A stretch of DNA of 59,131 bases from a virus: IMG/VR virus record IMGVR_UViG_3300035698_018276, positions 1 to 59,131 of that record. One strand, written 5' to 3'. The stretch's first letter is position 1. Each line of letters starts with the position of its first letter. The position numbers were made by a program, and so were the translations under genes. This document shows positions 1 to 59,131 of this stretch, in pieces. The notes below the pieces were generated by a model that made no database searches, was not told where the DNA came from, and worked only from the letters and a program-made list of their open reading frames with translations.

Positions 1-41
1 ATCGCGTGTATCTCGCCGCGAATTAGGAAAGGGGGGGCCGA

Positions 42-758
42 ATGAAACCGGCTCATAGGAAATCGAAAAAGGCGGCGGCCAAAAAGCCAGGGCCCAAGCC
101 AATCAAGCCCGGGGAAAAATGGCCAGCCGATCAGGTTGAGCGGTGGCCGCTCGACAAGCTGATCCCGGCGGCATCAAATGCCCGGACCCATAGCGCGGAA
201 CAGGTTGCCGAAATCGCGGCGTCGATTATTCAGTGGGGCTGGACGATTCCGGTTCTAGTAGACGAGGGCGGCGAGTTAATCGCGGGCCATGGCCGGGTGC
301 TTGCGGCCAAAGAAGTCGGCCTTGAGACTGTGCCGGTGATGGTGGCCGAGGGCTGGACCGATGAACAAAAGCGGGCCTACCGATTGGCGGATAACAAGCT
401 GGCCGAGAACGCCGGGTGGGACGAAAAGATTTTGAAAGTTGAGTTGTTGGGATTGGCAACGCTGAAATTTCCAACCGCGTTAACCGGGTTCTCAACCGAG
501 GAAATTGATGCGCTGAACAAAGAGGGCGGCGGCCAATCGGGCGCGGGAAACCTGGCCTTGAAATTTGGCGTTGCGCCCTTTTCGGTTCTGTCGGCCCGCG
601 AGGGAACCTGGCAACATCGGAAACAGGGGTGGTTGGATTTAGGGATTAGGTCTGAGGTTGGGCGCGGCGAGGATGACAACGCTTGCCCCGGCGGCTCCCC
701 GATGCCCGGCAAAGGCTCAAGAAAAGATTACAAAGTGGGAGAAAAAGCGCCGGTGTAG
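42..758 (+). CDS. ParB-like nuclease-domain protein, N-terminal half of a split ParB-methyltransferase
   Basis: 238 aa. Residues about 30-130 carry a ParB/Srx-type fold: a 'LIPAASNARTHS' start, then the 'LIAGHGRVLAAKEVG' box and the 'RLADNKLAENAGWD' segment. The C-terminal part (AREGTWQHRKQGWLDLGI, then SEVGRGE) is the linker normally found between the ParB domain and the DNA methylase in phage ParB-methylase fusions. Here the protein ends at a TAG that lies inside a tRNA gene, and the methylase resumes in the same frame at 840. A purine-rich ribosome site (about 26-38) precedes the ATG. No DNA-binding helix-turn-helix of chromosomal ParB is visible, so it is probably not a partition protein. 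Likely role: DNA binding or nicking linked to methylation. Confidence 0.85.
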   Translation: MKPAHRKSKKAAAKKPGPKPIKPGEKWPADQVERWPLDKLIPAASNARTHSAEQVAEIAASIIQWGWTIPVLVDEGGELIAGHGRVLAAKEVGLETVPVMVAEGWTDEQKRAYRLADNKLAENAGWDEKILKVELLGLATLKFPTALTGFSTEEIDALNKEGGGQSGAGNLALKFGVAPFSVLSAREGTWQHRKQGWLDLGIRSEVGRGEDDNACPGGSPMPGKGSRKDYKVGEKAPV

Positions 759-824
759 CTCAGTTGGTAGAGCGGGCGGTCGATAACCGCCAGGTCGTTG
801 GTTCAATCCCAATCGCCGGTACCA
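749..824 (+). tRNA. tRNA, anticodon GAT (Ile), with encoded CCA
   Basis: A 76-nt cloverleaf folds by eye. The 7-bp acceptor stem is 749-755 with 814-820 (G.T at the first pair, one T.G inside), the D arm is GCTC/GAGC, and the anticodon stem is GGCGG/CCGCC with loop TCGATAA. The variable loop is AGGTC, the T arm is GTTGG/CCAAT with loop TTCAATC, the discriminator is A and CCA is encoded. The anticodon reads GAT, giving Ile. Position 33 is C instead of the nearly universal U. The 5' end overlaps the last codons and the TAG stop of the ParB-like gene, because T8-A9-G10 of the tRNA is the stop codon. The body outside the anticodon arm looks more like a tRNA-Thr, so the isotype is tentative. Confidence 0.88.
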
Positions 825-839
825 GTTAAGGGACGACAA

Positions 840-1796
840 ATGATTGATGAAAAAAAGAAAGACCGTCCCGGGCCATTGCCCGGCGTGTTGATGAAATCGC
901 TATCCAGCCACCCAAGATATTACGAACAAAAGACGGTCGCTGAAACGGCGCTCGGGCGCAAGCTGTCCAACGAGGAATTCGAGACAGACTATTGGGTCGA
1001 GCCCGACAGCGATATAATTTCGGGAACATCTATTTTTGACCCGGTTCTTTGCGAGTTGGCCTACCGATGGTTTTGCCCGCCGGGCGGCCTGGTGCTTGAC
1101 CCTTTCGCGGGCGGCTCGGTGCGCGGGATTGTAGCGTCCAGGCTTGAGCGAGATTACATCGGCTTTGATTTGAGGCCCGAGCAAGTGGCCGCGAACAATG
1201 AACAGGCCGACGAGATTTGCCAAAGCCATCGGCCTGATTGGCGGCTTGGCGATAGCGTGAACATCGGCAAAGAGTGCGCCGGGGTTGAGGCTGATTTCAT
1301 TTTTTCATGCCCGCCCTACGGCAATTTGGAAGTCTACAGCGACGACCCGCGAGATTTATCCGCGATGACTACCGATGATTTCCAAGATACCTATGCCAAA
1401 ATAATCAAGGCTACCTGTAAGCTGTTGAAAAATGACCGCTTTGCTTGTTTTGTCGTCGGCGATTATCGCGGCAAAGATGGCTGCTACCATGGGTTCCCAT
1501 GGCTTACGGTTCAGGCATTCTGGGACGCCGGGCTGAAATTATATAACGAGGCTGTGCTTGTTACCTCGGTGGGCTCGTTGCCGATTCGAGTTGGCCGCCA
1601 GTTTCAGGTGTCCAGAAAGCTGGGAAAGACACACCAAAATATTCTTGTGTTTGTCAAGGGCGATGGCAAGAAAGCAACCGAGGCAATCGGGGAGTGTGAT
1701 TTTGGCGAGGCCGATGTGGTGAACGATGGGTCCGGCGAGCATACCGAATTTGGCGAAAAGATAACGGCCGCGACATTGGGTGGGGAAATTGAATAG
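840..1796 (+). CDS. DNA methyltransferase (N6-adenine/N4-cytosine type)
   Basis: 318 aa. The SAM-binding motif DPFAGGSVRG lies near residue 87 and the catalytic motif SCPPYGN near residue 155, the motif I-then-IV order of phage DNA methylases of this family. The start chosen is the ATG at 840, preceded by AAGGGACG. An upstream in-frame TTG would lie within the tRNA. The gene is in the same reading frame as the ParB-like gene, with two in-frame TAG codons of the tRNA between them, so both look like halves of one ancestral fusion. Probable role: modifying phage DNA against host restriction. The target base and sequence cannot be told from sequence alone. Confidence 0.9.
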   Translation: MIDEKKKDRPGPLPGVLMKSLSSHPRYYEQKTVAETALGRKLSNEEFETDYWVEPDSDIISGTSIFDPVLCELAYRWFCPPGGLVLDPFAGGSVRGIVASRLERDYIGFDLRPEQVAANNEQADEICQSHRPDWRLGDSVNIGKECAGVEADFIFSCPPYGNLEVYSDDPRDLSAMTTDDFQDTYAKIIKATCKLLKNDRFACFVVGDYRGKDGCYHGFPWLTVQAFWDAGLKLYNEAVLVTSVGSLPIRVGRQFQVSRKLGKTHQNILVFVKGDGKKATEAIGECDFGEADVVNDGSGEHTEFGEKITAATLGGEIE

Positions 1797-2970
1797 TAAA
1801 ATTACTTCTACTATCCAAATGCCAGGGTGGCAAAAAGGGTATGAACTCGACCGGCTTAGATCTTACTCCGCACCGTTCAAGACTCAGCACAAGCCCTTGA
1901 CGTTTGGCGCTTTCGGACTGGTCAAGGAGCGCGACATTGCCGACGCCCTTTCAAAAAATTGCCTGGTCTGGACCGGCGACCCGCCGAGCGCGGTGGCGAT
2001 TTTCTCAGCGATGCAACGCGACTCCGAGCGGGCCGATTTCGCGGGCCGTCCCATTTGCCTCAAGGCCCCGGGCTTTATGGTTAAATCATTCGCGGCAACG
2101 TCCGAGAGTTCCGCGAATAAATTACTTGGCGCTATCCTGCAAAAAACAACCGCGCCCATCTACCTCGAAATCTTTGAAGAAGATACAATTGCCAAGGCGG
2201 CGGCGGCTCAAGCCGGGTTTGAATATGTGGCGACGAGGGTTTCAGCGGGCAGCGAAATCAAGGGCATCTATTCGGTAAACTGTTCTGTCGATTATGAGAC
2301 GCACCCGCCGGAAGATTTGGCGGTGCTGACTGATTTGGGCCCGGCTTATTTCAACGAAGAAAAGCTGGCAGCCGTCCGGTCTGAATTGGAAAGGGCGGGC
2401 GAGTATTGGGCACAGCATTACTCAAGCTATAACAAACGAAAAAGCTGGACGTCCTTTGCGCTGCGGGGGTTTTCCGACGACCCTATGTTCATAATCAAGC
2501 CCGCCGAAATGTCGAAAAAATGGAAAGCGGAAAACAGCGAAATGCTCACCGAGCGGCCCCGCTGGACTCGCTTGGCTGGGCGGTTTCCAAAGACGATGCG
2601 CATTGTTGAAAGCCTCGGGTTTGAATTTGACCGGCTTAGATTTATGCGACTGCACTCGAAAGATGGCGAGTTGTCCCGGCACGCCGATATAACCGACCGC
2701 GAGGCCGGGGTCCAAGACGAGAAAATTACCCGGCTTCATGTGCCGATTGATACCAGCGACAAGGTTACATTTTATGGCTGGACGCTTCGCGGCGAGGAAA
2801 TCGCCAAAAACTTCAAGCCTGGTTCACTTTTCTACCTTGATCAGCGAAAGCCGCACCGGGTTACAAATGCCGACCCCGGGCTTGATAGGGTTCACCTGGT
2901 GATGGACGTAATAGGCAATGGCTCGGTGCGCGGCATGATCCGACAGGCCGAGGGCCATGGGAAAGTTTGA
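1780..2970 (+). CDS. Aspartyl/asparaginyl beta-hydroxylase-like 2OG-Fe(II) oxygenase with extra N-terminal domain
   Basis: 396 aa from a GTG overlapping the methylase end by 17 nt; the ATG at 1819 is an alternative start. The C-terminal third (about residues 285-385) has the double-stranded beta-helix signature of Asp/Asn hydroxylases: SRHADI for the first Fe ligands (about residue 300), PHRVTN for the distal His (about 357), and an Arg shortly after (RVHLVMD) for 2-oxoglutarate. Residues 1-170 form a separate domain with a GNAT-like end (AAAAQAGFEYVATR), not firmly assigned. It overlaps the next gene by 14 nt, so the two are likely co-translated. The substrate is unknown; a modified base or an amino acid are both possible. 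Confidence 0.75.
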   Translation: MGKLNSKITSTIQMPGWQKGYELDRLRSYSAPFKTQHKPLTFGAFGLVKERDIADALSKNCLVWTGDPPSAVAIFSAMQRDSERADFAGRPICLKAPGFMVKSFAATSESSANKLLGAILQKTTAPIYLEIFEEDTIAKAAAAQAGFEYVATRVSAGSEIKGIYSVNCSVDYETHPPEDLAVLTDLGPAYFNEEKLAAVRSELERAGEYWAQHYSSYNKRKSWTSFALRGFSDDPMFIIKPAEMSKKWKAENSEMLTERPRWTRLAGRFPKTMRIVESLGFEFDRLRFMRLHSKDGELSRHADITDREAGVQDEKITRLHVPIDTSDKVTFYGWTLRGEEIAKNFKPGSLFYLDQRKPHRVTNADPGLDRVHLVMDVIGNGSVRGMIRQAEGHGKV

Positions 2971-3691
2971 CCCGCGCCGCTGGCTTGATCAAGAACCCAT
3001 AATAGAAAAGCACGGCGGAAAGACGGTCGTGCGCGATGATTTTGTCGAGGGCGGGAGTAAACTTCGCTTTCTACCTTTCGTGGTTGGTGATGCCCCTGAG
3101 ATTGTGTTCGGCGGGCCTTTCTGTGGGGGAGCTCCTTTTGCGCTTTCCGTTCTCGGGAAATACAGCGGCCAGAAAATCACGCTGTTTTATGCCGCGAGAA
3201 AAATATTACATGAACGCCAGAAGCTTGCCCTCAAGAACGGCGCTACGATTTATCAGGTCCGGCCCGGCTACATGACAAATGTTCAAGCCAAGGCCAGGGC
3301 CTATGCCGAAAAAGTCGGGGCGCTCTTTTTGCCGCTCGGCTTTGATGTTCCCAAAGCGGTCGACCCTTTCACCGAGGCGATACGCCGGGTGCGGGCCAAG
3401 GTTGGTGATCCGGATCAAGTTTGGTGCGCCACCGGCTCAGGAATGCTGGTGCGGTGCCTGGCTAATGTATTTACAAACTCGGAAGTTATGGGCGTTGCGG
3501 TCGGCCTGAAATCAAGGCACAGCGCCCAAGATTTTGCGCCGAATGTTACCCTGAGAAATCACCACCTTGATTTCGCGCAGCAAACAAAAATTGAAGCGCC
3601 GTTTCGAAGCTGTCCAAATTATGACCGAAAGGCTTGGGAGTATTGCCAGGCCCGGTCAAAGGGCAGCGTGTTATTTTGGAACGTGCTATAG
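2957..3691 (+). CDS. PLP-dependent enzyme, fold type II (D-cysteine desulfhydrase/ACC deaminase-like)
   Basis: 244 aa. The segment EGGSKLRFLPFVV near residues 29-42 matches the GGNK-R-LE motif of ACC deaminase and D-cysteine desulfhydrase, with the Lys at about 33 as the probable PLP Schiff-base residue. Later segments GGPFCGGAPFALSVLG and WCATGSGMLVRCLA fit the substrate- and phosphate-binding loops of this fold. It is shorter than free-standing family members (300 or more aa), so the fold is compact or partly remodelled. It starts inside the preceding oxygenase gene. Likely role: amino-acid chemistry paired with that oxygenase. The actual reaction is not deducible. Confidence 0.75.
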   Translation: MGKFDPRRWLDQEPIIEKHGGKTVVRDDFVEGGSKLRFLPFVVGDAPEIVFGGPFCGGAPFALSVLGKYSGQKITLFYAARKILHERQKLALKNGATIYQVRPGYMTNVQAKARAYAEKVGALFLPLGFDVPKAVDPFTEAIRRVRAKVGDPDQVWCATGSGMLVRCLANVFTNSEVMGVAVGLKSRHSAQDFAPNVTLRNHHLDFAQQTKIEAPFRSCPNYDRKAWEYCQARSKGSVLFWNVL

Positions 3692-3695
3692 AGGC

Positions 3696-3914
3696 TTAAT
3701 CTACGTTTTTAATATGAGCGAAGCGACCGTCGGCGCGAACGGCATAAATCATTGCGTTGCCGATTTTGCGTCCGGCGGCCTCGGCTTGCTCAAGAGTATC
3801 AGCGCGGCGGCGCTTATAAACACCCCGCCCCATGAACCTAACGGCCGTGAAATGGTCGGCGTTCTCAAGGCAGTTTTTTTCAAAAATCTCGACAGCGTGA
3901 ATTTTTTTTGCCAT
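3696..3914 (-). CDS. Small hypothetical protein on the opposite strand
   Basis: 72 aa, reading left, between the PLP-fold gene and the small terminase gene. Composition is protein-like (AVRFMGRGVYKRRRADTLEQAEAAGRKIG, split here as one basic strand-helix stretch, then MIYAVRADGRFAHIKN), resembling small beta-alpha-beta phage proteins of unknown role. The ribosome site is weak. The opposite strand has only an uncoded-looking reading frame, so this is the best use of the 270-nt gap. I do not recognise a family. Confidence 0.55.
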   Translation of the reverse strand: MAKKIHAVEIFEKNCLENADHFTAVRFMGRGVYKRRRADTLEQAEAAGRKIGNAMIYAVRADGRFAHIKNVD

Positions 3915-3960
3915 TATCTGATCCCATCTACAGGCAAGATTGCATGTAAGGGATTATTAT

Positions 3961-4464
3961 ATGGCCAAATCTGGACCGAAGCCAACTCCTAGCCACTTGA
4001 AATTGATCAAGGGCAACCCTGGAAAGCGGCCAATTACTGACGATGAACCCAAGCCGCCAAAGCCGAAAAATGTACCGGCCCCGCCTGATCACTTAACCGA
4101 CACCGCCGTGGCTGAGTGGAAGCGCCGGGCGAAAAGCCTGTGGATTTGCGGCCTCTTGACGAAAGCCGATTACGGACCCTTTGCCGCTTATTGCCAGGCT
4201 TACGGTCGGTGGGTGCTGGCTGAAACCGAGTTGAGCAAATTGTCCGAGATGCCATACAGCGGCCTGATGCTGTCGACAACAAACGGTAACGCGATAATCA
4301 ATCCGCTGGTCGGCATTGCAAACAAAGCCTACAACGACATGGTAAAAATTGCCGCCGAGTTTGGCATGACACCGAGCGCAAGGACGAGAGTTTCGTTAGA
4401 TGCCGCCGACCAAAACCAAGGCGAAGAAGAAAGCGACGAAGACGAGTTCTTCCCCACCGCCTGA
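3961..4464 (+). CDS. terS: Terminase small subunit (P27 family)
   Basis: 167 aa. The N-terminus (SGPKPTPSHLKLIKGNPGKRP) is the hallmark of P27-type small terminases, followed by a helical DNA-recognition region (LTDTAVAEWKRRAKSLW). The acidic C-terminus (GEEESDEDEF) may contact the large subunit. The start is the ATG at 3961 with AAGGG ten bases upstream. The 3' end overlaps the large terminase by 65 nt. It recognises the packaging site on concatemeric DNA. Confidence 0.93.
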   Translation: MAKSGPKPTPSHLKLIKGNPGKRPITDDEPKPPKPKNVPAPPDHLTDTAVAEWKRRAKSLWICGLLTKADYGPFAAYCQAYGRWVLAETELSKLSEMPYSGLMLSTTNGNAIINPLVGIANKAYNDMVKIAAEFGMTPSARTRVSLDAADQNQGEEESDEDEFFPTA

Positions 4465-6199
4465 TCCCGTTACAAAATACGCCACAGACGTTTCAATCGG
4501 CGCGATTGTTGCCGGGCCCCATGTTCGAGACTCATGCGCTCGGCACTTGCGCGACCTGAAAGCTGCCGCCGACCGAGGGTTTTTCTGGGACGTTGTAAAA
4601 TCGAACAAAGCGATTCGGTATTTTCATAAAGTCTTGAGATTAAACGGTGGGCAATTCGAGGGCCTTGAGTTTTACCTTTTGCCCTGGCAACAGTTTTGTA
4701 TCGGCTCGCTGTTTGGCTGGGTTGATGCCGAGGGGTTCCGGCGATTCAATACCGCGTTTATTGAAACGGCAAAGGGCACAGGGAAGTCGCCCATGGCCGC
4801 CGGGGTTGGCCTTTATATGCTGGCTTCGGAAGGCGAGTCTCGCGCCGAGGTTTACGCGGCGGCTACAAAAAAAGACCAGGCCAAAGTTTTATTCCGTGAC
4901 GCTGTTGCGATGGTTGAACAATCGCCCGGCCTATCTTCTCGCCTGGCTCTAACCGGCGGGATTGAAAAATCAAACATTGCCTACATCGAAACCGGGTCAT
5001 TTTTCAAACCGATTTCGACCGAGGACCGAGGCAAGGGCCAATCGGGGCCGCGCCCGCATTGCGGATTGCTTGACGAGATTCACGAACACCCAACCAACGC
5101 TATGGTTGAGATGATGCGGGCCGGGTTTAAGTGGCGGCGGCAACCGCTTATTTTTATGATTACAAATTCAGGAAGCGACCGGACTTCCGTTTGCTATGAC
5201 TATCACGAGTATGGGACAAAGATTGCCGAAGGCGTCCTTGATGACGACAGTTTTTTTTCATACATCTGTGCACTCGATAAAGGCGACCCGGAGAAAGGTG
5301 TCGCGCCCGACGAGCCGTTCAAAGACGAGTCATGCTGGATAAAGGCCAACCCATCGCTTGGCGTCACGGTCACTGAAAAATATCTACGCGACCAAGTTGT
5401 TGCGGCGCGAGGAATGCCGTCGAAAGAAAATCTTGTGCGCCGATTAAATTTTTGCGAGTGGACCGATGCCGAGGCGGCGTGGCTATCTCGGGAAACCTGG
5501 CTTCCCTGTGAAGTTGAAATGGATACCGAGAAATGGCTTGAGCGCCCATGCCATGGCGGCCTTGACCTTTCCCAGCGAAAAGACCTTACCGCGTTTGCCG
5601 TGGCTTTCGAACCGGACGAGAACGATGTGATCGACGCGTTTGTCGAATTCTGGACGCCGAAAAACACCCTTGAAGAACGCGCCGAACATGACCGGGTTCC
5701 CTACGATGTTTGGGAGCGCGAGGGCTTTCTTCATGCCGTGCCGGGCAAATCAATCGACTATGCTTATGTCGCCAAGCGCATCGCGGAGCTGGCAGCAAAA
5801 TATCAACTTGAACAAATCGGCTACGACCGGCACCGGATTGATGACCTTATCCGTGAGCTTGATCAAGAGGGCGTCGACTCTTTCCGCGCCGACGAATCTG
5901 AAACCGGGTTCGGAATTAAGCTGACAAACCATGGTCAAGGCTTTATCGATATGGGTAAGGCCGTTGAGGCAATAGAGTCCGTAATTCTGAACGGGCGCTT
6001 TCGGGTCCGAATAAACCCCGTTCTCCGCTGGAATGTTGCGAGCGTTGTGATGGACGAGGACGCGGCGGGGAACCGAAAGTTTACAAAAAGAAAATCAACG
6101 GGACGCATTGATGGTGTTGTCGCTCTTGCCATGGCTGTTAGATTAGCAGCAGAGGGCGGCCAGGATTCGGCGTATGACGAAGATAATTTTTTCATGTGA
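4400..6199 (+). CDS. terL: Terminase large subunit
   Basis: 599 aa, the HK97/P27-associated large terminase. The ATPase motif is AKGTGKS (about residues 124-130, a Walker A variant), the Walker B is GLLDEIHEH (about 220), and the RNase H-like nuclease acidic residues are in GLDLSQRKD (about 385) and YDRHRIDDL (about 475). A basic Lys-rich tail opens the protein. The start overlaps the small subunit gene in another frame by 65 nt, so expression is probably coupled. It drives DNA translocation into the prohead and cuts the concatemer. Confidence 0.96.
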   Translation: MPPTKTKAKKKATKTSSSPPPDPVTKYATDVSIGAIVAGPHVRDSCARHLRDLKAAADRGFFWDVVKSNKAIRYFHKVLRLNGGQFEGLEFYLLPWQQFCIGSLFGWVDAEGFRRFNTAFIETAKGTGKSPMAAGVGLYMLASEGESRAEVYAAATKKDQAKVLFRDAVAMVEQSPGLSSRLALTGGIEKSNIAYIETGSFFKPISTEDRGKGQSGPRPHCGLLDEIHEHPTNAMVEMMRAGFKWRRQPLIFMITNSGSDRTSVCYDYHEYGTKIAEGVLDDDSFFSYICALDKGDPEKGVAPDEPFKDESCWIKANPSLGVTVTEKYLRDQVVAARGMPSKENLVRRLNFCEWTDAEAAWLSRETWLPCEVEMDTEKWLERPCHGGLDLSQRKDLTAFAVAFEPDENDVIDAFVEFWTPKNTLEERAEHDRVPYDVWEREGFLHAVPGKSIDYAYVAKRIAELAAKYQLEQIGYDRHRIDDLIRELDQEGVDSFRADESETGFGIKLTNHGQGFIDMGKAVEAIESVILNGRFRVRINPVLRWNVASVVMDEDAAGNRKFTKRKSTGRIDGVVALAMAVRLAAEGGQDSAYDEDNFFM

Positions 6200-6209
6200 G
6201 GACTTTTGA

Positions 6210-7745
6210 ATGGGCTGGTTAAACGAAGCAACGGCTACAATTTGGCGAGGCTTGGCACCACAAGCTGGCGAGCCATCGCCAACCGATGACTACTGGTACG
6301 GCCCATCGCCAACGGGCAACCACGCGGGCGTTAGAGTCACGCCCGACATAGCCCTCAAGGCGTCGGCTGTTTATGCTTGCGTGAAAGTCTTGGCGGAAAC
6401 GGTTGCCAGTATGCCGATGCGAATCTTCAAGGAAGATAAAACCGGCGAAATGCACCCCGCACCAAACCACCCGCTTGATGAATTGCTACGCTTTCAGCCG
6501 AACAAAAATCAAACCGCCGTTGAGTTTTGGGAAATGATGATCCTGCACGCGGCGCTTCGGGGCGGCGGGTACGCTGAAATCATACCGGGGCCTCGCGGCG
6601 CGGTCGATCAATTAAAGCCTATTCATGCCGACCGGGTTGTCACACAGACATTGCGCGACGGTTCTTTGCGGTTCAAAGTTACGCACCCGAAAACCGGCGG
6701 GACTCGCACCCTGTTGCAAGAAGAAGTTTTTAGAATCCCGGGAATGTCGTCCGATGGCGTGAGCGGCTTGCGGGCCGTTGACCTGGCATCCGAGGCCATT
6801 GGCCTAGGCATGGCCGCCGATGCCTACGCGGCTCGGGTTTTCTCAAATAAATTGAACATGGGCGGGTTCTTAGTCCACCCGGGCAAGCTGTCCGAGTCGG
6901 CACAAAAGAATCTCGTACAAGGTTTGATGGAGCGGTTTGCTGGCATTCGCAATGCGCACCGCCCGATGGTTTTGCAAGAGGGCATGAAATTTGAAAAGGC
7001 GTCGATGACCGGGCGGGAGTCTCAGTTGCTTGACGCCCGCAAGTTTCAAATTCTTGAGATTTGTCGGTTCTGGCGCATACCGCCTTATATGCTCGGCATT
7101 AGTGAAAATCAGCCCCGCGCCAACGTCGAACAACAGGCCCTTGATTTGGTCAAGTATACATTGCGCCCATGGGTGCGGCGCATCGAACAAGCCGTGCGGC
7201 GCGACCTGATTGTTGCAAAAAATACCTATACGGCAAAGTTTAACATGGAAGCGTTGTTACGCGGCGATTCCAAAGCGCGTGCCGAATATTTTTCGGCGGC
7301 GCTCGGCACCGGCGGGTCGCCCGCGTGGATGACTCCTAATGAGGTTCGCCGGTTGGAAAACATGAACCCGAGAAAAGAGGCTCACGCCGACGCTCTTGCC
7401 GTTGGCACTAATCCAAACAGCGAGCAAGCCGGAAGCGGGCAAGGCACCGCCCAGGCCGACAAGTTAGTCAACAAAGAAGTCGCGGCGGTCCGTAAAGCGA
7501 TGATGCGGTTTGCAAGCGATGATGGGGCGTTCAAAAAATACATTGAAGCTTTCTACGGCGGGCACGTTAGCTGTGTGGCATCTACCCTGGGTATCGACAA
7601 AGATATATCCCGGGTGTATTGCAAGCACCAATGCGAAGCCGTGCTGGCCAGCGACGATGTTCTCGCGCTTCTCGAAATTTGGGAGACTGAACTGGCGTCC
7701 GAAATTGCGGCAACCTTAGAAAAACATGGAGTGTCAAATGAATAA
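6210..7745 (+). CDS. Portal protein (HK97 family)
   Basis: 511 aa. Typical portal segments are visible: VYACVKVLAETVASMPMRI near residue 55, the stem region, and the FQILEICRFWRIPPYMLG block near residue 280, characteristic of HK97-like portals. RBS GAGGA lies 7-8 nt upstream. It forms the dodecameric DNA gate at one capsid vertex. The C-terminal extension after about residue 400 is Ala/Gln-rich and then helical, longer than the core family. The stop overlaps the protease start. Confidence 0.95.
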   Translation: MGWLNEATATIWRGLAPQAGEPSPTDDYWYGPSPTGNHAGVRVTPDIALKASAVYACVKVLAETVASMPMRIFKEDKTGEMHPAPNHPLDELLRFQPNKNQTAVEFWEMMILHAALRGGGYAEIIPGPRGAVDQLKPIHADRVVTQTLRDGSLRFKVTHPKTGGTRTLLQEEVFRIPGMSSDGVSGLRAVDLASEAIGLGMAADAYAARVFSNKLNMGGFLVHPGKLSESAQKNLVQGLMERFAGIRNAHRPMVLQEGMKFEKASMTGRESQLLDARKFQILEICRFWRIPPYMLGISENQPRANVEQQALDLVKYTLRPWVRRIEQAVRRDLIVAKNTYTAKFNMEALLRGDSKARAEYFSAALGTGGSPAWMTPNEVRRLENMNPRKEAHADALAVGTNPNSEQAGSGQGTAQADKLVNKEVAAVRKAMMRFASDDGAFKKYIEAFYGGHVSCVASTLGIDKDISRVYCKHQCEAVLASDDVLALLEIWETELASEIAATLEKHGVSNE

Positions 7746-9300
7746 ACTGCGACAGCTACGGCGCGAACTTCGACAAATGGTTGGCCGCGTTTGCGGTTTT
7801 CAATTGCTCGACGGCTTCGGCGCGACATTAATCCCCGCCATTGAAAAGATTATGCGTGGCGAGCGTATGACCGACCCTGATTTTTGCTCGGCCTTTGAAG
7901 GGTCGGACAATTCGATGGAACACCACGTTGCCTCGGCGCAAGCGTTAGCCACGCCGACAATCATTCCCGCCGGGCGCGGCGGCAAGGCCACGGCCCTGGT
8001 ATCGGTTCGCGGCATGGCCCTATATGACGTAGAGTTTCAGCCCTTTGCATTTTCAACTTTACATCTGGCGAGTGTCATTACATCGCTGGATAACGACCCA
8101 GAAATTGGTTCGATTGTTCTGGAAATCGACAGCCCGGGCGGAACGATTACCGGATTGCCGGAAGCCAGCGATGCAATATTCAGGGCCCGCCAAAAAAATC
8201 AGGTGGTTGCAATTGTGAACCCCTTGGCGGCATCGGCGGCATACTGGATTGCCGCCCAGGCAAGCCAAGTCATTGCTGTGCCTACCGCACAAGTCGGCTC
8301 GGTTGGTGTTTTCATTCTTCATGCTGAGTGCGCCGCGATGTTGGCCGACCAGGGTATCAAGCCCACGTTTATCTTTGCCGGGGAAAACAAAGTTTCCGGC
8401 AATCAATTCGAACCGCTTGCCGACGAGGCCCGCGAGCATTTACAGGGACAGGTCGATACGATTTACAACTCGTTTCTGAAAGCCGTGGCGAAAGGCCGAG
8501 GAACAAGCGTTCAAAAGGTTTCGGCTGATTTTGGTCAAGGCTTTTCGTTCATGGCCGCCGAGGCCAAGTCGCGGGGCATGATTGACAAAGTGGCAACCTT
8601 GCCGCTGGCCCTGAAAGCCGCCGGGATTAATTTTCAAAATATCCAAACCGACCGGGCCCGGATTCTTGGCGAGGAAATCGCCACCGAGGACGAGGCACCG
8701 GAACAGCCCTCGGCAATCACATACGCCAAGACCGGCGAAACGCCAGGCTGTGAAACGCTCATGGTTATTGATGCCGATACAGGGCATGAGATTCCGGGCG
8801 TCACTGAGGTTGATACCGAGAAAGGGATTGTCCTTGCCCTGGCCTATGATGGCAAGGCGTCGGTCATTTGCGACAATCACTCGGACGGTTGCCACACTTG
8901 CGAGACATTGGAATTCCCGGGCGAGCATATCCGGCTTGAAAGCCTCGACGGTAATTTCAAAATAATCCAGCGCCCGGAAGGTGAGACGGTTGCTTTATCC
9001 AAGCGGGGCGACAGGGTTTTTGCCCTAACCGATTGGCCACAAACAATTCAAATCACTGAGGAATCGGCGGACCAATTGAATGACCATGACGAAAACGTGG
9101 CCGGTAAGCGCGTTGAGATTATAGCCGAAAACGGCGGCGCGGCTTATGAGTTTGTTTGCCGAGATATTCGCGGCAACTGGACTTGCGAGAAAATTTCTAG
9201 TAATTATCAGCCAGCACCCGAGCCCGAGGCCGACGACGAGTCGGACCCAACGGCGGCAGATAAAAGGCGACGTCGATTGGCCCGCCTTAATCTCGGGTAA
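7738..9300 (+). CDS. Prohead protease, S49 (SppA/ClpP-fold) family, with long C-terminal extension
   Basis: 520 aa. The start chosen is the ATG at 7738, preceded by GGAG and overlapping the portal stop; the ATG 12 nt earlier lacks a ribosome site. The peptidase core spans about residues 75-290: DSPGGT oxyanion region, nucleophile Ser in PLAASAAYWIA (about 165) and general-base Lys in GENKVSGN (about 216). After residue 300 comes an extra region of about 200 aa with clustered Cys/His (CDNHSDGCHTC) and an acidic then basic tail, which is not part of the protease. It probably matures the capsid. The extension might act in scaffolding or as a second structural product. Confidence 0.92.
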   Translation: MNKLRQLRRELRQMVGRVCGFQLLDGFGATLIPAIEKIMRGERMTDPDFCSAFEGSDNSMEHHVASAQALATPTIIPAGRGGKATALVSVRGMALYDVEFQPFAFSTLHLASVITSLDNDPEIGSIVLEIDSPGGTITGLPEASDAIFRARQKNQVVAIVNPLAASAAYWIAAQASQVIAVPTAQVGSVGVFILHAECAAMLADQGIKPTFIFAGENKVSGNQFEPLADEAREHLQGQVDTIYNSFLKAVAKGRGTSVQKVSADFGQGFSFMAAEAKSRGMIDKVATLPLALKAAGINFQNIQTDRARILGEEIATEDEAPEQPSAITYAKTGETPGCETLMVIDADTGHEIPGVTEVDTEKGIVLALAYDGKASVICDNHSDGCHTCETLEFPGEHIRLESLDGNFKIIQRPEGETVALSKRGDRVFALTDWPQTIQITEESADQLNDHDENVAGKRVEIIAENGGAAYEFVCRDIRGNWTCEKISSNYQPAPEPEADDESDPTAADKRRRRLARLNLG

Positions 9301-9349
9301 AAAATTTGAGGTAGAAGCGCTGTCGCGCCTTTGACCCTCTTTCCGGCGG

Positions 9350-9362
9350 TGGCACGGTGCCA
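9350..9362. other. Short perfect palindrome in the gap before the capsid gene
   Basis: TGGCAC, one G, then GTGCCA, extending by G.T and G-C pairs on the outside. It sits in the 113-nt non-coding gap between protease and capsid. It lacks a T tract, so it is not an obvious terminator. It might be an RNA stem or a protein site. Confidence 0.4.
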
Positions 9363-9390
9363 TCGCATAACACTCCGCTGAAAGGCGAGT

Positions 9391-9413
9391 AACGAAAAGG
9401 GAGATTTTTCGTT
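9391..9413 (+). promoter_or_regulatory. Hairpin with the ribosome site in its loop, abutting the capsid start codon
   Basis: AACGAAAA (9391-9398) pairs perfectly with TTTTCGTT (9406-9413). The 7-nt loop GGGAGAT holds the Shine-Dalgarno GGGAG, and the ATG begins at the very next base, 9414. The linear distance from GGGAG to ATG is 10 nt, but folding brings the ribosome site close to the start. It is likely a translational enhancer or control element of the most highly expressed gene. Confidence 0.75.
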
Positions 9414-10937
9414 ATGCGAAATAACAAAACAATATTTGCGGTTCTTGGCTCCATTGCCATCGCCGCAATTTTTCTCGTTGTATCGGGGGGTGACGCGACA
9501 GCGGCTTATGCTGGCACGAACTTTGCCTTGACCGATTTCAGCGGTCCAGCCGGGGCCAGCATGGCCCTTATCGGGTTGGGTCGCATCAAGGAATTGCGCG
9601 ATAAAAAAGCGGCCCTATTGAAAGAGGCCGACGGCTTATCCGCAAAAGTTGACGACGAAGATGCTGACGAGGACGAGCAAAAACGGCTTGACTCTTTGCT
9701 GGCAGACGACGGCCCGATTGAAAAGGTGAACAAGTCCATCAAGCGCGAAGAAAAGTTGATGGAAGAACGCCGGTCAATGGAAGCCGTTGATGTCGAAAAC
9801 GACGACACCGACGACGAAGCCGCCGACAAGATTACCGCAACCGCTAAAAAGCCCATCGTTGGGTTTGATAATTTTGGCGAACAACTCCAAGCGATTGCAC
9901 ACGCCGGACAGCGTGGCATGACTATGGAGTCATGGGACAGTCGGCTTCACGACTTGTATCAACCTGGCGGCATTGAAGCGGCCAGCGGTGCAAGTTCCTC
10001 GGTTCCTTCTGAGGGCGGGTTCTTGGTTCAACAAGACTTTGCCGCACCGATGATTGAGTCCATGTTCGAAGGTGGCGAAATTCTCAGCCGCGTCCGGCGT
10101 GTTCCGATTTCGGCAAATTCCAACGGCCTCAAGATTCCGGCCCTGGATGAAACCAGCCGGGCCAATGGCTCACGTTGGGGCGGTGTTCAGGTCTACTGGG
10201 CCAACGAGGCCGAAAGTGTAACGGCCGCCAAACCTAAATTCCGTGAAATGGATTTACGTTTGAACAAGCTGTTCGGTGTTGGGTACGCGACGGAAGAATT
10301 GCTTGCCGACGCGGTTGCCCTTGAGTCGATTATGTCTCGCGCATTCACGGAAGAAATTACTTTCAAAACCGAGGATGGCGTTGTCAATGGTACGGGCTCC
10401 GGCCAACTGTTGGGCATGGTCAATTCTGGTGCGTTGGTTTCGGTTTCCGCTGACTCTGGTCAGGCCGCCGATACCATTTCGGCCACCAATGTCTTGGGAA
10501 TGTTCAGCCGCTTGCCGCCTCGCTCTATGGGCCGGGCTGTTTGGTTGATCAACCAAGATGTTCTGCCGCAACTCTGGACCCTTACTCTGGGGTCAGGGAC
10601 CGCCGTTGTTCTGTTGTATCGCCCACCCGGAGTTAATGGCCCAAATGCCAACAGCCCGGCTGGCACCCTCTTGGGTCGTCCGGTGATTCCGGTCGAGTAC
10701 AGCGCAACGCTCGGCGACCTCGGCGACATTGTCCTTTGCGACCTTGATCAGTATTTGATGGTCGATAAGGGCGGCGTTAAGCAGAACGCTTCCATGCACG
10801 TCCGATTCCTGTTCGATGAAATGACGTTCCGTTTCATCTACCGGGTTGATGGACAGCCCATGCAGCGGTCGGCGATTACGCCCGCCAACGGTACCAACAC
10901 CCTGTCGCCTTACGTTACTCTGGCGGCTCGCGCTTAA
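9414..10937 (+). CDS. Major capsid protein (HK97 fold) with coiled-coil delta domain
   Basis: 507 aa. Residues about 55-125 are a charged coiled coil (delta/scaffold domain), followed by the linker GASSSVPSEGGFLV, where HK97-type proteins are normally processed and the mature shell domain begins. The rest shows the usual P and A domain pattern, ending RVDGQPMQRSAITPANG. Residues 1-31 form a signal-peptide-like hydrophobic segment, odd for a capsid protein. An internal ATG (codon 50, before ALIGLGRIKELRDKKA) would give the usual family N-terminus. The hairpin directly before 9414 favours the long form. Confidence 0.94.
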   Translation: MRNNKTIFAVLGSIAIAAIFLVVSGGDATAAYAGTNFALTDFSGPAGASMALIGLGRIKELRDKKAALLKEADGLSAKVDDEDADEDEQKRLDSLLADDGPIEKVNKSIKREEKLMEERRSMEAVDVENDDTDDEAADKITATAKKPIVGFDNFGEQLQAIAHAGQRGMTMESWDSRLHDLYQPGGIEAASGASSSVPSEGGFLVQQDFAAPMIESMFEGGEILSRVRRVPISANSNGLKIPALDETSRANGSRWGGVQVYWANEAESVTAAKPKFREMDLRLNKLFGVGYATEELLADAVALESIMSRAFTEEITFKTEDGVVNGTGSGQLLGMVNSGALVSVSADSGQAADTISATNVLGMFSRLPPRSMGRAVWLINQDVLPQLWTLTLGSGTAVVLLYRPPGVNGPNANSPAGTLLGRPVIPVEYSATLGDLGDIVLCDLDQYLMVDKGGVKQNASMHVRFLFDEMTFRFIYRVDGQPMQRSAITPANGTNTLSPYVTLAARA

Positions 10938-10949
10938 ACCCGAACGAAG

Positions 10950-10976
10950 CGGGCCTTGGGAAGGGGCCCCTTTTTT
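10950..10976 (+). terminator. Rho-independent terminator after the capsid gene
   Basis: A GC-rich inverted repeat (GGGCC ... GGCCC, loop rich in TTGGGAAG) is followed by six T. It lies 13 nt after the capsid stop. Partial readthrough would set the ratio of capsid to downstream gene products. Confidence 0.8.
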
Positions 10977-11002
10977 CAATTTGCTGAGAAGGAGTGGAAA
11001 CC

Positions 11003-11476
11003 ATGCAAGGTTTCAACATTGCGGAACAGGGGCACGTTGTAAATATACTTCCCCCTGTTGATATTGCTGGTGGCGCGAATGGCGACGTTTTCTCTATGAG
11101 AAACTATTCGCACGCGACCATCATCGTGCAAGTCGGCGTTAGCGCGGCGGCCTTCACGAAGATTCTTGTAAACGAATGCACTAGCTTCGCTGCGGCGGGC
11201 GCGACGGCAATCGCTCACAAAATCTACAAAGAAGAAACGGCTGCGGGCGATACGCTCGGGGCCAAGGTGGCGGCACTGGCCGCTGGCGAAACCCCGACGG
11301 CCAACGATAATGTTATGTACATTATCGAACTGGACGCCCGGGAACTTTCCGACGCTTCACAGTTTGTGCAGCTTTCGCTTACCAATGCGTCCGGCAACAG
11401 CGTAATCGCTTCGGCAATTGCGATTTTGTCAGGCGCTCGTTTTGGCAACGCGGAATCGGCGACGGAAATTGTCTAA
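11003..11476 (+). CDS. Putative capsid decoration/structural protein
   Basis: 157 aa. The start is ATG 11003, with AAGGAG eight bases upstream. An Ala/Thr-rich beta-sheet protein (HATIIVQVGVSAAAF, LDARELSDASQFVQLSL) without charged coiled coils, placed directly after the capsid gene between two hairpins. Position and composition suit a head decoration or stabilising protein made in many copies, but the family is not firmly recognised. Confidence 0.65.
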   Translation: MQGFNIAEQGHVVNILPPVDIAGGANGDVFSMRNYSHATIIVQVGVSAAAFTKILVNECTSFAAAGATAIAHKIYKEETAAGDTLGAKVAALAAGETPTANDNVMYIIELDARELSDASQFVQLSLTNASGNSVIASAIAILSGARFGNAESATEIV

Positions 11477-11489
11477 CCTACGAAATCGC

Positions 11490-11513
11490 TGGGGCGGCTT
11501 TCGGGTCGCCCCA
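11490..11513 (+). terminator. Strong stem-loop after the decoration-like gene, probable attenuator
   Basis: TGGGGCG pairs with CGCCCCA across a 10-nt loop. The downstream T run is poor (CTGGTTTC), so it is either a weak terminator or an RNA-stabilising stem at the 3' end of the capsid-decoration message. Confidence 0.55.
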
Positions 11514-11548
11514 CTGGTTTCATAATTAAAATTGAAGGGAACAAAAAA

Positions 11549-11731
11549 ATGGAAGTCAGACAATTAGTCGGACCATACGCCGGACAGATCATCGAAATGA
11601 AAAAAGAAGATGCCGAGAGGTGCCTGAAAACCGGCACGGTGCAAATGCCTAAATCCCGATACCAGGCCAAAGCATCCGCGCCAAAAAAGAAACCGGCCAG
11701 CGGCAAGAAAATCAACGCCGCAACGGCGTAA
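11549..11731 (+). CDS. Small basic hypothetical protein
   Basis: 60 aa. The first half (VRQLVGPYAGQIIEMKKEDAERCLKTG) looks like a compact SH3-like or beta-hairpin unit as in short proteins next to phage capsid genes. The second half is Lys/Ala/Pro-rich and probably disordered. RBS GAAGGGAAC. The stop codon overlaps the next start (TAATG). Function unknown. Confidence 0.7.
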   Translation: MEVRQLVGPYAGQIIEMKKEDAERCLKTGTVQMPKSRYQAKASAPKKKPASGKKINAATA

Positions 11732-12504
11732 TGGCCGAGGCCGACGAGGCGCAATATATTGACGTCACTACTCTGGGCGACAAGCCCGGCACGCGCCGCT
11801 TAAAAAACATAGATACCGGCGAGGAAATCGAAGTCCAAAAGGACGCCGCAAGAGAACCCGAATTTGAAAATAAAATGCCGTGGTCGATTCCTGAAATGTG
11901 GCCAGGCTCGACGGTTGTTTGCATTGCGGGCGGGCCCTCGGTTTCCCTAAAACAAATACGGCACATTGCGCTCGCTCGGCTTGATGAACGGTGCAGGGTG
12001 ATTACGGTCAACGACGCGCTCTTTATTGCTTGGTTTACCGATTGGCACCACGCTACAGACTTCAAATGGTGGAATTGGTACAGGCTTACCGCCACAAAAT
12101 TTTCCGGCATAAAAACAACGCTTGTTGAGGGCTGCTTGCCGGGCTGGGGCGTTCATTATATTCAAAACGCCAACGGCGGCGGCGGCCAAATGGGCGGCTT
12201 TCCCGATGATGATTCTGTAGCGCCCGGCGGGAACGGTGGGTATCAGGTTATCCAAATGGCGGCCAAGGCTGGCGCGAAACGAATTCTTCTTGTTGGCTAC
12301 GATATGAAATTTGGCCCGAACAATGAGTCGCACTGGCACGGCGATCATCCGGACAAGATGCGCTCAGATTACGAAAACACGATGTTGCCCTGGTTTCCCT
12401 CGCTGGTCGAACCGCTGAAAGACAGGGGCGTTACTGTTGTGAATTGCACGCCGGACAGCGCCCTTGATGTTTTCCCCATGGCCAACCTTGAGGACGCGCT
12501 ATGA
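11731..12504 (+). CDS. MptE/DUF115-like protein, putative glycan-modifying enzyme
   Basis: 257 aa. It has a nucleotide-binding-like CIAGGPSVS loop (about residues 64-72), then AKRILLVGYDMKFG and a His/Asp cluster SHWHGDHPDKM, the pattern of the 6-hydroxymethylpterin diphosphokinase MptE-like/DUF115 group. That group includes the flagellin-glycosylating Maf proteins. The N-terminal 45 residues are charged and probably flexible. It overlaps its neighbours by 1-4 nt and opens the glycan cassette. A homologous domain recurs at 15952. Inference: transfer of an activated sugar to a phage structural protein. Confidence 0.72.
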   Translation: MAEADEAQYIDVTTLGDKPGTRRLKNIDTGEEIEVQKDAAREPEFENKMPWSIPEMWPGSTVVCIAGGPSVSLKQIRHIALARLDERCRVITVNDALFIAWFTDWHHATDFKWWNWYRLTATKFSGIKTTLVEGCLPGWGVHYIQNANGGGGQMGGFPDDDSVAPGGNGGYQVIQMAAKAGAKRILLVGYDMKFGPNNESHWHGDHPDKMRSDYENTMLPWFPSLVEPLKDRGVTVVNCTPDSALDVFPMANLEDAL

Positions 12505-13328
12505 TCCGCATATTTATTGGCTGCGCACCAAACCACGAGGACGCCGAGAGTCAAGCTGTCCTCGAATATTCAATCCGCCGGGGCACCGACGAGCAAGTTG
12601 AAATCACTTGGATGAAATTATCGCGCTCGCCTAAAAGCCCATTCTATTCAAATCCAGAAAACGGCGAGGGCTGGCGCACCAATCTTTGGCCCACCCCTTT
12701 CAGCGGCTTTCGCTGGGCCGTCCCGGCGCTGTGCAATTTTCAGGGCAAAGCGATTTACATGGACTCGGACGTTATTGTCATGCGCGACATTGCCGAGTTG
12801 TGGGATACGCGGTTCAAGCCGGGCAAGTCTGTAATTTCAAAAGATGCGAACCGCTTTTGCGTGTCGCTTTGGAATTGCCAACAAGCCGTCAAGTTTCTCT
12901 TGCCACTTGAAAGGATAAAGAAAGACGACGGACACCGGGCTTGCATCGAAGTTATGATGGGGCACCGAGCCGCCGTTCAAGAATTTGAGATGAACTGGAA
13001 TTGCCTAGACGGCGAGAACTACGCCGAATTGAGCGACCCAAATATCGGCGCGATTCATTATACGTCGATGCCGCACCAGCCGCACATACCGCTGGCGACA
13101 AAGCGCCTGGCCCGCAATAGTAAAAAACATTGGTTTGATGGCAAGCCCACGACTCATTGGCGGCCCGATATGATTGAACTGTTTAACAAAAAGCTGGACG
13201 CGGCGGAACAAAATGGCTTTCACGTTCTCGATTATGAGAAAGACGAACCTTTCGGCGATTATGCCAAGGGCTCGGTCGCATCATTGCAAGGGGCGATGCC
13301 ATCGTGGGGCCATCGGTTGTCGGCATGA
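12501..13328 (+). CDS. Glycosyltransferase, GT8-like
   Basis: 275 aa. The GT-A fold is indicated by an N-terminal beta strand (IRIFIGCAPNHED) and the metal-binding DXD in IYMDSDVIVMRDIAELW (about residue 93). The later segment GAIHYTSMPHQPHIP supplies the His typical of GT8-type enzymes. It has no signal peptide or membrane helix, so it is cytoplasmic. It starts at ATGA overlapping the previous stop. The donor and acceptor sugars are unknown. Confidence 0.82.
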   Translation: MIRIFIGCAPNHEDAESQAVLEYSIRRGTDEQVEITWMKLSRSPKSPFYSNPENGEGWRTNLWPTPFSGFRWAVPALCNFQGKAIYMDSDVIVMRDIAELWDTRFKPGKSVISKDANRFCVSLWNCQQAVKFLLPLERIKKDDGHRACIEVMMGHRAAVQEFEMNWNCLDGENYAELSDPNIGAIHYTSMPHQPHIPLATKRLARNSKKHWFDGKPTTHWRPDMIELFNKKLDAAEQNGFHVLDYEKDEPFGDYAKGSVASLQGAMPSWGHRLSA

Positions 13329-13978
13329 TCAATGTCGTTTGCGTAAGGGCCGGGAAAAAATACAAATTCCACTATGTTGAGAAATTGCGGAACATGGTGG
13401 GCCGCTTTCTGAAAACCGAATACCGATTTATTTGCCTGACAGACCAGCCCGAGCGGGCCGAGGGCATCGACTCAATTGATATTACCGATTACAAACTTGA
13501 TGGCTGGTGGGCCAAGATGGCCCTATTCGACCGCAGCTTGATTGAGGGGAAAATACTTTACCTCGATTTGGACACTGTGATCCTTGGCAACCTGGGGTCG
13601 CTCGCGGCTTTGGACCTGTATTTCGGAATTTGCGAAAACTTTACCTACCTTGCCGGGCATGATGATTGGCCGTGCCGGTTCGGGTCTTGCGTGATGGTGC
13701 TTGAAGATGGGTTCGGCACTAAAGTCTGGGAAACTTTCAATAGGGACCGCTTCCGGTATATCCGCGACAATCCGAAAGGCGATCAACAGGCGATTGAAAA
13801 AATACAAATCAACGCCCACTTTTTGCAAAACCAATTGCCTGAGAATTATTTGATTGACCGGCGGGTCGTACAGGCCAATCCGGACAAGCCGCCACCCGGC
13901 GCGGTGGTGGTTAATTTCGGCGGAAGCTATAAGCCGAACACTTGCAAGGTTGCGTGGGTAGAGAAAGCCTGGCAATGA
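13325..13978 (+). CDS. Second glycosyltransferase of GT-A type
   Basis: 217 aa, started at the ATG overlapping the preceding TGA. ILYLDLDTVILGNL (about residues 76-89) provides the DXD, preceded by DGWWAKMALFDRSLIEG and followed by a GDQQAIEK acceptor-site block. It is shorter than and divergent from the neighbouring GT8-like enzyme, suggesting a different linkage rather than a recent duplication. It is part of the coupled cassette. Confidence 0.8.
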   Translation: MINVVCVRAGKKYKFHYVEKLRNMVGRFLKTEYRFICLTDQPERAEGIDSIDITDYKLDGWWAKMALFDRSLIEGKILYLDLDTVILGNLGSLAALDLYFGICENFTYLAGHDDWPCRFGSCVMVLEDGFGTKVWETFNRDRFRYIRDNPKGDQQAIEKIQINAHFLQNQLPENYLIDRRVVQANPDKPPPGAVVVNFGGSYKPNTCKVAWVEKAWQ

Positions 13979-14026
13979 TTGTCGGGCACCAATGTAAAAA
14001 GAATTTGCCAGCGTGGAGTACATAAA

Positions 14027-14659
14027 ATGAACGAGGGACGACAAAGAGTTTTAGACGACCCAAAATTGCAGAAAAGACAAAAGGCCCCGACGCTTGATGG
14101 CATACGGGACGATCACAAAAACAGATACAGTTTTGCCGCCAATTATTTTAATAAGAACAACGTGACCGGCCTTGTGCTGGACGCTGGGTGCGGTTACGGA
14201 TATGGCTCGTTTATCTTGGCGTCGACCGGGCTTGATGTTCTCGGCGTTGATCTGGACCCGGACGCCATTGATTTCGGAAATGAACATTACGCTCTACCGA
14301 ATATCACCAGGCGGCAAGGCGAAATTGTCGACGTTGTAGATAATGTCCAGGCAATCGCGGCGTTTGAATTTATTGAACATATTGAGCGCCCAGAATTATT
14401 TTTGGAAAAGCACGTCAAGAACGGGGCGCTTATCGTTGGATCAGTCCCAAATGAGGAAACCGTACCGTTCAAGCCGGACGTTTATCGCTGGCATTATCGG
14501 CACTACACGCCGACCGAACTGGATTGCTTATTGCAAGGGTGCGGTTACAAAGTTGAGTTTCTTGGCGGCCAGGTCGGCAAGGTTGGGTGGGACGGCGTTG
14601 TCGTGGGTGGTTGCAAAGACCCTCGGACAATTGTTTTTGCCGCCCGGCCACCCCGATGA
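14027..14659 (+). CDS. SAM-dependent methyltransferase (class I, small-molecule/glycan type)
   Basis: 210 aa. Motif I is VLDAGCGYGYGS (about residues 47-58), the acidic residue after beta 2 is VLGVDLDPDAI, and EFIEHIERPELFL resembles the UbiE/COQ5-like post-II region. The start is ATG 14027 with GGAG ten bases upstream; the longer frame back to 13979 starts TTG with no ribosome site. It probably methylates a sugar made by the flanking transferases. Confidence 0.83.
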   Translation: MNEGRQRVLDDPKLQKRQKAPTLDGIRDDHKNRYSFAANYFNKNNVTGLVLDAGCGYGYGSFILASTGLDVLGVDLDPDAIDFGNEHYALPNITRRQGEIVDVVDNVQAIAAFEFIEHIERPELFLEKHVKNGALIVGSVPNEETVPFKPDVYRWHYRHYTPTELDCLLQGCGYKVEFLGGQVGKVGWDGVVVGGCKDPRTIVFAARPPR

Positions 14660-15474
14660 AAATTACAGCTTTCCTTCCTGAGTGGGATCAAAAGGCCCGG
14701 ATGATTTTGAAAAACCTGGCCCTCGGGATTCCGGGCGCTGATTGCGCCATACTCGGCGAATATGTGCCGTGCGACATTGCCATCATCTTCGGTATGGTGA
14801 AGGAATCTTATGAGCCGACCTGGAAAAAGCGACCAATCCTTAAAAAGCACGCGGGCCGCCGGTTGCTGGTTGTTGAGTCGGCGTTCCTGAAACGCGGGGA
14901 ATATTATCAGGTCGGGTGGGGCGGCTACGCCGGGCACGCTGATTTTGTTTCGGATATTGTTTCGATTGATCGGTGGCAAAAAATCGGCATAAAAGCCAAG
15001 CCCTGGCAACGCCGCCCCGACGGCGCTGTTGTCGTTTGCGGGCAATTGCGGCGCGATACTCAGGTTCAACACGTTGATCACGCCGCGTGGTGCCGCGAGG
15101 CTGTAAAGTTTTATCAGGCCGCCGGGGAAAAGGTGGGGTTTCGACCGCACCCGAAAGAGCGCGACCCGGACGTTTACGGTGTCGACAAAAATATTACGAT
15201 TACCGGAAAGATGTGGCAAACGCTTGAGTTAGCCAAGTGCCTCGTGACATTTAATTCAACCAGCGTTGTCGACTCGATTGTCGGCGGGGTTCCGGCCATC
15301 GCTTGTGATGAAGGCTCAATTGGCTGGGACGTTGCGGCGCACGGCCTCGGGGCCGAATTGATTTACCCCGACCGCGATTGCTGGTTGGCCGGGATTGGCT
15401 ACAGTCAATGGACGCTTGGTGAAATGAAATCGGGCGAGACTTGGCAACATCTTACCAGCCGAGACGGCGGATGA
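14656..15474 (+). CDS. GT-B-like polysaccharide biosynthesis protein
   Basis: 272 aa from the ATG overlapping the previous stop. The C-terminal half contains KVGFRPHPKERDPD and then CLVTFNSTSVVDSIVGGVPAIA, as in capsule-type (KpsC/KpsS-like) or CDP-glycerol transferase-like GT-B enzymes, in which an Arg-Pro-His-Pro loop binds the nucleotide-sugar. The N-terminal half is less conserved. The coupled position supports a role in glycan assembly. Confidence 0.7.
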   Translation: MKITAFLPEWDQKARMILKNLALGIPGADCAILGEYVPCDIAIIFGMVKESYEPTWKKRPILKKHAGRRLLVVESAFLKRGEYYQVGWGGYAGHADFVSDIVSIDRWQKIGIKAKPWQRRPDGAVVVCGQLRRDTQVQHVDHAAWCREAVKFYQAAGEKVGFRPHPKERDPDVYGVDKNITITGKMWQTLELAKCLVTFNSTSVVDSIVGGVPAIACDEGSIGWDVAAHGLGAELIYPDRDCWLAGIGYSQWTLGEMKSGETWQHLTSRDGG

Positions 15475-15980
15475 TTTTCGGGATTAAAAATAAATACCTT
15501 TATGTTTGCCCGCAAAAAACCGGCACGGCGGCGGTCCGGGCCTGGCTAAGAAATCATTACGGCGGCGAGGAAGTAAACCGATACCACGGACAGGATATTT
15601 GCGAGCCCTGGCGCTCGGCAAAACTGCGATTTATGACAGTCAGAAATCCATACGAAAGGATATTCTCACTTTGGAACCATCGCCAAAGCCAGGGCAACGG
15701 GATGAAGATTGACGAGTTGTGCGAGCATTATTCGGAGCTCGGTTTTAGCTACTGGTCATTTTGGGTTCGATGTGGGTGTAAATTATTTTTAAGGCTTGAG
15801 GACATACAAAACGAGGTAAAGCGGCTACCATTTTATAAGGCCGGGACGCCGCCGGTGGATCAGGTTCGGGTGGCATCAAATAAGCCAGCGGCTTCGTTTC
15901 ACGATTACTTTGGCGGAAAAGAAAAACAAAAAGTAAGGGACACGTTCAAAAATGACTTCGAATTCTTCGGATATAAATAG
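15471..15980 (+). CDS. PAPS-dependent sulfotransferase
   Basis: 169 aa. The 5'-phosphosulfate loop is CPQKTGTAAVRAWL (residues 13-26, Lys16 catalytic), and the 3'-phosphate motif is VRNPYERIFSLW (57-68, Arg58 and Ser66). The C-terminus ending DTFKNDFEFFGYK is typical of carbohydrate (type 2) sulfotransferases. It is compact and lacks a membrane anchor, unlike Golgi enzymes. It overlaps the GT-B-like gene by 4 nt and the next gene by 29 nt. Known reaction: sulfate from PAPS to a hydroxyl or amine, most likely here on a sugar. An APS kinase for making PAPS is encoded at 51040. Confidence 0.87.
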   Translation: MIFGIKNKYLYVCPQKTGTAAVRAWLRNHYGGEEVNRYHGQDICEPWRSAKLRFMTVRNPYERIFSLWNHRQSQGNGMKIDELCEHYSELGFSYWSFWVRCGCKLFLRLEDIQNEVKRLPFYKAGTPPVDQVRVASNKPAASFHDYFGGKEKQKVRDTFKNDFEFFGYK

Positions 15981-16659
15981 CCCGCGAAACCCCGCGATAA
16001 AGTGGGGCCAGGTCGATGAAATCGCCGACCGGGTTTTGATCGTTGCCGCCGGGCCATCGGCTGGCCAATTACAGCGCGGCTTTATCTCGGATGCTCATAG
16101 ATCTGGCGCGTTTATCATTGCCGTAAACGCCGCGATTGCGCGGGTCGATACTGCCGACCTGGTTTTCACGGTTGATTTTGATGACAGAACCCGGGGCCTG
16201 TATATGAACGCGCCACACCGTATCAAGAAAGTGGCCGCCGTTCCCGGCAATATCGGCACCCCAGGGGCCCGGTTAAGCCACCACAGGACGCCGCCACCGG
16301 CTGGCATGACCTATTTGCTAAGGCTTGAGGGCGACGGTCCCTTGGGCTCAGAATATGGGCTGAGTGACAATCCTGAAGTGATCCATACCGGAAACTCGGT
16401 GTGGGGCGCTCTTGGCTACGCCTGGCTTATGGGAGCCCAGAAAATTGCCATCATCGGGCTCGACGGAACGAACCGACCGGGCTGGCCTGATATGCACCAT
16501 CCTCGGGACTTTTCCCACTTGCCCGCTTTGTTTGCCAGCGCCATGCCGCAAATCATAGACCGCGGTATTCGTGTTATAAATGGAAATCCGAAAAGCAAAA
16601 TTGTGTGCTTTGAAACTCGGACGCCGCTCGATACCATTGACTGGATTAGTAAGGCGTGA
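15952..16659 (+). CDS. MptE/DUF115-like protein, second copy
   Basis: 235 aa. VLIVAAGPSAGQLQRG (about residues 28-43) parallels CIAGGPSVS in the 11731 gene, and AQKIAIIGLDGTNRPGW with an acidic-His cluster repeats the C-terminal signature. Together they bracket the glycan cassette. It starts within the sulfotransferase gene. It is probably a Maf-like transferase or an activating enzyme; substrate unknown. Confidence 0.7.
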   Translation: MTSNSSDINSPRNPAIKWGQVDEIADRVLIVAAGPSAGQLQRGFISDAHRSGAFIIAVNAAIARVDTADLVFTVDFDDRTRGLYMNAPHRIKKVAAVPGNIGTPGARLSHHRTPPPAGMTYLLRLEGDGPLGSEYGLSDNPEVIHTGNSVWGALGYAWLMGAQKIAIIGLDGTNRPGWPDMHHPRDFSHLPALFASAMPQIIDRGIRVINGNPKSKIVCFETRTPLDTIDWISKA

Positions 16660-16661
16660 TT

Positions 16662-16677
16662 TGTTTCACGTGAAACG
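16662..16677. promoter_or_regulatory. parS: parS-like site (chromosomal ParB binding consensus)
   Basis: TGTTTCACGTGAAACG matches 15 of 16 positions of the conserved bacterial chromosomal parS (TGTTTCACGTGAAACA). The inner 14 bases form a perfect palindrome. It lies in the 32-nt gap between the glycan cassette and the head-tail connector gene. The only ParB-like protein seen in the window is of the nuclease/methylase-linked type, so the reader, if any, is probably the host ParB. Confidence 0.8.
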
Positions 16678-16691
16678 AAAGGATAGTTTTA

Positions 16692-17363
16692 ATGTCGCTT
16701 AACCGCACCGTCGACCCAACAATAAACCCGGTTACTCAAGCGGAAATCTGGGCCCATCTACGAGTGCCGCTTACCGGCAGCCCATTAGCGCCAGCCGACT
16801 CAGCTTATATCGACACGATTGTCTCGGGCATTGTTGGTCTTATTGATGGTGCCGACGGCTGGCTTGGCCGGGCGCTCGTAAAACAAACCTGGGAACTGCG
16901 GCTTGATGGGTTCCCCGGCCATCGAAATCCCGAGCGCGGGTATCAGGGCCCATACTTTGCCGCCGATATGATCCGTCTGCCATTGCCGCCCTTGCAATCG
17001 GTTACGTCAATTGCCTACATCGACAGCGACGGCAATTCTCAAATAATGTCGAGTGCGCTTTACACCGTCGATACATACAACGCACCGGGCCTGATTGTTC
17101 CCATTTTCGGGGAAAAATGGCCCACGACTCGGCGGCAAATCAATGCGGTCACAATCACTTTCGTTGCGGGCTATCCCGGCGACGGCGCGAGTCCCGAGGC
17201 CGGGCTTGCCGATAATGTTCCGGACCCCATCAAGGCCGCTATAAAGTTGTTGGTGGGCCACTATTACGACCACCGCGAGGAAGTCCAGCCGGTCGAAATG
17301 TTTGAGTTGCCGCAAGGCGTACACGCGTTGCTTTCATCGTTTCAAATTCACTCATTTTCCTGA
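16692..17363 (+). CDS. Head-tail connector (gp6-like)
   Basis: 223 aa. It carries the pattern of phage gp6-like connectors: TQAEIWAHLRVP, helix, DSAYIDTIVSGIVGLIDGADGWLGRALV, central beta region, then VPDPIKAAIKLLVGHYYDHREEV. It binds below the portal to form the neck. The RBS AAAGGA follows the parS-like site. Confidence 0.9.
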   Translation: MSLNRTVDPTINPVTQAEIWAHLRVPLTGSPLAPADSAYIDTIVSGIVGLIDGADGWLGRALVKQTWELRLDGFPGHRNPERGYQGPYFAADMIRLPLPPLQSVTSIAYIDSDGNSQIMSSALYTVDTYNAPGLIVPIFGEKWPTTRRQINAVTITFVAGYPGDGASPEAGLADNVPDPIKAAIKLLVGHYYDHREEVQPVEMFELPQGVHALLSSFQIHSFS

Positions 17364-17379
17364 TTGGGAGTAACGATCG

Positions 17380-17712
17380 ATGCAAGCCGGAAAGATGAAC
17401 AGGCGCATCACTATTCAAAGTAAGTCGCAAATCAAGGACGCCACCGGGCAGCCGGTCGATACTTGGGCGACTTTTGCAACAATCTGGGCCGAGCGAAAGG
17501 ATGTGCGCGGGACTGAGCGCCACGAGGCAAACCAAGAACTGGCCAAGCGGGTGGCGACGTTTCGATTTCGCTGGCTTGGCGGCGTTGATGAAGAAATGCG
17601 GATTGTCGATGATAATTCGACATACGAAATCACCGGCATTGCCGACGATGAATTAAAGGGCTGGATGGAAATAACCGGCGCGGCCCAAAACCCAGCAGCA
17701 AGCGGGGCATAA
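17380..17712 (+). CDS. Head closure / head-tail adaptor protein
   Basis: 110 aa with the usual opening of this family (KMNRRITIQSKSQIKDATGQ) and TWATFATIWAERKDVRGTE, as in SPP1 gp16-like stoppers. It is a small beta barrel that closes the portal channel. RBS GGGAG. The stop overlaps the following gene start region (TAAATG). Confidence 0.88.
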   Translation: MQAGKMNRRITIQSKSQIKDATGQPVDTWATFATIWAERKDVRGTERHEANQELAKRVATFRFRWLGGVDEEMRIVDDNSTYEITGIADDELKGWMEITGAAQNPAASGA

Positions 17713-18102
17713 ATGTCTTTAGAAACCGAAATATATGCGCGGCTGATTGCCGACGTCACGGTGAACGGTTTGATTGCTGGCCGATTAACGCCGACGATTT
17801 TGCCGCAAGACACCGCGTACCCGGCCTCGACTTATCAAAGAATATCCGGGGCCCGGGTTCATAATCTTGGCGGTCGAGCAAATCGGGAAATTCCCCGCGT
17901 TCAAATATCGTCCTACGCCGACACCTATCTTGAGTGCCGGACGCTGGCCAATGCGATCAATGCGTCCCTTGATGGCTTTAACGGGACTCTGGCCACGCTC
18001 AAGGCAAGCATCAAGACAGAAAATGAGATTGAGGACTACGACGGCACCATTCGAAAGTATCGAATTATTCAGGATTTCCGCTCAAGCAACCAGGAACTTT
18101 GA
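17713..18102 (+). CDS. Tail completion/neck protein (DUF3168)
   Basis: 129 aa. SLETEIYARLIADVTVNGLIAGRL, YPASTYQRISG and the ending DYDGTIRKYRIIQDFRS match the DUF3168 group, which joins tail to neck. Its 3' end converges with the small regulator on the other strand, overlapping by 34 nt. After it, the rightward structural series is interrupted by a leftward operon. Confidence 0.87.
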   Translation: MSLETEIYARLIADVTVNGLIAGRLTPTILPQDTAYPASTYQRISGARVHNLGGRANREIPRVQISSYADTYLECRTLANAINASLDGFNGTLATLKASIKTENEIEDYDGTIRKYRIIQDFRSSNQEL

Positions 18103-18302
18103 CCGTCCTTTTTGATCAACAGCATTAATTTTATGGCGACGACCACCGGGCTGGGTATGTCTTTCCCGCCGGTTTCCCAGCGCCGCACGGATCGCGGGTG
18201 TACGGCGCGAGAAACGCCGTCCGGGTCGGATAGGGCCTTGGTCATTTGATTGATGGAAAGCCCCAAGTGCTTGCGGGCGGCTCGCATTTCAAAGGGTGTC
18301 AT
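18069..18302 (-). CDS. Small helix-turn-helix regulator
   Basis: 77 aa. MTPFEMRAARKHLGLS, then QMTKAL and HPRSVRRWETGGKDIPSPV is a Cro/C1-type helix-turn-helix with an Arg-rich recognition helix. It is the last gene of the leftward operon and overlaps its predecessor by 4 nt. It might autoregulate this operon or govern the late tail genes. Confidence 0.78.
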   Translation of the reverse strand: MTPFEMRAARKHLGLSINQMTKALSDPDGVSRAVHPRSVRRWETGGKDIPSPVVVAIKLMLLIKKDGQSSWLLERKS

Positions 18303-19042
18303 TGTTTTGGTTCCTGTTCTGGCGAAGGCAACGCCAGCGGCGAGGCCCCGGTTGAGATAGCCCTGTCGACGTTTTTTTCTAGGTCGGCAAAAAAATCTAT
18401 GAGTTTAAGAATCATGCCGGACAGACCGTCGCGGCATGAGGCAAAAAAGTCCTCGCGCTCTTGGGACCACTCGATAACTCGCTGCCCCTTATCTTTTCGC
18501 ACCTCGATTCCTTGCAAGGGCTTATCCGGGCCCTCTTGGTGGTAATACTTTTCGTCGACCCGCCACGCCAGGCCATAGCTTAAACACAGCGCGGGGTTTC
18601 CTGAAAACATTATACCTGTCGGCCTTTCGTCTTGCTTTTCATTCATCGGATCAAAGTCCGAGCAGTTAGCCTCAAAACGCACAATGATCACCTTTACTTT
18701 TTTCTCGGCCCTAATTATTTGGACATACATATCAAGCATAAGTTTGAATTCGTCGTCCATTTCGAAGGCGCTGCCCGATGATAGAAAATGAGCGTGCGCG
18801 GTCTTTGGGGTCCGATGAATAAAGCCGCGCCGCCCGCCCTTTTGTTCCAAATATTTAGCCTCGGTCACGCTGCTGATATGCTCGGGCAAATAAATGTAGA
18901 ACCTATTGTCATCGCCCTTGAAGTAAATTTTAACGCTGGTTTCCTCGTATGATAAATCAGGCTGCGGTATATGAGCCTTAAATGACTTTACCTGTTGGCC
19001 TTTATTTTGCCGCCGAGGTTTGCCCCGATTCAAACTTGACAT
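18299..19042 (-). CDS. Hypothetical protein
   Basis: 247 aa, basic N-terminus (SSLNRGKPRRQNKG), then an alpha/beta region with IYFKGDDNRFYIYLP and a C-terminal helical part (GLSGMILKLIDFFADLEKNVD). RBS GGAG lies seven bases before the ATG, with one copy of the operon hairpin 20 nt upstream. No family recognised. Confidence 0.72.
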   Translation of the reverse strand: MSSLNRGKPRRQNKGQQVKSFKAHIPQPDLSYEETSVKIYFKGDDNRFYIYLPEHISSVTEAKYLEQKGGRRGFIHRTPKTAHAHFLSSGSAFEMDDEFKLMLDMYVQIIRAEKKVKVIIVRFEANCSDFDPMNEKQDERPTGIMFSGNPALCLSYGLAWRVDEKYYHQEGPDKPLQGIEVRKDKGQRVIEWSQEREDFFASCRDGLSGMILKLIDFFADLEKNVDRAISTGASPLALPSPEQEPKQ

Positions 19043-19062
19043 TGCAATTCTCCAAAAGCGGC

Positions 19063-19080
19063 CCGGGCACGATTGCCCGG
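19063..19080 (-). repeat. Operon hairpin repeat, copy 1
   Basis: CCGGGCA / TGCCCGG with loop CGAT, placed 20 nt before the start codon at 19042. It is the most divergent loop of the five copies but has the longest stem. Confidence 0.75.
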
Positions 19081-19099
19081 ACCTGATTTGATGGTGAGC

Positions 19100-19204
19100 C
19101 TATGAGGCAAGAGCCATGATTTGACCGGCCTTGCGTTCTAGTTCGACCCGCCTGTCTTGATGTGGAATGTCGCGGGCGTGCGAGGTTGCCGCCGTGGTTA
19201 CATC
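19100..19204 (-). other. In-frame continuation of the DUF932 gene beyond a TGA
   Basis: Past the TGA at 19205-19207 the same frame runs 34 more codons (DVTTAATSHARDIPHQDRR, then VELERKAGQIMALAS) to a TAG at 19100-19102. The text is family-like: DUF932 proteins usually read TLW-D-TTA at this point, so the TGA probably stands in place of a TGG Trp codon. It is a nonsense mutation or a readthrough stop. Confidence 0.75.
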
Positions 19205-20227
19205 TCACAAGGTTTCAATCGGGCGGCCTTCTTCGGCCATGTGCCGGTCCTTGAGATTGACCGCCATTTTTGCACCGAACCGTTCCGAAAGGAAAACATT
19301 TACATCGTCCAAGCGGCTCGCCCGGGCGTTCTCAATTGCCTCGACAACCGGCGCGGCGCTGGCTTTCGAGTACTCGAGTAAAATGGGCGTGATTTCTTCC
19401 AACCAGCGGTCGGGTGCGCCGCTTGAGTGGCGAATCCTTACTTCGTGGAATTGATCGACGCCCCAGACGATGCGGTTCATACAAACGTAATCGAACAGAA
19501 AGAAAGCGGCACCCAATGATTGCGAGCCGACTTCGCTGTTCCATACGAAAAATCCCCGGGTCAGGCTTCCGGTTTTGCCATCGCGCCGGTTGGGGATTTC
19601 AATGCGGTTGTTTTCATCGGCCAGAAAAACGAACATATCCCGGTCGGAGCCGTAGATTGTCGTATTTTCCTTGGTGACTTCAACCTCTTGGCCAAACTCG
19701 CCAGGCACCCGAAAATCGCCATTAATGCCGTCGCCGAATTTATTGACTAGGGCATCGCAAATGTCGCTATTCCAGACGCGGCCGTAATTTGGCCCGGTTG
19801 CGGCGCGGAGAGAAACCCCGGTGCCGCCCTCAAGGCCGTCGTTCTCGTTTCGCTCGGTCATTAAGATACCAATGTCCTCAACGTCGCGGTCGTATTTTAG
19901 ATTGTAATTGAGGCAATCGGCGGCGATAGGTGCGGGCAATTTCCGCAAATATCGGGCCGGGGCTTTTGCCAAAGCGGCGACCTGGCCGAAAGACCAGTGC
20001 GTCGGGTTTAGCAAATCAACCCCATCGGCTAAGGCGACCAGGCCCATGGCTTGGTCATCGCCAGCGGGTCTGAATTCTAAGCGCCGGTTTGAAATGGCCT
20101 TCGCCCGGCTGGCGTCACGAACCGTTTGCATGTGCATTTGAATATCCAAAAGATTCACGAACCGTTCATCGTTTGGGCGGCTTGACCATTGCCGCGATGC
20201 TTGGGTCAAAATTGTATTTTCTAACAT
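19205..20227 (-). CDS. DUF932 phage/plasmid-like protein, ended early by TGA
   Basis: 340 aa to the TGA, 375 with the in-frame extension. Family features are the N-terminal SNRRLEFRPAGDDQAMGLVALADG, WSFGQVAALAKAPARYLRKLP and FLFDYVCMNRIVWGVDQFHEVRIRHSS. DUF932 proteins are widespread on phages and plasmids and have no firmly known function. RBS CAGGAG is eight bases from the ATG, with hairpin copy 2 upstream. The last block, with the conserved IPHQDRR helix, lies beyond the stop. Confidence 0.88.
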   Translation of the reverse strand: MLENTILTQASRQWSSRPNDERFVNLLDIQMHMQTVRDASRAKAISNRRLEFRPAGDDQAMGLVALADGVDLLNPTHWSFGQVAALAKAPARYLRKLPAPIAADCLNYNLKYDRDVEDIGILMTERNENDGLEGGTGVSLRAATGPNYGRVWNSDICDALVNKFGDGINGDFRVPGEFGQEVEVTKENTTIYGSDRDMFVFLADENNRIEIPNRRDGKTGSLTRGFFVWNSEVGSQSLGAAFFLFDYVCMNRIVWGVDQFHEVRIRHSSGAPDRWLEEITPILLEYSKASAAPVVEAIENARASRLDDVNVFLSERFGAKMAVNLKDRHMAEEGRPIETL

Positions 20228-20246
20228 TGACGTTACTCCTGATTAT

Positions 20247-20264
20247 CCGGGCACCATTACCCGG
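20247..20264 (-). repeat. Operon hairpin repeat, copy 2
   Basis: CCGGG / CCCGG stem with loop CACCATTA, 19 nt before the DUF932 start. It is a variant of the GGGCATCATTGCCC element and is followed (towards 20330) by further GC-rich inverted repeats shared with the other intergenic gaps. Confidence 0.7.
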
Positions 20265-20334
20265 GCAACCCCTTACCCCGGCCATCGCTTGCGCGACTCC
20301 GGGGCTCGGGGCCTAATGGCCAAAGCTGGGAAAA

Positions 20335-20637
20335 TTACCCGGCTTTTAGCAAAACGCCGTGGGAAATATTTTCGGCGACTTCATCATCCCGAAAATTGAT
20401 ATAAAAGAAGCCGTCTTGGTCGTCCGAGTAAGCGAAGCAATTAACGTTAGTCGATTCATTAATGCCCTTTTCGATGGCCCTGGCGGTTTCCATAGTCCGG
20501 CACTTAGTGCAAATTATCAGCGTTTTGGTTTTCTGATTGACGCCGATTTTCGCAAATTCAGCGGAGATGCCGCTGGCGATTGCCTCGTTATCGGTGAGAA
20601 TCATGGGGCCAGTTTTCGCGTTCAATATCATAAACAT
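20335..20637 (-). CDS. Hypothetical protein
   Basis: 100 aa. Two Cys in LIICTKCRTMETARAIEKG, then CFAYSDDQDGFFYINF. A small mixed alpha/beta protein without a recognised family. AAGGA lies six bases before the first ATG; a second ATG two codons on is also possible. Hairpin copy 3 stands 22 nt upstream. Confidence 0.7.
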   Translation of the reverse strand: MFMILNAKTGPMILTDNEAIASGISAEFAKIGVNQKTKTLIICTKCRTMETARAIEKGINESTNVNCFAYSDDQDGFFYINFRDDEVAENISHGVLLKAG

Positions 20638-20655
20638 ATCAAGTCCTTTTCAGCT

Positions 20656-20678
20656 TGCCGGGCATCATTGCCCTGGCA
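20656..20678 (-). repeat. Operon hairpin repeat, copy 3
   Basis: The core GGGCATCATTGCCC (20660-20673) is flanked by TGCC and GGCA that extend the stem. It lies 22 nt before the start at 20637. The gap also holds a GGCCTTTAGGCCCGGGAGCC-type inverted repeat. Confidence 0.8.
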
Positions 20679-20737
20679 CCCGAAAGGCCCGGCGAGTATT
20701 TCCGGGCTCCCGGGCCTAAAGGCCAAATGTTGAGGCT

Positions 20738-21286
20738 CTATCCCATATCAGCGTGCGGGCAATCTCGCGTGTCCTCGGCACCCGGGCCGTCATCGTCTGG
20801 GGCGTCGGCCTTTTTAATTGCGGCGCTCAAGATATTGACGGCGGCGTTTATTTTGTAGGCGTCCGTCGCGGCTGCCTCGGCCAAGTTGGCCAGGGCGTCC
20901 CGGGCGGCGTCGAGTAAATCAGGGCCCGCCCTTTCGACTCGGTGCTGTATTTCTAGGAGCCTTTCTTCTTCGTCCTCGTCGGCCCGCTCGGCTTTCAAAA
21001 CCGCCAGCCGCCGTTTGTAAAGATTGTGCTTGATGGCAAATGAGCGGGCGTCCCGAACCATTTGGCTGTTGCATTGGGCCGTTTGGTCAAGCTGGCGGGT
21101 ATTAAAATATCCGGGCTCGTGCATTTTTATGCCCTGAAGTGAATTTTTGTAAAGCGGGCCGGTCCCGGTCATGGTGCTTGGGCTTACCCAAATGTGAAAG
21201 CGCACCCCAGCGGATTCCCAGCAAAGGGCAACAGAAGTGTCGCTGATTGAGGTAAATTGAACCGATATGTTTTGTATTAAATTCAT
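20738..21286 (-). CDS. Hypothetical protein with C-terminal coiled coil
   Basis: 182 aa from ATG 21286 (GGAG seven bases upstream). The N-terminal half is beta-rich (QNISVQFTSISDTSVALCWESAG), mentions of SPSTMTGTGPLYKN follow, and the second half is charged helix (LKAERADEDEEERLLEIQHRV). The upstream hairpin contains an ATG ATG in frame with this gene, so a slightly longer product (MMPANKLENK added) is possible. No family recognised. Confidence 0.7.
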   Translation of the reverse strand: MNLIQNISVQFTSISDTSVALCWESAGVRFHIWVSPSTMTGTGPLYKNSLQGIKMHEPGYFNTRQLDQTAQCNSQMVRDARSFAIKHNLYKRRLAVLKAERADEDEEERLLEIQHRVERAGPDLLDAARDALANLAEAAATDAYKINAAVNILSAAIKKADAPDDDGPGAEDTRDCPHADMG

Positions 21287-21307
21287 TTTATTCTCCAGTT
21301 TGTTGGC

Positions 21308-21321
21308 GGGCATCATTGCCC
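21308..21321 (-). repeat. Operon hairpin repeat, copy 4
   Basis: Exact GGGCATCATTGCCC, 21 nt before the start at 21286. On the sense (minus) strand the loop reads AATGATG. Confidence 0.8.
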
Positions 21322-21384
21322 TGTACGGCCTCGGCCCGGCCACCCTTTTGAGGGCTCCGGGCGCGGGGCGCGATTGGCGGGGCG

Positions 21385-21909
21385 CTACATTGCGATAGTG
21401 CGATACTCGCCCTTCGTGAAAGCCTCGGCTGGGCATTCGATTTCGTAATACTCGCCCTCGCGGCGGCGGGTGTTTGAATGGCCACAAAGGCGCGATGTTT
21501 CCGAGCCCTCGATAATCCAGCCCTTAACCTTGAGCCAGCCAGCGGCAACGCGATGGGCGCGGTAATCATCATCGACGCCATTTTTGAAATTGGTCGGCTG
21601 ATAATCGGCGGGCAAAGATACCGGCGCGGATTCGACAACCAAGATTTTGACGAAGCCATAAGGCTCGGCGGTATGCGTAAAAGTTTTGCTCGGAACCCGG
21701 CGCTTGGCATTATGAATTATGAAAGTGGCCAAATCGTCGGCGAGGACCGCCCGGTCGGGCATGATTTCGAAGCCGATGGTTTGGTGCAATTCATCTTGCG
21801 CGGCATCGTCGCCTAGGTGATCAATGGAATCCAGCGTCGAGGCAATCACGCCAATTTCGCCGGGGGTGAGAGTTTCGAGATATTTGAGGGTGGCTTCAAT
21901 GTTTTGCAT
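21385..21909 (-). CDS. Hypothetical protein, first gene of the hairpin operon
   Basis: 174 aa from ATG 21909, with GGAG eight bases upstream; the longer frame runs back through the hairpin and is rejected. A helical N-terminus (QNIEATLKYLETLTPGEIGVIASTLDSI) is followed by an alpha/beta body (YGFVKILVVESAPVSLPADY; AAGWLKVKGWIIEGSE). No family recognised. It is the promoter-proximal gene of the leftward operon. Confidence 0.7.
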   Translation of the reverse strand: MQNIEATLKYLETLTPGEIGVIASTLDSIDHLGDDAAQDELHQTIGFEIMPDRAVLADDLATFIIHNAKRRVPSKTFTHTAEPYGFVKILVVESAPVSLPADYQPTNFKNGVDDDYRAHRVAAGWLKVKGWIIEGSETSRLCGHSNTRRREGEYYEIECPAEAFTKGEYRTIAM

Positions 21910-21929
21910 TTTCAATCTCCAATTAGAGC

Positions 21930-21943
21930 GGGCATCATTGCCC
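21930..21943 (-). repeat. Operon hairpin repeat, copy 5
   Basis: Exact GGGCATCATTGCCC, 20 nt before the start at 21909. Its ATG ATG opens a short frame (MMPALIGD) that ends just before the gene start. Confidence 0.8.
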
Positions 21944-22172
21944 TTGAAACAATTGAAGAATAGGCCATTTCCGGCCCTGAAGGCAATCCGATACCGCAAA
22001 AAAGGCCGGTTTTATTCGGCGGTATTCAAGGGGTTACAGCCGGGTAAAAATTATTTATTGTGCTAATTTGTCGGGTTCTCAGGAACCGGGCTTTTCGAGG
22101 GCCGCCCTGGGCGGCTGATTTGGGTAGGCCCAGCCATGTGGCTGGCCAATCTTTTGCAAAGGACACCTTACT
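21944..22172. promoter_or_regulatory. Divergent intergenic region with several stem-loops
   Basis: This 229-nt gap separates the leftward operon from the rightward tail genes. It holds GGTTC-TCAG-GAACC (22074-22087), a GCCGCCC/GGGCGGC palindrome (about 22101-22115) and CCAGCC-ATGT-GGCTGG (22130-22145), plus an AT-rich stretch at 22046-22070 that could carry promoter elements. No clean -35/-10 pair could be fixed on either strand. Confidence 0.5.
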
Positions 22173-22589
22173 ATGACGACCTATGTTGCCGATGGCACAA
22201 CGATTGGGCGAGGCGATGGTGCCTCACCCGAAGTTTATACGACGATTCCCCAGGTTTCAACAATCACGCCGGTTGGACAAGACCGTAGCCTGATTGATGT
22301 TACCAACTTGGGTTCAAGCGCCCGCGAATATAAAAAGGCGATCAAGGACGGCCAGGAAATCCAACTTAACATTCAATATGATCCGGACGATACGGTTCAC
22401 GCTGGTTTAAGAACCGACTTGAATGCCGAGGCGGCCCGCAATTTCCGGGTCACGTTGCCGGACAGTCCGGCGCAAACTATTACATTCGCGGGCCATGTTA
22501 CGAATTGGTCTATTACCAACATCGAAATTGATCAAGTTGTCACGCTTGAGGTAACAATCAAGCCGACCGGCGACCTGACTTTCGCTTAA
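22173..22589 (+). CDS. Major tail tube protein
   Basis: 138 aa. The tail-tube pattern is DGTTIGRGDGASPEVYTTIPQVSTITP, DVTNLGSSAREYKKAIKDG, then AGHVTNWSITNIEIDQVVTLEVTIKPTG, as in siphophage tube proteins. RBS AAAGGA. Located directly before the chaperone genes, as expected. It polymerises into the tail tube around the tape measure. Confidence 0.92.
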   Translation: MTTYVADGTTIGRGDGASPEVYTTIPQVSTITPVGQDRSLIDVTNLGSSAREYKKAIKDGQEIQLNIQYDPDDTVHAGLRTDLNAEAARNFRVTLPDSPAQTITFAGHVTNWSITNIEIDQVVTLEVTIKPTGDLTFA

Positions 22590-22617
22590 TTAAAATCAGA
22601 TAAGAAAGGGACGAAAA

Positions 22618-23019
22618 ATGAGTGAGAACAAAGGGCCGGAAAAGGCCCCAGAAAAGACCTCGGATAAAGAACCGGAAGATCTGTTCAAAAAGTCCGAGTC
22701 TGTTTTTGCCGACCAAGAATTAATTCTTTCTGAAATCGGCATGACAGTAATAATCAAGCCGCTGAGTGAAGCCCGGGCCATCAAAATGCGGCCCGCTTTC
22801 ACGGACGACCCCGGCGACGGTACAGCGCCGGTCGTTGATCAAGACAGAATGATCGACGCGTTTATCAAGGCTTGCATTTATTACGAGGATGGGCGGCCAT
22901 TGGTTGACGATAAAAAGAACCGAGACCTTGAGGCTTTGCCGTCCGTCATTTACCAAAGGCTTGCATCGGCTGTGTTGCGGGCAAACGGCTACTCGGAAGA
23001 AACCACAGCGGGAAACTAA
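22618..23019 (+). CDS. Tail assembly chaperone, short form (gpG-like)
   Basis: 133 aa. A disordered charged N-terminus (SENKGPEKAPEKTSDKEPED) is followed by a domain with EIGMTVIIKPLSEARAIKM and a helical end (ALPSVIYQRLASAVLRANG). It terminates at TAA immediately after a GGGAAAC slippery heptamer. It coats the tape measure during tail assembly together with the frameshifted form. RBS AAAGGGACG. Confidence 0.9.
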   Translation: MSENKGPEKAPEKTSDKEPEDLFKKSESVFADQELILSEIGMTVIIKPLSEARAIKMRPAFTDDPGDGTAPVVDQDRMIDAFIKACIYYEDGRPLVDDKKNRDLEALPSVIYQRLASAVLRANGYSEETTAGN

Positions 23020-23381
23020 CCCGCGACCATCGGCGGCGGTTCCTGTATCGCCTGGCGCTTGCGCTTGGCGGTCGGACCGTAGCTGAATTGGAGCGTGAGA
23101 TTTCGCCCGGCGAGGTTGATGCGTGGATGGATTATTCGACGCTTGAGCCGTTTGGCGATTGGGGAGCCTGGCAAAGAACCGCGATGCTTTGTTCGATACT
23201 TGCCAATGCAAACCGCGACCCGAAAAAGAGGGCCGCTTACACACCCCATGATTTCATGCCTGGTGCGGGGAACCGAGAAACAGCGATGCCGAGTAGCCAA
23301 CTAAAAAACGGTCTGTTGTCTACATTTGCTGGGCGGTTCATCGACACCGATGGTCGCAGATTAGAGGATGATACAGAATGA
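22618..23381 (+). CDS. Tail assembly chaperone, -1 frameshift fusion (gpGT-like)
   Basis: A -1 slip at 23010-23016 joins the 133 codons of the short form to a second frame (23016-23381) encoding LTRDHRRRFLYRLALALGG, AELEREISPGEVDAWMDY and NRDPKKRAAYTPHDFMPG, giving about 254 aa. The T-part matches the second half of tail chaperones in alphaproteobacterial phages and has no ribosome site of its own. The fusion recruits tail tube subunits to the tape measure. Confidence 0.88.
23010..23016 (+). promoter_or_regulatory. Programmed -1 frameshift slippery site GGGAAAC
   Basis: In the zero frame the bases read G GGA AAC with the TAA stop immediately next. Slipping back one base re-pairs as GGG AAA. 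This is the X-XXY-YYZ form, like the GGGAAAG of lambda G/T. A GC-rich stretch follows and could form a stimulatory stem. Confidence 0.9.
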
Positions 23382-23785
23382 TCACGTTCAAAATTCAGGG
23401 CGCTAAAGAAATGAACCGCCTACTGAAAACATTGGGCCCAAGGGTTGCGGCAAAAGCTGGCGACCAGGCCCTGCGGGCGGGCGCGAAGCCGATTGTTCAA
23501 GAGGCCAAGCGGCTGGTGCACGTTAGAACCGGGGCCCTGAAAAAGTCCATTACAACGGCGCTTGATCAAAAGCGCCGGTCCAATGACGAGCGGGTAATTT
23601 TGATCGGGTTCAAGCGGCCCGCCAGTGCAATCGCTCACCTTCAAGAATTTGGGACCGCCCACCAGGCGGCGCACCCTTTTATGCGCCCGGCCCTGGATAG
23701 CCAAGCGGCGGCGGCCTTGAATGAAATGGGTCGGGTCTTGGCGAGCGCGATTACAAGAGAAGCGGCAAAAATGGCCAAGTCTTAA
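23378..23785 (+). CDS. HK97 gp10-like tail completion protein
   Basis: 135 aa. FKIQGAKEMNRLLKTLG, VQEAKRLVHVRTGALKKSI and HLQEFGTAHQAAHPFMRPALD are the gp10-like signature. In most siphophages this gene precedes the tail tube; here it follows the chaperone frameshift gene and overlaps it by 4 nt, so the order is rearranged. It probably helps join tail to neck. Confidence 0.88.
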   Translation: MITFKIQGAKEMNRLLKTLGPRVAAKAGDQALRAGAKPIVQEAKRLVHVRTGALKKSITTALDQKRRSNDERVILIGFKRPASAIAHLQEFGTAHQAAHPFMRPALDSQAAAALNEMGRVLASAITREAAKMAKS

Positions 23786-24036
23786 CCCCGGCAATCAATG
23801 ACGAAATGGCGGCCCAGAACACCATCCGGACCAATAATTGGCCGCTCAAAAACGCGCCTGTAGCCGCCGGGGCAAATCTCGTCGGCTTTTCTCTGAAAGC
23901 GATTGTTCAAAAACTTCTGAGCATCGCCGCCCCGGACGTTTATTTCGATGTTTCCGTTTGCCGCTTGTTGTGTTTCAATGCTAGTACAAGCGGCGAGGAA
24001 AATTGTTAAGCTGAGAATAACCAGTTTGGATTTCAT
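23782..24036 (-). CDS. Small lipoprotein on the opposite strand (moron-like)
   Basis: 84 aa from ATG 24036 with AAGGGAG upstream. It has a signal peptide ending in the lipobox LAAC (Cys at about 19), then a periplasmic domain with two more Cys (EICPGGYRRVFER, VIDCRG) that could form a disulfide. A single leftward gene wedged between rightward tail genes, overlapping the gp10-like gene by 4 nt, has the look of a moron. It might alter the host envelope or exclude other phages. Confidence 0.78.
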   Translation of the reverse strand: MKSKLVILSLTIFLAACTSIETQQAANGNIEINVRGGDAQKFLNNRFQRKADEICPGGYRRVFERPIIGPDGVLGRHFVIDCRG

Positions 24037-24091
24037 AACGAACTCCCTTTGCTTGCCAATTGGCGGGCATAGGATAGCGTAAGGACTGAAA

Positions 24092-26413
24092 ATGGCAAAC
24101 ATCGGCTCACTTACCGCCAATCTTCGCTTACAAAGCGCCGCATTTATCAGGGATATGAGCAAGGCCAGCCGGTCGGTTGAAACTCAAACAGCCAAAATGC
24201 GCCGGTCGATGCGTTCCCTTTCAAGCGCCAGCCGTAATGTTTCAAAGCAATTCGGCCAAATGCGTCAAGCCGCCTTATTGCTCGGCGCGGGCCTCGCCGT
24301 CAAAAAACTAAAAGACCAATTCACAGGATTTGAAACATCGCTACAGCAAATCGTCGGGCTCGTTGGGGTTTCTCAGAAAAAAGTAAATGCGTTCAATTCT
24401 GAAATTCTAAAGATGGGCGAGGCGGTTGGGAAAGGGCCTGTTGAATTGGCCGAAGCCATGTTTTTCATTACGTCGGCTGGCTTGCGAGGGACGAGGGCGA
24501 TTGATACTTTACGGCAATCGGCCCGGGCGGCCTCGGCGGGGCTTGGTGAAACAAAGTCCGTCGCTGATGCTGTTACGTCGGCCATGAACGCATACGCGAA
24601 GGAAAATCTTTCGGCGGCTCAAGCGACCGACATTTTTGTTGCCACGGTTAAAGAGGGCAAACTTGAGGCCAGCGAATTGGCGACTTCAATTGGACAGGTC
24701 ATGGCGGTTGCTCAAGGCTCGGGCGTATCTCTGGATCAGGTCGGCGCGTCTGTTGCGGCCCTGACGAGAATCGGCATCGGTACTTCGGAAGCGATTACCG
24801 GCTTGCGCTCGGTGCTTGTTGCCATGTTGAAAGAATCAGAAAAAGGTAAAAAGGTTTTGAAAGACCTGGGCCTTAGTTACGCCGGATTACGAGAAAGCAT
24901 CCGCAACAAGGGGCTTCTCAAAACGCTGGTCGAGTTGCGGGAAAAACTCGGCGATAACGAAACGGCAATGGTTGATGTGCTTGGCCGGGTTGAGGCGGTC
25001 AACACCGTGCTGGCCTTGACCGGCGGCAACGCCAAACAAGTCGCGGCGATTTTTGAAAGCCTGAAAAATTCGTCGGGCTCGCTTGATGCGGCGTTTAAGG
25101 CAATCTCCAATACCGCGGAATTTAAATTCAATTCGGCGCTCGCAAAATTACAAGCGTCGGCCACAAGTCTGGGCGCTGTCGTAATCCCGGCGCTCGCAAA
25201 TGCTATGTCATTTTTATCTCGAAACTTACGAGAAATTACCACGCTGTTAGTCGGGTTCATTGCATTAAAGGCCGCCGGGTTTTTCATTGGCCTGGCATCG
25301 GCGGTTGCTCGGTTTGCCCTGGCGACCATCGCGGCTGCGCGTGCACAAGGGCTTTTGAATATTGTTTTAAGTAAGTCGATTCTCGGCGTCGTTGCTAAGT
25401 TGGCCATTACGCTGGGCGCGGCGGCGCTAACGTGGAAAGCATTCGGTAAAGAAGCACTGAAAACATCTGATGCAATCGAACAGGCCGCTAAAAGTTTGAT
25501 GAAAGGCGGCGATGTTCAAAAATCAGTCAACAATTCGACAACCCAAGCAACCTCGGTCTTGCGGTTACAAGTAACCCAACTGGAACATCTCAAGAGTGCG
25601 TTGGGGCGCGGCCAAAAAGAATACCTCGAACTAGAAAAAGCAATTGAGTTAGAAAATGCGGCGACGGCGGCGGGCATAGACCTATCGTCGGCCCAGGGCA
25701 TGGCGTGGCAATCACAATTCAAACAGGCGAGAAAATTAACAGAAGAAATTGACAACATGAAAGCGTCTAACGAGGAATGGTCCCGGCTTGCGGAGCGCGG
25801 CTTTGATCGTGTGGGCGGTGCGTTGACTGAAATGTTTGTGCAAGGGAAATCAGCGGCGGCCAGTTTTAAGGGCGTCATGCTTGGCGTTCTTTCTGAAATT
25901 GTCCAGGCCGCCATTCGGATGGCCGTAATAAACCCAATCCTCAACGCTCTTTTCGGCGGGGCTCGCGCAACGCTGGGCGGCTTTGATTTTTTCGGCCTGT
26001 TTAATAGTAGCGTGGGGGTTACAGGAAGCCCCGGCGGCGGCGTTGGAAACAGCGCGGGTAATTCCATCGGGTCCGGGGTTGCTCACAGAGGTGGCGTGGT
26101 TGGCAAGACGGCGTTTCCGCAACGATCAGTAAACCCGGCCATGTTTTCAAACGCGCCACGGTTTCACAATGGCCTCGCTGGCGATGAATTCCCGGCAATT
26201 TTACAGCGTGGCGAATCGGTCATACCAAAGGGCGGTGGTCGCGGTGGTGATACTTTCATCATTGATGCCCGGGGTGCCGACCGCGACGGAATGAACCAAT
26301 TGCGAGCGATGATACAGTCCGTAAATGGATCAATTGAACATCGGTCGGTTGCGGCGGTGACAAACGCCCAACGGCGCGGTGGCAGAGGAATTAGACAGGC
26401 GTTTAGAGCATGA
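24092..26413 (+). CDS. Tail tape measure protein
   Basis: 773 aa. The N-terminal helical region is typical of tape measures (RLQSAAFIRDMSKASRSVE), a TP901-type core lies at about residues 80-330 (VGVSQKKVNAFNSEILKMG), and hydrophobic helices at about 375-460 are probable membrane-insertion segments. A Gly-rich tail ends with DEFPAILQRGESVIPKGG, the common C-terminal box. 773 aa implies a relatively short tail. RBS AAGGAC. Confidence 0.94.
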   Translation: MANIGSLTANLRLQSAAFIRDMSKASRSVETQTAKMRRSMRSLSSASRNVSKQFGQMRQAALLLGAGLAVKKLKDQFTGFETSLQQIVGLVGVSQKKVNAFNSEILKMGEAVGKGPVELAEAMFFITSAGLRGTRAIDTLRQSARAASAGLGETKSVADAVTSAMNAYAKENLSAAQATDIFVATVKEGKLEASELATSIGQVMAVAQGSGVSLDQVGASVAALTRIGIGTSEAITGLRSVLVAMLKESEKGKKVLKDLGLSYAGLRESIRNKGLLKTLVELREKLGDNETAMVDVLGRVEAVNTVLALTGGNAKQVAAIFESLKNSSGSLDAAFKAISNTAEFKFNSALAKLQASATSLGAVVIPALANAMSFLSRNLREITTLLVGFIALKAAGFFIGLASAVARFALATIAAARAQGLLNIVLSKSILGVVAKLAITLGAAALTWKAFGKEALKTSDAIEQAAKSLMKGGDVQKSVNNSTTQATSVLRLQVTQLEHLKSALGRGQKEYLELEKAIELENAATAAGIDLSSAQGMAWQSQFKQARKLTEEIDNMKASNEEWSRLAERGFDRVGGALTEMFVQGKSAAASFKGVMLGVLSEIVQAAIRMAVINPILNALFGGARATLGGFDFFGLFNSSVGVTGSPGGGVGNSAGNSIGSGVAHRGGVVGKTAFPQRSVNPAMFSNAPRFHNGLAGDEFPAILQRGESVIPKGGGRGGDTFIIDARGADRDGMNQLRAMIQSVNGSIEHRSVAAVTNAQRRGGRGIRQAFRA

Positions 26414-27054
26414 CAATTACTTATCCATACAACCCACCGTTGACCCCTGAACCTCGCTCAATTGAATATCAACCGGCGTCGTTGGTCGGAATGTCACAAG
26501 CGCCGCTTTCTCTTGCTCAACAGGTTCAAGCGCACCAAGGCGAGGGCTGGGCGGTTCAAGTTGATTTGCCGCCAATGACTCGGGCTGAGGCGATGGCCTG
26601 GGTTGCCTGGCGGCTCGCCCTTCGCGGTCGATTTGGTTACTTCGATATGAGAGTCGACCCGACGGCGCGATTGCCCCAGGGAAATGTAACAGGTTCGCCG
26701 GTTGCGAATAGTGCAATAAGCCCGGCTGTAAATCTTTCGCTGTCGAGACTCTTGTATGTCAAAACTTTGCCGGTCACGACGGCCAATGTTTTCAAGGCGG
26801 GCGATTTTGTCTCGGTAACAGTCGACACTTTGCAACGATTACACATGAACCTAAAAGATGTTTCGTCCGATACTTCCGGGCTCGCCACTTTGGATATTTG
26901 GCCCGGCTTGCGCGGTAATATTGCCGACTCCTCGGCTGTCGTTTATTCAAGCCCGACCGGAACTTTCCGGCTCAATCAAAACGAGGCACCGTGGCGGGTC
27001 GATGAAATGCAACTGTATGGGCTTCAATATGCCGCGATTGAAAGGCTCCCATGA
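26410..27054 (+). CDS. Distal/minor tail protein
   Basis: 214 aa, overlapping the tape measure stop by 4 nt. YPYNPPLTPEPRSIEYQP, then WRLALRGRFGYFDMRVDP and the end EAPWRVDEMQLYGLQYAAIE fit the first baseplate-side protein after the tape measure, as in many alphaproteobacterial and YuA-like siphophages. Probably part of the tail tip hub. Confidence 0.72.
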   Translation: MTITYPYNPPLTPEPRSIEYQPASLVGMSQAPLSLAQQVQAHQGEGWAVQVDLPPMTRAEAMAWVAWRLALRGRFGYFDMRVDPTARLPQGNVTGSPVANSAISPAVNLSLSRLLYVKTLPVTTANVFKAGDFVSVTVDTLQRLHMNLKDVSSDTSGLATLDIWPGLRGNIADSSAVVYSSPTGTFRLNQNEAPWRVDEMQLYGLQYAAIERLP

Positions 27055-27611
27055 CCCGAGTAATCGGTGCACCCCTTGCCGCTGAAATCGAAAAAGACGA
27101 ACTGCACCCGATTTTTTTGGCTAAGATTGAAACGTCCGGCGACACTGTTTTTGCCTGGACAGGAATTGGCGACTTGCTTTGGGGCAGTGAAACTTATTTA
27201 GGCACAGGAATTTACGGCGGCATTGCCGGTATTGAAGAATCATCCGACGGCTCGGCTGTCGGCATGTCATTTGTTCTTTCAGGCATTCCCGACGATATTG
27301 TGGCCGTCGCGGTTTCTCAAATTCGGCAAGGCAAAACCGGAACGCTTTATTTTGCGGCGCTTGATGATGATGGCGTGATGGTTGGTACACCCATTGTTTT
27401 ATTCAGCGGCGTAACCGATGTTCCCGAAATTGAGGACGGCGCGGACTCGTCCATCATTAGACTGTCGGTAGAATCCAAGGCCATTGACCAACAGCGGGCC
27501 CGGGTTCGGCGGTACACAACAGAAGATCAAAAAATTGAATTCCCGACGGACCGAGGCTTTGAATATGTTGAGGGATTACAAGACCGGAGATTGGCGTGGG
27601 GCAGAGTGTAA
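27051..27611 (+). CDS. Minor tail protein (tail tip)
   Basis: 186 aa, coupled to its neighbour by a 4-nt overlap. Beta-rich with FAWTGIGDLLWGSETYLGTG, typical of tail-tip proteins that follow the distal tail protein, then SIIRLSVESKAIDQQRARVRRYTTEDQ. Probably binds between the hub and the cell-wall-facing tip. Confidence 0.75.
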   Translation: MTRVIGAPLAAEIEKDELHPIFLAKIETSGDTVFAWTGIGDLLWGSETYLGTGIYGGIAGIEESSDGSAVGMSFVLSGIPDDIVAVAVSQIRQGKTGTLYFAALDDDGVMVGTPIVLFSGVTDVPEIEDGADSSIIRLSVESKAIDQQRARVRRYTTEDQKIEFPTDRGFEYVEGLQDRRLAWGRV

Positions 27612-28171
27612 AGCGGTACAATCAAGAGTTTGTGCGATCAGGTGCAAAAGCGCCGCCCCAATTCATCCCGCCCGATGATGGCGACGCCCTTGTGGCTTTT
27701 ACAAAATGGTATGCTGATAACGGCCCGGCCTGGCCAGCGGCACCGGACTTGGGCGTTTGGTTTACAGCGGGCCTCGCCGGTTTAACTATTTTCAAAAGCG
27801 GGCAATTTCAGGTGCAATTGTTTATTTTTCCGCCGGGAACGATAGTGCCGGAACATCGGCACCCGGCGGTTGATACAATCGAAATGCACGTCGCCGGGGA
27901 TACTAATTTCCGGTGTGATAAAATACCGACTATCCCGCTCGCCTTTTTGCATGATAGAAAGCGCGGCGTAAATCGCTGGTGGGGCCGTGGGGTTCGCGTC
28001 CGGCCAAATCAGTGGCATGATTTAATTGTTGGCCCTCAAGGCTCGGCGTTTTTGTCAATTCAACACTGGCTTGAGGGCGAGCCGACTACGGTGGGCCTTA
28101 ATTGGGAAGGCAACACAGTAAATAATACGCACAGCGAGGATTTAGATGCCGGGTCTGACACGATTTCCTGA
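27596..28171 (+). CDS. Cupin-domain protein in the tail module
   Basis: 191 aa from GTG 27596, overlapping the previous gene by 16 nt. The cupin box is FIFPPGTIVPEHRHPAVDTIEMHVAGD (two segments), with His-His-Glu metal ligands in PEHRHP and TIEMH, and a second motif with NQWHDLIVG. Metal-binding beta barrel. The position in place of a usual tail-tip gene is unusual; it may be structural, or an enzyme acting on host surface sugar. Confidence 0.78.
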   Translation: MGQSVKRYNQEFVRSGAKAPPQFIPPDDGDALVAFTKWYADNGPAWPAAPDLGVWFTAGLAGLTIFKSGQFQVQLFIFPPGTIVPEHRHPAVDTIEMHVAGDTNFRCDKIPTIPLAFLHDRKRGVNRWWGRGVRVRPNQWHDLIVGPQGSAFLSIQHWLEGEPTTVGLNWEGNTVNNTHSEDLDAGSDTIS

Positions 28172-28607
28172 TTGGCCGGAAAGGCTGGCGCAGTATATAA
28201 AAGAAACCGGGCCGAAACCTTTTGTCTGGGGCCAAAACGACTGCGTTTTATTCGCGCTCGGCGCGGCGCTCGAAATGACCGGCGTGGATGCCGCCAAAAA
28301 AATCAGGGGCACATATAAAACCGGCGTCGGGGCGGCGCGGGCGATCAAAAGAAACTTTGAAGCAAAGACCCTTGAAGAAGCCGTTGATAAATTCCGCAAG
28401 AATTGGAACGGCGACGAGGTAAATGTATTGATGGCCCAGCGGGGCGACATTGTTTTAGCTGACATAGGAATTGAACCGAATATGCCGCTTGCACCAAGCC
28501 TTGGTTTTGTGACGCTCGACTCGCGGGTCGCGGCCTTTGCCACATATATGGACCCGCCCCGATTGTTGCCGGTGCGCGAGTGCCGCCGGGCTTGGAGAGT
28601 TGGATAA
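28146..28607 (+). CDS. NlpC/P60-like tail protein (DUF6950)
   Basis: 153 aa. PFVWGQNDCVLFALGAALEM gives the catalytic-type Cys (about residue 31), and QRGDIVLADIG and GFVTLDSRVAAFATY complete the papain-like fold, although a clear active-site His is not obvious. Such proteins lie just before the tail-tip J-like protein and may trim peptidoglycan at entry. Its stop overlaps the next ATG (TAATG). Confidence 0.8.
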   Translation: MPGLTRFPDWPERLAQYIKETGPKPFVWGQNDCVLFALGAALEMTGVDAAKKIRGTYKTGVGAARAIKRNFEAKTLEEAVDKFRKNWNGDEVNVLMAQRGDIVLADIGIEPNMPLAPSLGFVTLDSRVAAFATYMDPPRLLPVRECRRAWRVG

Positions 28608-31600
28608 TGCCGCCAGCAGTAGGGGCTGTCATTGCCGGTGGCTTTGCCGCCAGCGCCGCGTTTTCGGGTGGCATCGTAATCTTTGGCACCGTGCTGATTG
28701 AGGCGGGCTTGACGGCGGCCATTGTTGCCGGTGTTGCAACAGCCGCCCTTTCGTTTGCCATGACGGCGCTTTCGCCAACCCCGGAAGCCCCAGACGCGTC
28801 GGCATTGGCGCAAAGTTTTACGGCCGAGACAAGAGAAAATACCCTCACTGTTCGACAACCGGCATCGCCAAGAAAAACGGTTTACGGACGCACCCGCGTT
28901 GGCGGGGTTTATACTTTTATGGAAACAACCGGCACTGAAAATAGCGACCTTCATACTTTGATCACAGTTACCGGCCATGAAATAGAATCCTTTGACGCGA
29001 TGTTATTAGACGATGAAGTCGTGCCACTTGATGGAAGCGGCAACGCGACAGGAAAATACGCGGGCTTTATTACCGTTGTTTTTGGAAAAGGCACCACGGC
29101 GGGTGATGCCGCTTTGCACACAGCTTTAACGGCGGCGGTTGGCGCTGGCAAATGGGGGGCCAATCATCTACAGGCGGGCTGCGCAAAAGCTTATGTCAAA
29201 TTGATTTACGACCAGGATTTGTTCGGCGGCGGCTTGCCGAATGCCTCGTTTATTTGCACCGCTTTTAATAATGTTGAAGACCCGCGATTAGCGACAAGCC
29301 CTGTGACAGCACAATGGACCGATAACGCGGCGCTTTGCATCGCTCAATATCTTCGTGACGCTGGGCGCGGCCTCGGGTTTGCAACCGCCGACATAAACGA
29401 AGCGGCGCTGATTGCGGCGGCAAATGATTGTGACGAAATGGTCGAGCGGGTGGCTGTCACTGTAAATTTCTCAGCCAATGCGGGTAACGACATTTTATCG
29501 GCCAGCGACAGGTCGGCGGCGCTTAGAACAGGGACGCGAATAACACTGACAAATAATGCTTCACCCGCGACGTTGCCGGGCGGCACGGCAATAAACACAA
29601 ATTATTTCTGGATTGATTTGAAGCCGGGCTCGGGAATGATTGCGACCTCGTTGGCAAACGCACGAGCCGGTACGCAAATAAACATTACCAGCGCGGGCAT
29701 TGGTACGCACACCATAAATGTAAATGCCGAGCCGCGTTATACTTTGAACGGCGTTATTAGTAGCGAAATTTCGCCCGAGGTTTTGGTGCCACAATTACTT
29801 TCCGCCATGGCTGGCGTCAAAGTAGAATCCGGCGGCGAAGTGTTTCTGCTGGCCGGTGTTTGGCGGGCGTCAACAACTGAGATTTTGGAGATTGATATTG
29901 ACGGCCCTATCAACTCGCGGCATCGCCGGTCCTTGCGTGATGTTTTCAACGGCGTCAAAGGCGTTTTTGTAAACCCGGACGACCTGTATCAGCCGACAGA
30001 TTTCCCCGCCGTAAAGCCAGCGGCTTACTTGACCGAGGACAACAACGAGCGAATCTGGAAAGATGCCGAGCTTCGATACACTAACAGCCCGGCCATGGCC
30101 CAGCGTGTGGCGAGAATTGAATTAGAAAAGGTCCGTCGCCAGCAATCGGTAACGATGCCGCTTTCATTGCGCGGTATGGAACACCAGGCGGGCGACAATG
30201 TTGCCGTGACAAATGCGAAACGGGGTTATGTTGCAAAAGATTTTGAGATTGTTCGGTGGGGTTTAGAATTGCGAGACGCCCAAGGGCCGAACCCGCGCAT
30301 CGGGACCGTTGTTGATGTGGAAGAAATCGACGCGACGGTTTATGCCTGGGTGCCGGGAACGGACGAGGCGTTAATGACGCCCTCGCCCCTTACAAATCTA
30401 CCAAATCCTAATGCTGCAAGCGACCCGACGAGCCTGGTTCTAACATCGGGAACCACCATTCTGGACACCCGGCTTGACGGCACAATTTTTTCACGCATCA
30501 AGGCGACGTGGGTTTCCCCGGCTGATGTTCTTGTGACAAACGGCGGCTTGATTACGGTAGAGTTTAAAAAATCAACCGCCAGTGTTTGGCTTACCGGGCC
30601 AGTTGTTCAAGGCGGCTTGACCGAGGCGTTCATTTTGGACGTTGAAGACGGCGTGGCCTACGATGTTCGAATCCGAGCAAGACGCGGCGGCGCTTTGCGG
30701 GCGTCCTCAGATTATGTGACAGTAACCGGGCACACCGTTATCGGGAAAACGGCCCCGCCCAGCGACGTGGCGTCGATCACCGCCAAGCAAAACGGCGATA
30801 CTGTCGTGGCAAAATGGCCCAAGATTACCGATAAGGACCGCAACGGCTACATAATCAAATACATGGCACCCGATTCTTTCGATTGGGACCAAGCCGCTGT
30901 GCTTACCCAAGAGCTGAAAGGGACGTCGCTCACCGAGGCGCAAATTCCCCCAGGCGTTTGGACAATTGCAATTAAAGCGATTGATACGACCGGGAACGAA
31001 AGCGCCAATTACGTCAGCCAGCGGCTTGATATATCAACAACCCGCGATGTAATTACGGCAATCGACCAGCACCCAACCTGGCCGGGCATTGGTAGCGGTA
31101 CCAGCACAGGGTATGTGCGCAACCCGAAAACCGGGCACATTAACCCAGAAAGCCAGGACGCCGACTCGACCGCCGACGATATTTTTGACAGCTACGTCAT
31201 TCGGACCATTGTGCAACCGATTTATGAAGCGGCAGAAATCGACCTCGGGTTTGATGCCGAGGCCCGGGTTTATGCGACCAGCTTGGCGGCGCTCGGCGGC
31301 GACGAAACAGGAACGCCGGACCCAATCTTGCAAGTGGATTACCGGCTTTTCGCCCTTTCATACGATGGCTTTGAAAACTGGACTATTTCCGAAGAAACTT
31401 TCAGGTATGCAAAGTACAGAATCATCGGTGATGCGACTGTTGGCATCGGGCCCATACTTGAGTTTACACCGATTGCCGACGCGAAAGAGCGCACGGAATT
31501 AATTACGGGAATTGCCGTTACTGGTTCCCCGGCTGGCGTTCAATCGGTTGCTTACACCACGCCCTTTTTCCAAACGCCGTTTGTTGAAGTTTTTAATGAC

Positions 31601-31723
31601 GACACATCGGCTCGGGTGGTATCGGTTGACAATGTAACGGTAAATGGATTTGACTTTCTCATGTGGGACACCAACGGCACACCCACCAACGGCAACGGAC
31701 GCGCAGAGGTAATAGGGGTTTAA
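28607..31723 (+). CDS. Tail tip / host-specificity protein (J-like)
   Basis: 1038 aa from ATG 28607 (GGAGAG upstream). The N-terminus has two hydrophobic helices (VGAVIAGGFAASAAFSGG), followed by the phage J-type segment ASPRKTVYGRTRVGGVYTFME. Later come fibronectin type III-like repeats (about residues 610-810, with ending motifs VYAVRIRARRGG-like and IKAIDTTGNESAN) and a C-terminal receptor-side region. It forms the central tail fibre that contacts the host. Confidence 0.9.
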   Translation: MPPAVGAVIAGGFAASAAFSGGIVIFGTVLIEAGLTAAIVAGVATAALSFAMTALSPTPEAPDASALAQSFTAETRENTLTVRQPASPRKTVYGRTRVGGVYTFMETTGTENSDLHTLITVTGHEIESFDAMLLDDEVVPLDGSGNATGKYAGFITVVFGKGTTAGDAALHTALTAAVGAGKWGANHLQAGCAKAYVKLIYDQDLFGGGLPNASFICTAFNNVEDPRLATSPVTAQWTDNAALCIAQYLRDAGRGLGFATADINEAALIAAANDCDEMVERVAVTVNFSANAGNDILSASDRSAALRTGTRITLTNNASPATLPGGTAINTNYFWIDLKPGSGMIATSLANARAGTQINITSAGIGTHTINVNAEPRYTLNGVISSEISPEVLVPQLLSAMAGVKVESGGEVFLLAGVWRASTTEILEIDIDGPINSRHRRSLRDVFNGVKGVFVNPDDLYQPTDFPAVKPAAYLTEDNNERIWKDAELRYTNSPAMAQRVARIELEKVRRQQSVTMPLSLRGMEHQAGDNVAVTNAKRGYVAKDFEIVRWGLELRDAQGPNPRIGTVVDVEEIDATVYAWVPGTDEALMTPSPLTNLPNPNAASDPTSLVLTSGTTILDTRLDGTIFSRIKATWVSPADVLVTNGGLITVEFKKSTASVWLTGPVVQGGLTEAFILDVEDGVAYDVRIRARRGGALRASSDYVTVTGHTVIGKTAPPSDVASITAKQNGDTVVAKWPKITDKDRNGYIIKYMAPDSFDWDQAAVLTQELKGTSLTEAQIPPGVWTIAIKAIDTTGNESANYVSQRLDISTTRDVITAIDQHPTWPGIGSGTSTGYVRNPKTGHINPESQDADSTADDIFDSYVIRTIVQPIYEAAEIDLGFDAEARVYATSLAALGGDETGTPDPILQVDYRLFALSYDGFENWTISEETFRYAKYRIIGDATVGIGPILEFTPIADAKERTELITGIAVTGSPAGVQSVAYTTPFFQTPFVEVFNDDTSARVVSVDNVTVNGFDFLMWDTNGTPTNGNGRAEVIGV

Positions 31724-31724
31724 T

Positions 31725-32546
31725 ATGGCGGTAGGAACTTGGGTAGATACAGATTTTGAAACGCTGGCACCGACCGCGCAAAAAACCGGCATTGATGCCG
31801 ACCTGGCTGTTGTTAAGCGCATGGGCGACAATTTTGCCGCGCACGAACAAAACTCAAACTCACCGCCCGCAGCCGATATGACGGTGCGCCTTGAGGCGGG
31901 CTGGCTGAAAACAGCAACGACACAATCCGAGGTTGCCGCCCAAAGCACGGCTACTCTTACCGCGCCATCGGTCAACCCAAGAAAGGACATCGTTCATATT
32001 GATGAAATTACCGGCGCTGTCGCGGTTGCAACAGGGGCCGAGAATGCAAGTCCGGTCGACCCCGCCGTGCCCGCTGGTAAAATACCAATCGCCCGGATTA
32101 CTTTTGCGACCAGCACCACGGCAATCGACAACACCCTGATTGATGACATTCGTTCGCTTTATCATACCAGCTTCACCGAGGTTCAAGTCTTGGCGATGGA
32201 CATACCCATAAAAATGGGCTGGAATACCGACGGCACGGTTCAAGATTTGATCGTTCAAGAATACGGCCACATGACCGTCAATCGCGGCATTACAATACAG
32301 GGTGAAAACGCAACGATTGAAACCGCACCGACCAGCGCGGCGCTTATCATCGACGTTGAAATTGGCGGCGTTTCGATTTACTCAACAAAACCTGAATTTG
32401 CGGCGGGCTCTACCACCTTGACCGCCGGGGTGCTTTCAGATACGACGATTGCTGCCGGTGAAAAGTTGACGTTTCAAATAAATCAAGTTGGCTCAGTGAC
32501 GGCGGGCGCTGGCATTAGATTTTCACTAAAAGGGATTGCGTCGTGA
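31725..32546 (+). CDS. Tail fibre-associated protein
   Basis: 273 aa. A N-terminal segment VGTWVDTDFETLAPTAQKTG, then beta-rich stretches (TATLTAPSVNPRKDIVHIDE) and a C-terminal Gly/Thr-rich beta domain. No enzyme motifs. It follows the tail tip gene and overlaps the next by 4 nt, so it is most likely a fibre or its adaptor. Confidence 0.65.
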   Translation: MAVGTWVDTDFETLAPTAQKTGIDADLAVVKRMGDNFAAHEQNSNSPPAADMTVRLEAGWLKTATTQSEVAAQSTATLTAPSVNPRKDIVHIDEITGAVAVATGAENASPVDPAVPAGKIPIARITFATSTTAIDNTLIDDIRSLYHTSFTEVQVLAMDIPIKMGWNTDGTVQDLIVQEYGHMTVNRGITIQGENATIETAPTSAALIIDVEIGGVSIYSTKPEFAAGSTTLTAGVLSDTTIAAGEKLTFQINQVGSVTAGAGIRFSLKGIAS

Positions 32547-33280
32547 ATGAACTTGTTGATGAACGCCACATTGGCCCGGTTGTTCCTAATTATGAAATCA
32601 TTTTGTCGTCGCCGGAAGCAAACGTTAATTGGCGCACCAAACTAGACGCTATTGGGTACGGCGGCGAGCCAGCAACGGCCACAATCACAATTCAAACAGG
32701 TGTCGCAATTACCGGCAGCCCGGCTTTTGATACTGGCAATGTTTCAAACATAATCAACGCGGGCGGCGGCGGGCACATTTTAATGGAAGGCACGGCCTCA
32801 ATTGCTGGGGCTGGCGGCAACGGTGGTTCCGGCGGCGGCCCTGGACCGGCTGGCGGCTCAAGCGGCGCAGCTGGCAAGACCGGCTTGCAGGTCGATCACC
32901 CGATACAATTAACGAACACCACAATTTCCGGCGGCGGTTCCGGTGGCGGCGGCGGAAATGGTGCTACGGGTTGCGGGCCCAATTGTCGCGGCGGCGACGG
33001 CGGCGGCGGTACAGGTTCACCAAACGGGTCCGGAACTCGAAACGCTGGTCGAACAAGTTTCGGTGCTTGCCCTGGCGACCCACCCGCGCCGGATGACCCA
33101 GGCAACCCACCTTCGCCTGGTTGCACCGGCGGTGCGGGCGGTGCGGGCGGCGGTGTTGGCGCGGCTGGTGGCTCCGGCTCGCCTGGTGCTTCCGCCGGGG
33201 CGGCTGGGCCCTCTATAGTGGGTCATTCAAAAGTAACATTTAACGTACCGGGAACCTTAAACGGCCCAACATCTGGATAG
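32543..33280 (+). CDS. Glycine-rich tail adhesin
   Basis: 245 aa. Residues about 75-230 consist of Gly-rich blocks (GGNGGSGGGPGPAGGSSG, GGGSGGGGGNGATGCG, GGAGGAGGGVGAAGG) separated by short variable stretches, resembling the polyglycine type II helices of T-even gp38 adhesins. A Pro/Asp segment and four Cys break the pattern. It is placed at the end of the tail fibre genes, so it probably sits at the tip and recognises the receptor, with the variable loops as contact points. Confidence 0.7.
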   Translation: MNELVDERHIGPVVPNYEIILSSPEANVNWRTKLDAIGYGGEPATATITIQTGVAITGSPAFDTGNVSNIINAGGGGHILMEGTASIAGAGGNGGSGGGPGPAGGSSGAAGKTGLQVDHPIQLTNTTISGGGSGGGGGNGATGCGPNCRGGDGGGGTGSPNGSGTRNAGRTSFGACPGDPPAPDDPGNPPSPGCTGGAGGAGGGVGAAGGSGSPGASAGAAGPSIVGHSKVTFNVPGTLNGPTSG

Positions 33281-33289
33281 GCTTTAATC

Positions 33290-33931
33290 ATGGTAAATTA
33301 CGAACACATGGGAAAATTCTACGCCTACATGGTGGGCAAAAATAGCGACGAGTTGGGGCGGATCACACCGTTCTATGAGTCGGACAAACAGAAAGAAGTC
33401 ATTATTGTTGGGCGGCGCTTTGCGATTACGCCCGGACAAATAATTGATACGGCCAAAGATTACGACCCGGACATTGAGCAGCAATTACCGCCGGTTGATG
33501 ATGTGCAAGTTCTTGACGATGTTTTTGTGCCGGTGCGAACCTACAGTTATGAATTTGTGCAAAACGCTCGGGAAAATATGAAAAGCCGAGTTGACGCGCC
33601 GACCGCTTTTTTACGGGCAAATGAATACCAACTCCTTGTCGTCGAAGCCTTGTTATATCTTGAGCAAGATGCCAACCCGCTGGTGACACCAAACCCGGAC
33701 GAATTCATTTTGTTAAACCAAAGCACTGGTATTTCTCTTGACCCAAGAACGTCGCCGCCCTCGGAAACTCAAAACATCAAGCAAGAGGCGGAATTGATTA
33801 TGCTAACGGCCGCAACAATGAAGACCGAACTGGCACCGACGCGCGGGCTACGGCTCGGTCGCAAGAAGGAAATTGACACATTCCAGACAACCGCCGAGGC
33901 TTACGCCGCGTTCATAAACTACGGAGTGTAA
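33290..33931 (+). CDS. Hypothetical protein, fibre region
   Basis: 213 aa. EHMGKFYAYMVGKNSDELGRI and KIEIDTF-like blocks suggest a mixed alpha/beta protein, with a helical half (QNIKQEAELIMLTAATMKTEL). It lies between the adhesin and the PP-loop ATPase. No family recognised. Confidence 0.65.
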   Translation: MVNYEHMGKFYAYMVGKNSDELGRITPFYESDKQKEVIIVGRRFAITPGQIIDTAKDYDPDIEQQLPPVDDVQVLDDVFVPVRTYSYEFVQNARENMKSRVDAPTAFLRANEYQLLVVEALLYLEQDANPLVTPNPDEFILLNQSTGISLDPRTSPPSETQNIKQEAELIMLTAATMKTELAPTRGLRLGRKKEIDTFQTTAEAYAAFINYGV

Positions 33932-33933
33932 AA

Positions 33934-35022
33934 ATGGCCTCGCCCGATTCCGTGCTTCTATTTGGCAGTGCGTGGTCCGTCGAGAATGATGGGCTGCCGT
34001 TCCCGGCCTTGCATCATTGGTTTGCCAAAACAATGGTCGAATCAAGAGCAATCGACCGGACCGGCACATTGCAATTGACGCCGTTCAAAACATCATCCAG
34101 AAATTTGCCGCCGTTCTCACCGGCTTTTAGCAAAACGCTCGGGCAAATAGCCGAGGAAAGGGCGCGGGCAATTCTTGACGACAACCCTGGCAAAATCATC
34201 GACCTGTATTTTTCGGGCGGCATCGACTCGACTTTTCTCTGTTCGGCCTTTGAAAACATCGGCACGGCGGAAGATTGGGAGCGGATTCGATACCGATACA
34301 GCGGCTTTAGTTGGGGCGGAACACCGAGCGCGAAAACATACCCAAGGTATTTTTTTGAAATTATCAAAAATCGACCGCGCATGACAGTCAATCGGGTTGA
34401 TGCTTACGACCACCTCAGTTTTTTTGATACCAGCCCCGGCGTTATTTCCGTAACCGGCGAAATGGGCGACCAGATCTTAGCGACCGGCTCGGGAAATCAT
34501 GTGAAGGCTTCTAAGGTCTGGGGCGTTCCGGTTTTGCCCGCCGATTATGCCGCACCCTGGCGGGCCTTATTTGAGCGCCGAGGCGATGATGCGGCAACGC
34601 TTGATCAAGTCCAGTTATTGATTGATGCCGCCCCTGTGCAATGGCCTACCAATACTCTGGCCGGGGCAAAGGATTGGATTCGCCAGGCCATTCAATGGAA
34701 CTCGAAAAAGTATCGGTTGCACGGCTTCTGGGACTATATTCCGGCGCATGGTGCGCACGTTCAATTTTTCGACCACCCTGATTTTGAACAATGGCACTTG
34801 CATTTCTTTTCGACAAACGGGTTTCCCGACGAGTCCGACCCGGCTCAATTCAAGGCGGCGGCAAAACAGTATGTTTTAGATTTTAATGGTGATGCTGATT
34901 TCCTCGATTGGGAGAAAACCGTCGGCGGCAACCTGGCAATGCGGCACAATGATTTCAATTATGTTTTGGACTCTGGACAGCGGGTATCAACCCTCGACAA
35001 CCACCCCGATTTATTGCTATAA
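33934..35022 (+). CDS. Asparagine synthase-like PP-loop ATPase
   Basis: 362 aa. The N-type ATP pyrophosphatase loop SGGIDSTFL (about residues 94-102) is intact, and GEMGDQILATG (about 169-179) matches the second AsnB motif. There is no glutaminase domain, so it either uses free ammonia or adenylates another substrate. It sits among fibre genes and is followed by a periplasmic binding protein. Inference: an amide- or amine-forming enzyme acting on a metabolite or a structural protein. Confidence 0.78.
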   Translation: MASPDSVLLFGSAWSVENDGLPFPALHHWFAKTMVESRAIDRTGTLQLTPFKTSSRNLPPFSPAFSKTLGQIAEERARAILDDNPGKIIDLYFSGGIDSTFLCSAFENIGTAEDWERIRYRYSGFSWGGTPSAKTYPRYFFEIIKNRPRMTVNRVDAYDHLSFFDTSPGVISVTGEMGDQILATGSGNHVKASKVWGVPVLPADYAAPWRALFERRGDDAATLDQVQLLIDAAPVQWPTNTLAGAKDWIRQAIQWNSKKYRLHGFWDYIPAHGAHVQFFDHPDFEQWHLHFFSTNGFPDESDPAQFKAAAKQYVLDFNGDADFLDWEKTVGGNLAMRHNDFNYVLDSGQRVSTLDNHPDLLL

Positions 35023-35049
35023 CCATCCCCGCCAGCGCAAGAGATTCCA

Positions 35050-35982
35050 ATGCTAAAAACACTGTTCGGCCTTACTGGCCTTTTCTTCATTTTAATACCC
35101 CCTCAATTATCCGCCGGAATTCTTGAACCGGGATCAAAAATCACTGTCGTCGTCCCTCACAGGGCGGAAGGAACACAGGGCTTGCTCGGTCGAATTTATG
35201 GCGACGAGGTAAGTAAAAATCTTTCGGTTAGTTTTGTTTATAATTACAGGCCGGGCGGCTCGTCCATGAAAGGGACCGACTGGTTTGTCAAGAATTGCCC
35301 GCGCTGTTTATTGAGCGCCAATCTGACAAAGATTGTCACGGCCTATCTTCGGCTGCAAACAAAGCGCCGCTTTACATGGGATTGGCACAAAAATATCAGG
35401 CCGGTCGCCGGGATATTCCGCGACGTGAATGTCTTGGCGGTCAATCGGGATGATGATGTTAATGGGCTGGCTATGGCCTCGCGCCGTAAGTATCTTTTGG
35501 CCTATAGAAATCCCAACGGGGCGCACATTTATGCGATAAACAAAACGATCAAATGTTACGGCTTCAAAAGGCTGGTGGTGGACAACCGCAACCAATTACT
35601 GGCGTCTCTGAAAACGAGGGAACTTTCGCTTATTGTGATTAACCTGGAGATGGCAATGAGAAAGCCGTGGCTTCGGGTTCTTTCGATTTTCGATCACCCC
35701 GAATCTTATCCGGTCCCAAGCGCCGTGCGGTCGGCCTCGACAGTGACTTGCCCGGTCCCGCCGTCCAGATCTTTACGCGCTTACATGGTTGGTAAGGGCT
35801 GGGATCAAAAAGATTACAACAAATTGCTACGCGCCTTTATGAAGGCCGGTCGCTCGCTCGCTGTTCGATTGTTTTTTGAAAAGAACCGGGTGCCATTTTC
35901 AATGCGCTCGTCTTTGCTGGGCTCAGTTGCAATCAATGAAAAAATCGTCGGCCCGATTTTCAAGGCTCATAATGCAAAGTAA
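35050..35982 (+). CDS. Bug/TctC-like periplasmic solute-binding protein
   Basis: 310 aa. A signal peptide (KTLFGLTGLFFILIPPQLSAG, cleavage near residue 22) is followed by KITVVVPHRAEGTQGLLGR, NYRPGGSSMKGTDW and WHKNIRPVAGIFRDVNVLAV, the landmarks of tripartite tricarboxylate transporter receptors. Four Cys may form disulfides. Bug proteins bind carboxylates or amides for uptake. In a phage it is unexpected, and suggests binding of a metabolite in the periplasm or reuse as a fibre/tail component. Confidence 0.72.
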   Translation: MLKTLFGLTGLFFILIPPQLSAGILEPGSKITVVVPHRAEGTQGLLGRIYGDEVSKNLSVSFVYNYRPGGSSMKGTDWFVKNCPRCLLSANLTKIVTAYLRLQTKRRFTWDWHKNIRPVAGIFRDVNVLAVNRDDDVNGLAMASRRKYLLAYRNPNGAHIYAINKTIKCYGFKRLVVDNRNQLLASLKTRELSLIVINLEMAMRKPWLRVLSIFDHPESYPVPSAVRSASTVTCPVPPSRSLRAYMVGKGWDQKDYNKLLRAFMKAGRSLAVRLFFEKNRVPFSMRSSLLGSVAINEKIVGPIFKAHNAK

Positions 35983-36703
35983 TGTTGTAAAAATTCCGCC
36001 CGATAGAGTAGCGGCGACAAAGCCAACAGTTTCGGAACCAACAGTTTCGCCGGAACCTGAAACGGAACCGGCGGCGGGCCCGGCGGTGGCACAAGGGGAT
36101 TCCTTCATGGCCTTGCCGCGCCGGGCCACGGAGTTTCCTGATTTTATTTACTGGCAGCACGAATTCAATCAAAAACAATTAAAAGCGATGCGTGACGTTT
36201 GCCGCCAGATACCGCTTCAGGACGGCCAAGCTGGCGGGGCTTTGCAAGGATCAAAACGAACGTCGAAGATTGCGTGGGTTTATCGCAACGATCAAACCGC
36301 ATGGTTTTTAGATTCAATCATGCTCGCAATTGCAACGGCTAACGAACAATCGTTTCACTTTGATCTTTGGGGCGCTTTCGAGGGAATGCAATTTACGACT
36401 TACGAAACAGGCTCCCACTACAGGTCATTTCATCAAGACCGTGGCGCTCTGGGCGGCAAGAACAGGCCGTGCCGGAAGCTATCGGTTGTCATGGAATTAT
36501 CCGAGCCTGATACTTACGACGGCGGCAACTTTGAAATCATGGTGGGACAAAAGCCAATGCGCCCCCATGAATGCGATATGCAAATACACCAATTTGGACG
36601 GATGATAATTTTCCCGTCGTTTATAATGCACCGGGTCTTGCCGGTCAAAAGAGGCAAGCGGGAAACATTAGTCGGATGGTTTAGCGGTCCCGCTTTCAAA
36701 TAA
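35972..36703 (+). CDS. PKHD-type 2OG-Fe(II) oxygenase (prolyl hydroxylase-like)
   Basis: 243 aa from ATG 35972, overlapping the previous gene by 11 nt. A Pro/Glu/Thr-rich spacer (about residues 15-42) precedes the oxygenase fold: YRSFHQDRG supplies His and Asp, HRVLPVKRGKRETLVGW supplies the distal His and the 2-oxoglutarate Arg. Its family (YbiX-like) hydroxylates proteins or nucleic acid derivatives. Located in the structural region, it might modify a fibre protein. Confidence 0.82.
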   Translation: MQSNVVKIPPDRVAATKPTVSEPTVSPEPETEPAAGPAVAQGDSFMALPRRATEFPDFIYWQHEFNQKQLKAMRDVCRQIPLQDGQAGGALQGSKRTSKIAWVYRNDQTAWFLDSIMLAIATANEQSFHFDLWGAFEGMQFTTYETGSHYRSFHQDRGALGGKNRPCRKLSVVMELSEPDTYDGGNFEIMVGQKPMRPHECDMQIHQFGRMIIFPSFIMHRVLPVKRGKRETLVGWFSGPAFK

Positions 36704-36743
36704 AACCGCGCCATCTTAGCCCCTGAAATGAAGGAACGAAAAA

Positions 36744-37016
36744 ATGAAGATTCGAGAAGAAGAAGAAAACACCGAGGCCACCGAGGCCGGAACGCAAAGT
36801 GCGGATGAAGGCGGCGAGGAATCGTCCGAAACCGAGGCCCCAAACGAGGGGTTTACACTTGCCGCCGCGTTTGAATTAATTGAAAGGCTCGCCAACGGGG
36901 CGAAGCAAGATGTTCTTGAGCGGCTACCTGCCATCAAAGCCGCTCAAGCGGCATTTGAGAAAGATACCGACGAAGAATTCAAGGACGAAGCCAACAATTC
37001 CGACTCTGGCGACTGA
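36744..37016 (+). CDS. Small acidic hypothetical protein
   Basis: 90 aa, with a strongly acidic first third (KIREEEENTEATEAGTQSADE) and a helix LAAAFELIERLANGAKQDVLERLPAI. RBS AAGGAACG. Last gene before a strong terminator. Function unknown; the acid-rich character resembles small virion-associated or DNA-mimic proteins, without proof. Confidence 0.65.
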   Translation: MKIREEEENTEATEAGTQSADEGGEESSETEAPNEGFTLAAAFELIERLANGAKQDVLERLPAIKAAQAAFEKDTDEEFKDEANNSDSGD

Positions 37017-37047
37017 TCCTCGAAAACAAACTGAATATAAAGTTTAA

Positions 37048-37077
37048 GGGCGGGGTTGAATTCCCGCCCTTTTTCTT
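37048..37077 (+). terminator. Rho-independent terminator ending the late structural operon
   Basis: GGGCGGG / CCCGCCC with an 8-nt loop, followed by TTTTTCTT. It lies 31 nt after the acidic protein and separates the tail/fibre genes from the lysis module. Confidence 0.92.
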
Positions 37078-37100
37078 GCACTGATTACGGGCAGTATAAT
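37076..37100 (+). promoter_or_regulatory. Possible promoter of the lysis module
   Basis: A perfect TATAAT at 37095-37100 lies 26 nt before the first lysis-module ATG. TTGCAC at 37076-37081 is only 13 nt away, too close; a weaker TTTTCT gives the usual 18-nt spacing. The position right after a strong terminator supports a real start site. Confidence 0.5.
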
Positions 37101-37125
37101 TACAACAAATGCTGGGAATAATAAA

Positions 37126-37587
37126 ATGGTTGACGGCGTAATGACTTGGGGCCTGGGGTTGATTTTTGGTTGCCTCAGCCTTTTTGGGGGTACCATAGCC
37201 CACCTTTATATTTCTGGCGCAAAAATGCGCGGCGTGATGTTTGACCGCATGGAAGAAAACCGGCTTGAGGCGATCAGCGCAACGACCGCTGCCCTGACGA
37301 CTCTTCAAAAAGCGATAAATTGTGTCCGTAAAGCCAACGAAAATAACATGACGGCGCTGTCCGATTATAAACTTGAGGTTCAGAAAACATTTACGACCAT
37401 ACAAATGGTGGAGTCGGTTGAAAATCGGCTACGGGAGCGCATCGATTACCAAGCCGCCGAATTAAAAGATATGATGCACAGGGAACACTCAAACTTGCGG
37501 CAAATGTTGCATCGCCTAGACCGCACGCTTGCGACGAGATTACCGCACCTAAGTTTGGGCGACGATATTAGCCCACCGAAAGGATGA
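37126..37587 (+). CDS. Membrane-anchored coiled-coil protein, lysis module
   Basis: 153 aa. An N-terminal transmembrane helix (about residues 6-28, WGLGLIFGCLSLFGGTIAHLY) is followed by long charged helices (EENRLEAISATTAALTTL; VENRLRERIDYQAAELKDMM). One membrane anchor with a coiled coil fits an inner-membrane spanin or a pinholin-type partner. It opens the lysis cassette. Confidence 0.65.
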   Translation: MVDGVMTWGLGLIFGCLSLFGGTIAHLYISGAKMRGVMFDRMEENRLEAISATTAALTTLQKAINCVRKANENNMTALSDYKLEVQKTFTTIQMVESVENRLRERIDYQAAELKDMMHREHSNLRQMLHRLDRTLATRLPHLSLGDDISPPKG

Positions 37588-37591
37588 ACCG

Positions 37592-37885
37592 ATGATGATA
37601 CCAATGTGGGTAAAAGCTGGCCTGTGGGCCCTTCCGTTTTTTGGTATAGCAAGCGCCGCTGCCGTCAATGATTACAAACAGTGGCAAGATATTGAGTCTG
37701 TCGCGTCCTCGGTATCGCTACTAAAATATAAGCAACTTGAGGCCAAAATCAAACGCGGGCACCGGATAACGAAAGATCAAAAAAACAATTTTTGCGCGTA
37801 TGGGATGGCCCTCGGGTATTTCAAATCGCGCCGCGATTGCCTCGCCGAAATTAAAGACCTGAGAAAAAAAAGGCGCAGCCGATGA
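37592..37885 (+). CDS. Small membrane/exported protein, lysis module
   Basis: 97 aa. A hydrophobic N-terminal helix (WVKAGLWALPFFGIASAAAV, residues 6-25) precedes a basic helical domain with two Cys (NFCAYGMALGYFKSRRDC). It overlaps the endolysin by 4 nt. Candidate holin, spanin subunit or signal-arrest partner; sequence alone does not decide. Confidence 0.65.
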   Translation: MMIPMWVKAGLWALPFFGIASAAAVNDYKQWQDIESVASSVSLLKYKQLEAKIKRGHRITKDQKNNFCAYGMALGYFKSRRDCLAEIKDLRKKRRSR

Positions 37886-38400
37886 CAAAGTTTGAAACCG
37901 CTTTGAAGATCACGCTTCGCTGGGAAGGCGGGGTTTCGGATCACGCGCAAGACCCCGGCGGCTTTACCGTCCGTGGCATCACGCTCGGTTTTCTTCGGGC
38001 TTTCGGGCTCGACGTAAACAATGACGGCGTGATCGACCGGCGCGATTTAATCGGCTTGACCGAAAAACAGGTCGCCCATATTTACCATGAAAAAATCTGG
38101 CTTCCTTGCCTGTGCGATGAATTGGAGTGCGGGCTCAAGCTGGCCGTTTTCGATGCCGGGGTTAATCTTGGCCAGCCCCAGGCGCACATCATCTTGCAAA
38201 AATCGCTCGGCGTTACTCCGGACGGCAAAATTGGGCCAATAACAAAAACCGCAATTGATGAAGCAAAACGGGACACGCTATTAGCTGAGTATGCCGCCCG
38301 GCGGGCTTTCTATTATGGCACTCGTCCCAAATTTGTAATTTTCGGGCTGGGTTGGTTGCGCCGGACAATCGACATTTACCGGCGCTCACTGAAATTTTAG
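37882..38400 (+). CDS. Endolysin, GH108 muramidase with calcium-loop insert
   Basis: 172 aa. RWEGGVSDHAQDPGGFTVRGITLGF (two parts) is the GH108 N-terminus with catalytic Glu15; the peptidoglycan-binding type helix follows (LKLAVFDAGVNLGQPQAHIILQ). Residues 44-55 (DVNNDGVIDRRD) form a complete EF-hand loop with acidic ligands at positions 1, 3, 5, 9 and 12. GH108 cleaves the glycan backbone of peptidoglycan. It has no signal peptide, so release depends on a holin. Confidence 0.92.
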   Translation: MTKFETALKITLRWEGGVSDHAQDPGGFTVRGITLGFLRAFGLDVNNDGVIDRRDLIGLTEKQVAHIYHEKIWLPCLCDELECGLKLAVFDAGVNLGQPQAHIILQKSLGVTPDGKIGPITKTAIDEAKRDTLLAEYAARRAFYYGTRPKFVIFGLGWLRRTIDIYRRSLKF

Positions 38401-38411
38401 GGGATTGTACA

Positions 38412-38834
38412 ATGATGTACCGTTACGCGGTAAAAGCCAAAGTGGCCGGGGTCGCCCTGGCTGGCGTTCTAATGCTGGGCGGGTGCGCGGGCAAGCCGTC
38501 GGTTGATCAGGCCGGGCGCATTGATGCCTCGATAAGCTGTGCGGTGGTTTTTAATGACCCGGCTTTGGCCGAGGCCATCTGTATCGAATATCGCTCGGGT
38601 AAAGACATTGGTGATTTGGACGTTTCACTGAAAAAGCCGGACCCGGCGAACCCCGGACAGAATTTGTGGGAATTCAGATTGAAGGCCAAATCCATCAAGG
38701 CGCTTGATGCCATCAAGGTCGCCGCTGATGTGGTCAAAACCCAGACCAAATTGATTACGGAAAGCCTCAACAAAACGCTGCCCGCCATGGTCCGTGCCGG
38801 GGTCAAAGCGATCAAGCCGGTATCAATACCTTGA
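38412..38834 (+). CDS. Lipoprotein of the lysis module
   Basis: 140 aa. Signal peptide and lipobox LMLGGC, giving lipidation of Cys at about residue 25, then a soluble domain with ISCAVVFNDPALAEAICIEY and a helical end. The ATG ATG at 38412 has only a weak ribosome site. An outer-membrane lipoprotein after an endolysin suits an o-spanin-like role, although its length is above average. Confidence 0.68.
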   Translation: MMYRYAVKAKVAGVALAGVLMLGGCAGKPSVDQAGRIDASISCAVVFNDPALAEAICIEYRSGKDIGDLDVSLKKPDPANPGQNLWEFRLKAKSIKALDAIKVAADVVKTQTKLITESLNKTLPAMVRAGVKAIKPVSIP

Positions 38835-39685
38835 GGGGCCTTTCAGTTCTGAGGGATGGCGTTTATACGGTAAACGATGCTGGCCTTCCCGCTGAAAAAT
38901 TCGACATGAACGGGTTTGATTTCCGGCCAGATTTCCGGCCGTTAATTCCGGTTCATGGTTTCAATTATGATCCGGGTTCCTCAAGCACCAAAGGCACGCC
39001 CATTTCTGGGTCGACGAATCCGTATTTGTATACATTTCCGCTTTGGGAAAAGCTGTGGGGTGCCCGCGAGGCTTTTGGCCTTGGCTGGTACTCGGCACCG
39101 TTTGGGCCTGGCAGTTACTTTACCGCGCTCGGGGCCGGGCATTATTTCCACCCCCTTTCGGCCCGGTATAGATATGCGTGGGGGCTGGCTGAGAAGGCCG
39201 CTGCGGTCCTTTGGCGGGTCTTGGCGAGGATTGGGCCCTGTGATCTGATGTGCCATTCCCTGGGGGCGCGGGTCGTCTGTCAGGCCCTAAAGAATGCGAC
39301 CCCGGACGTTGGCCGGGTTTTGATACTCAACGGTGCCGAGTATGCCGACGAGGCCATGAAAACGGCAAAGGTAAATCCAAACGTCGAATTTTATAATATT
39401 GTTGTGCGCGAGGATGATGTTTTGAAAAAGCTGGGCCGGTGGGCCGCGCCAGGCGCGTCGGCTGATTTGGTTGGAAACCCCGGCCTCGGCAATCGGGCCA
39501 CCGAAAACTGGCGAGAATTTGTACTTGATTCACCAATCACCCAGGCTTGGGGATTGGAAAATGGCTTTCCCGGCCTCAAGGGCGACAACCCTGAAAGCTT
39601 CGGCGATCATTGGTACTCGTTTGAGCATCGGGAAAATTGGGCCCTTTATCGGGCAATTCTGGGCGGGGTCGACATTCCGGTGTAG
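38831..39685 (+). CDS. Alpha/beta hydrolase (esterase/lipase-like), lysis module
   Basis: 284 aa from TTG (overlapping the previous TGA); the ATG at 38906 is an alternative. The nucleophile elbow CHSLGARVV (Ser about 142), acidic residue in VVREDDVLKK and His in GDHWYSFEHREN fit a Ser-Asp-His hydrolase. The region before it contains VHGFNYDPGSSS, like the oxyanion-hole HGF of the DUF900/lipase group. Possibly cleaves an ester in the envelope or surface polysaccharide at lysis or entry. Confidence 0.75.
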   Translation: MRGLSVLRDGVYTVNDAGLPAEKFDMNGFDFRPDFRPLIPVHGFNYDPGSSSTKGTPISGSTNPYLYTFPLWEKLWGAREAFGLGWYSAPFGPGSYFTALGAGHYFHPLSARYRYAWGLAEKAAAVLWRVLARIGPCDLMCHSLGARVVCQALKNATPDVGRVLILNGAEYADEAMKTAKVNPNVEFYNIVVREDDVLKKLGRWAAPGASADLVGNPGLGNRATENWREFVLDSPITQAWGLENGFPGLKGDNPESFGDHWYSFEHRENWALYRAILGGVDIPV

Positions 39686-39712
39686 CCCCGTCCTTGCGTC
39701 CCTTCAAACTTA

Positions 39713-39747
39713 GGCCGCTGCCCTTTCCGGGTGGCGGTCTTTTTTTG
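39713..39747 (+). terminator. Rho-independent terminator of the rightward lysis operon
   Basis: CCGCTGCCC / GGGTGGCGG (two G.T pairs) with loop TTTCC, followed by TCTTTTTTT. It faces a leftward terminator across a few bases. Confidence 0.9.
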
Positions 39748-39750
39748 TGC

Positions 39751-39785
39751 AAAAAATTAGCCCCGCCAGCCGAAGCCAGCGAGGC
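39751..39785 (-). terminator. Rho-independent terminator of the leftward early operon
   Basis: On the minus strand an 11-bp stem (39760-39785; three G.U pairs) closes a TTCG tetraloop and is followed by TAATTTTTT. It stops the long operon from about 52.2 kb, and with the previous terminator forms a convergent barrier. Confidence 0.87.
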
Positions 39786-39790
39786 CAAAA

Positions 39791-40117
39791 TTAGTCGCCC
39801 GAAATAACGCTGTCGTATTCCGCTCGTAGGGCTATTTGCTTTCTGGGCTTGTCGCCCTTTTTAAGCCAATAAGGTTCAACGCCAACATATCGCGTCCGGG
39901 TCTGGAATTTAGTATCGTGTCTCATTTCCAAGCGATACGCATAAACGAGCGCCATGCCTTGGCCTATATCAATTGAGCCGTTAGCACGCGGTGTGCTTTT
40001 AACACCGTTGAACTCAATCACTTCCAAAGCCGGGAAGGTGCAATCACGCTGCCATTCTTCTTTGTTTGAAAAACGGAACTCAACGCACCAGGCGTTACGG
40101 ACCTGTGGGTCTATCAT
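39791..40117 (-). CDS. Hypothetical protein, last gene of the early operon
   Basis: 108 aa with a beta-rich body (EVIEFNGVKSTPRANGSIDIGQG, two parts; RLEMRHDTKFQTRTRYVG) and a basic C-terminus. AAGGAG lies six bases before the ATG. It is separated by 206 nt from the rest and may have its own promoter. No family recognised. Confidence 0.7.
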   Translation of the reverse strand: MIDPQVRNAWCVEFRFSNKEEWQRDCTFPALEVIEFNGVKSTPRANGSIDIGQGMALVYAYRLEMRHDTKFQTRTRYVGVEPYWLKKGDKPRKQIALRAEYDSVISGD

Positions 40118-40323
40118 AACTTTCTCCTTATTTAATTTTCAAAGAACAATGCCGATTCCTTGTCGGCAGCAGCATTATATAGTACGGGTTTACTGGAATT
40201 GGTTCCTACCAAGGGTTTCCGCCGGTCATCACTGGAGTGATTTTCCAAAACGCCGGTCTTGCGCGACAAAGAAAATGTTAGATCAGCGCAACGATGTTTT
40301 TTTGATTTTGTAAGATTGAAAGC
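40118..40323 (-). promoter_or_regulatory. Intergenic region with possible leftward promoter
   Basis: A 206-nt gap without a credible gene. On the minus strand it holds TATATAAT (about 40177-40184), a perfect -10 type sequence, though no good -35 is seen, then a GCCGA/TCGGC hairpin (about 40151-40167). These could give the last gene of the operon independent expression. Confidence 0.45.
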
Positions 40324-40932
40324 CTAAAGGGCGGTGGCTTTTTCCAAATCGGCCAGCGAAAAAACCGGACGCTGTTGCCCGTTCCATCGCACCCAATGAA
40401 AGAAAGTCTGACACCAAATCTCAAAGTTTGGCTTGTCCATTGGCCGCCAGTGTTGCAACTCAGTAGCGTGATATAAAACCGCCCAGCCGGGTGGCGCTTG
40501 GATTGCGTAAGAGTCCCCAACCTTATCGGTCAAGATGAAAGGCCAATCCGTCCGGCGGTCCTTGCCTGGGATGATTTCAATTGTGGCCGAAAGGCCAAAC
40601 TCACGGCCCTTTTTATCAACGTGCGGGCTCAATACCGATTCTTTCATATAGCGCCGAGCGCAAACCGTTGACGGCTTCACGGCGGTGCCGACTATCATTG
40701 CAATCACATGAATTCGATCAAGCAAAATGCGGGTTGCCTGGCTCGGTAATGAATGATCCGCAGTAACGATCGTGTATTCGTTTTCGAGAATTTTGTAATT
40801 CAGCTTGCGGCTTTCATCTTGCATTGCCCTGAGTTCTTCCGGCGTAAAAAAACCCGGCACGACGGCAAACCCGCGATGCGCAAAAGAGTCTCGGGCGGCT
40901 TTGATCACATCGACAGAAAGGTTAGTTGTCAT
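40324..40932 (-). CDS. Phytanoyl-CoA dioxygenase-like 2OG-Fe(II) oxygenase
   Basis: 202 aa from ATG 40932 (or 211 from 40959). RGFAVVPGFFTPEELRAMQDES is the classic opening of phytanoyl-CoA-type oxygenases; HVD in LSPHVDKKG and the distal His in ELQHWRP are the iron ligands. The third family of 2OG oxygenase in this genome. The start overlaps the stop of a 13-codon frame (TAATG). Substrate unknown. Confidence 0.8.
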   Translation of the reverse strand: MTTNLSVDVIKAARDSFAHRGFAVVPGFFTPEELRAMQDESRKLNYKILENEYTIVTADHSLPSQATRILLDRIHVIAMIVGTAVKPSTVCARRYMKESVLSPHVDKKGREFGLSATIEIIPGKDRRTDWPFILTDKVGDSYAIQAPPGWAVLYHATELQHWRPMDKPNFEIWCQTFFHWVRWNGQQRPVFSLADLEKATAL

Positions 40933-40973
40933 TATCTCGGCCCCGTAACCGGCCCGCATTTAGGACAGTTCAT
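40932..40973 (-). CDS. 13-codon frame with CxxC, coupling neighbours
   Basis: Reads MNCPKCGPVTGPR. Its ATG overlaps the TGA of the upstream gene (ATGA), and its TAA overlaps the ATG of the downstream oxygenase (TAATG). The CPKC pair is the first half of a zinc ribbon. Either a coupling leader, or the remnant of a longer zinc-ribbon protein cut by a deletion. Confidence 0.4.
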   Translation of the reverse strand: MNCPKCGPVTGPR

Positions 40974-41188
40974 TTTTTGTCACGCTCTTTAATCATGGCG
41001 TCGGCAAAGTTGTATGAAATCGTGGCGACACCTTTTGGGGTGTTTTTATCTTTTCCAATCAGAATACAGCTTTGCAAAACTATCCCCGCTAAGTAATCGC
41101 GCAAACTCATACCGGGCTGCCCCACTTGGCTGCCGGGCCCGGGTACGGCAAAGGCTGGGCCGCCGTCGGGTTTCTTATTTTCCGCCAT
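40970..41188 (-). CDS. Small conserved phage protein
   Basis: 72 aa. DGGPAFAVPGPGSQVGQPGMSLRDYLAG and YNFADAMIKERDK fit a widespread short phage protein of unknown function with an SLRDYLAG box. Coupled to the next frame at its stop. RBS CCAAAACA is weak. Confidence 0.72.
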   Translation of the reverse strand: MAENKKPDGGPAFAVPGPGSQVGQPGMSLRDYLAGIVLQSCILIGKDKNTPKGVATISYNFADAMIKERDKK

Positions 41189-41201
41189 TGTTTTGGTTCC
41201 C

Positions 41202-41582
41202 TTAGATAGTGTCGGGTTTCATTACCCAGACAATCGCATTGCGACCGGACGATGTTTTGCGCTTCTCGCCCGAGTCGATAACAAGGCCCATTTCTTCCAA
41301 CTTTTTCCGCCGAGCGCATACGGTTTGGATTTTCAGGCCGGTGTAAGAAACAATTTCTTCGATTGTCGCGCCGTTTGGCAGCAAATCAATCGCGTTCAAT
41401 ACTAGAATTCGGCCATTGCCGGTAACGGGCAAAATAGAAGCCGCCGCCGCTTTGCTGGTGTCCCTTGAGCCTGGGTAGGCATGGGGTCGGCCATCGTCGC
41501 CCCTGAATAAATCGCCTTTGGCATCCCAATCTATTGTCCAATCTTTTGCCTTTCTCTTTGTCCAATCTTTTGCCTTTTTCAT
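41202..41582 (-). CDS. Winged-helix protein with N-terminal duplicated peptide
   Basis: 126 aa. The body (NAIDLLPNGATIEEIVSYTG, then KIQTVCARRKKLEEMGLV) has a winged-helix pattern with a C-terminal beta wing (SSGRNAIVWVM). The first 14 residues repeat KAKDWT twice, encoded by a 24-nt period repeat. Probably binds DNA in the early operon. Confidence 0.7.
   Translation of the reverse strand: MKKAKDWTKRKAKDWTIDWDAKGDLFRGDDGRPHAYPGSRDTSKAAAASILPVTGNGRILVLNAIDLLPNGATIEEIVSYTGLKIQTVCARRKKLEEMGLVIDSGEKRKTSSGRNAIVWVMKPDTI
41534..41577 (-). repeat. 24-nt period direct repeat within the winged-helix gene
   Basis: A 20-nt unit occurs at 41534-41553 and again at 41558-41577, giving the KAKDWT duplication. 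It keeps the frame, so it is a slippage-type duplication tolerated at the flexible N-terminus. Confidence 0.8.
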
Positions 41583-42067
41583 TGCAATGTTGCCCCTTTT
41601 TCCTCAAGCGCCAATTTGTTGCCCTCTTGCCAGGCGTCACGGTTCTTTTCATTTATGAAAATTATCCAGCTTGAGTTTTTTTTGTTTGTGCCATTTTTCC
41701 CGGCATCATAGCCAAGGTCACGCGCCTTTTCCGGCGTCATTTCCTGGCTGATCTGGTTTAGTTGCGTGATTTTAACGGCGGCGTCTGGCCCTCGAAACTC
41801 GCGTACAAAATCGGCAAACGATTGGCCAGCGCGGCACCGGGCCTTTATAAACGCGACCTCACCATAATGTTTTATTCGCTTCAAGGTATCGGGGGCGCAC
41901 CTGGGGCAAACCCCGTTTGTTCCAAAAATAAATCCGCCCGATTCTTTCGACTCGGTAAAGTCGAGGCTACAGTAATCGCAAGCGACCAACCGATTGAGCC
42001 GCACGGCCTTGCCGGGATTGGCCGCTGCCTCGCCCCATAATTTACCTAGGCTTTTGTTTTTTGCCAT
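41579..42067 (-). CDS. Zinc-ribbon hypothetical protein
   Basis: 162 aa. Two Cys pairs (CDYCSLDF and VCPRCAPD) form a likely zinc ribbon at about residues 30-60, followed by a helical basic region, then a separate small domain with RDLGYDAGKNGTNKKNSSWIIF. Overlaps the next gene by 4 nt. The domain may bind nucleic acid. Family not named. Confidence 0.7.
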   Translation of the reverse strand: MAKNKSLGKLWGEAAANPGKAVRLNRLVACDYCSLDFTESKESGGFIFGTNGVCPRCAPDTLKRIKHYGEVAFIKARCRAGQSFADFVREFRGPDAAVKITQLNQISQEMTPEKARDLGYDAGKNGTNKKNSSWIIFINEKNRDAWQEGNKLALEEKGATLQ

Positions 42068-42239
42068 CGTCAGTCCCCTTTATTTCCGGCCCATATTTGT
42101 ACGTTGTTGCGACCTCGCCGCTTGTTTGGTGCCCGGTGTATCGACTGTGATTATAGGCCGCTACCCTCGCGCCGTGGCCTTCCCAAAATTTTCCGCAATT
42201 CGAACAATTGAAAATTTCGTGCCCTACGTTACTTGGCAT
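42042..42239 (-). CDS. Small CxxC protein
   Basis: 65 aa from ATG 42239, with AAAGGA eight bases upstream. NCSNCGKFWEGHGARVAAYNHS contains a Cys pair with nearby His, possibly zinc binding. It overlaps both neighbours. Function unknown. Confidence 0.62.
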   Translation of the reverse strand: MPSNVGHEIFNCSNCGKFWEGHGARVAAYNHSRYTGHQTSGEVATTYKYGPEIKGTDDGKKQKPR

Positions 42240-42513
42240 CAAGAATCCTCTTTATTTCAAAAGCCGCCAGCCTTGGCGTGGTTACTTTCTCGGCTTCGGC
42301 GTCGGTAATTTCGCAACCGAACACTTCCTCAAGCTTCCATACCAACTCCGAAAAATCCAGGCTGTCGAGCCCGAGCGTTTTAATTGCGCCGAGCGCCTTT
42401 ACATCTTCGGCGCTTCGACCATCCATAAAAAAGGCATCGGGCCCGGCGTCCTCAATCTCGTAATCATCCTTTAGAACCTGAATAATTAACTCAAGTATTT
42501 CGTTTTCTTCCAT
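42229..42513 (-). CDS. acpP: Acyl carrier protein
   Basis: 94 aa. The phosphopantetheine site is intact: LGLDSLDFSELVWKLEEVFG with Ser51 in the DSL motif, and the four-helix acidic composition is typical. About 15 aa longer than bacterial AcpP owing to the middle insert AFFMDGRSAEDVKALG. The host holo-ACP synthase would have to load it. Carrier proteins are rare in phages; the thioester substrate and the partner enzyme are not evident in the neighbours. Confidence 0.83.
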   Translation of the reverse strand: MEENEILELIIQVLKDDYEIEDAGPDAFFMDGRSAEDVKALGAIKTLGLDSLDFSELVWKLEEVFGCEITDAEAEKVTTPRLAAFEIKRILDAK

Positions 42514-43189
42514 GGCTGGCTCCTATCAAGTCAATGTTTTGTTTTAATGTTGAAAATGTTATGACGGCAACCCATGGGTCGGCTTGCCAGCCGAAACCTC
42601 TATTAAAATACACCCGGTCCCAGGATTCGGCAAAAACTTCGTTTAGTAATCCGGCTTCGTGTTCCTTGCCCGGTATTTTATTTTGAAAGTACCGTCGCCA
42701 TTTCCAAGGGTATGGTTCGCGCTCGCCATTTGGTTCGTAGCCCTCGTCAAAACCATCGTCGTCGTTCATATCTTGCAACCTTTGAACGGTTACGCTTTCG
42801 ACAATCAACGTAAGCCGCGAGGCCGAGCGCGGCATGTGAATTGATGGCCGCCAGCGACCAGGCTGGGTTCCGTTCCGGTGCCAGCCAGCCCGGTGCACGA
42901 TTGTCGATTTTTGGCCTATATCAAACGGCGGCAACTCGGCCCAAGCTTCTCGCACCCAAAGCCGGTCGCCCGGTGCAAATCTTAAATAGAAATCGTCGCT
43001 GTCATCGTCCGGATAATCTGGCCCATTGACGCGGAATCTCGTCCGGTCGTCCCTTGGGTCCATTTTCATTATGCTCTGCCAATGTGCAACATCGGGCTGG
43101 GGATTAATGGGGCGGCGCGTGGCTCTTTTGTCGCCCTTTAGAATTGACAAAACCAGCGGGCCTGAAAATAGAATCGGTCGGTCTTTCAT
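42491..43189 (-). CDS. ASCH-like / phage early protein
   Basis: 232 aa. The opening (DRPILFSGPLVLSILKGDKRATRR) and GDRLWVREAWAELPP are common in a family of phage proteins annotated as ASCH-domain or morphogenetic protein, likely a nucleotide- or RNA-binding beta barrel. Overlaps the ACP gene by 23 nt. Function in phage is not established. Confidence 0.78.
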   Translation of the reverse strand: MKDRPILFSGPLVLSILKGDKRATRRPINPQPDVAHWQSIMKMDPRDDRTRFRVNGPDYPDDDSDDFYLRFAPGDRLWVREAWAELPPFDIGQKSTIVHRAGWHRNGTQPGRWRPSIHMPRSASRLTLIVESVTVQRLQDMNDDDGFDEGYEPNGEREPYPWKWRRYFQNKIPGKEHEAGLLNEVFAESWDRVYFNRGFGWQADPWVAVITFSTLKQNIDLIGASHGRKRNT

Positions 43190-43524
43190 GGCTTGTCCTT
43201 TGAAAGAACGCGCAATGCCCTCGACCGGCGATTAAGCCGCAAGGCATCGGCAAGAATAAACCGGGCCTCTTTTCTTTCCCTGTCATCGTGGGATGAACCG
43301 ACCGAAATAACTCTACTGTCATTGGCAACCGTATGGGCTTCAATGAATTTCGCGCACGCTTCGGCCTCGCTGAAGGTGGCCCGCTTCAGACTTTTTATCG
43401 GCACAAACATTTCGGTCGTGCCGTCATCGTGCTTAACCCGGACCCGGCCAAACCGGCGGCTTATAGGATTTTTGTAATGGGCCTCGGTAATTTGCGCGAC
43501 ACCGATTCTTGTTTCTAATCTCAT
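43186..43524 (-). CDS. Hypothetical protein
   Basis: 112 aa. A beta N-terminal half (RRFGRVRVKHDDGTTEMFVPI) and a basic helical C-terminus (RERKEARFILADALRLNRRS). Overlaps the next gene by 4 nt. No family recognised. Confidence 0.65.
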   Translation of the reverse strand: MRLETRIGVAQITEAHYKNPISRRFGRVRVKHDDGTTEMFVPIKSLKRATFSEAEACAKFIEAHTVANDSRVISVGSSHDDRERKEARFILADALRLNRRSRALRVLSKDKP

Positions 43525-43538
43525 GGTTTATCTACCTT

Positions 43539-44291
43539 TCATGGTTTTTGGACCCACCGCTTGCCGTCCAGTTCCGGGGTTTCTGATTTTAATTTGCCGT
43601 CAAAATGAAACTGTTTGAAAAAGAAAGGCGCGTCGTTCTTAATGCAAAAGTCCCGAGCCATTCGGACGGTGTTAAGATCTGTCGACCGCCGGTCGCTTCC
43701 GCTTTCATCGCCAGCAATTAACCACTGAACAAGTTTTTGAGCAAATAGCGGCGACCAATTAACGGGGCCCAGGATTGGTTCGTAGCTGATAAAGGTGGGC
43801 CACCCGAGTTTTGATATTGCGTTCAAATACATAAACCGCTCGTCGGCGGCCTCTTGATTTTCAATCGTCACGCCAATTCGCACGTTTAAGAAGGGCGCTT
43901 GCGGCATCGTGGTTGGTAATTTTTTTGTCACGTTCTCGGGGCGCTTGGTTAGCAACAGCCAATCCAGGTTTTGAGTTTCGCCGATAAGTTTCCAGAAATC
44001 GCCACGCCACGCGCCCTCAATTGATGGGTGGTCGTCAAAGGGATCACAAAGCGAGGGAAATACCGACTCCCGGCGGCCCTCGGCCTCGCATTGTTTGTTC
44101 CATTGCCTGGGCCCGCGCCAGGAGCCCTCAGACGTTCTTTTACGGGCGGCCTTGGGGCCCCACTCGACCGCCTTATATCGGTTGGCCCAGCTTTCGGCAT
44201 AGCAATTGAGACAGCCCGCTGAAACCCGAGTGCAACCAAGCCAGGGGTTGAACGAATTGTCGGCCCAGGAAATTTTTGTGCCTTTCCCCAT
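43539..44291 (-). CDS. Phage Gp37/Gp68-type protein (DUF5131), radical-SAM-like
   Basis: 250 aa. TKISWADNSFNPWLGCTRVS, then AGCLNCYAESWANRY carry the three Cys of DUF5131, which resembles radical SAM iron-sulfur enzymes. Later LLLTKRPENV and PTFISYEPILGPV fit the family. Abundant in phages; its function is unknown. Confidence 0.88.
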   Translation of the reverse strand: MGKGTKISWADNSFNPWLGCTRVSAGCLNCYAESWANRYKAVEWGPKAARKRTSEGSWRGPRQWNKQCEAEGRRESVFPSLCDPFDDHPSIEGAWRGDFWKLIGETQNLDWLLLTKRPENVTKKLPTTMPQAPFLNVRIGVTIENQEAADERFMYLNAISKLGWPTFISYEPILGPVNWSPLFAQKLVQWLIAGDESGSDRRSTDLNTVRMARDFCIKNDAPFFFKQFHFDGKLKSETPELDGKRWVQKP

Positions 44292-44866
44292 TATCTCGGT
44301 GCCTGTAATCGAACAGCCGCAAATAAATGCGGGTGATAGAATTTCATAATGTTGGCCCCAAAAATATGCCGGTCGATTTTTACGGCATCGGCGTATCGGC
44401 CAATTAGTTGGGGCGGCACAACGCCCGCGCCATGCTCAATTTGTGAAATAAAAGTGTAGTATTTGAACCCGGCTTGCTCGGCGAGCGACCGCTCCATCAT
44501 GTGGCCGCCGCCGTGGCGCTTGAGGCCGCGCAAGTGTTCAATCGCCAATGCCAGCGAGCGTAAGTTGTCCTCGATTCTCATGTATAAATCTTGCGCCATG
44601 CACAGGTTTTGGCCCTTGAGTTTGAAAAAGATGGCAACGCCCGGGTCTTGAATTATCCGCTTGGCGGCATAAGGTGCGCCGTCTTGGCGCAAGGGCTGGT
44701 TAGTCGAAACAACCGGGTCGCTGGCACCGAGCATTCGTAATTCATTTCTGAGCCGCTTGTAAACTCGGTCCCAATGCTGGCTGCCGCCTTGCAAGTTGTT
44801 TTTTTGGCCATGATGCGGCGTCCGTGGCCAGCCCGGCGGCCAATGAAGCGGAAAGGATTCTGTCAT
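44291..44866 (-). CDS. Fusion of a DnaJ-like phage protein with an XRE helix-turn-helix
   Basis: 191 aa from ATG 44866 (GAGGAA upstream). Residues 1-120 (SFPLHWPPGWPRTPHH, ASDPVVSTNQPLRQDG, DPGVAIFFKLKGQNLCMAQD) are a conserved phage protein often called DnaJ-like. Residues 125-190 (LAEQAGFKYYTFISQIEHGAG, then VPPQLIGRYADAVKID) are the helix-turn-helix of a XRE regulator that is normally separate. The join at about residue 120 looks like a deletion that fused two neighbours. Confidence 0.78.
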   Translation of the reverse strand: MTESFPLHWPPGWPRTPHHGQKNNLQGGSQHWDRVYKRLRNELRMLGASDPVVSTNQPLRQDGAPYAAKRIIQDPGVAIFFKLKGQNLCMAQDLYMRIEDNLRSLALAIEHLRGLKRHGGGHMMERSLAEQAGFKYYTFISQIEHGAGVVPPQLIGRYADAVKIDRHIFGANIMKFYHPHLFAAVRLQAPR

Positions 44867-45291
44867 TGGGTTCCTCGCAAATCTTGGCAAAGCCGAACAA
44901 CGCGCTGGCATTGACCAATATCAAAAGCACCGATGTGACAGTCCTTTCTGTCAACCCCTAACTCCTTTGCAAGCCAGGCGTAGGCCCGGCCTCGGGCTTC
45001 CACAACTGAACAGCCGTCGCGCTGCACCTTGCGTTCCCATAGCGGGTCAAAAATCTTGTGCGCTTTCTTCTTGGCCTCGCGCAAATCGCGGTCTGATAGC
45101 CGCCCGAGCGGTGCAAAGTTTCTACTGTTTTTATGGGTGCCCACATAAGCGTCACAAGGTTCACAGCGCCAGAATTTCTTCGCGGCCAAATCATTGCGGC
45201 CCGGGTAAATTTCATTGCCGCCCACGAGTTGCGCGATGCGGTTGCAATACGGGCAAGTCGGTGCCTCGGTTTTTTTCTGTTTAGCTTTCAT
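44863..45291 (-). CDS. Zinc-finger-containing phage protein (DUF3268-like)
   Basis: 142 aa. CPYCNRIAQLVGGNEIYPGR and WRCEPCDAYVGTH form a four-Cys zinc site at the N-terminus, followed by a basic helical region (RLSDRDLREAKKKAHKIFD). Family known from phages as zinc-finger-containing protein. Overlaps the next gene by 4 nt. Confidence 0.8.
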   Translation of the reverse strand: MKAKQKKTEAPTCPYCNRIAQLVGGNEIYPGRNDLAAKKFWRCEPCDAYVGTHKNSRNFAPLGRLSDRDLREAKKKAHKIFDPLWERKVQRDGCSVVEARGRAYAWLAKELGVDRKDCHIGAFDIGQCQRVVRLCQDLRGTQ

Positions 45292-45637
45292 CTTCCCACC
45301 TTTTCCTATGGGGCGACCGCGCCGCTAAATGCTCGGCAATCTCCCGCATGTTTATTGCGAACCGTTTTTCAAACGCTCGTTCCCCGATTTTGTGTTGCCG
45401 TTCATGGGCTGATGTGCACAGCGGTATTGCCCAAATATCGGACGGCTTAATACCCATCCCGCCATCCGTGCCGGTTCGCACATGGGCCGCCTCTATTTTT
45501 GGGTGGCAAGAATGGTCTTGTCGATGGCCAACAGAGCAATCGTGGCCGCGAACCCAGGCCAAGTGCGCCGGGCATCTAATTTGCGGCAATTTTTTGTGCG
45601 CGTTTCTTTTGGCCTTGCGGCGCTTTGGCATTCTCAC
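45281..45637 (-). CDS. DUF968/HNH-like nuclease domain protein
   Basis: 118 aa. IRCPAHLAWVRGHDCSVGH and KIEAAHVRTGTDGGMGIKPSD, then PLCTSAHERQHKIGERAFEK match the His/Cys pattern of DUF968-type recombination nucleases. The Lys/Arg-rich N-terminus would bind DNA. Overlaps the Sak4-like gene by 4 nt, suggesting joint action in recombination. Confidence 0.78.
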   Translation of the reverse strand: MRMPKRRKAKRNAHKKLPQIRCPAHLAWVRGHDCSVGHRQDHSCHPKIEAAHVRTGTDGGMGIKPSDIWAIPLCTSAHERQHKIGERAFEKRFAINMREIAEHLAARSPHRKRWEDES

Positions 45638-46617
45638 AGCGCCGCCTCGCGTTCTTTGTCGGCATCTTCCGCCGCCCTCTTGATGGCGGTCATGTGCGGC
45701 TGTAGGGCGGCTCGCTCGTCCCGGTTCAATACTTTCCAGTGCCGCTCAAGGCTATCGGTTCCCATTGTTGCCACATCATTTGCGACGTTTATCAGCTTTT
45801 CAACCGCCGCCGTGATTTGGTGTTCCTCGGCTGGTTGATCCTGCGCCGCTGGCGATTGCGCCCACTTGGCGAGCCGCGCACCGATTTCCTCGTTCAATTG
45901 CTGGCCCTCGGGTAAAAAATCTTCATGCCCTTTAATCAGCTTGGGAACGCCGTGGCTTTTGGCCTCGGGCGACCAGTCTGGGATTCCGTCACAGCCCGGC
46001 GTGAGCAAACAGCGCACCGTCATTTCGTAGGTAAATTCATCCCCGGCGATGGCTTGCCAGCCTCGCGGCACAGGTTGCATTTTTCCTTGGTTGTCCTTGA
46101 CCAGCGCGAGTTTTTCTTTAGCCCGGAAACAGAATATAAAGTTGGCGTTAAGCCCGAGTAGGTCGTTGATCAATCGCCGCCGGTTCATGGCGGGTTTTTT
46201 CCAGGCGAGAAAATTGGACCGCTCGCGCTTTTTGTAATCATCGCCCGCTATGCGGTCGAGTTCGGTTTCGTGCGTTTCGAGATAACCGCCCGCGCCTTCA
46301 TGTTCGTGGCTCATGCTGTCAACGATTATTGTCTTGGCCCCAAAATCGACCGCCGATTTGAGCGCGTCGGCATATCGGTCGGAACCATAGGGCGATGAAA
46401 ACTCGGTGTAATCGAAAGTAAACAAATCTTCGTAATGAAGCATTCGCCGAGTCTCGGTATCAATGGCGGCAATCTTTCCGCCCAACACACTCTGAATTCC
46501 CATAGCGAGGCGCAAGGCTGAGTAAGTTTTGCCCGATGATGATGGCCCAACAAGGCCGATTAAAAGTGGTACCGCTTCGTCGGGGCCGCGCTTGCCCGCT
46601 CGAAATTTGAAAGTCAT
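45634..46617 (-). CDS. Sak4-like RecA-fold ATPase (AAA_24)
   Basis: 327 aa. GLVGPSSSGKTYSALRLA gives the Walker A (about residues 24-31) and KTIIVDSMSHEHEG the Walker B (about 97). The compact RecA-like core and the C-terminal helical tail match phage Sak4/AAA_24 annealing-recombination ATPases. With the nearby nuclease and SMC-like genes it probably forms the phage recombination system. Confidence 0.85.
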   Translation of the reverse strand: MTFKFRAGKRGPDEAVPLLIGLVGPSSSGKTYSALRLAMGIQSVLGGKIAAIDTETRRMLHYEDLFTFDYTEFSSPYGSDRYADALKSAVDFGAKTIIVDSMSHEHEGAGGYLETHETELDRIAGDDYKKRERSNFLAWKKPAMNRRRLINDLLGLNANFIFCFRAKEKLALVKDNQGKMQPVPRGWQAIAGDEFTYEMTVRCLLTPGCDGIPDWSPEAKSHGVPKLIKGHEDFLPEGQQLNEEIGARLAKWAQSPAAQDQPAEEHQITAAVEKLINVANDVATMGTDSLERHWKVLNRDERAALQPHMTAIKRAAEDADKEREAAL

Positions 46618-46651
46618 GGCATTTCACTCCTTTTTTTGTTTTGGGTTCTGA

Positions 46652-47119
46652 TTACCGAAGGCACCGTTCGTCTGATTTTATGATTTCTTCATACTGTTTT
46701 TTTCTTTCCGAAAGAGCGTCGAGCAGTAAATCCATGGCTTTAATATCGCCGCGAAGGTCATTTACTCTTTTCGGCCATTTTTTGTTGTCGCTGCTTTTTA
46801 AGTCGTCGTATGGGTAAAACTCTCTGAGTAAAAGCGGGATCAAATCCTGTTTAATTGCAATCTTGTCGTCGCCCACTTGATAAATAAAAAAATCTATGAA
46901 AAGGCTTTGTTCATCATCGTGTCTTGACAGGTATATGGTTGGGGGATTGGCAATCAGGATTTCTGCAATAAAAACCGAGGCTTGATCGCCAAAGTCATCC
47001 CACAAGTCCATAAGATTATACGGTGGGCTCGGCTGCTCTATTGTTGTTCCGCACATTGGCCAGTATTTTTTGTCAAACTCAAGTTCGTTTAATATCGGGC
47101 TGAAAATTAGTTCGTTCAT
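46652..47119 (-). CDS. Hypothetical protein
   Basis: 155 aa from ATG 47119 (AAAGGAG upstream). Acidic, with PPYNLMDLWDDFGDQASVFI and a C-terminal helix (DALSERKKQYEEIIKSDE). No family recognised. Confidence 0.7.
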   Translation of the reverse strand: MNELIFSPILNELEFDKKYWPMCGTTIEQPSPPYNLMDLWDDFGDQASVFIAEILIANPPTIYLSRHDDEQSLFIDFFIYQVGDDKIAIKQDLIPLLLREFYPYDDLKSSDNKKWPKRVNDLRGDIKAMDLLLDALSERKKQYEEIIKSDERCLR

Positions 47120-47121
47120 TT

Positions 47122-47370
47122 TCACTCCTTTGGTCTGCCGTCCCGGTCCATCGGGACAATTGCGTCGGGGTTGGTATCGGGCCGCCAACATTTATGTTTC
47201 CAGGCCATCCATATAATCAACTCAAAACCAAGTGGGATGGTTATCGACAGCAACGGTTCAAATTTCATCATCAAGACCGTGAGTAGCGCAAAAAAGAATG
47301 CGTAGACGTGCAAGATTCGATATTGACCGCGCCGCTGTTCGCCGAAAGTCATTTTTCCAACCTTTTTCAC
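47122..47370 (-). CDS. Small membrane protein
   Basis: 82 aa (76 from the better-supported ATG 47352, which follows GGA). Two hydrophobic helices (HVYAFFFALLTVLMM and LSITIPLGFELIIWMAW) with a polar tail. Its 5' part overlaps the following gene by about 110 nt in another frame. Possible inner-membrane early protein. Confidence 0.6.
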   Translation of the reverse strand: MKKVGKMTFGEQRRGQYRILHVYAFFFALLTVLMMKFEPLLSITIPLGFELIIWMAWKHKCWRPDTNPDAIVPMDRDGRPKE

Positions 47371-47608
47371 TTACCGTTGAACCCGCTATTCGCTCAAGTT
47401 CATTGCCAACTTGTTCCCGCCAATTGTCGCCATGTTCTAAGTAAATCCCGATCATCCAGTGAATACAGTGGGCTTGCTCGGCTTCCGACTTTGGGGGAAT
47501 TTCTACGCCGTCAACCCGCAATGCCTCGGCAAATGGCCGACAGGCAAAATTTACCCGGCCTAAAATATCCATAAGGTCGGCGTTCATTTCTTTTGGGTAG
47601 TCATCCAT
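47258..47608 (-). CDS. Hypothetical protein overlapping the membrane gene
   Basis: 116 aa. DILGRVNFACRPFAEALR, then PPKSEAEQAHCIHWMIGIYLEHGDNWREQ looks strongly coded and family-like for a small phage protein. Its last 37 codons overlap the membrane gene, which is unusually long for this genome; either one of the starts is wrong or the tail is shared. RBS weak. Confidence 0.68.
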   Translation of the reverse strand: MDDYPKEMNADLMDILGRVNFACRPFAEALRVDGVEIPPKSEAEQAHCIHWMIGIYLEHGDNWREQVGNELERIAGSTVSEKGWKNDFRRTAARSISNLARLRILFCATHGLDDEI

Positions 47609-47609
47609 T

Positions 47610-47822
47610 TTAAGAATCCTTATCCGCTTGTTCGTTGTTCATTCCCTCGTATTGATTTGCGATGAAAACCAGCGGGCCCATGCAAGCAATCACGGTCGCC
47701 TCTTTATGCGTTTGCATGAACTCGTTGGCGGCATCATCGCTGGTTGCAATCGCCCGGATCAAAAAGTTTTTACCCATGGATCGCAAAAGCAGTTTTTCGT
47801 GTTGGTTTGGCTTGTAGATCAT
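47610..47822 (-). CDS. Small conserved phage protein
   Basis: 70 aa. GKNFLIRAIATSDDAANEFMQTHKEATVIACMGPLVFIANQYEG (two parts) has the alpha/beta pattern of a short phage protein of unknown function. Overlaps the SMC-like gene by 4 nt. Confidence 0.72.
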   Translation of the reverse strand: MIYKPNQHEKLLLRSMGKNFLIRAIATSDDAANEFMQTHKEATVIACMGPLVFIANQYEGMNNEQADKDS

Positions 47823-49240
47823 TTCAGCCTTACGTCGAGTTGCTTGAATGGTACCGCCGGTTCTTGCTCGGCCTCTTGCTCGGCCTTTGCGTCGATCAAC
47901 TCAGGCTCGGGCTCGGCTTTTTTCTTTTTCTTTTTCGTCGTTGGTTTAGCCTCGGGCTCGGCTTTCGGCTTTGGCTTCGCGCCCTTAACTTGGCCGTCCT
48001 CTAAAACCACCCCGATTTTGCCCGAGGTATCGACGCGCTCAATCCAAATCTGGTAATCCTTTTCTTTCGCCATTTCCGCCAACAGTTTTATGCCCTTGTC
48101 ATCAAGAAGCGAGCCGTCGCGCACCCTGATTACTTTCAGCTTTGGGTTGGTCGCCATGGCAATCGCAACCGACGCCCGCAATTGCTCGGCATCGCTGGCT
48201 TGCTCAAAGGGCTGGCCGTCCATAAGAACCAGGCCGTCGCCGAAGCCAATGCCCTCGACCGGCAAGTCGGCCTTCTCGATTTCCTCGCGCTTTTGTTTAT
48301 CTCTGGCGTCCATGGCCTCGGTTAAGTCCTTGGCCTTGGCTTCAAGACTTTCCGCCGTGCGAATGTCCCGTTCTTTATCTTCCCGCAATTGGACGGCTTC
48401 GTTTGTCAACCTGGCCGCTGTGATTTTTGCCGATAGGTCGGCGGTGTCCATAGGCTCGGGCAAGGGCTCGGCATTATCAACTTTTGTTTGAAGGCCGTCG
48501 GCCAACTTGGTTTCCACGTCGGCATTGTTAATTAATTCCCGAGCCTTTTCCCTTAGTTCTTTTATTAAAACGCGGTTGGCGGCGATTGCATTAACAGCGC
48601 GTTCACGGTTTGCTTTTCGGGTTTCAATTTCGCTGTTATGTTCCGCCGCGCCCTCAAGTAGCTTGACAAGCGCGTCCTCGTTTATCCGTTCATCCGGCGT
48701 CAGTTCCGGCACAACGATTGCATCGGCCCGAGCCCGGGCGTTCTTCGCGTCCCGGTTTATATCTGTGCGCCGGGAAAAATCGCCCGCGTTCATGGTGTCG
48801 AGTTTTTCAAAATCAACGCCAGGCACCAGGGCTTTCAATTTGTCGAATTGTTCCTTCGGTTTCATGCGCGAAAAGGCCAGCGGGTCAAACGTCAACTCGC
48901 CTAGCAAATCATCAAGCATTCGTTGGGGGGATGGAAATTTTGCGCCCTCGGCGGTTTCGACAGTGATGGTTGTCGTTGGCCCTTTTTCTTCTTTGGATTT
49001 GAAATTCCGGGTAACGATTAACTCGCCAAGGTCGAGCCGGATTCGCGCCTCGGTTTGGCCCTTGCGTATTGGGCTGGCCTGGATATGATCAGCGCCGTCG
49101 AGCGCCCACCAGATTGCGTCCAGCACCGAGGTTTTGCCCGCGCCATTGGGGCCGGTGATTTGTACGAGATTGCCGTCCGGTTCGATTTCGACCGCGACCA
49201 GCTTTTTGATATTCTCGGCGGTTAGCGTAATTATTTTCAT
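47819..49240 (-). CDS. SMC/RecN/OLD-like ATPase
   Basis: 473 aa. Walker A ITGPNGAGKTSVLDAIWWAL (residues 27-46), a central coiled coil (about 160-320) and a signature-like PFEQASDAEQLRASVAIAMA near residue 340. The C-terminal tail is a Lys/Glu/Pro-rich repeat (KPKPKAEPEAKP, KKKKKKAEPEPE). A compact SbcC/RecF-type ATPase, working with the PDDEXK exonuclease in end processing. Confidence 0.87.
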   Translation of the reverse strand: MKIITLTAENIKKLVAVEIEPDGNLVQITGPNGAGKTSVLDAIWWALDGADHIQASPIRKGQTEARIRLDLGELIVTRNFKSKEEKGPTTTITVETAEGAKFPSPQRMLDDLLGELTFDPLAFSRMKPKEQFDKLKALVPGVDFEKLDTMNAGDFSRRTDINRDAKNARARADAIVVPELTPDERINEDALVKLLEGAAEHNSEIETRKANRERAVNAIAANRVLIKELREKARELINNADVETKLADGLQTKVDNAEPLPEPMDTADLSAKITAARLTNEAVQLREDKERDIRTAESLEAKAKDLTEAMDARDKQKREEIEKADLPVEGIGFGDGLVLMDGQPFEQASDAEQLRASVAIAMATNPKLKVIRVRDGSLLDDKGIKLLAEMAKEKDYQIWIERVDTSGKIGVVLEDGQVKGAKPKPKAEPEAKPTTKKKKKKAEPEPELIDAKAEQEAEQEPAVPFKQLDVRLK

Positions 49241-49602
49241 TGTGCGTCCTTTCTAACTAATATGGCCAAGTGTCTGAAATCTTCCTGGCCGAGTTGATCT
49301 TGTAAAACGTCGCTCACATACCGCCCGCTGTCGGTATCAATGCGGGCTCGCATCACTTTGCCGGGCTTGGCATTGCCAGAAATAACCTCGGCGTCCTTTT
49401 CATTCCAAACCGAAACATGAATCCAATGGTCGCCGTCCTCGGTGCGCGATAGTTCCAAAACGCCGCCCGGAAAAAAGACAATCGTGGTCGGCTTTTCAAG
49501 GCGCTTCAATTTGTCGCCCATGATGTGGAACACGCCCTCGGCGCTTTTGTTGCTGAAATTAAGCGCCTCGCCCTTGCCGAATGTGATTTCAGCGGCTTTC
49601 AT
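49237..49602 (-). CDS. Hypothetical protein
   Basis: 121 aa, beta-rich (TIVFFPGGVLELSRTEDGDHWIHVSVW, two parts). Overlaps the SMC-like gene by 4 nt at its stop, so it is probably translated with it and may be an accessory to recombination. No family recognised. Confidence 0.68.
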   Translation of the reverse strand: MKAAEITFGKGEALNFSNKSAEGVFHIMGDKLKRLEKPTTIVFFPGGVLELSRTEDGDHWIHVSVWNEKDAEVISGNAKPGKVMRARIDTDSGRYVSDVLQDQLGQEDFRHLAILVRKDAQ

Positions 49603-49942
49603 CGGACAATCCCCCGGTAATCACTCGCAAGCGCGGCAGCGGGGTCCTGGTTTCTACTTCCGCGTACTCTTGGCTTTTTAGTGCATTTCGGATTCGTGCA
49701 AATCGTTTGTAATTATCCTTTAGAAGGGCCGCCAGGACGCTGTGGCTCGCGGCCTCGACCGAATACGCTTTGCTGTTACAAATCAAATTCAGATTGATGA
49801 ACACGCAGCCGATGGCCGAAAGCGCACAAATCATTACATCGTCGTGGTCGTTAATTTTCATTTGCTCGTCAACGACGGCATTAGTCTTTTTATAAATTTC
49901 GTCAATAACATCTAAAAGTTGGTCGTCGGTTAACTCTGTCAT
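49589..49942 (-). CDS. Hypothetical helical protein
   Basis: 117 aa from ATG 49942, overlapping the exonuclease by 4 nt. TELTDDQLLDVIDEIYKKTNAVVDEQMK and AASHSVLAALLKDNYKRF are helical. It has Cys at CALSAIGCVFINL. No family recognised. Confidence 0.68.
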   Translation of the reverse strand: MTELTDDQLLDVIDEIYKKTNAVVDEQMKINDHDDVMICALSAIGCVFINLNLICNSKAYSVEAASHSVLAALLKDNYKRFARIRNALKSQEYAEVETRTPLPRLRVITGGLSDESR

Positions 49943-50889
49943 TCGGCTTTCTCCCTGAGTGGCGCTTGCCAAGCATTGGCCAGTTTGTAAAGGCCCTCTT
50001 TGTCGCCCTCGGTAATAAGTGCGTCCCGTTCCTCGGCCTCAAGCGCCTGTTTTTCCCACCAAACCGGCGTCCCGACATAACAGGTTTTGTTTGGGTAGCC
50101 GGGCCACGATTTATTTTTCAGGCACCAGGCCCACCAGGCGATGGCTTTATCCACGCGCTTATCGGCGAAGTCGATTACCTGGGGCGGAACACCGACGACC
50201 GATAGGGCGTAGGGCGGCTTAGTTTCTTGAACAACAAATTCAAAGACCGGGTTGGCCGTGCCGATGATTTTCCGTATGCCTCGCCGATAGAAGGCGGCTT
50301 GAACATCGTAGCCAAGATTATAAAATATCCGTTCCCATGAATCCGGGTTCGCGCTTTCGCCGGTCGTCTTATAATCATAAAAAATGTTTGGTTTATCGAA
50401 AAGCCAATCCAGGCGGCACCGAAGCCATGCGCCGCCCTCTTGCCAGATTAGCGTTACCTCTGGCTTGCCATTGGTGAAGGCGTCCTTGGCGTCAATGTGG
50501 TTTGCCAATTGAGCCCGGCCCGCCTCAACCATTTCCTCGACCTGGGCCCAATCTTTGGTCAAGAGCGGCACCTTTCCCTCGTTGCGGGCTCGGTCGCGCT
50601 GTTGCTTGGCGTCCGATGTGCGCCAATCCTTTGCATCGATTAGCGCAAACGAACCCGGGTCGCCCAGCATGAGCGAGTGCCCGGCCTTGCCAAGATCAAA
50701 AATCGCCTTGTCGGTCGACTCATGGTTTGGATTGAGCCTCGGGTGATGAAACCAGGCGTGCCGAGGGCTTTTCTGTAATAGAATTTTAGCGACTGAGGAT
50801 GAAAGCGATGGTTCAACAACCGGGTCTTTATGGTAGGCCGCCTCGGGTATGTCGAAAGCGCCCGCGATGCCTATTTTATTGTCCGTCAT
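49939..50889 (-). CDS. PDDEXK exonuclease (RecE/DUF3799-like)
   Basis: 316 aa. The catalytic pattern appears as DKAIFDLGKAGHSLML, then WLRCRLDWLFDKPNIFYDYKTTGES with Asp and DYKT acidic-Lys motif (about residues 160-180), and QAAFYRRGIRKIIG. Conserved in phage RecE/exodeoxyribonuclease VIII-like proteins. It degrades one strand to give ends for Sak4-like annealing. Confidence 0.88.
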   Translation of the reverse strand: MTDNKIGIAGAFDIPEAAYHKDPVVEPSLSSSVAKILLQKSPRHAWFHHPRLNPNHESTDKAIFDLGKAGHSLMLGDPGSFALIDAKDWRTSDAKQQRDRARNEGKVPLLTKDWAQVEEMVEAGRAQLANHIDAKDAFTNGKPEVTLIWQEGGAWLRCRLDWLFDKPNIFYDYKTTGESANPDSWERIFYNLGYDVQAAFYRRGIRKIIGTANPVFEFVVQETKPPYALSVVGVPPQVIDFADKRVDKAIAWWAWCLKNKSWPGYPNKTCYVGTPVWWEKQALEAEERDALITEGDKEGLYKLANAWQAPLREKAE

Positions 50890-51053
50890 TTTTTGCGTTC
50901 CTTCTTTGGTTTGGCAAGGCCGCCAACGCCCCGGCTTTCATCCGGACCGCCGCCGCCTGGAAAATTCCCGCTCGCCTCGATTTTCTTATAATGGCCATGC
51001 TTGCCGGTGATCAGGGCCCAAATAAGCAAAAGTATTGTTTTAATCATTTTCAT
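50886..51053 (-). CDS. Small single-pass membrane protein
   Basis: 55 aa from ATG 51053. A hydrophobic helix (MIKTILLLIWALITG) with a Gly/Lys-rich tail (GGGGPDESRGVGGLAKPKKE). Overlaps both neighbours (4 and 14 nt). No further clue to function. Confidence 0.62.
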   Translation of the reverse strand: MKMIKTILLLIWALITGKHGHYKKIEASGNFPGGGGPDESRGVGGLAKPKKERKK

Positions 51054-51417
51054 TTGATCGCCCCGGCTTGACGTGGATTTCAGGGGAACGGGGTGGCTCG
51101 TAGGGGTTTTTATCTGAGGGCTTGGCCCCATCGGGCAAGTAAATGAAATTGCACCCACAGATTTTTTTGATTTCGGCGCGTATTATTTCGGTCGGCGCAA
51201 TGACGGAAACCAGGATACAAAAGCCCTGTGCCTCAAATATTTGGGCGAGGCGGGCCACCCTGAAACATTGCTCGGCCCTGTCCTCGATAGAAAACCCAAG
51301 CCCGGGCCATATCTCGCGCATGGTGTCGCCGTCGAGCCTGATTGTATTGTTGCCGCGTAAGGAATTTGACAGCCTGGTTTTCCCCGCGCCAGTGTTTCCG
51401 GTAATCCAAAAAATCAC
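51040..51417 (-). CDS. cysC: Adenylylsulfate (APS) kinase
   Basis: 125 aa. Walker A WITGNTGAGKTRLSNSLRG (residues 4-22), the LDGD motif (IRLDGDTMREIW, about 28-36), LGFSIEDRAEQCFRVARLAQ and VSVIAP are the APS-kinase landmarks, and the ending NPYEPPRSPEIH matches CysC. It is short against the usual 200 aa: the segment between VSVIAP and NPYEPP is reduced. It phosphorylates APS to PAPS. The encoded sulfotransferase at 15471 would consume the product. Confidence 0.85.
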   Translation of the reverse strand: MIFWITGNTGAGKTRLSNSLRGNNTIRLDGDTMREIWPGLGFSIEDRAEQCFRVARLAQIFEAQGFCILVSVIAPTEIIRAEIKKICGCNFIYLPDGAKPSDKNPYEPPRSPEIHVKPGRSNEND

Positions 51418-51420
51418 GCT

Positions 51421-51804
51421 TTATTTCCTATCCTCGTAAAACTTGATGAAAGCGCCCTCGCCGCGATACACCGGGGCGTCAAAATCAAGCCGGGCCTCTA
51501 TTGCCTCTTTCTCGCCTTCGGGCAATTGCTCAAACGGGACATTTCCCGAGCCGTTTTTTAGGTACATAATCAAGGCCCCAGCGCAATGTTGGGTTTCCTC
51601 GCCGAAAGCGAACCCGCCGCTGTCGATTTCCTCGCCATTAAGTTCAAGCGGTTCAATCTCGTCGGCGCTTAGATGGCAAGGGAACCCGTTGCGATAGGCC
51701 GTACCTTCAATTTCTTCGGCTCGCTCAAGGGCCGCAAATGTAATGGCGGTTTCATCGGTTCGGAAAGGGCAATTTTTACAGGGCGTTTTTAGGTCAAACT
51801 TCAT
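51421..51804 (-). CDS. Phage protein of the CxxCPFR type (DUF6283)
   Basis: 127 aa. TPCKNCPFRTDE at the N-terminus and C residues in GFPCHL and QHCAGALIMYLKNG form a Cys-rich site as in DUF6283 proteins, which resemble metal-binding domains. The family is common in phages and without assigned function. Overlaps the next gene by 11 nt. Confidence 0.8.
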   Translation of the reverse strand: MKFDLKTPCKNCPFRTDETAITFAALERAEEIEGTAYRNGFPCHLSADEIEPLELNGEEIDSGGFAFGEETQHCAGALIMYLKNGSGNVPFEQLPEGEKEAIEARLDFDAPVYRGEGAFIKFYEDRK

Positions 51805-52183
51805 TCGATGGTTCCCCGGGTTGGTCTGTTGTGTGCGTGATCGTTGCCGGGCCTAAAACGGCTGTGCCAATTTCTTGTGTTTCAAAGCCGCCGGGCGGGT
51901 TCGGATTTTTCATCGAAAGCCAGTGCAAGGCCCAGCCGACGCAACCCTCAACCGAGCCGAATGCGGTAAAGGCGATACATTTACCCGAGTTCAAGAACAC
52001 GCCCCAGCCCTCAAGCCAAACGCCGCGTAAAAGATTTACCCGGCTGCCAATGCGCTGGCTGTCTAGTGTTTGGCCGATGCACCGCTTGGCCAAACCAATC
52101 GGCTCGCCCTTTGGGTCTTTTCTGATTAGGTAGACGTTTTCTTTATCGGGGTGCGCCCGATAGTAAAGTTGTACGCTCGGCAT
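51794..52183 (-). CDS. Hypothetical protein, first gene of the early operon
   Basis: 129 aa from ATG 52183 (GGGAA upstream). A longer frame from TTG at 52234 adds 17 residues (EKSKDIEPGDSWENL). SRVNLLRGVWLEGWGVFL, then FTAFGSVEGCVGWALHWLS. No family recognised. It is promoter-proximal, so it is the earliest leftward product and a candidate host-takeover protein. Confidence 0.66.
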   Translation of the reverse strand: MPSVQLYYRAHPDKENVYLIRKDPKGEPIGLAKRCIGQTLDSQRIGSRVNLLRGVWLEGWGVFLNSGKCIAFTAFGSVEGCVGWALHWLSMKNPNPPGGFETQEIGTAVLGPATITHTTDQPGEPSNEV

Positions 52184-52419
52184 TAGATTTTCCCACGAGT
52201 CGCCGGGTTCAATATCTTTTGACTTTTCGCGCAAAAATGCTCGAAAGTCAATCCCGAAAATTACGGCCGCATTAAACTTAGCATGGCCAAGGAGCCCAGA
52301 AAAGCCCTATGTGGCCCGTAAATGGCCAGGCCAGGCCCGGTCCATCGTTAAGGAATTATTAAACCGGCCTTGCAAAAATGCCCTTGATTGATTGATCAAA
52401 CTTAGATTATAAGGTTTTT
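52184..52419. promoter_or_regulatory. Divergent control region between early left and right operons
   Basis: Rightward: TTGATT, 17 nt, TTATAA just before the regulator at 52420, with AAGG for the ribosome. It includes TTGATCAA (52393-52400 region), a likely operator half. Leftward: an imperfect inverted repeat TTGACTTTTCG / CGAAAGTCAA (52219-52229 and 52242-52251). AAACTTAG occurs twice, at 52275-52282 and 52398-52405, as a direct repeat facing each promoter. The layout resembles a lambda-type switch. Confidence 0.6.
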
Positions 52420-52617
52420 ATGATAAATGACCCCGTTGCTGAAATCGAATTTAGAGCCCACCAGGCCGGTGTGGAAATCCCCGCCCTGTTGGAAAAAGCA
52501 AACGTCCACATTACAACTTGGCGGCGCTGGAAAAGCGGGGCCAACTCACCCAACCTCGGCAAAATCAAAAAAATAGAATCGGCTTTAGTAGATCTGGAAA
52601 GCAAACCGGCGGCTTAA
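52420..52617 (+). CDS. Cro-like helix-turn-helix regulator
   Basis: 65 aa. AHQAGVEIPALLEKANVHITTWRRWKSGANSP (two parts) is a helix-turn-helix with ITTWRRWKSG as the recognition helix. Being the first rightward gene beside the divergent promoters, it is the most likely operator-binding regulator. No longer repressor partner is recognised. Confidence 0.78.
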   Translation: MINDPVAEIEFRAHQAGVEIPALLEKANVHITTWRRWKSGANSPNLGKIKKIESALVDLESKPAA

Positions 52618-52634
52618 TCGGAAAGGGACAACTC

Positions 52635-52826
52635 GTGGGAACAGAAATTCAATACTTCGATATTGCGACAGAGCAAATCTACCAACGCCATTTTGGCACG
52701 AAGCCCAATACGCCAACCGAGGGCTTGAACGAGTTGGTAAAAATTTTCCCGGCTGGCGATATTAACCGAGCAATCAAAAATTACTGTCGGGCTATTAAAG
52801 CCGACTTCGAAGGGCGTCAGGCATGA
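52635..52826 (+). CDS. Small hypothetical protein
   Basis: 63 aa from GTG 52635, with AAAGGG upstream; the longer frame runs through the regulator. EGLNELVKIFPAGDINRAIKNYCRAIK is helical. Overlaps the next gene by 4 nt. Function unknown. Confidence 0.6.
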   Translation: MGTEIQYFDIATEQIYQRHFGTKPNTPTEGLNELVKIFPAGDINRAIKNYCRAIKADFEGRQA

Positions 52827-53035
52827 ACGCCGACTTTCCATATAATCACAAAACAATGGCTGAGGTTATGGCCGACGAAAAGGTGCTGCAATTGCACCCA
52901 AGAGACCCGGTTGATCGTTCAAAAGCCAGGCGTCGGTATCTCATGCAATTAAAGGGGGCAAGCCAAATCAGCCCAAGGCTTGTTCTGGTGCGGAATACCC
53001 CGGGCACAACCGAGGGACGCAAAACCTCGACCTGA
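52823..53035 (+). CDS. Small hypothetical protein
   Basis: 70 aa. Basic stretch DRSKARRRYLMQLKGASQ suggests nucleic-acid contact. The 100-nt gap after it holds a GCTATC/GATAGC inverted pair but no gene. No family recognised. Confidence 0.58.
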   Translation: MNADFPYNHKTMAEVMADEKVLQLHPRDPVDRSKARRRYLMQLKGASQISPRLVLVRNTPGTTEGRKTST

Positions 53036-53138
53036 AAAGCTGGCAAAGGCCCGCCGCGCACCCGGGCTCGCTATCTTTTACCCCTGGGATGATAGCCGTC
53101 GAAAGGCGGTCGTATTAACTTTAGAAAAGGAGCCAACC

Positions 53139-53582
53139 ATGGCGAAAAACCCGAAATCCGGCCCGCCCGAGGCCAAGCTGCACAATGTTGCCGCGCTCTA
53201 TGGGGCACAGAAACTCGCTTTTAATTCAATGATCGAACTCGACAAACAAATCAAGGCGGCTCGGGAACAGCACGTTAAGCCGCTTACCGACAATCTGACC
53301 AAACTTAAACGGAACCTCAAGGCCGATACCGGCGTGGAAATTGAGGACATAAATAATTGGTACAAGATTTTCAAACGCCAACAAGAGGGCAAAGACCTGG
53401 ACAATCAGGATGATCAAGCCCGGGTTGCCGATAATAACCGGCTTATGTTTGCCGGGCTCGCCCATGGCGAAATGCTCGACATGATTGATGCCTTGGATGA
53501 AAATTATGTCCCGATGCAAGCCCAGGGCGCGACAAGCGACAAGCAGTTGGAAGAAGCCGCCGCCAAGGCACAACAGCACTAA
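53139..53582 (+). CDS. Coiled-coil hypothetical protein
   Basis: 147 aa from ATG 53139 with AAGGAG eight bases upstream. AFNSMIELDKQIKAAREQHVKPLTDNLTKLKR (two parts) is a long helix, then an acidic part ending SDKQLEEAAAKAQ. Resembles small early phage proteins of unknown role. Confidence 0.68.
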   Translation: MAKNPKSGPPEAKLHNVAALYGAQKLAFNSMIELDKQIKAAREQHVKPLTDNLTKLKRNLKADTGVEIEDINNWYKIFKRQQEGKDLDNQDDQARVADNNRLMFAGLAHGEMLDMIDALDENYVPMQAQGATSDKQLEEAAAKAQQH

Positions 53583-53596
53583 GAAAGGCCAGAAAA

Positions 53597-54247
53597 ATGT
53601 CACTCCCCATGTTCTCAAAATCAGTTCTGATGCCGGGCCCTCAACCGATATTGTTGGCCCTCGATTTGGGTACTAAAATGGGGAGTGCCGTTCTTCGCAA
53701 TGATGGCGAGGTCCGGCATGGCACTTTCGCCTTTGACCATGGCGGCCATCCCGGGGCGCGGTTCAAACAATTCCGAATTTGGCTGACAAATATCAATGAA
53801 ACGTCCGGCGGCTTTGAGTGCGTCATTTATGAAAAAGTCCTATTTTCGGGCGACGCGCAGACCCAAATGGCGGCCCAATTGTACGGGGCTTGGCAAGGCA
53901 ATCTGCTGGCCTGGGCGGCGCTCAACGCGATTGATGTTATGCCGCTCGCCGTTTCCTCGGTAAAGAAATTTGCAACCGGAAAGGGCAACGCGCCAAAGAA
54001 TGAGAAGCACCGCATTGCCAAAGATAAAAATAACAAGGCGGCTGGCCGAAGGCCCTACAGCGGCATCACGATGGACGAGGCCGTGCGTGCCTGGGGTTAT
54101 GAGCCCTTCGACGACAACGATACCGACGCCCTCGCCATGCTGGCCCATGGCCACGAATTAATCATGGGCGGGCGAACCACACCGGAAAGCCGAGAAAAGG
54201 CCGCTGAGATTAAGTCCGTCGAGGCCGCCGTGAGGGCTGGCCCATGA
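53597..54247 (+). CDS. ruvC: RuvC-like Holliday junction resolvase
   Basis: 216 aa. Catalytic residues lie in LLALDLGTKMG (first Asp, about residue 23), CVIYEKVLF (Glu, about 76) and FDDNDTDALAML (final Asp cluster, about 173-180), the RNase H-fold pattern of phage RuvC proteins. Probably resolves branched DNA before packaging. Coupled to the next frame by ATGA. Confidence 0.87.
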   Translation: MSLPMFSKSVLMPGPQPILLALDLGTKMGSAVLRNDGEVRHGTFAFDHGGHPGARFKQFRIWLTNINETSGGFECVIYEKVLFSGDAQTQMAAQLYGAWQGNLLAWAALNAIDVMPLAVSSVKKFATGKGNAPKNEKHRIAKDKNNKAAGRRPYSGITMDEAVRAWGYEPFDDNDTDALAMLAHGHELIMGGRTTPESREKAAEIKSVEAAVRAGP

Positions 54248-54357
54248 CCTGGTATCAAATGCTCGGCGGGTTTTTCATACTTTGCGTTCTCGGCTTTTTT
54301 GTCATTTTGCTAACTATTCAAAAATGGGAACGGGACGACTCGGATACAGAAGAATGA
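54244..54357 (+). CDS. Very small membrane protein (37 aa)
   Basis: Starts at ATG overlapping the RuvC stop. One hydrophobic helix (GGFFILCVLGFFVILLTI) and an acidic tail (WERDDSDTEE). Its stop overlaps the start of the broken LexA-like frame. The coupled spacing on both sides supports it as a real gene. Confidence 0.65.
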   Translation: MTWYQMLGGFFILCVLGFFVILLTIQKWERDDSDTEE

Positions 54358-54554
54358 CCCAGCCCCAGAAAAAAACATTCGATTTCATTGTCCAATATTG
54401 GCGCGACCATGGCATGGGTCCATCGTATGGCTAAATATCCAAACACTTCAATTCAAAGAACCGGGGTCGGTATGTTGCGATGGCCAACCGGCTGATTGAG
54501 CGCGGGCACTTGGTGCGGGGCTGTTGGGGCCTGATACCTGTTTTTAGGATTTGA
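54354..54554 (+). pseudogene. LexA-like winged-helix gene broken by an in-frame TAA
   Basis: 67 codons. Before the stop: KKTFDFIVQYWRDHGMGPSYG. After it in the same frame: ISKHFNSKNRGRYVAMANRL, then IERGHLVRGCWGLIP. Together they form the LexA N-terminal winged helix (usual reading SPSYGEI...). The TAA at 54432-54434 stands where GAA (Glu) is expected. A nonsense mutation or sequence error; the rest of the frame is intact. Confidence 0.75.
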
Positions 54555-54557
54555 GCA

Positions 54558-54743
54558 ATGGCAAGAATGAACGACGAGCAATTTGAAAAGGCCGACAAAA
54601 TGGTTAGGGAATTACAAAAGCATCTAGCCGACTGTGGCGACGATGGCGATGCTTTTGGAGCAATTTGGTCGGCTTGTGACGATTATAAATCGGCTTGTGA
54701 CGATTATAAAATTGAACAGGACAAAAAGAATGCGGGGCCATAA
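54558..54743 (+). CDS. Small hypothetical protein with tandem repeat
   Basis: 61 aa. Helical (DEQFEKADKMVRELQKHL) with SACDDYK repeated twice in tandem. The 3' end overlaps the methyltransferase gene by 14 nt. No family recognised. Confidence 0.6.
   Translation: MARMNDEQFEKADKMVRELQKHLADCGDDGDAFGAIWSACDDYKSACDDYKIEQDKKNAGP
54669..54710 (+). repeat. Perfect 21-nt tandem duplication
   Basis: Two identical 21-nt units in frame, encoding SACDDYK twice. No mismatches between copies, so it is a recent slippage event. Confidence 0.85.
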
Positions 54744-55461
54744 TAAATCGACTGCGGTAATGTCTCGGCGAGTAGAGCCGCCGGACAGCCTCGACTATTT
54801 CCCAACGCCGCCTTGGGCGACCAGGGCCGTCATGGAGTCGGTAATGTCGCCGCTGAGATTGTGGGAACCGTCCGATATTGTGTGGGAGTCGGCTTGCGGC
54901 GAGGGGCACATGGTGCGGCCATTACTCGAGTACTTTGACACTGTTCACGGCTCGGACGTTTTCGATTATGGCCAGGGGTTTGATACTTTCGACTTTCTAA
55001 CGATTGAGCCCGGCCAGCTTGGCAACGGGCACCCCTACGGCCCAATAGATTGGGTTATTACCAACCCACCCTTCGGCCCAGCAAACAACCCCAGGCTGAT
55101 GCGCTTTGCCCTCACGGCGCTATCATTTGTGCGAAAGGGCGTAGTCATATTCGGGCGCGTTCAAATACTTGAGGCCGCCACGCGGTTCTCGGCGATTTGG
55201 GGCCCATGGTCCGACAAAGCGATTTACGCCCAGCACGTTGAGCGCGTGCCGATAGTCAAGGGCCGCTTGGTTGATGATGAAACGTCGGCCACATCTTATG
55301 GCTGGATGATTGTTGCCAAAAAACCAACGTGGGAACCGATTTTACCGCATTTTAACGTGCTGTCGAATCCGGTTGTGTTCATTGCGCCTTGCCGGAAGCA
55401 ATTGATGCGCGAGCGCGATAATTACTTAAAAGAAAGGGAAGAAAATAATGGCGAGAATTAG
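54730..55461 (+). CDS. DNA/SAM methyltransferase, second copy
   Basis: 243 aa from ATG 54730. DSLDYFPTPPWATRAVMES, then VWESACGEGHMVRPLLEYF (SAM site) and VDWVITNPPFGPANNPR (NPPF catalytic motif) fit the phage adenine methyltransferases of this order. Unrelated in sequence to the one at 840. It probably protects DNA, or acts on the same DNA modification system. Confidence 0.84.
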   Translation: MRGHNKSTAVMSRRVEPPDSLDYFPTPPWATRAVMESVMSPLRLWEPSDIVWESACGEGHMVRPLLEYFDTVHGSDVFDYGQGFDTFDFLTIEPGQLGNGHPYGPIDWVITNPPFGPANNPRLMRFALTALSFVRKGVVIFGRVQILEAATRFSAIWGPWSDKAIYAQHVERVPIVKGRLVDDETSATSYGWMIVAKKPTWEPILPHFNVLSNPVVFIAPCRKQLMRERDNYLKEREENNGEN

Positions 55462-56284
55462 GTCGGTCCACCCGGGCCAATGGACAGATTTTGATTTTGT
55501 ATCACTTACGCCCATGGCCAGGCTTTTAACAATTGCGATTAGAAACGAGGCCGACGACAAGGGCGTTTTTGAATGGAAGCCGCTAGAAATTAAAATGCGA
55601 CTGTTTCCGGGCGATTCGGTTGATGTTGAGGCTCTACTTTCGGAAATGGTTGAACGTAATCAGATCAAGCCTTACGAAATTGATGGCCGCCATTACGGCG
55701 CAATTCGGAATTTTAGAAAATGGCAAAGACCGAAATCCCCCAATTCTGTGCACCCCATCACCGAGGATTTGAAAAATTACCTACGCTTACCGGCCTCGAC
55801 TTCGGAACCCGACTTACTTAATGGCGACTCAATGCCGAAATCTGGCGAGCAGATGAAGGATGAAGGAGAGAAGATGAAAGAGGGTAAAGGTGTAGAGGCA
55901 CAGCCGCCGATAAACTTACCCGATGAAAGCGAGCCGGTGAAAGATTACGAAATTACAATGGCCTATACCGCGTGGAATGTAATGGCTGGTGATATTGGCT
56001 TTCCTGAAGCACAATATTTTAATGATGACCGAAAAAAGAAATTACGGGCGAGGCTGAAAGAGTGCAACGGCATTGAGGGGTTCAAAATGGCCTTGGAAAA
56101 AATAAAGAATAACCCGATGATGAAAAAGGGGCCGGGAAATTATGGCCACGGTAAGGGCATGACCCTAGACTCGATGATACAGCCATCGACTTTTACCAAA
56201 TTGATGGAAGGCCAATACGACTCTTGGGGTGATGGCGAGGCCAAGAGCGACGGCGCGGCGGCTTTATTGAGGGAAACAATATAA
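55448..56284 (+). CDS. Putative replication protein
   Basis: 278 aa. ARIRSVHPGQWTDFDFVSLTP at the start is a very common opening for phage replication initiator-type proteins, with a winged-helix part (ARLLTIAIRNEADDKGVFEW) and a second helical domain (TMAYTAWNVMAGD, GFKMALEKIKNNPMM). The middle is a charged linker. It probably brings the helicase to the origin. It is translationally coupled to both neighbours. Confidence 0.78.
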   Translation: MARIRSVHPGQWTDFDFVSLTPMARLLTIAIRNEADDKGVFEWKPLEIKMRLFPGDSVDVEALLSEMVERNQIKPYEIDGRHYGAIRNFRKWQRPKSPNSVHPITEDLKNYLRLPASTSEPDLLNGDSMPKSGEQMKDEGEKMKEGKGVEAQPPINLPDESEPVKDYEITMAYTAWNVMAGDIGFPEAQYFNDDRKKKLRARLKECNGIEGFKMALEKIKNNPMMKKGPGNYGHGKGMTLDSMIQPSTFTKLMEGQYDSWGDGEAKSDGAAALLRETI

Positions 56285-57045
56285 TGCGCTTACCGGCAAA
56301 GATTTGCGGATTAACCGCTGGCCTAACCCTGGCGATTGAGGCGGTCGCCCGAGATAATGCAATACCGATCGTTGGGACTGATGACTCGCCGATTGTTGTG
56401 GGTGGCGTCATGTTTTCGGCGCAGTTGACTTCGCCGGAATTGAAAGACGAGGCCCGGGCCCGGCTTGATGGCCTGGACGCGCTATTGGCCCGCGCCGACA
56501 ACAAGACGTCGGCGGCTTGGTTGCTTAAATTGATGGTGCGCACCAGCGGGGCCAAATTATCGCGCCAAGATGCTGAAACGGCCGTTGCGGCCTATATCTC
56601 GGCACTCGATTACCCGGCGTTTTGTTATACCGATGAAATTGGCAAAGAAGCCGCCCTTGAGTTTAAGTTTTTTCCTAGCCTGAAAGAGTTGTCCGACTTG
56701 CTTGATCAGGAAGTCAATCCGATGCGGCGCTTAAGGCGGCACCTTGAGTCAATTGTGAATGCCAAGGAACAGCCGCTTGCAATAACCGACCAGCGAGCCC
56801 CAGCCACACCGGAACAAGTCGATAAAATCTTACGCACTCATGGCTACGAGCCGAAAATAAAAAACGAACATAAAAAGGCGGAAACGGTACATAAATCGCC
56901 CAAGTCGGCCCTGTCCGATGTTCAGAAAAAGATGGACGGCATGACGCCGGACGAAAGGGGCAAATTTCTCCGCGCTGAAATGGGTTTACCGGAAAAAGCG
57001 CCCGCGCCGGAACCCGAGCCCGAAAGGGAACCTGCCGTTGAATGA
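56284..57045 (+). CDS. Hypothetical replication-associated protein
   Basis: 253 aa. PAKICGLTAGLTLAIEAVARDNAI, then a helical core (SPELKDEARARLDGLDALLA) and an acidic-proline tail (PAPEPEPEREPAVE). The stop overlaps the next start region. The position and helical nature could fit a helicase loader or primase-associated factor, but no ATPase motif is seen. Confidence 0.65.
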   Translation: MRLPAKICGLTAGLTLAIEAVARDNAIPIVGTDDSPIVVGGVMFSAQLTSPELKDEARARLDGLDALLARADNKTSAAWLLKLMVRTSGAKLSRQDAETAVAAYISALDYPAFCYTDEIGKEAALEFKFFPSLKELSDLLDQEVNPMRRLRRHLESIVNAKEQPLAITDQRAPATPEQVDKILRTHGYEPKIKNEHKKAETVHKSPKSALSDVQKKMDGMTPDERGKFLRAEMGLPEKAPAPEPEPEREPAVE

Positions 57046-57715
57046 GAATAAGCCAATCGGTGAGGACGAAATCATTTCGAGCCTTTTGTTGACGGATAAA
57101 GAAACCGAGATTGTTGGGTGCTTTTTCAGGGCCTATAACCGAATCGACCGGGCCATGAAGCACCAAGAAAACTACCGCCGGATCAAGACGGCACTTGATG
57201 GCGAGCGGTTTGATGCGTTGCTTGAAAATCACGGCAATTTGGGCCCGACTAAGGAAACTCGAAAAAAGCTGAAAACGGACGTGGTTTTACGGCTTTACAC
57301 TCAGGGGAAATTGTCGAGGATACAGGTTCGGGCCGCCGAGGGGATACGCAACGCTCGGGAAAGCCTGGACACAGCCCTATACCCAAGCCGATCAATGGAA
57401 CCGTCCGCGACAAAGGTCAAGGGCGTGTGGCGTGGCCTGGTCGGCCTTGAGAAGCTATCCGAGCAAGAGTATGGCAATTGGCTGATTTACAAAGATTGGA
57501 CCGTAGCCATGGCCGACAAGCCTTATGTCAATTCGGTTTTTCAGCGGGTGGCAATTGTGATGGCCGTAGTTCACGATAATTTCGGGCCGAGGCAAATTGA
57601 AGGCGTTCTCGGCGTTAGGCACGGCACGGTTATGCCGATGGTATCGGCGGCGCTTGATGATTTCGCAAAAATGGCAAATTTTGTGTATCAGGTCGATGGC
57701 AAACCTATATATTGA
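57038..57715 (+). CDS. Hypothetical DNA-binding-like protein
   Basis: 225 aa. A helical N-terminus, a Lys/Arg-rich middle (GKLSRIQVRAAEGIRNARES), and a C-terminal region FGPRQIEGVLGVRHGTVMPMVSAALDDF that has a helix-turn-helix look. It closes the replication block and might regulate late genes. No firm family. Confidence 0.62.
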   Translation: MNENKPIGEDEIISSLLLTDKETEIVGCFFRAYNRIDRAMKHQENYRRIKTALDGERFDALLENHGNLGPTKETRKKLKTDVVLRLYTQGKLSRIQVRAAEGIRNARESLDTALYPSRSMEPSATKVKGVWRGLVGLEKLSEQEYGNWLIYKDWTVAMADKPYVNSVFQRVAIVMAVVHDNFGPRQIEGVLGVRHGTVMPMVSAALDDFAKMANFVYQVDGKPIY

Positions 57716-57845
57716 CAGCCGGGACGTTTTATGGTCCCATTTTATCACTGTCGGAAATTGCCCCGAAAGGGGTTTGTTTCAGATAGACTCTTCCCTGATT
57801 GAGCCGGGCGTTCCCACGACGTCCGGTTCTTTTCATTATAGGCCC
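57716..57845 (+). terminator. Gap with two hairpins, probable terminator
   Basis: CCCC-GAAA-GGGG followed by TTTGTTTC (57761-57780), and CCGGGCG / CGTCCGG (57804-57826, one G.T) followed by TTCTTTTC. Either could stop replication-gene transcripts before the HNH gene. No gene in this 130 nt. Confidence 0.6.
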
Positions 57846-58196
57846 ATGAAAAAACCAAAAGATAACCGCCGGTCGGACAAAGCGTCGGCCTACCGTTCCT
57901 GGTATTCCAGCACGCGGTGGCGGCGCTTGCGAGCCTTGCAATTAGCGGAACACCCGCTGTGCCAGTGCCCGCATTGCCAATCAGGCGCGAATACCGTTAG
58001 GCAAGCCAATACGGTCGATCACATCAAGCCGCATAAGGGCGACTCGGCTTTATTCTTTGATCCGACAAATCTTCAATCTATGGCGAAGGAATGCCATGAC
58101 CGCTACAAGCAATCAGAAGAAAAGGGTGGCGCGGGGTTTAAGGGCGGTGCCGATAAAGATGGCCTACCGCTCGACCCAGCCCATTGGTGGAATTGA
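57846..58196 (+). CDS. HNH endonuclease
   Basis: 116 aa from ATG 57846. SWYSSTRWRRLRALQLAEHPLC, CQCPHCQSG (zinc), then ANTVDHIKPHKGD and DPTNLQSMAKECHDRYKQ are the HNH signature. HNH nucleases next to terminase genes are needed for packaging of cos-type phages such as HK97. The gene lies about 2 kb before the map joins the ParB/terminase block. Overlaps the next gene by 1 nt. Confidence 0.9.
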   Translation: MKKPKDNRRSDKASAYRSWYSSTRWRRLRALQLAEHPLCQCPHCQSGANTVRQANTVDHIKPHKGDSALFFDPTNLQSMAKECHDRYKQSEEKGGAGFKGGADKDGLPLDPAHWWN

Positions 58197-58453
58197 TGAA
58201 TCCCCCTGCGAGGCCCAAGCCCGAGCCGCTTAATGGGTTGGGCGGTTGTCTGATCCTAGACCTTGGGCCTCGCCATCGGGCAATGTTAAGAAAAGCCACC
58301 ACAAAAGAGGCGGCAAATAGTGAAGCGAGGGACGCAATGGATAAAAGAAAGCTAATTACCCCCACGATGGCCAGGGCCCTTGTCATGGCCAATGAGACGG
58401 ACGGCTGCCTGTATAGGTGGCCCGGCTTTCCTGTTGTTGTTGGGCTGGCCTGA
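58196..58453 (+). CDS. Hypothetical protein
   Basis: 85 aa from ATG 58196. PPARPKPEPLNGLGGCLI, then a basic helix (RDAMDKRKLITPTMARALV). Probably a small packaging-region protein. No family recognised. Confidence 0.6.
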   Translation: MNPPARPKPEPLNGLGGCLILDLGPRHRAMLRKATTKEAANSEARDAMDKRKLITPTMARALVMANETDGCLYRWPGFPVVVGLA

Positions 58454-58454
58454 T

Positions 58455-58919
58455 ATGAAAAAGCACAACAAGCATAAGGCCAGGAAGCCCAAGCCGCCCA
58501 GGCCGCCCATGAAGGCCAGCATATCAAAGGGTGAGTTGTTCATCTTCAATCGGCCCAATGGTGAGAACGGCACTGGAATCTGCGTGGCCCATATCCCCGA
58601 TAAGGATGGCGAGATATGTGTGACTCGGCACATGGATGGCGGCGATTGGTTTATAACGCTCAAGAAGTCAACGGCGGCCTTACCCTATCTGTTCCCGAAT
58701 TCTAGGTTAGCAATTAGAGCGGCGATCAAGCTGGACGAGGTGGTGATATGGGATAGGTATATGGCTGGGGCGGCTGGTGGCCTCAAGCCTAATGTCCTTG
58801 AGGATATGTTGAGCATTGCCGAGCGCCATGGCGGTGTGCTAACCCAGCGTGGTCGGCTATCGCCGCAAGAGGCACAAGTCCTGATTGACAAGGGCGACAA
58901 GGGACCGAGCGATGACTAA
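58455..58919 (+). CDS. Hypothetical basic protein
   Basis: 154 aa from ATG 58455. The N-terminal 22 residues are Lys/Pro-rich (KKHNKHKARKPKPPRPPM), followed by an alpha/beta part (KGELFIFNRPNGENGTGICV) and a C-terminal helix (GRLSPQEAQVLIDKGD). No family recognised. Confidence 0.65.
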   Translation: MKKHNKHKARKPKPPRPPMKASISKGELFIFNRPNGENGTGICVAHIPDKDGEICVTRHMDGGDWFITLKKSTAALPYLFPNSRLAIRAAIKLDEVVIWDRYMAGAAGGLKPNVLEDMLSIAERHGGVLTQRGRLSPQEAQVLIDKGDKGPSDD

Positions 58920-59131
58920 TCCCCAGCTACCAAGCGGCAACGCGGCGAGCCATGGCGTAGGGCTAAAGGGATGGCGGCTGATCTTATCAAACAAAAAAAA
59001 TTATTTATTCATCCTGGTTCGCCAGAAAATGGGGCTCCCCCTATCTAATATGGCATTCCTGGGCGGCGCGGTCGTTCCGCTGGCGATAGGGGAAGGGGGG
59101 ATCACTTTTAATTTGGGGGTCCAGATAGGGC
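58912..59131 (+). CDS. Open frame running off the right end (partial)
   Basis: 73 codons from ATG 58912 to the window edge without a stop: TNPQLPSGNAASHGVGLKG, then VRQKMGLPLSNMAFLGG. If base 59131 is joined to base 1, the frame continues GHRVYLAAN and stops at TAG 24-26, giving about 81 aa. This fits a circular map. The DNA also contains repeated GATAGGG motifs, so the coding value is uncertain. Confidence 0.45.
   Translation, partial: MTNPQLPSGNAASHGVGLKGWRLILSNKKNYLFILVRQKMGLPLSNMAFLGGAVVPLAIGEGGITFNLGVQIG
59037..59130. repeat. Inverted and direct GATAGGG motifs near the packaging region
   Basis: CCCCCTATC (59037-59045) faces GATAGGGG (59085-59092), and GATAGGG recurs at 59124-59130. The area also has several G runs. 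Located a short distance upstream of the terminase block, it is a candidate terminase-binding or cos region. Confidence 0.4.

Follow-up and report, generated by a model that had tools for sequence, protein, structure and literature searches.

What does a sulfotransferase-like gene do within the head gene block of a bacterial virus, and from where would its sulfate donor come? The window analysed here, a complete virus record from IMG/VR (59,131 bases), is an HK97-like siphophage in which we recognised genes for the small and large terminase subunits, portal, protease, major head protein, head-tail adaptor, head closure, tail terminator, major tail protein, tape measure and a J-like fibre. An initial annotation had placed a PAPS-binding sulfotransferase at 15471, overlapped on both sides by glycosyltransferase-like genes, had joined it to a distant APS kinase as a two-part sulfation route and had considered such a system rare, with the target of sulfation marked as inference. 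The features of the head block on which the question turns are the following, all on the plus strand:

9414-10937, +, major head protein (phrog_10), bounding the block on the left
10994-11476, +, 160-residue protein adjoining the capsid gene and found in most capsid-related contigs
11549-11731, +, small open reading frame of 60 residues at the block's left edge, conserved in the related contigs L002 and L003
11731-12504, +, glycosyltransferase-type protein by Pfam and PHROG (phrog_4603, annotated as alpha-2,3-sialyltransferase; MptE-like), with a homologue at the same position after the capsid gene in L003
12501-13328, +, glycosyltransferase family 8 (Glyco_transf_8, 27.6 bits, cut-off 24.3)
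13304-13978, +, glycosyltransferase (phrog_1962, E 1.6e-27)
13979-14659, +, SAM-dependent methyltransferase (profile match)
14656-15474, +, weakly glycosyltransferase-like protein (DUF6716, E 0.0017; no PHROG), in ATGA overlap with the sulfotransferase gene
15471-15980, +, predicted compact PAPS-dependent sulfotransferase of the Sulfotransfer_2 type, 169 residues (Pfam, profile, AlphaFold model and fold matches)
15952-16659, +, weakly MptE-like protein (phrog_2111 / phrog_4603), overlapping the sulfotransferase end by 29 nt
16692-17363, +, head-tail adaptor (phrog_442), bounding the block on the right

The sulfotransferase frame opens with an ATG at 15471, where the ATGA (15471-15474) joins its start to the upstream stop, and its own stop ends at 15980, the downstream frame beginning 29 nt inside that end. 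Both PAPS-binding motifs that had been reported are present, PQKTGT at P14-T19 and VRNPYERIFS at V57-S66, with R58 and S66 eight residues apart. Particularly, K16 in the 5'-PSB loop and the R58/S66 pair of the 3'-PB site are what we take to be the donor-site residues expected of the sulfotransferase family. Sulfotransfer_2, a family of carbohydrate sulfotransferases, matches in Pfam at 26.6 bits against a cut-off of 22, the aligned part being residues 50-71 only. Viral homologues were gathered by a degenerate DNA pattern and by a profile scan, and 23 sequences were aligned; a leave-one-out profile of the 22 homologues, from which the window protein was excluded, scores that protein at 107.4 bits (E 6.5e-30), compared with 7.6 bits for the next-best frame of the window and 9.8 bits for the best of 2000 shuffles. 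The similarity is partly built in, since the pattern scan used both motifs, but the profile match nevertheless spans the whole protein. The window protein keeps every residue that is near-invariant in the alignment (K16, H39, F54, R58, N59, P60, R63, S66, E110, D162 and Y168). In addition, heparan sulfate 6-O-sulfotransferase is matched at the sequence level by the viral profile, and the alignment of this enzyme's LHADW stretch to the H39 column makes H39 a candidate base.

Structure prediction, proposed earlier as a check, agrees with the assignment: the AlphaFold model (pLDDT 87.7, pTM 0.82) has a sulfotransferase fold, and its top fold matches in the PDB are nearly all PAPS sulfotransferases, with weak to modest E-values (best 0.012). 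Among the viral models of BFVD the matches reach a probability of 1.00 and E-values down to 2.6e-6, and include proteins of phages phiRSL1, SIO1 and ACG-2014f. Viral sulfotransferases are not rare and occur in some cultured phages, which qualifies the earlier description of such a system as rare. Close relatives of this particular protein were not found in single-protein scans of viral and bacterial contigs, nor did tblastn give a match in 50,697 phage records, and 385 genomes from the class of a Rhizobiales relative yielded a single distant true homologue (L084). Another match, in L085, was discarded as chance, its frame overlapping another gene. Taken together, profile, conserved residues and model make it near certain that the product belongs to the class of PAPS-type sulfotransferases, for which catalysis is predicted.

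The seven genes between 11731 and 16659 are tightly packed, with several ATGA-type overlaps, and are of glycosyltransferase type with one methyltransferase around the sulfotransferase. They are flanked by the major capsid gene on one side and the head-tail adaptor gene on the other, a linkage of glycosyltransferase genes to head genes that is characteristic of a virion glycosylation cassette. The location inside the head block and the presence of a sulfotransferase in a glycan cassette are in agreement with the initial annotation, as are the overlaps on both sides; the upstream gene, in turn, is only weakly glycosyltransferase-like, and the MptE-like match of the downstream gene is weak. In this regard, homologues of the upstream protein (14656-15474) occur near a sulfotransferase in viral contig L100.

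We kept 80 capsid-protein relatives from IMG/VR, with identities up to 64%. The corresponding interval in these relatives is short or filled by other genes, L003 retaining a phrog_4603-type gene, and neither a sulfotransferase nor an APS kinase was found in any of 43 related records; for the most part, then, the block has the look of a lineage-specific insertion. Among ten genes lying between capsid and adaptor in the relatives, the only Pfam families recovered were MptE-like (L003) and beta-helix (L046). The 160-residue protein beside the capsid gene is a candidate acceptor.

At the left end of the window, we also observed by eye a ParB-like frame (42-758), a DNA methyltransferase-like frame with an SPPY motif (798-1796) and, in the C-terminal part of a long frame at 1780-2970, a resemblance to Asp/Asn hydroxylases of the 2-oxoglutarate type that found no match in PDB or PHROG. 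A tRNA-Ile(GAT) is called at 749-824, between the first two frames, and a frame matching phrog_7093 ('threonine dehydratase') lies just ahead of the terminase genes (2957-3691).

Glycan context recurs around the sulfotransferases of other viral contigs, and head linkage recurs in some of them. In L092, the closest relative found, two tandem copies lie between terminase (TerL) and portal. Other copies lie near GT25 and a methyltransferase (L112), near GT90 (two copies, L121), or near a GT-D-like protein and an NAD epimerase (three copies, L109). The sulfotransferases of L099 and L100 are near GT8-like genes with sugar-nucleotide enzymes, are not clearly head-linked and have mostly replication and recombination genes as neighbours. 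L092, L109, L121 and L117 each carry more than one sulfotransferase gene (two or three), arranged in tandem or in close proximity.

The second element of the proposed route lies about 35 kb away, on the opposite strand and in a different module, and the two genes are unlinked in the window:

51040-51417, -, lid-less APS-kinase (CysC)-like protein of 125 residues (Pfam APS_kinase, structure model), the proposed PAPS supplier

Pfam APS_kinase gives this protein 64.7 bits against a cut-off of 21.1, and the NCBIfam apsK equivalog gives 66.1 bits, below its cut-off of 138.7. The model (pLDDT 89.7) has an APS-kinase fold, all 50 of its nearest PDB structures being APS kinases at a TM of about 0.8, in accordance with the kinase claimed originally. 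The P-loop, LDGD, GLGFSxEDR and NPYEPP motifs are retained. About 24 residues of the lid (the RDxKGLYKKxRxG segment) and the C-terminal helix are missing; the lid is also missing in close relatives, and a scan revealed a family of such lid-less kinases in other phage contigs at 41-51% identity.

Does a contig that carries a lid-less kinase also hold a sulfotransferase of any subfamily? In a first scan, 9 of 10 distinct kinase clusters had one on the contig, compared with 0 of 30 capsid-related controls (p 4e-8); enforcing the family cut-offs left 6 of 10 (p 5e-5). Three of the nine partners (L143, L149, L151) are weak profile matches that draw mainly on motifs, and PDB sequence searches with those of L149 and L151 returned no match. 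In a second scan, where whole-record and local profile hits were combined, a sulfotransferase accompanied 12 of 20 new kinase clusters (10 of 18 after removal of two lid-bearing ones) and 0 of 43 controls, the same local profiles giving no hit in 80 control loci. All these counts refer to clusters at 90% kinase identity, without tree correction and from records that are mostly fragments, and the controls are contigs of one capsid lineage rather than random phages. The partner sulfotransferases fall into different subfamilies, and therefore functional coupling is favoured over shared descent of a pair.

The arrangement of several of these loci is in line with this notion. In L144, the portal and major head protein (7659-8870) are followed by a mini-CysC (8909-9283), a Sulfotransfer_1 gene (to 10118) that matches solved sulfotransferases in sequence, and two virion structural proteins. 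In L155, the order is Sulfotransfer_2, UDP-glucose dehydrogenase, mini-CysC and a Sulfotransfer_3-type gene that begins within the end of the kinase gene, followed by genes for neck, major tail and tape measure proteins. The kinase of L147 is fused to a nucleotidyltransferase, and a Sulfotransfer_1 gene adjoins a terminase gene. A full-length CysC stands directly beside a sulfotransferase in L171, L183, L197 and L200, and lid-bearing and lid-less kinases showed no difference in having a sulfotransferase nearby (p 1.0, by a crude lid pattern and a Sulfotransfer_2-type profile only). L116:1493-2943, where some 200 bases separate a full-length cysC from a sulfotransferase, was left out of the counts, this being the end of an isolate-derived viral record and probably host DNA. 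The co-occurrence check suggested at the outset thus went in favour of the two-part route, to the extent that close lid-less relatives mostly occur on contigs that also carry a sulfotransferase, in many cases adjacent to it and in L144 beside the capsid gene; the missing lid still counts against it. We consider coupling of the kinase to the sulfotransferase, as a putative donor supplier, likely.

Of 118 loci with phage CysC-like kinases, 45 have a small HxGH nucleotidyltransferase close to the kinase or fused with it (L171:9333-11004, L183, L147:9668-10414, L153, L257 and L259, among others), compared with 0 of 80 controls, and triple runs of CysC, sulfotransferase and nucleotidyltransferase exist. 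The nearest solved structures of this nucleotidyltransferase are NMN adenylyltransferases. The window, which has kinase and sulfotransferase, lacks this gene. It is conceivable, if speculative, that phages hold a dedicated miniaturised system for sulfate activation and transfer, in which the HxGH nucleotidyltransferase (possibly an ATP sulfurylase) would join the lid-less CysC and a set of sulfotransferases that can replace one another, frequently next to capsid genes, to make sulfated virion glycans.

These findings allow us to propose, with a probability of about 0.5, that a glycan built by the phage on one of its virion proteins is sulfated late in infection, from a PAPS supply which the phage itself boosts. 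During late expression, the glycan assembled by the cassette would be short and probably methylated, with the major capsid protein and its 160-residue neighbour as candidate carriers, and the PAPS-dependent, carbohydrate-type sulfotransferase predicted at 15471-15980 would place sulfate on that glycan. The mini-CysC would boost PAPS by phosphorylating host-made APS. As to the parts of this model, a glycan is quite probably the acceptor, and gene order gives the virion somewhat better than an even chance of being the target; the strengths attached to these two points, to the enzyme class and to the donor coupling are our judgements.

The same enzyme could instead act on a host surface polysaccharide or LPS, for instance to block superinfection or alter adsorption. 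LPS sulfotransferases exist in hosts (Sinorhizobium LpsS; PMC12445080), and the sulfotransferases of L099, L109 and L150 lie among sugar-nucleotide and O-antigen-type genes rather than head genes; the position between capsid and head-tail genes in the window, L144 and L155, together with the proximity to terminase or portal in L092 and L147, accords with expression late in infection alongside the virion proteins and renders a host target rather unlikely. The match to a 6-O-sulfotransferase, the glycosyltransferases next door and the carbohydrate substrates of the family likewise make a small molecule, tyrosine or nucleic acid an improbable acceptor, even if sulfotransferase folds serve many acceptors. 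For phage sulfotransferases, nucleotide or protein modification has indeed been proposed (PMC10829341).

With regard to the donor, the sulfotransferase might use host PAPS alone and the kinase serve another purpose, such as nucleotide or NAD salvage. We first held the two to be unrelated, given the absence of a lid and the NMNAT-like domain that goes with the kinases of L112 and DLP6, and dropped this view after the co-occurrence results. Related kinases are fused or adjacent to the NMNAT-like nucleotidyltransferase, and CysC was found in 12 of the 14 bacteria and archaea used as controls, so the host may supply PAPS; however, sulfotransferases of several subfamilies are far more frequent on kinase contigs than on controls and the kinase fold is closest to APS kinases, which leaves an unrelated kinase doubtful. 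APS kinase is absent from most sulfotransferase-bearing viral contigs, and a kinase that usually comes with a sulfotransferase, but not vice versa, would fit a sulfotransferase that also runs on host PAPS and a kinase acting as an optional booster. Decay or loss of catalysis, finally, is what might be suspected of two proteins shorter than the textbook enzymes, one of them encoded at 46.5% G+C against 53%; since every near-invariant residue is retained, the frames are free of stops, the models are confident and the short forms recur as families, we regard it as highly improbable.

Phage sulfotransferases have been reported as auxiliary metabolic genes (phrog_3347, in Synechococcus phages, and gp5.1 of Roseobacter phage SIO1) with a function stated as unclear (PMC10580990). 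The window enzyme is like them in fold and PAPS motifs and differs in being compact, in having no tblastn match in the phage records searched and in its capsid-linked glycan cassette. Virion glycosylation is known from mycobacteriophages Che8, Corndog and Myrna (Freeman et al. 2023, cited in PMC12363180), whose phage-encoded glycosyltransferases act on capsid and tail proteins; as far as that account goes, their gene order is unlike that of the window and sulfation is not described for them, while glycosylation by the window cassette is predicted. The phage kinase shares the P-loop, LDGD, GLGFSxEDR and PYExP motifs and the fold with cellular CysC and PAPS synthase, unlike which it is without the lid segment and C-terminal helix. 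Phage cysC, a member of the same enzyme family, has been reported as an assimilatory sulfate reduction gene, 'not validated' (review PMC12713726), whereas its co-occurrence with sulfotransferases suggests a role in sulfation rather than assimilation. A search of the open-access literature returned no paper that links cysC of phages to their sulfotransferases.

That phage enzymes glycosylate virions has been recognised only recently, and both the sulfotransferases and the cysC of phages have so far been filed under sulfur metabolism; their coupling and their place beside capsid genes offer a directly testable alternative. From the recurrence of the pair in unrelated viruses, sometimes right by the capsid gene, it seems that certain phages may decorate their virions with sulfated sugars. 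If this is true, phage cysC in metagenomes would have to be read differently, and charged sugar coats would join the known chemistry of virions.
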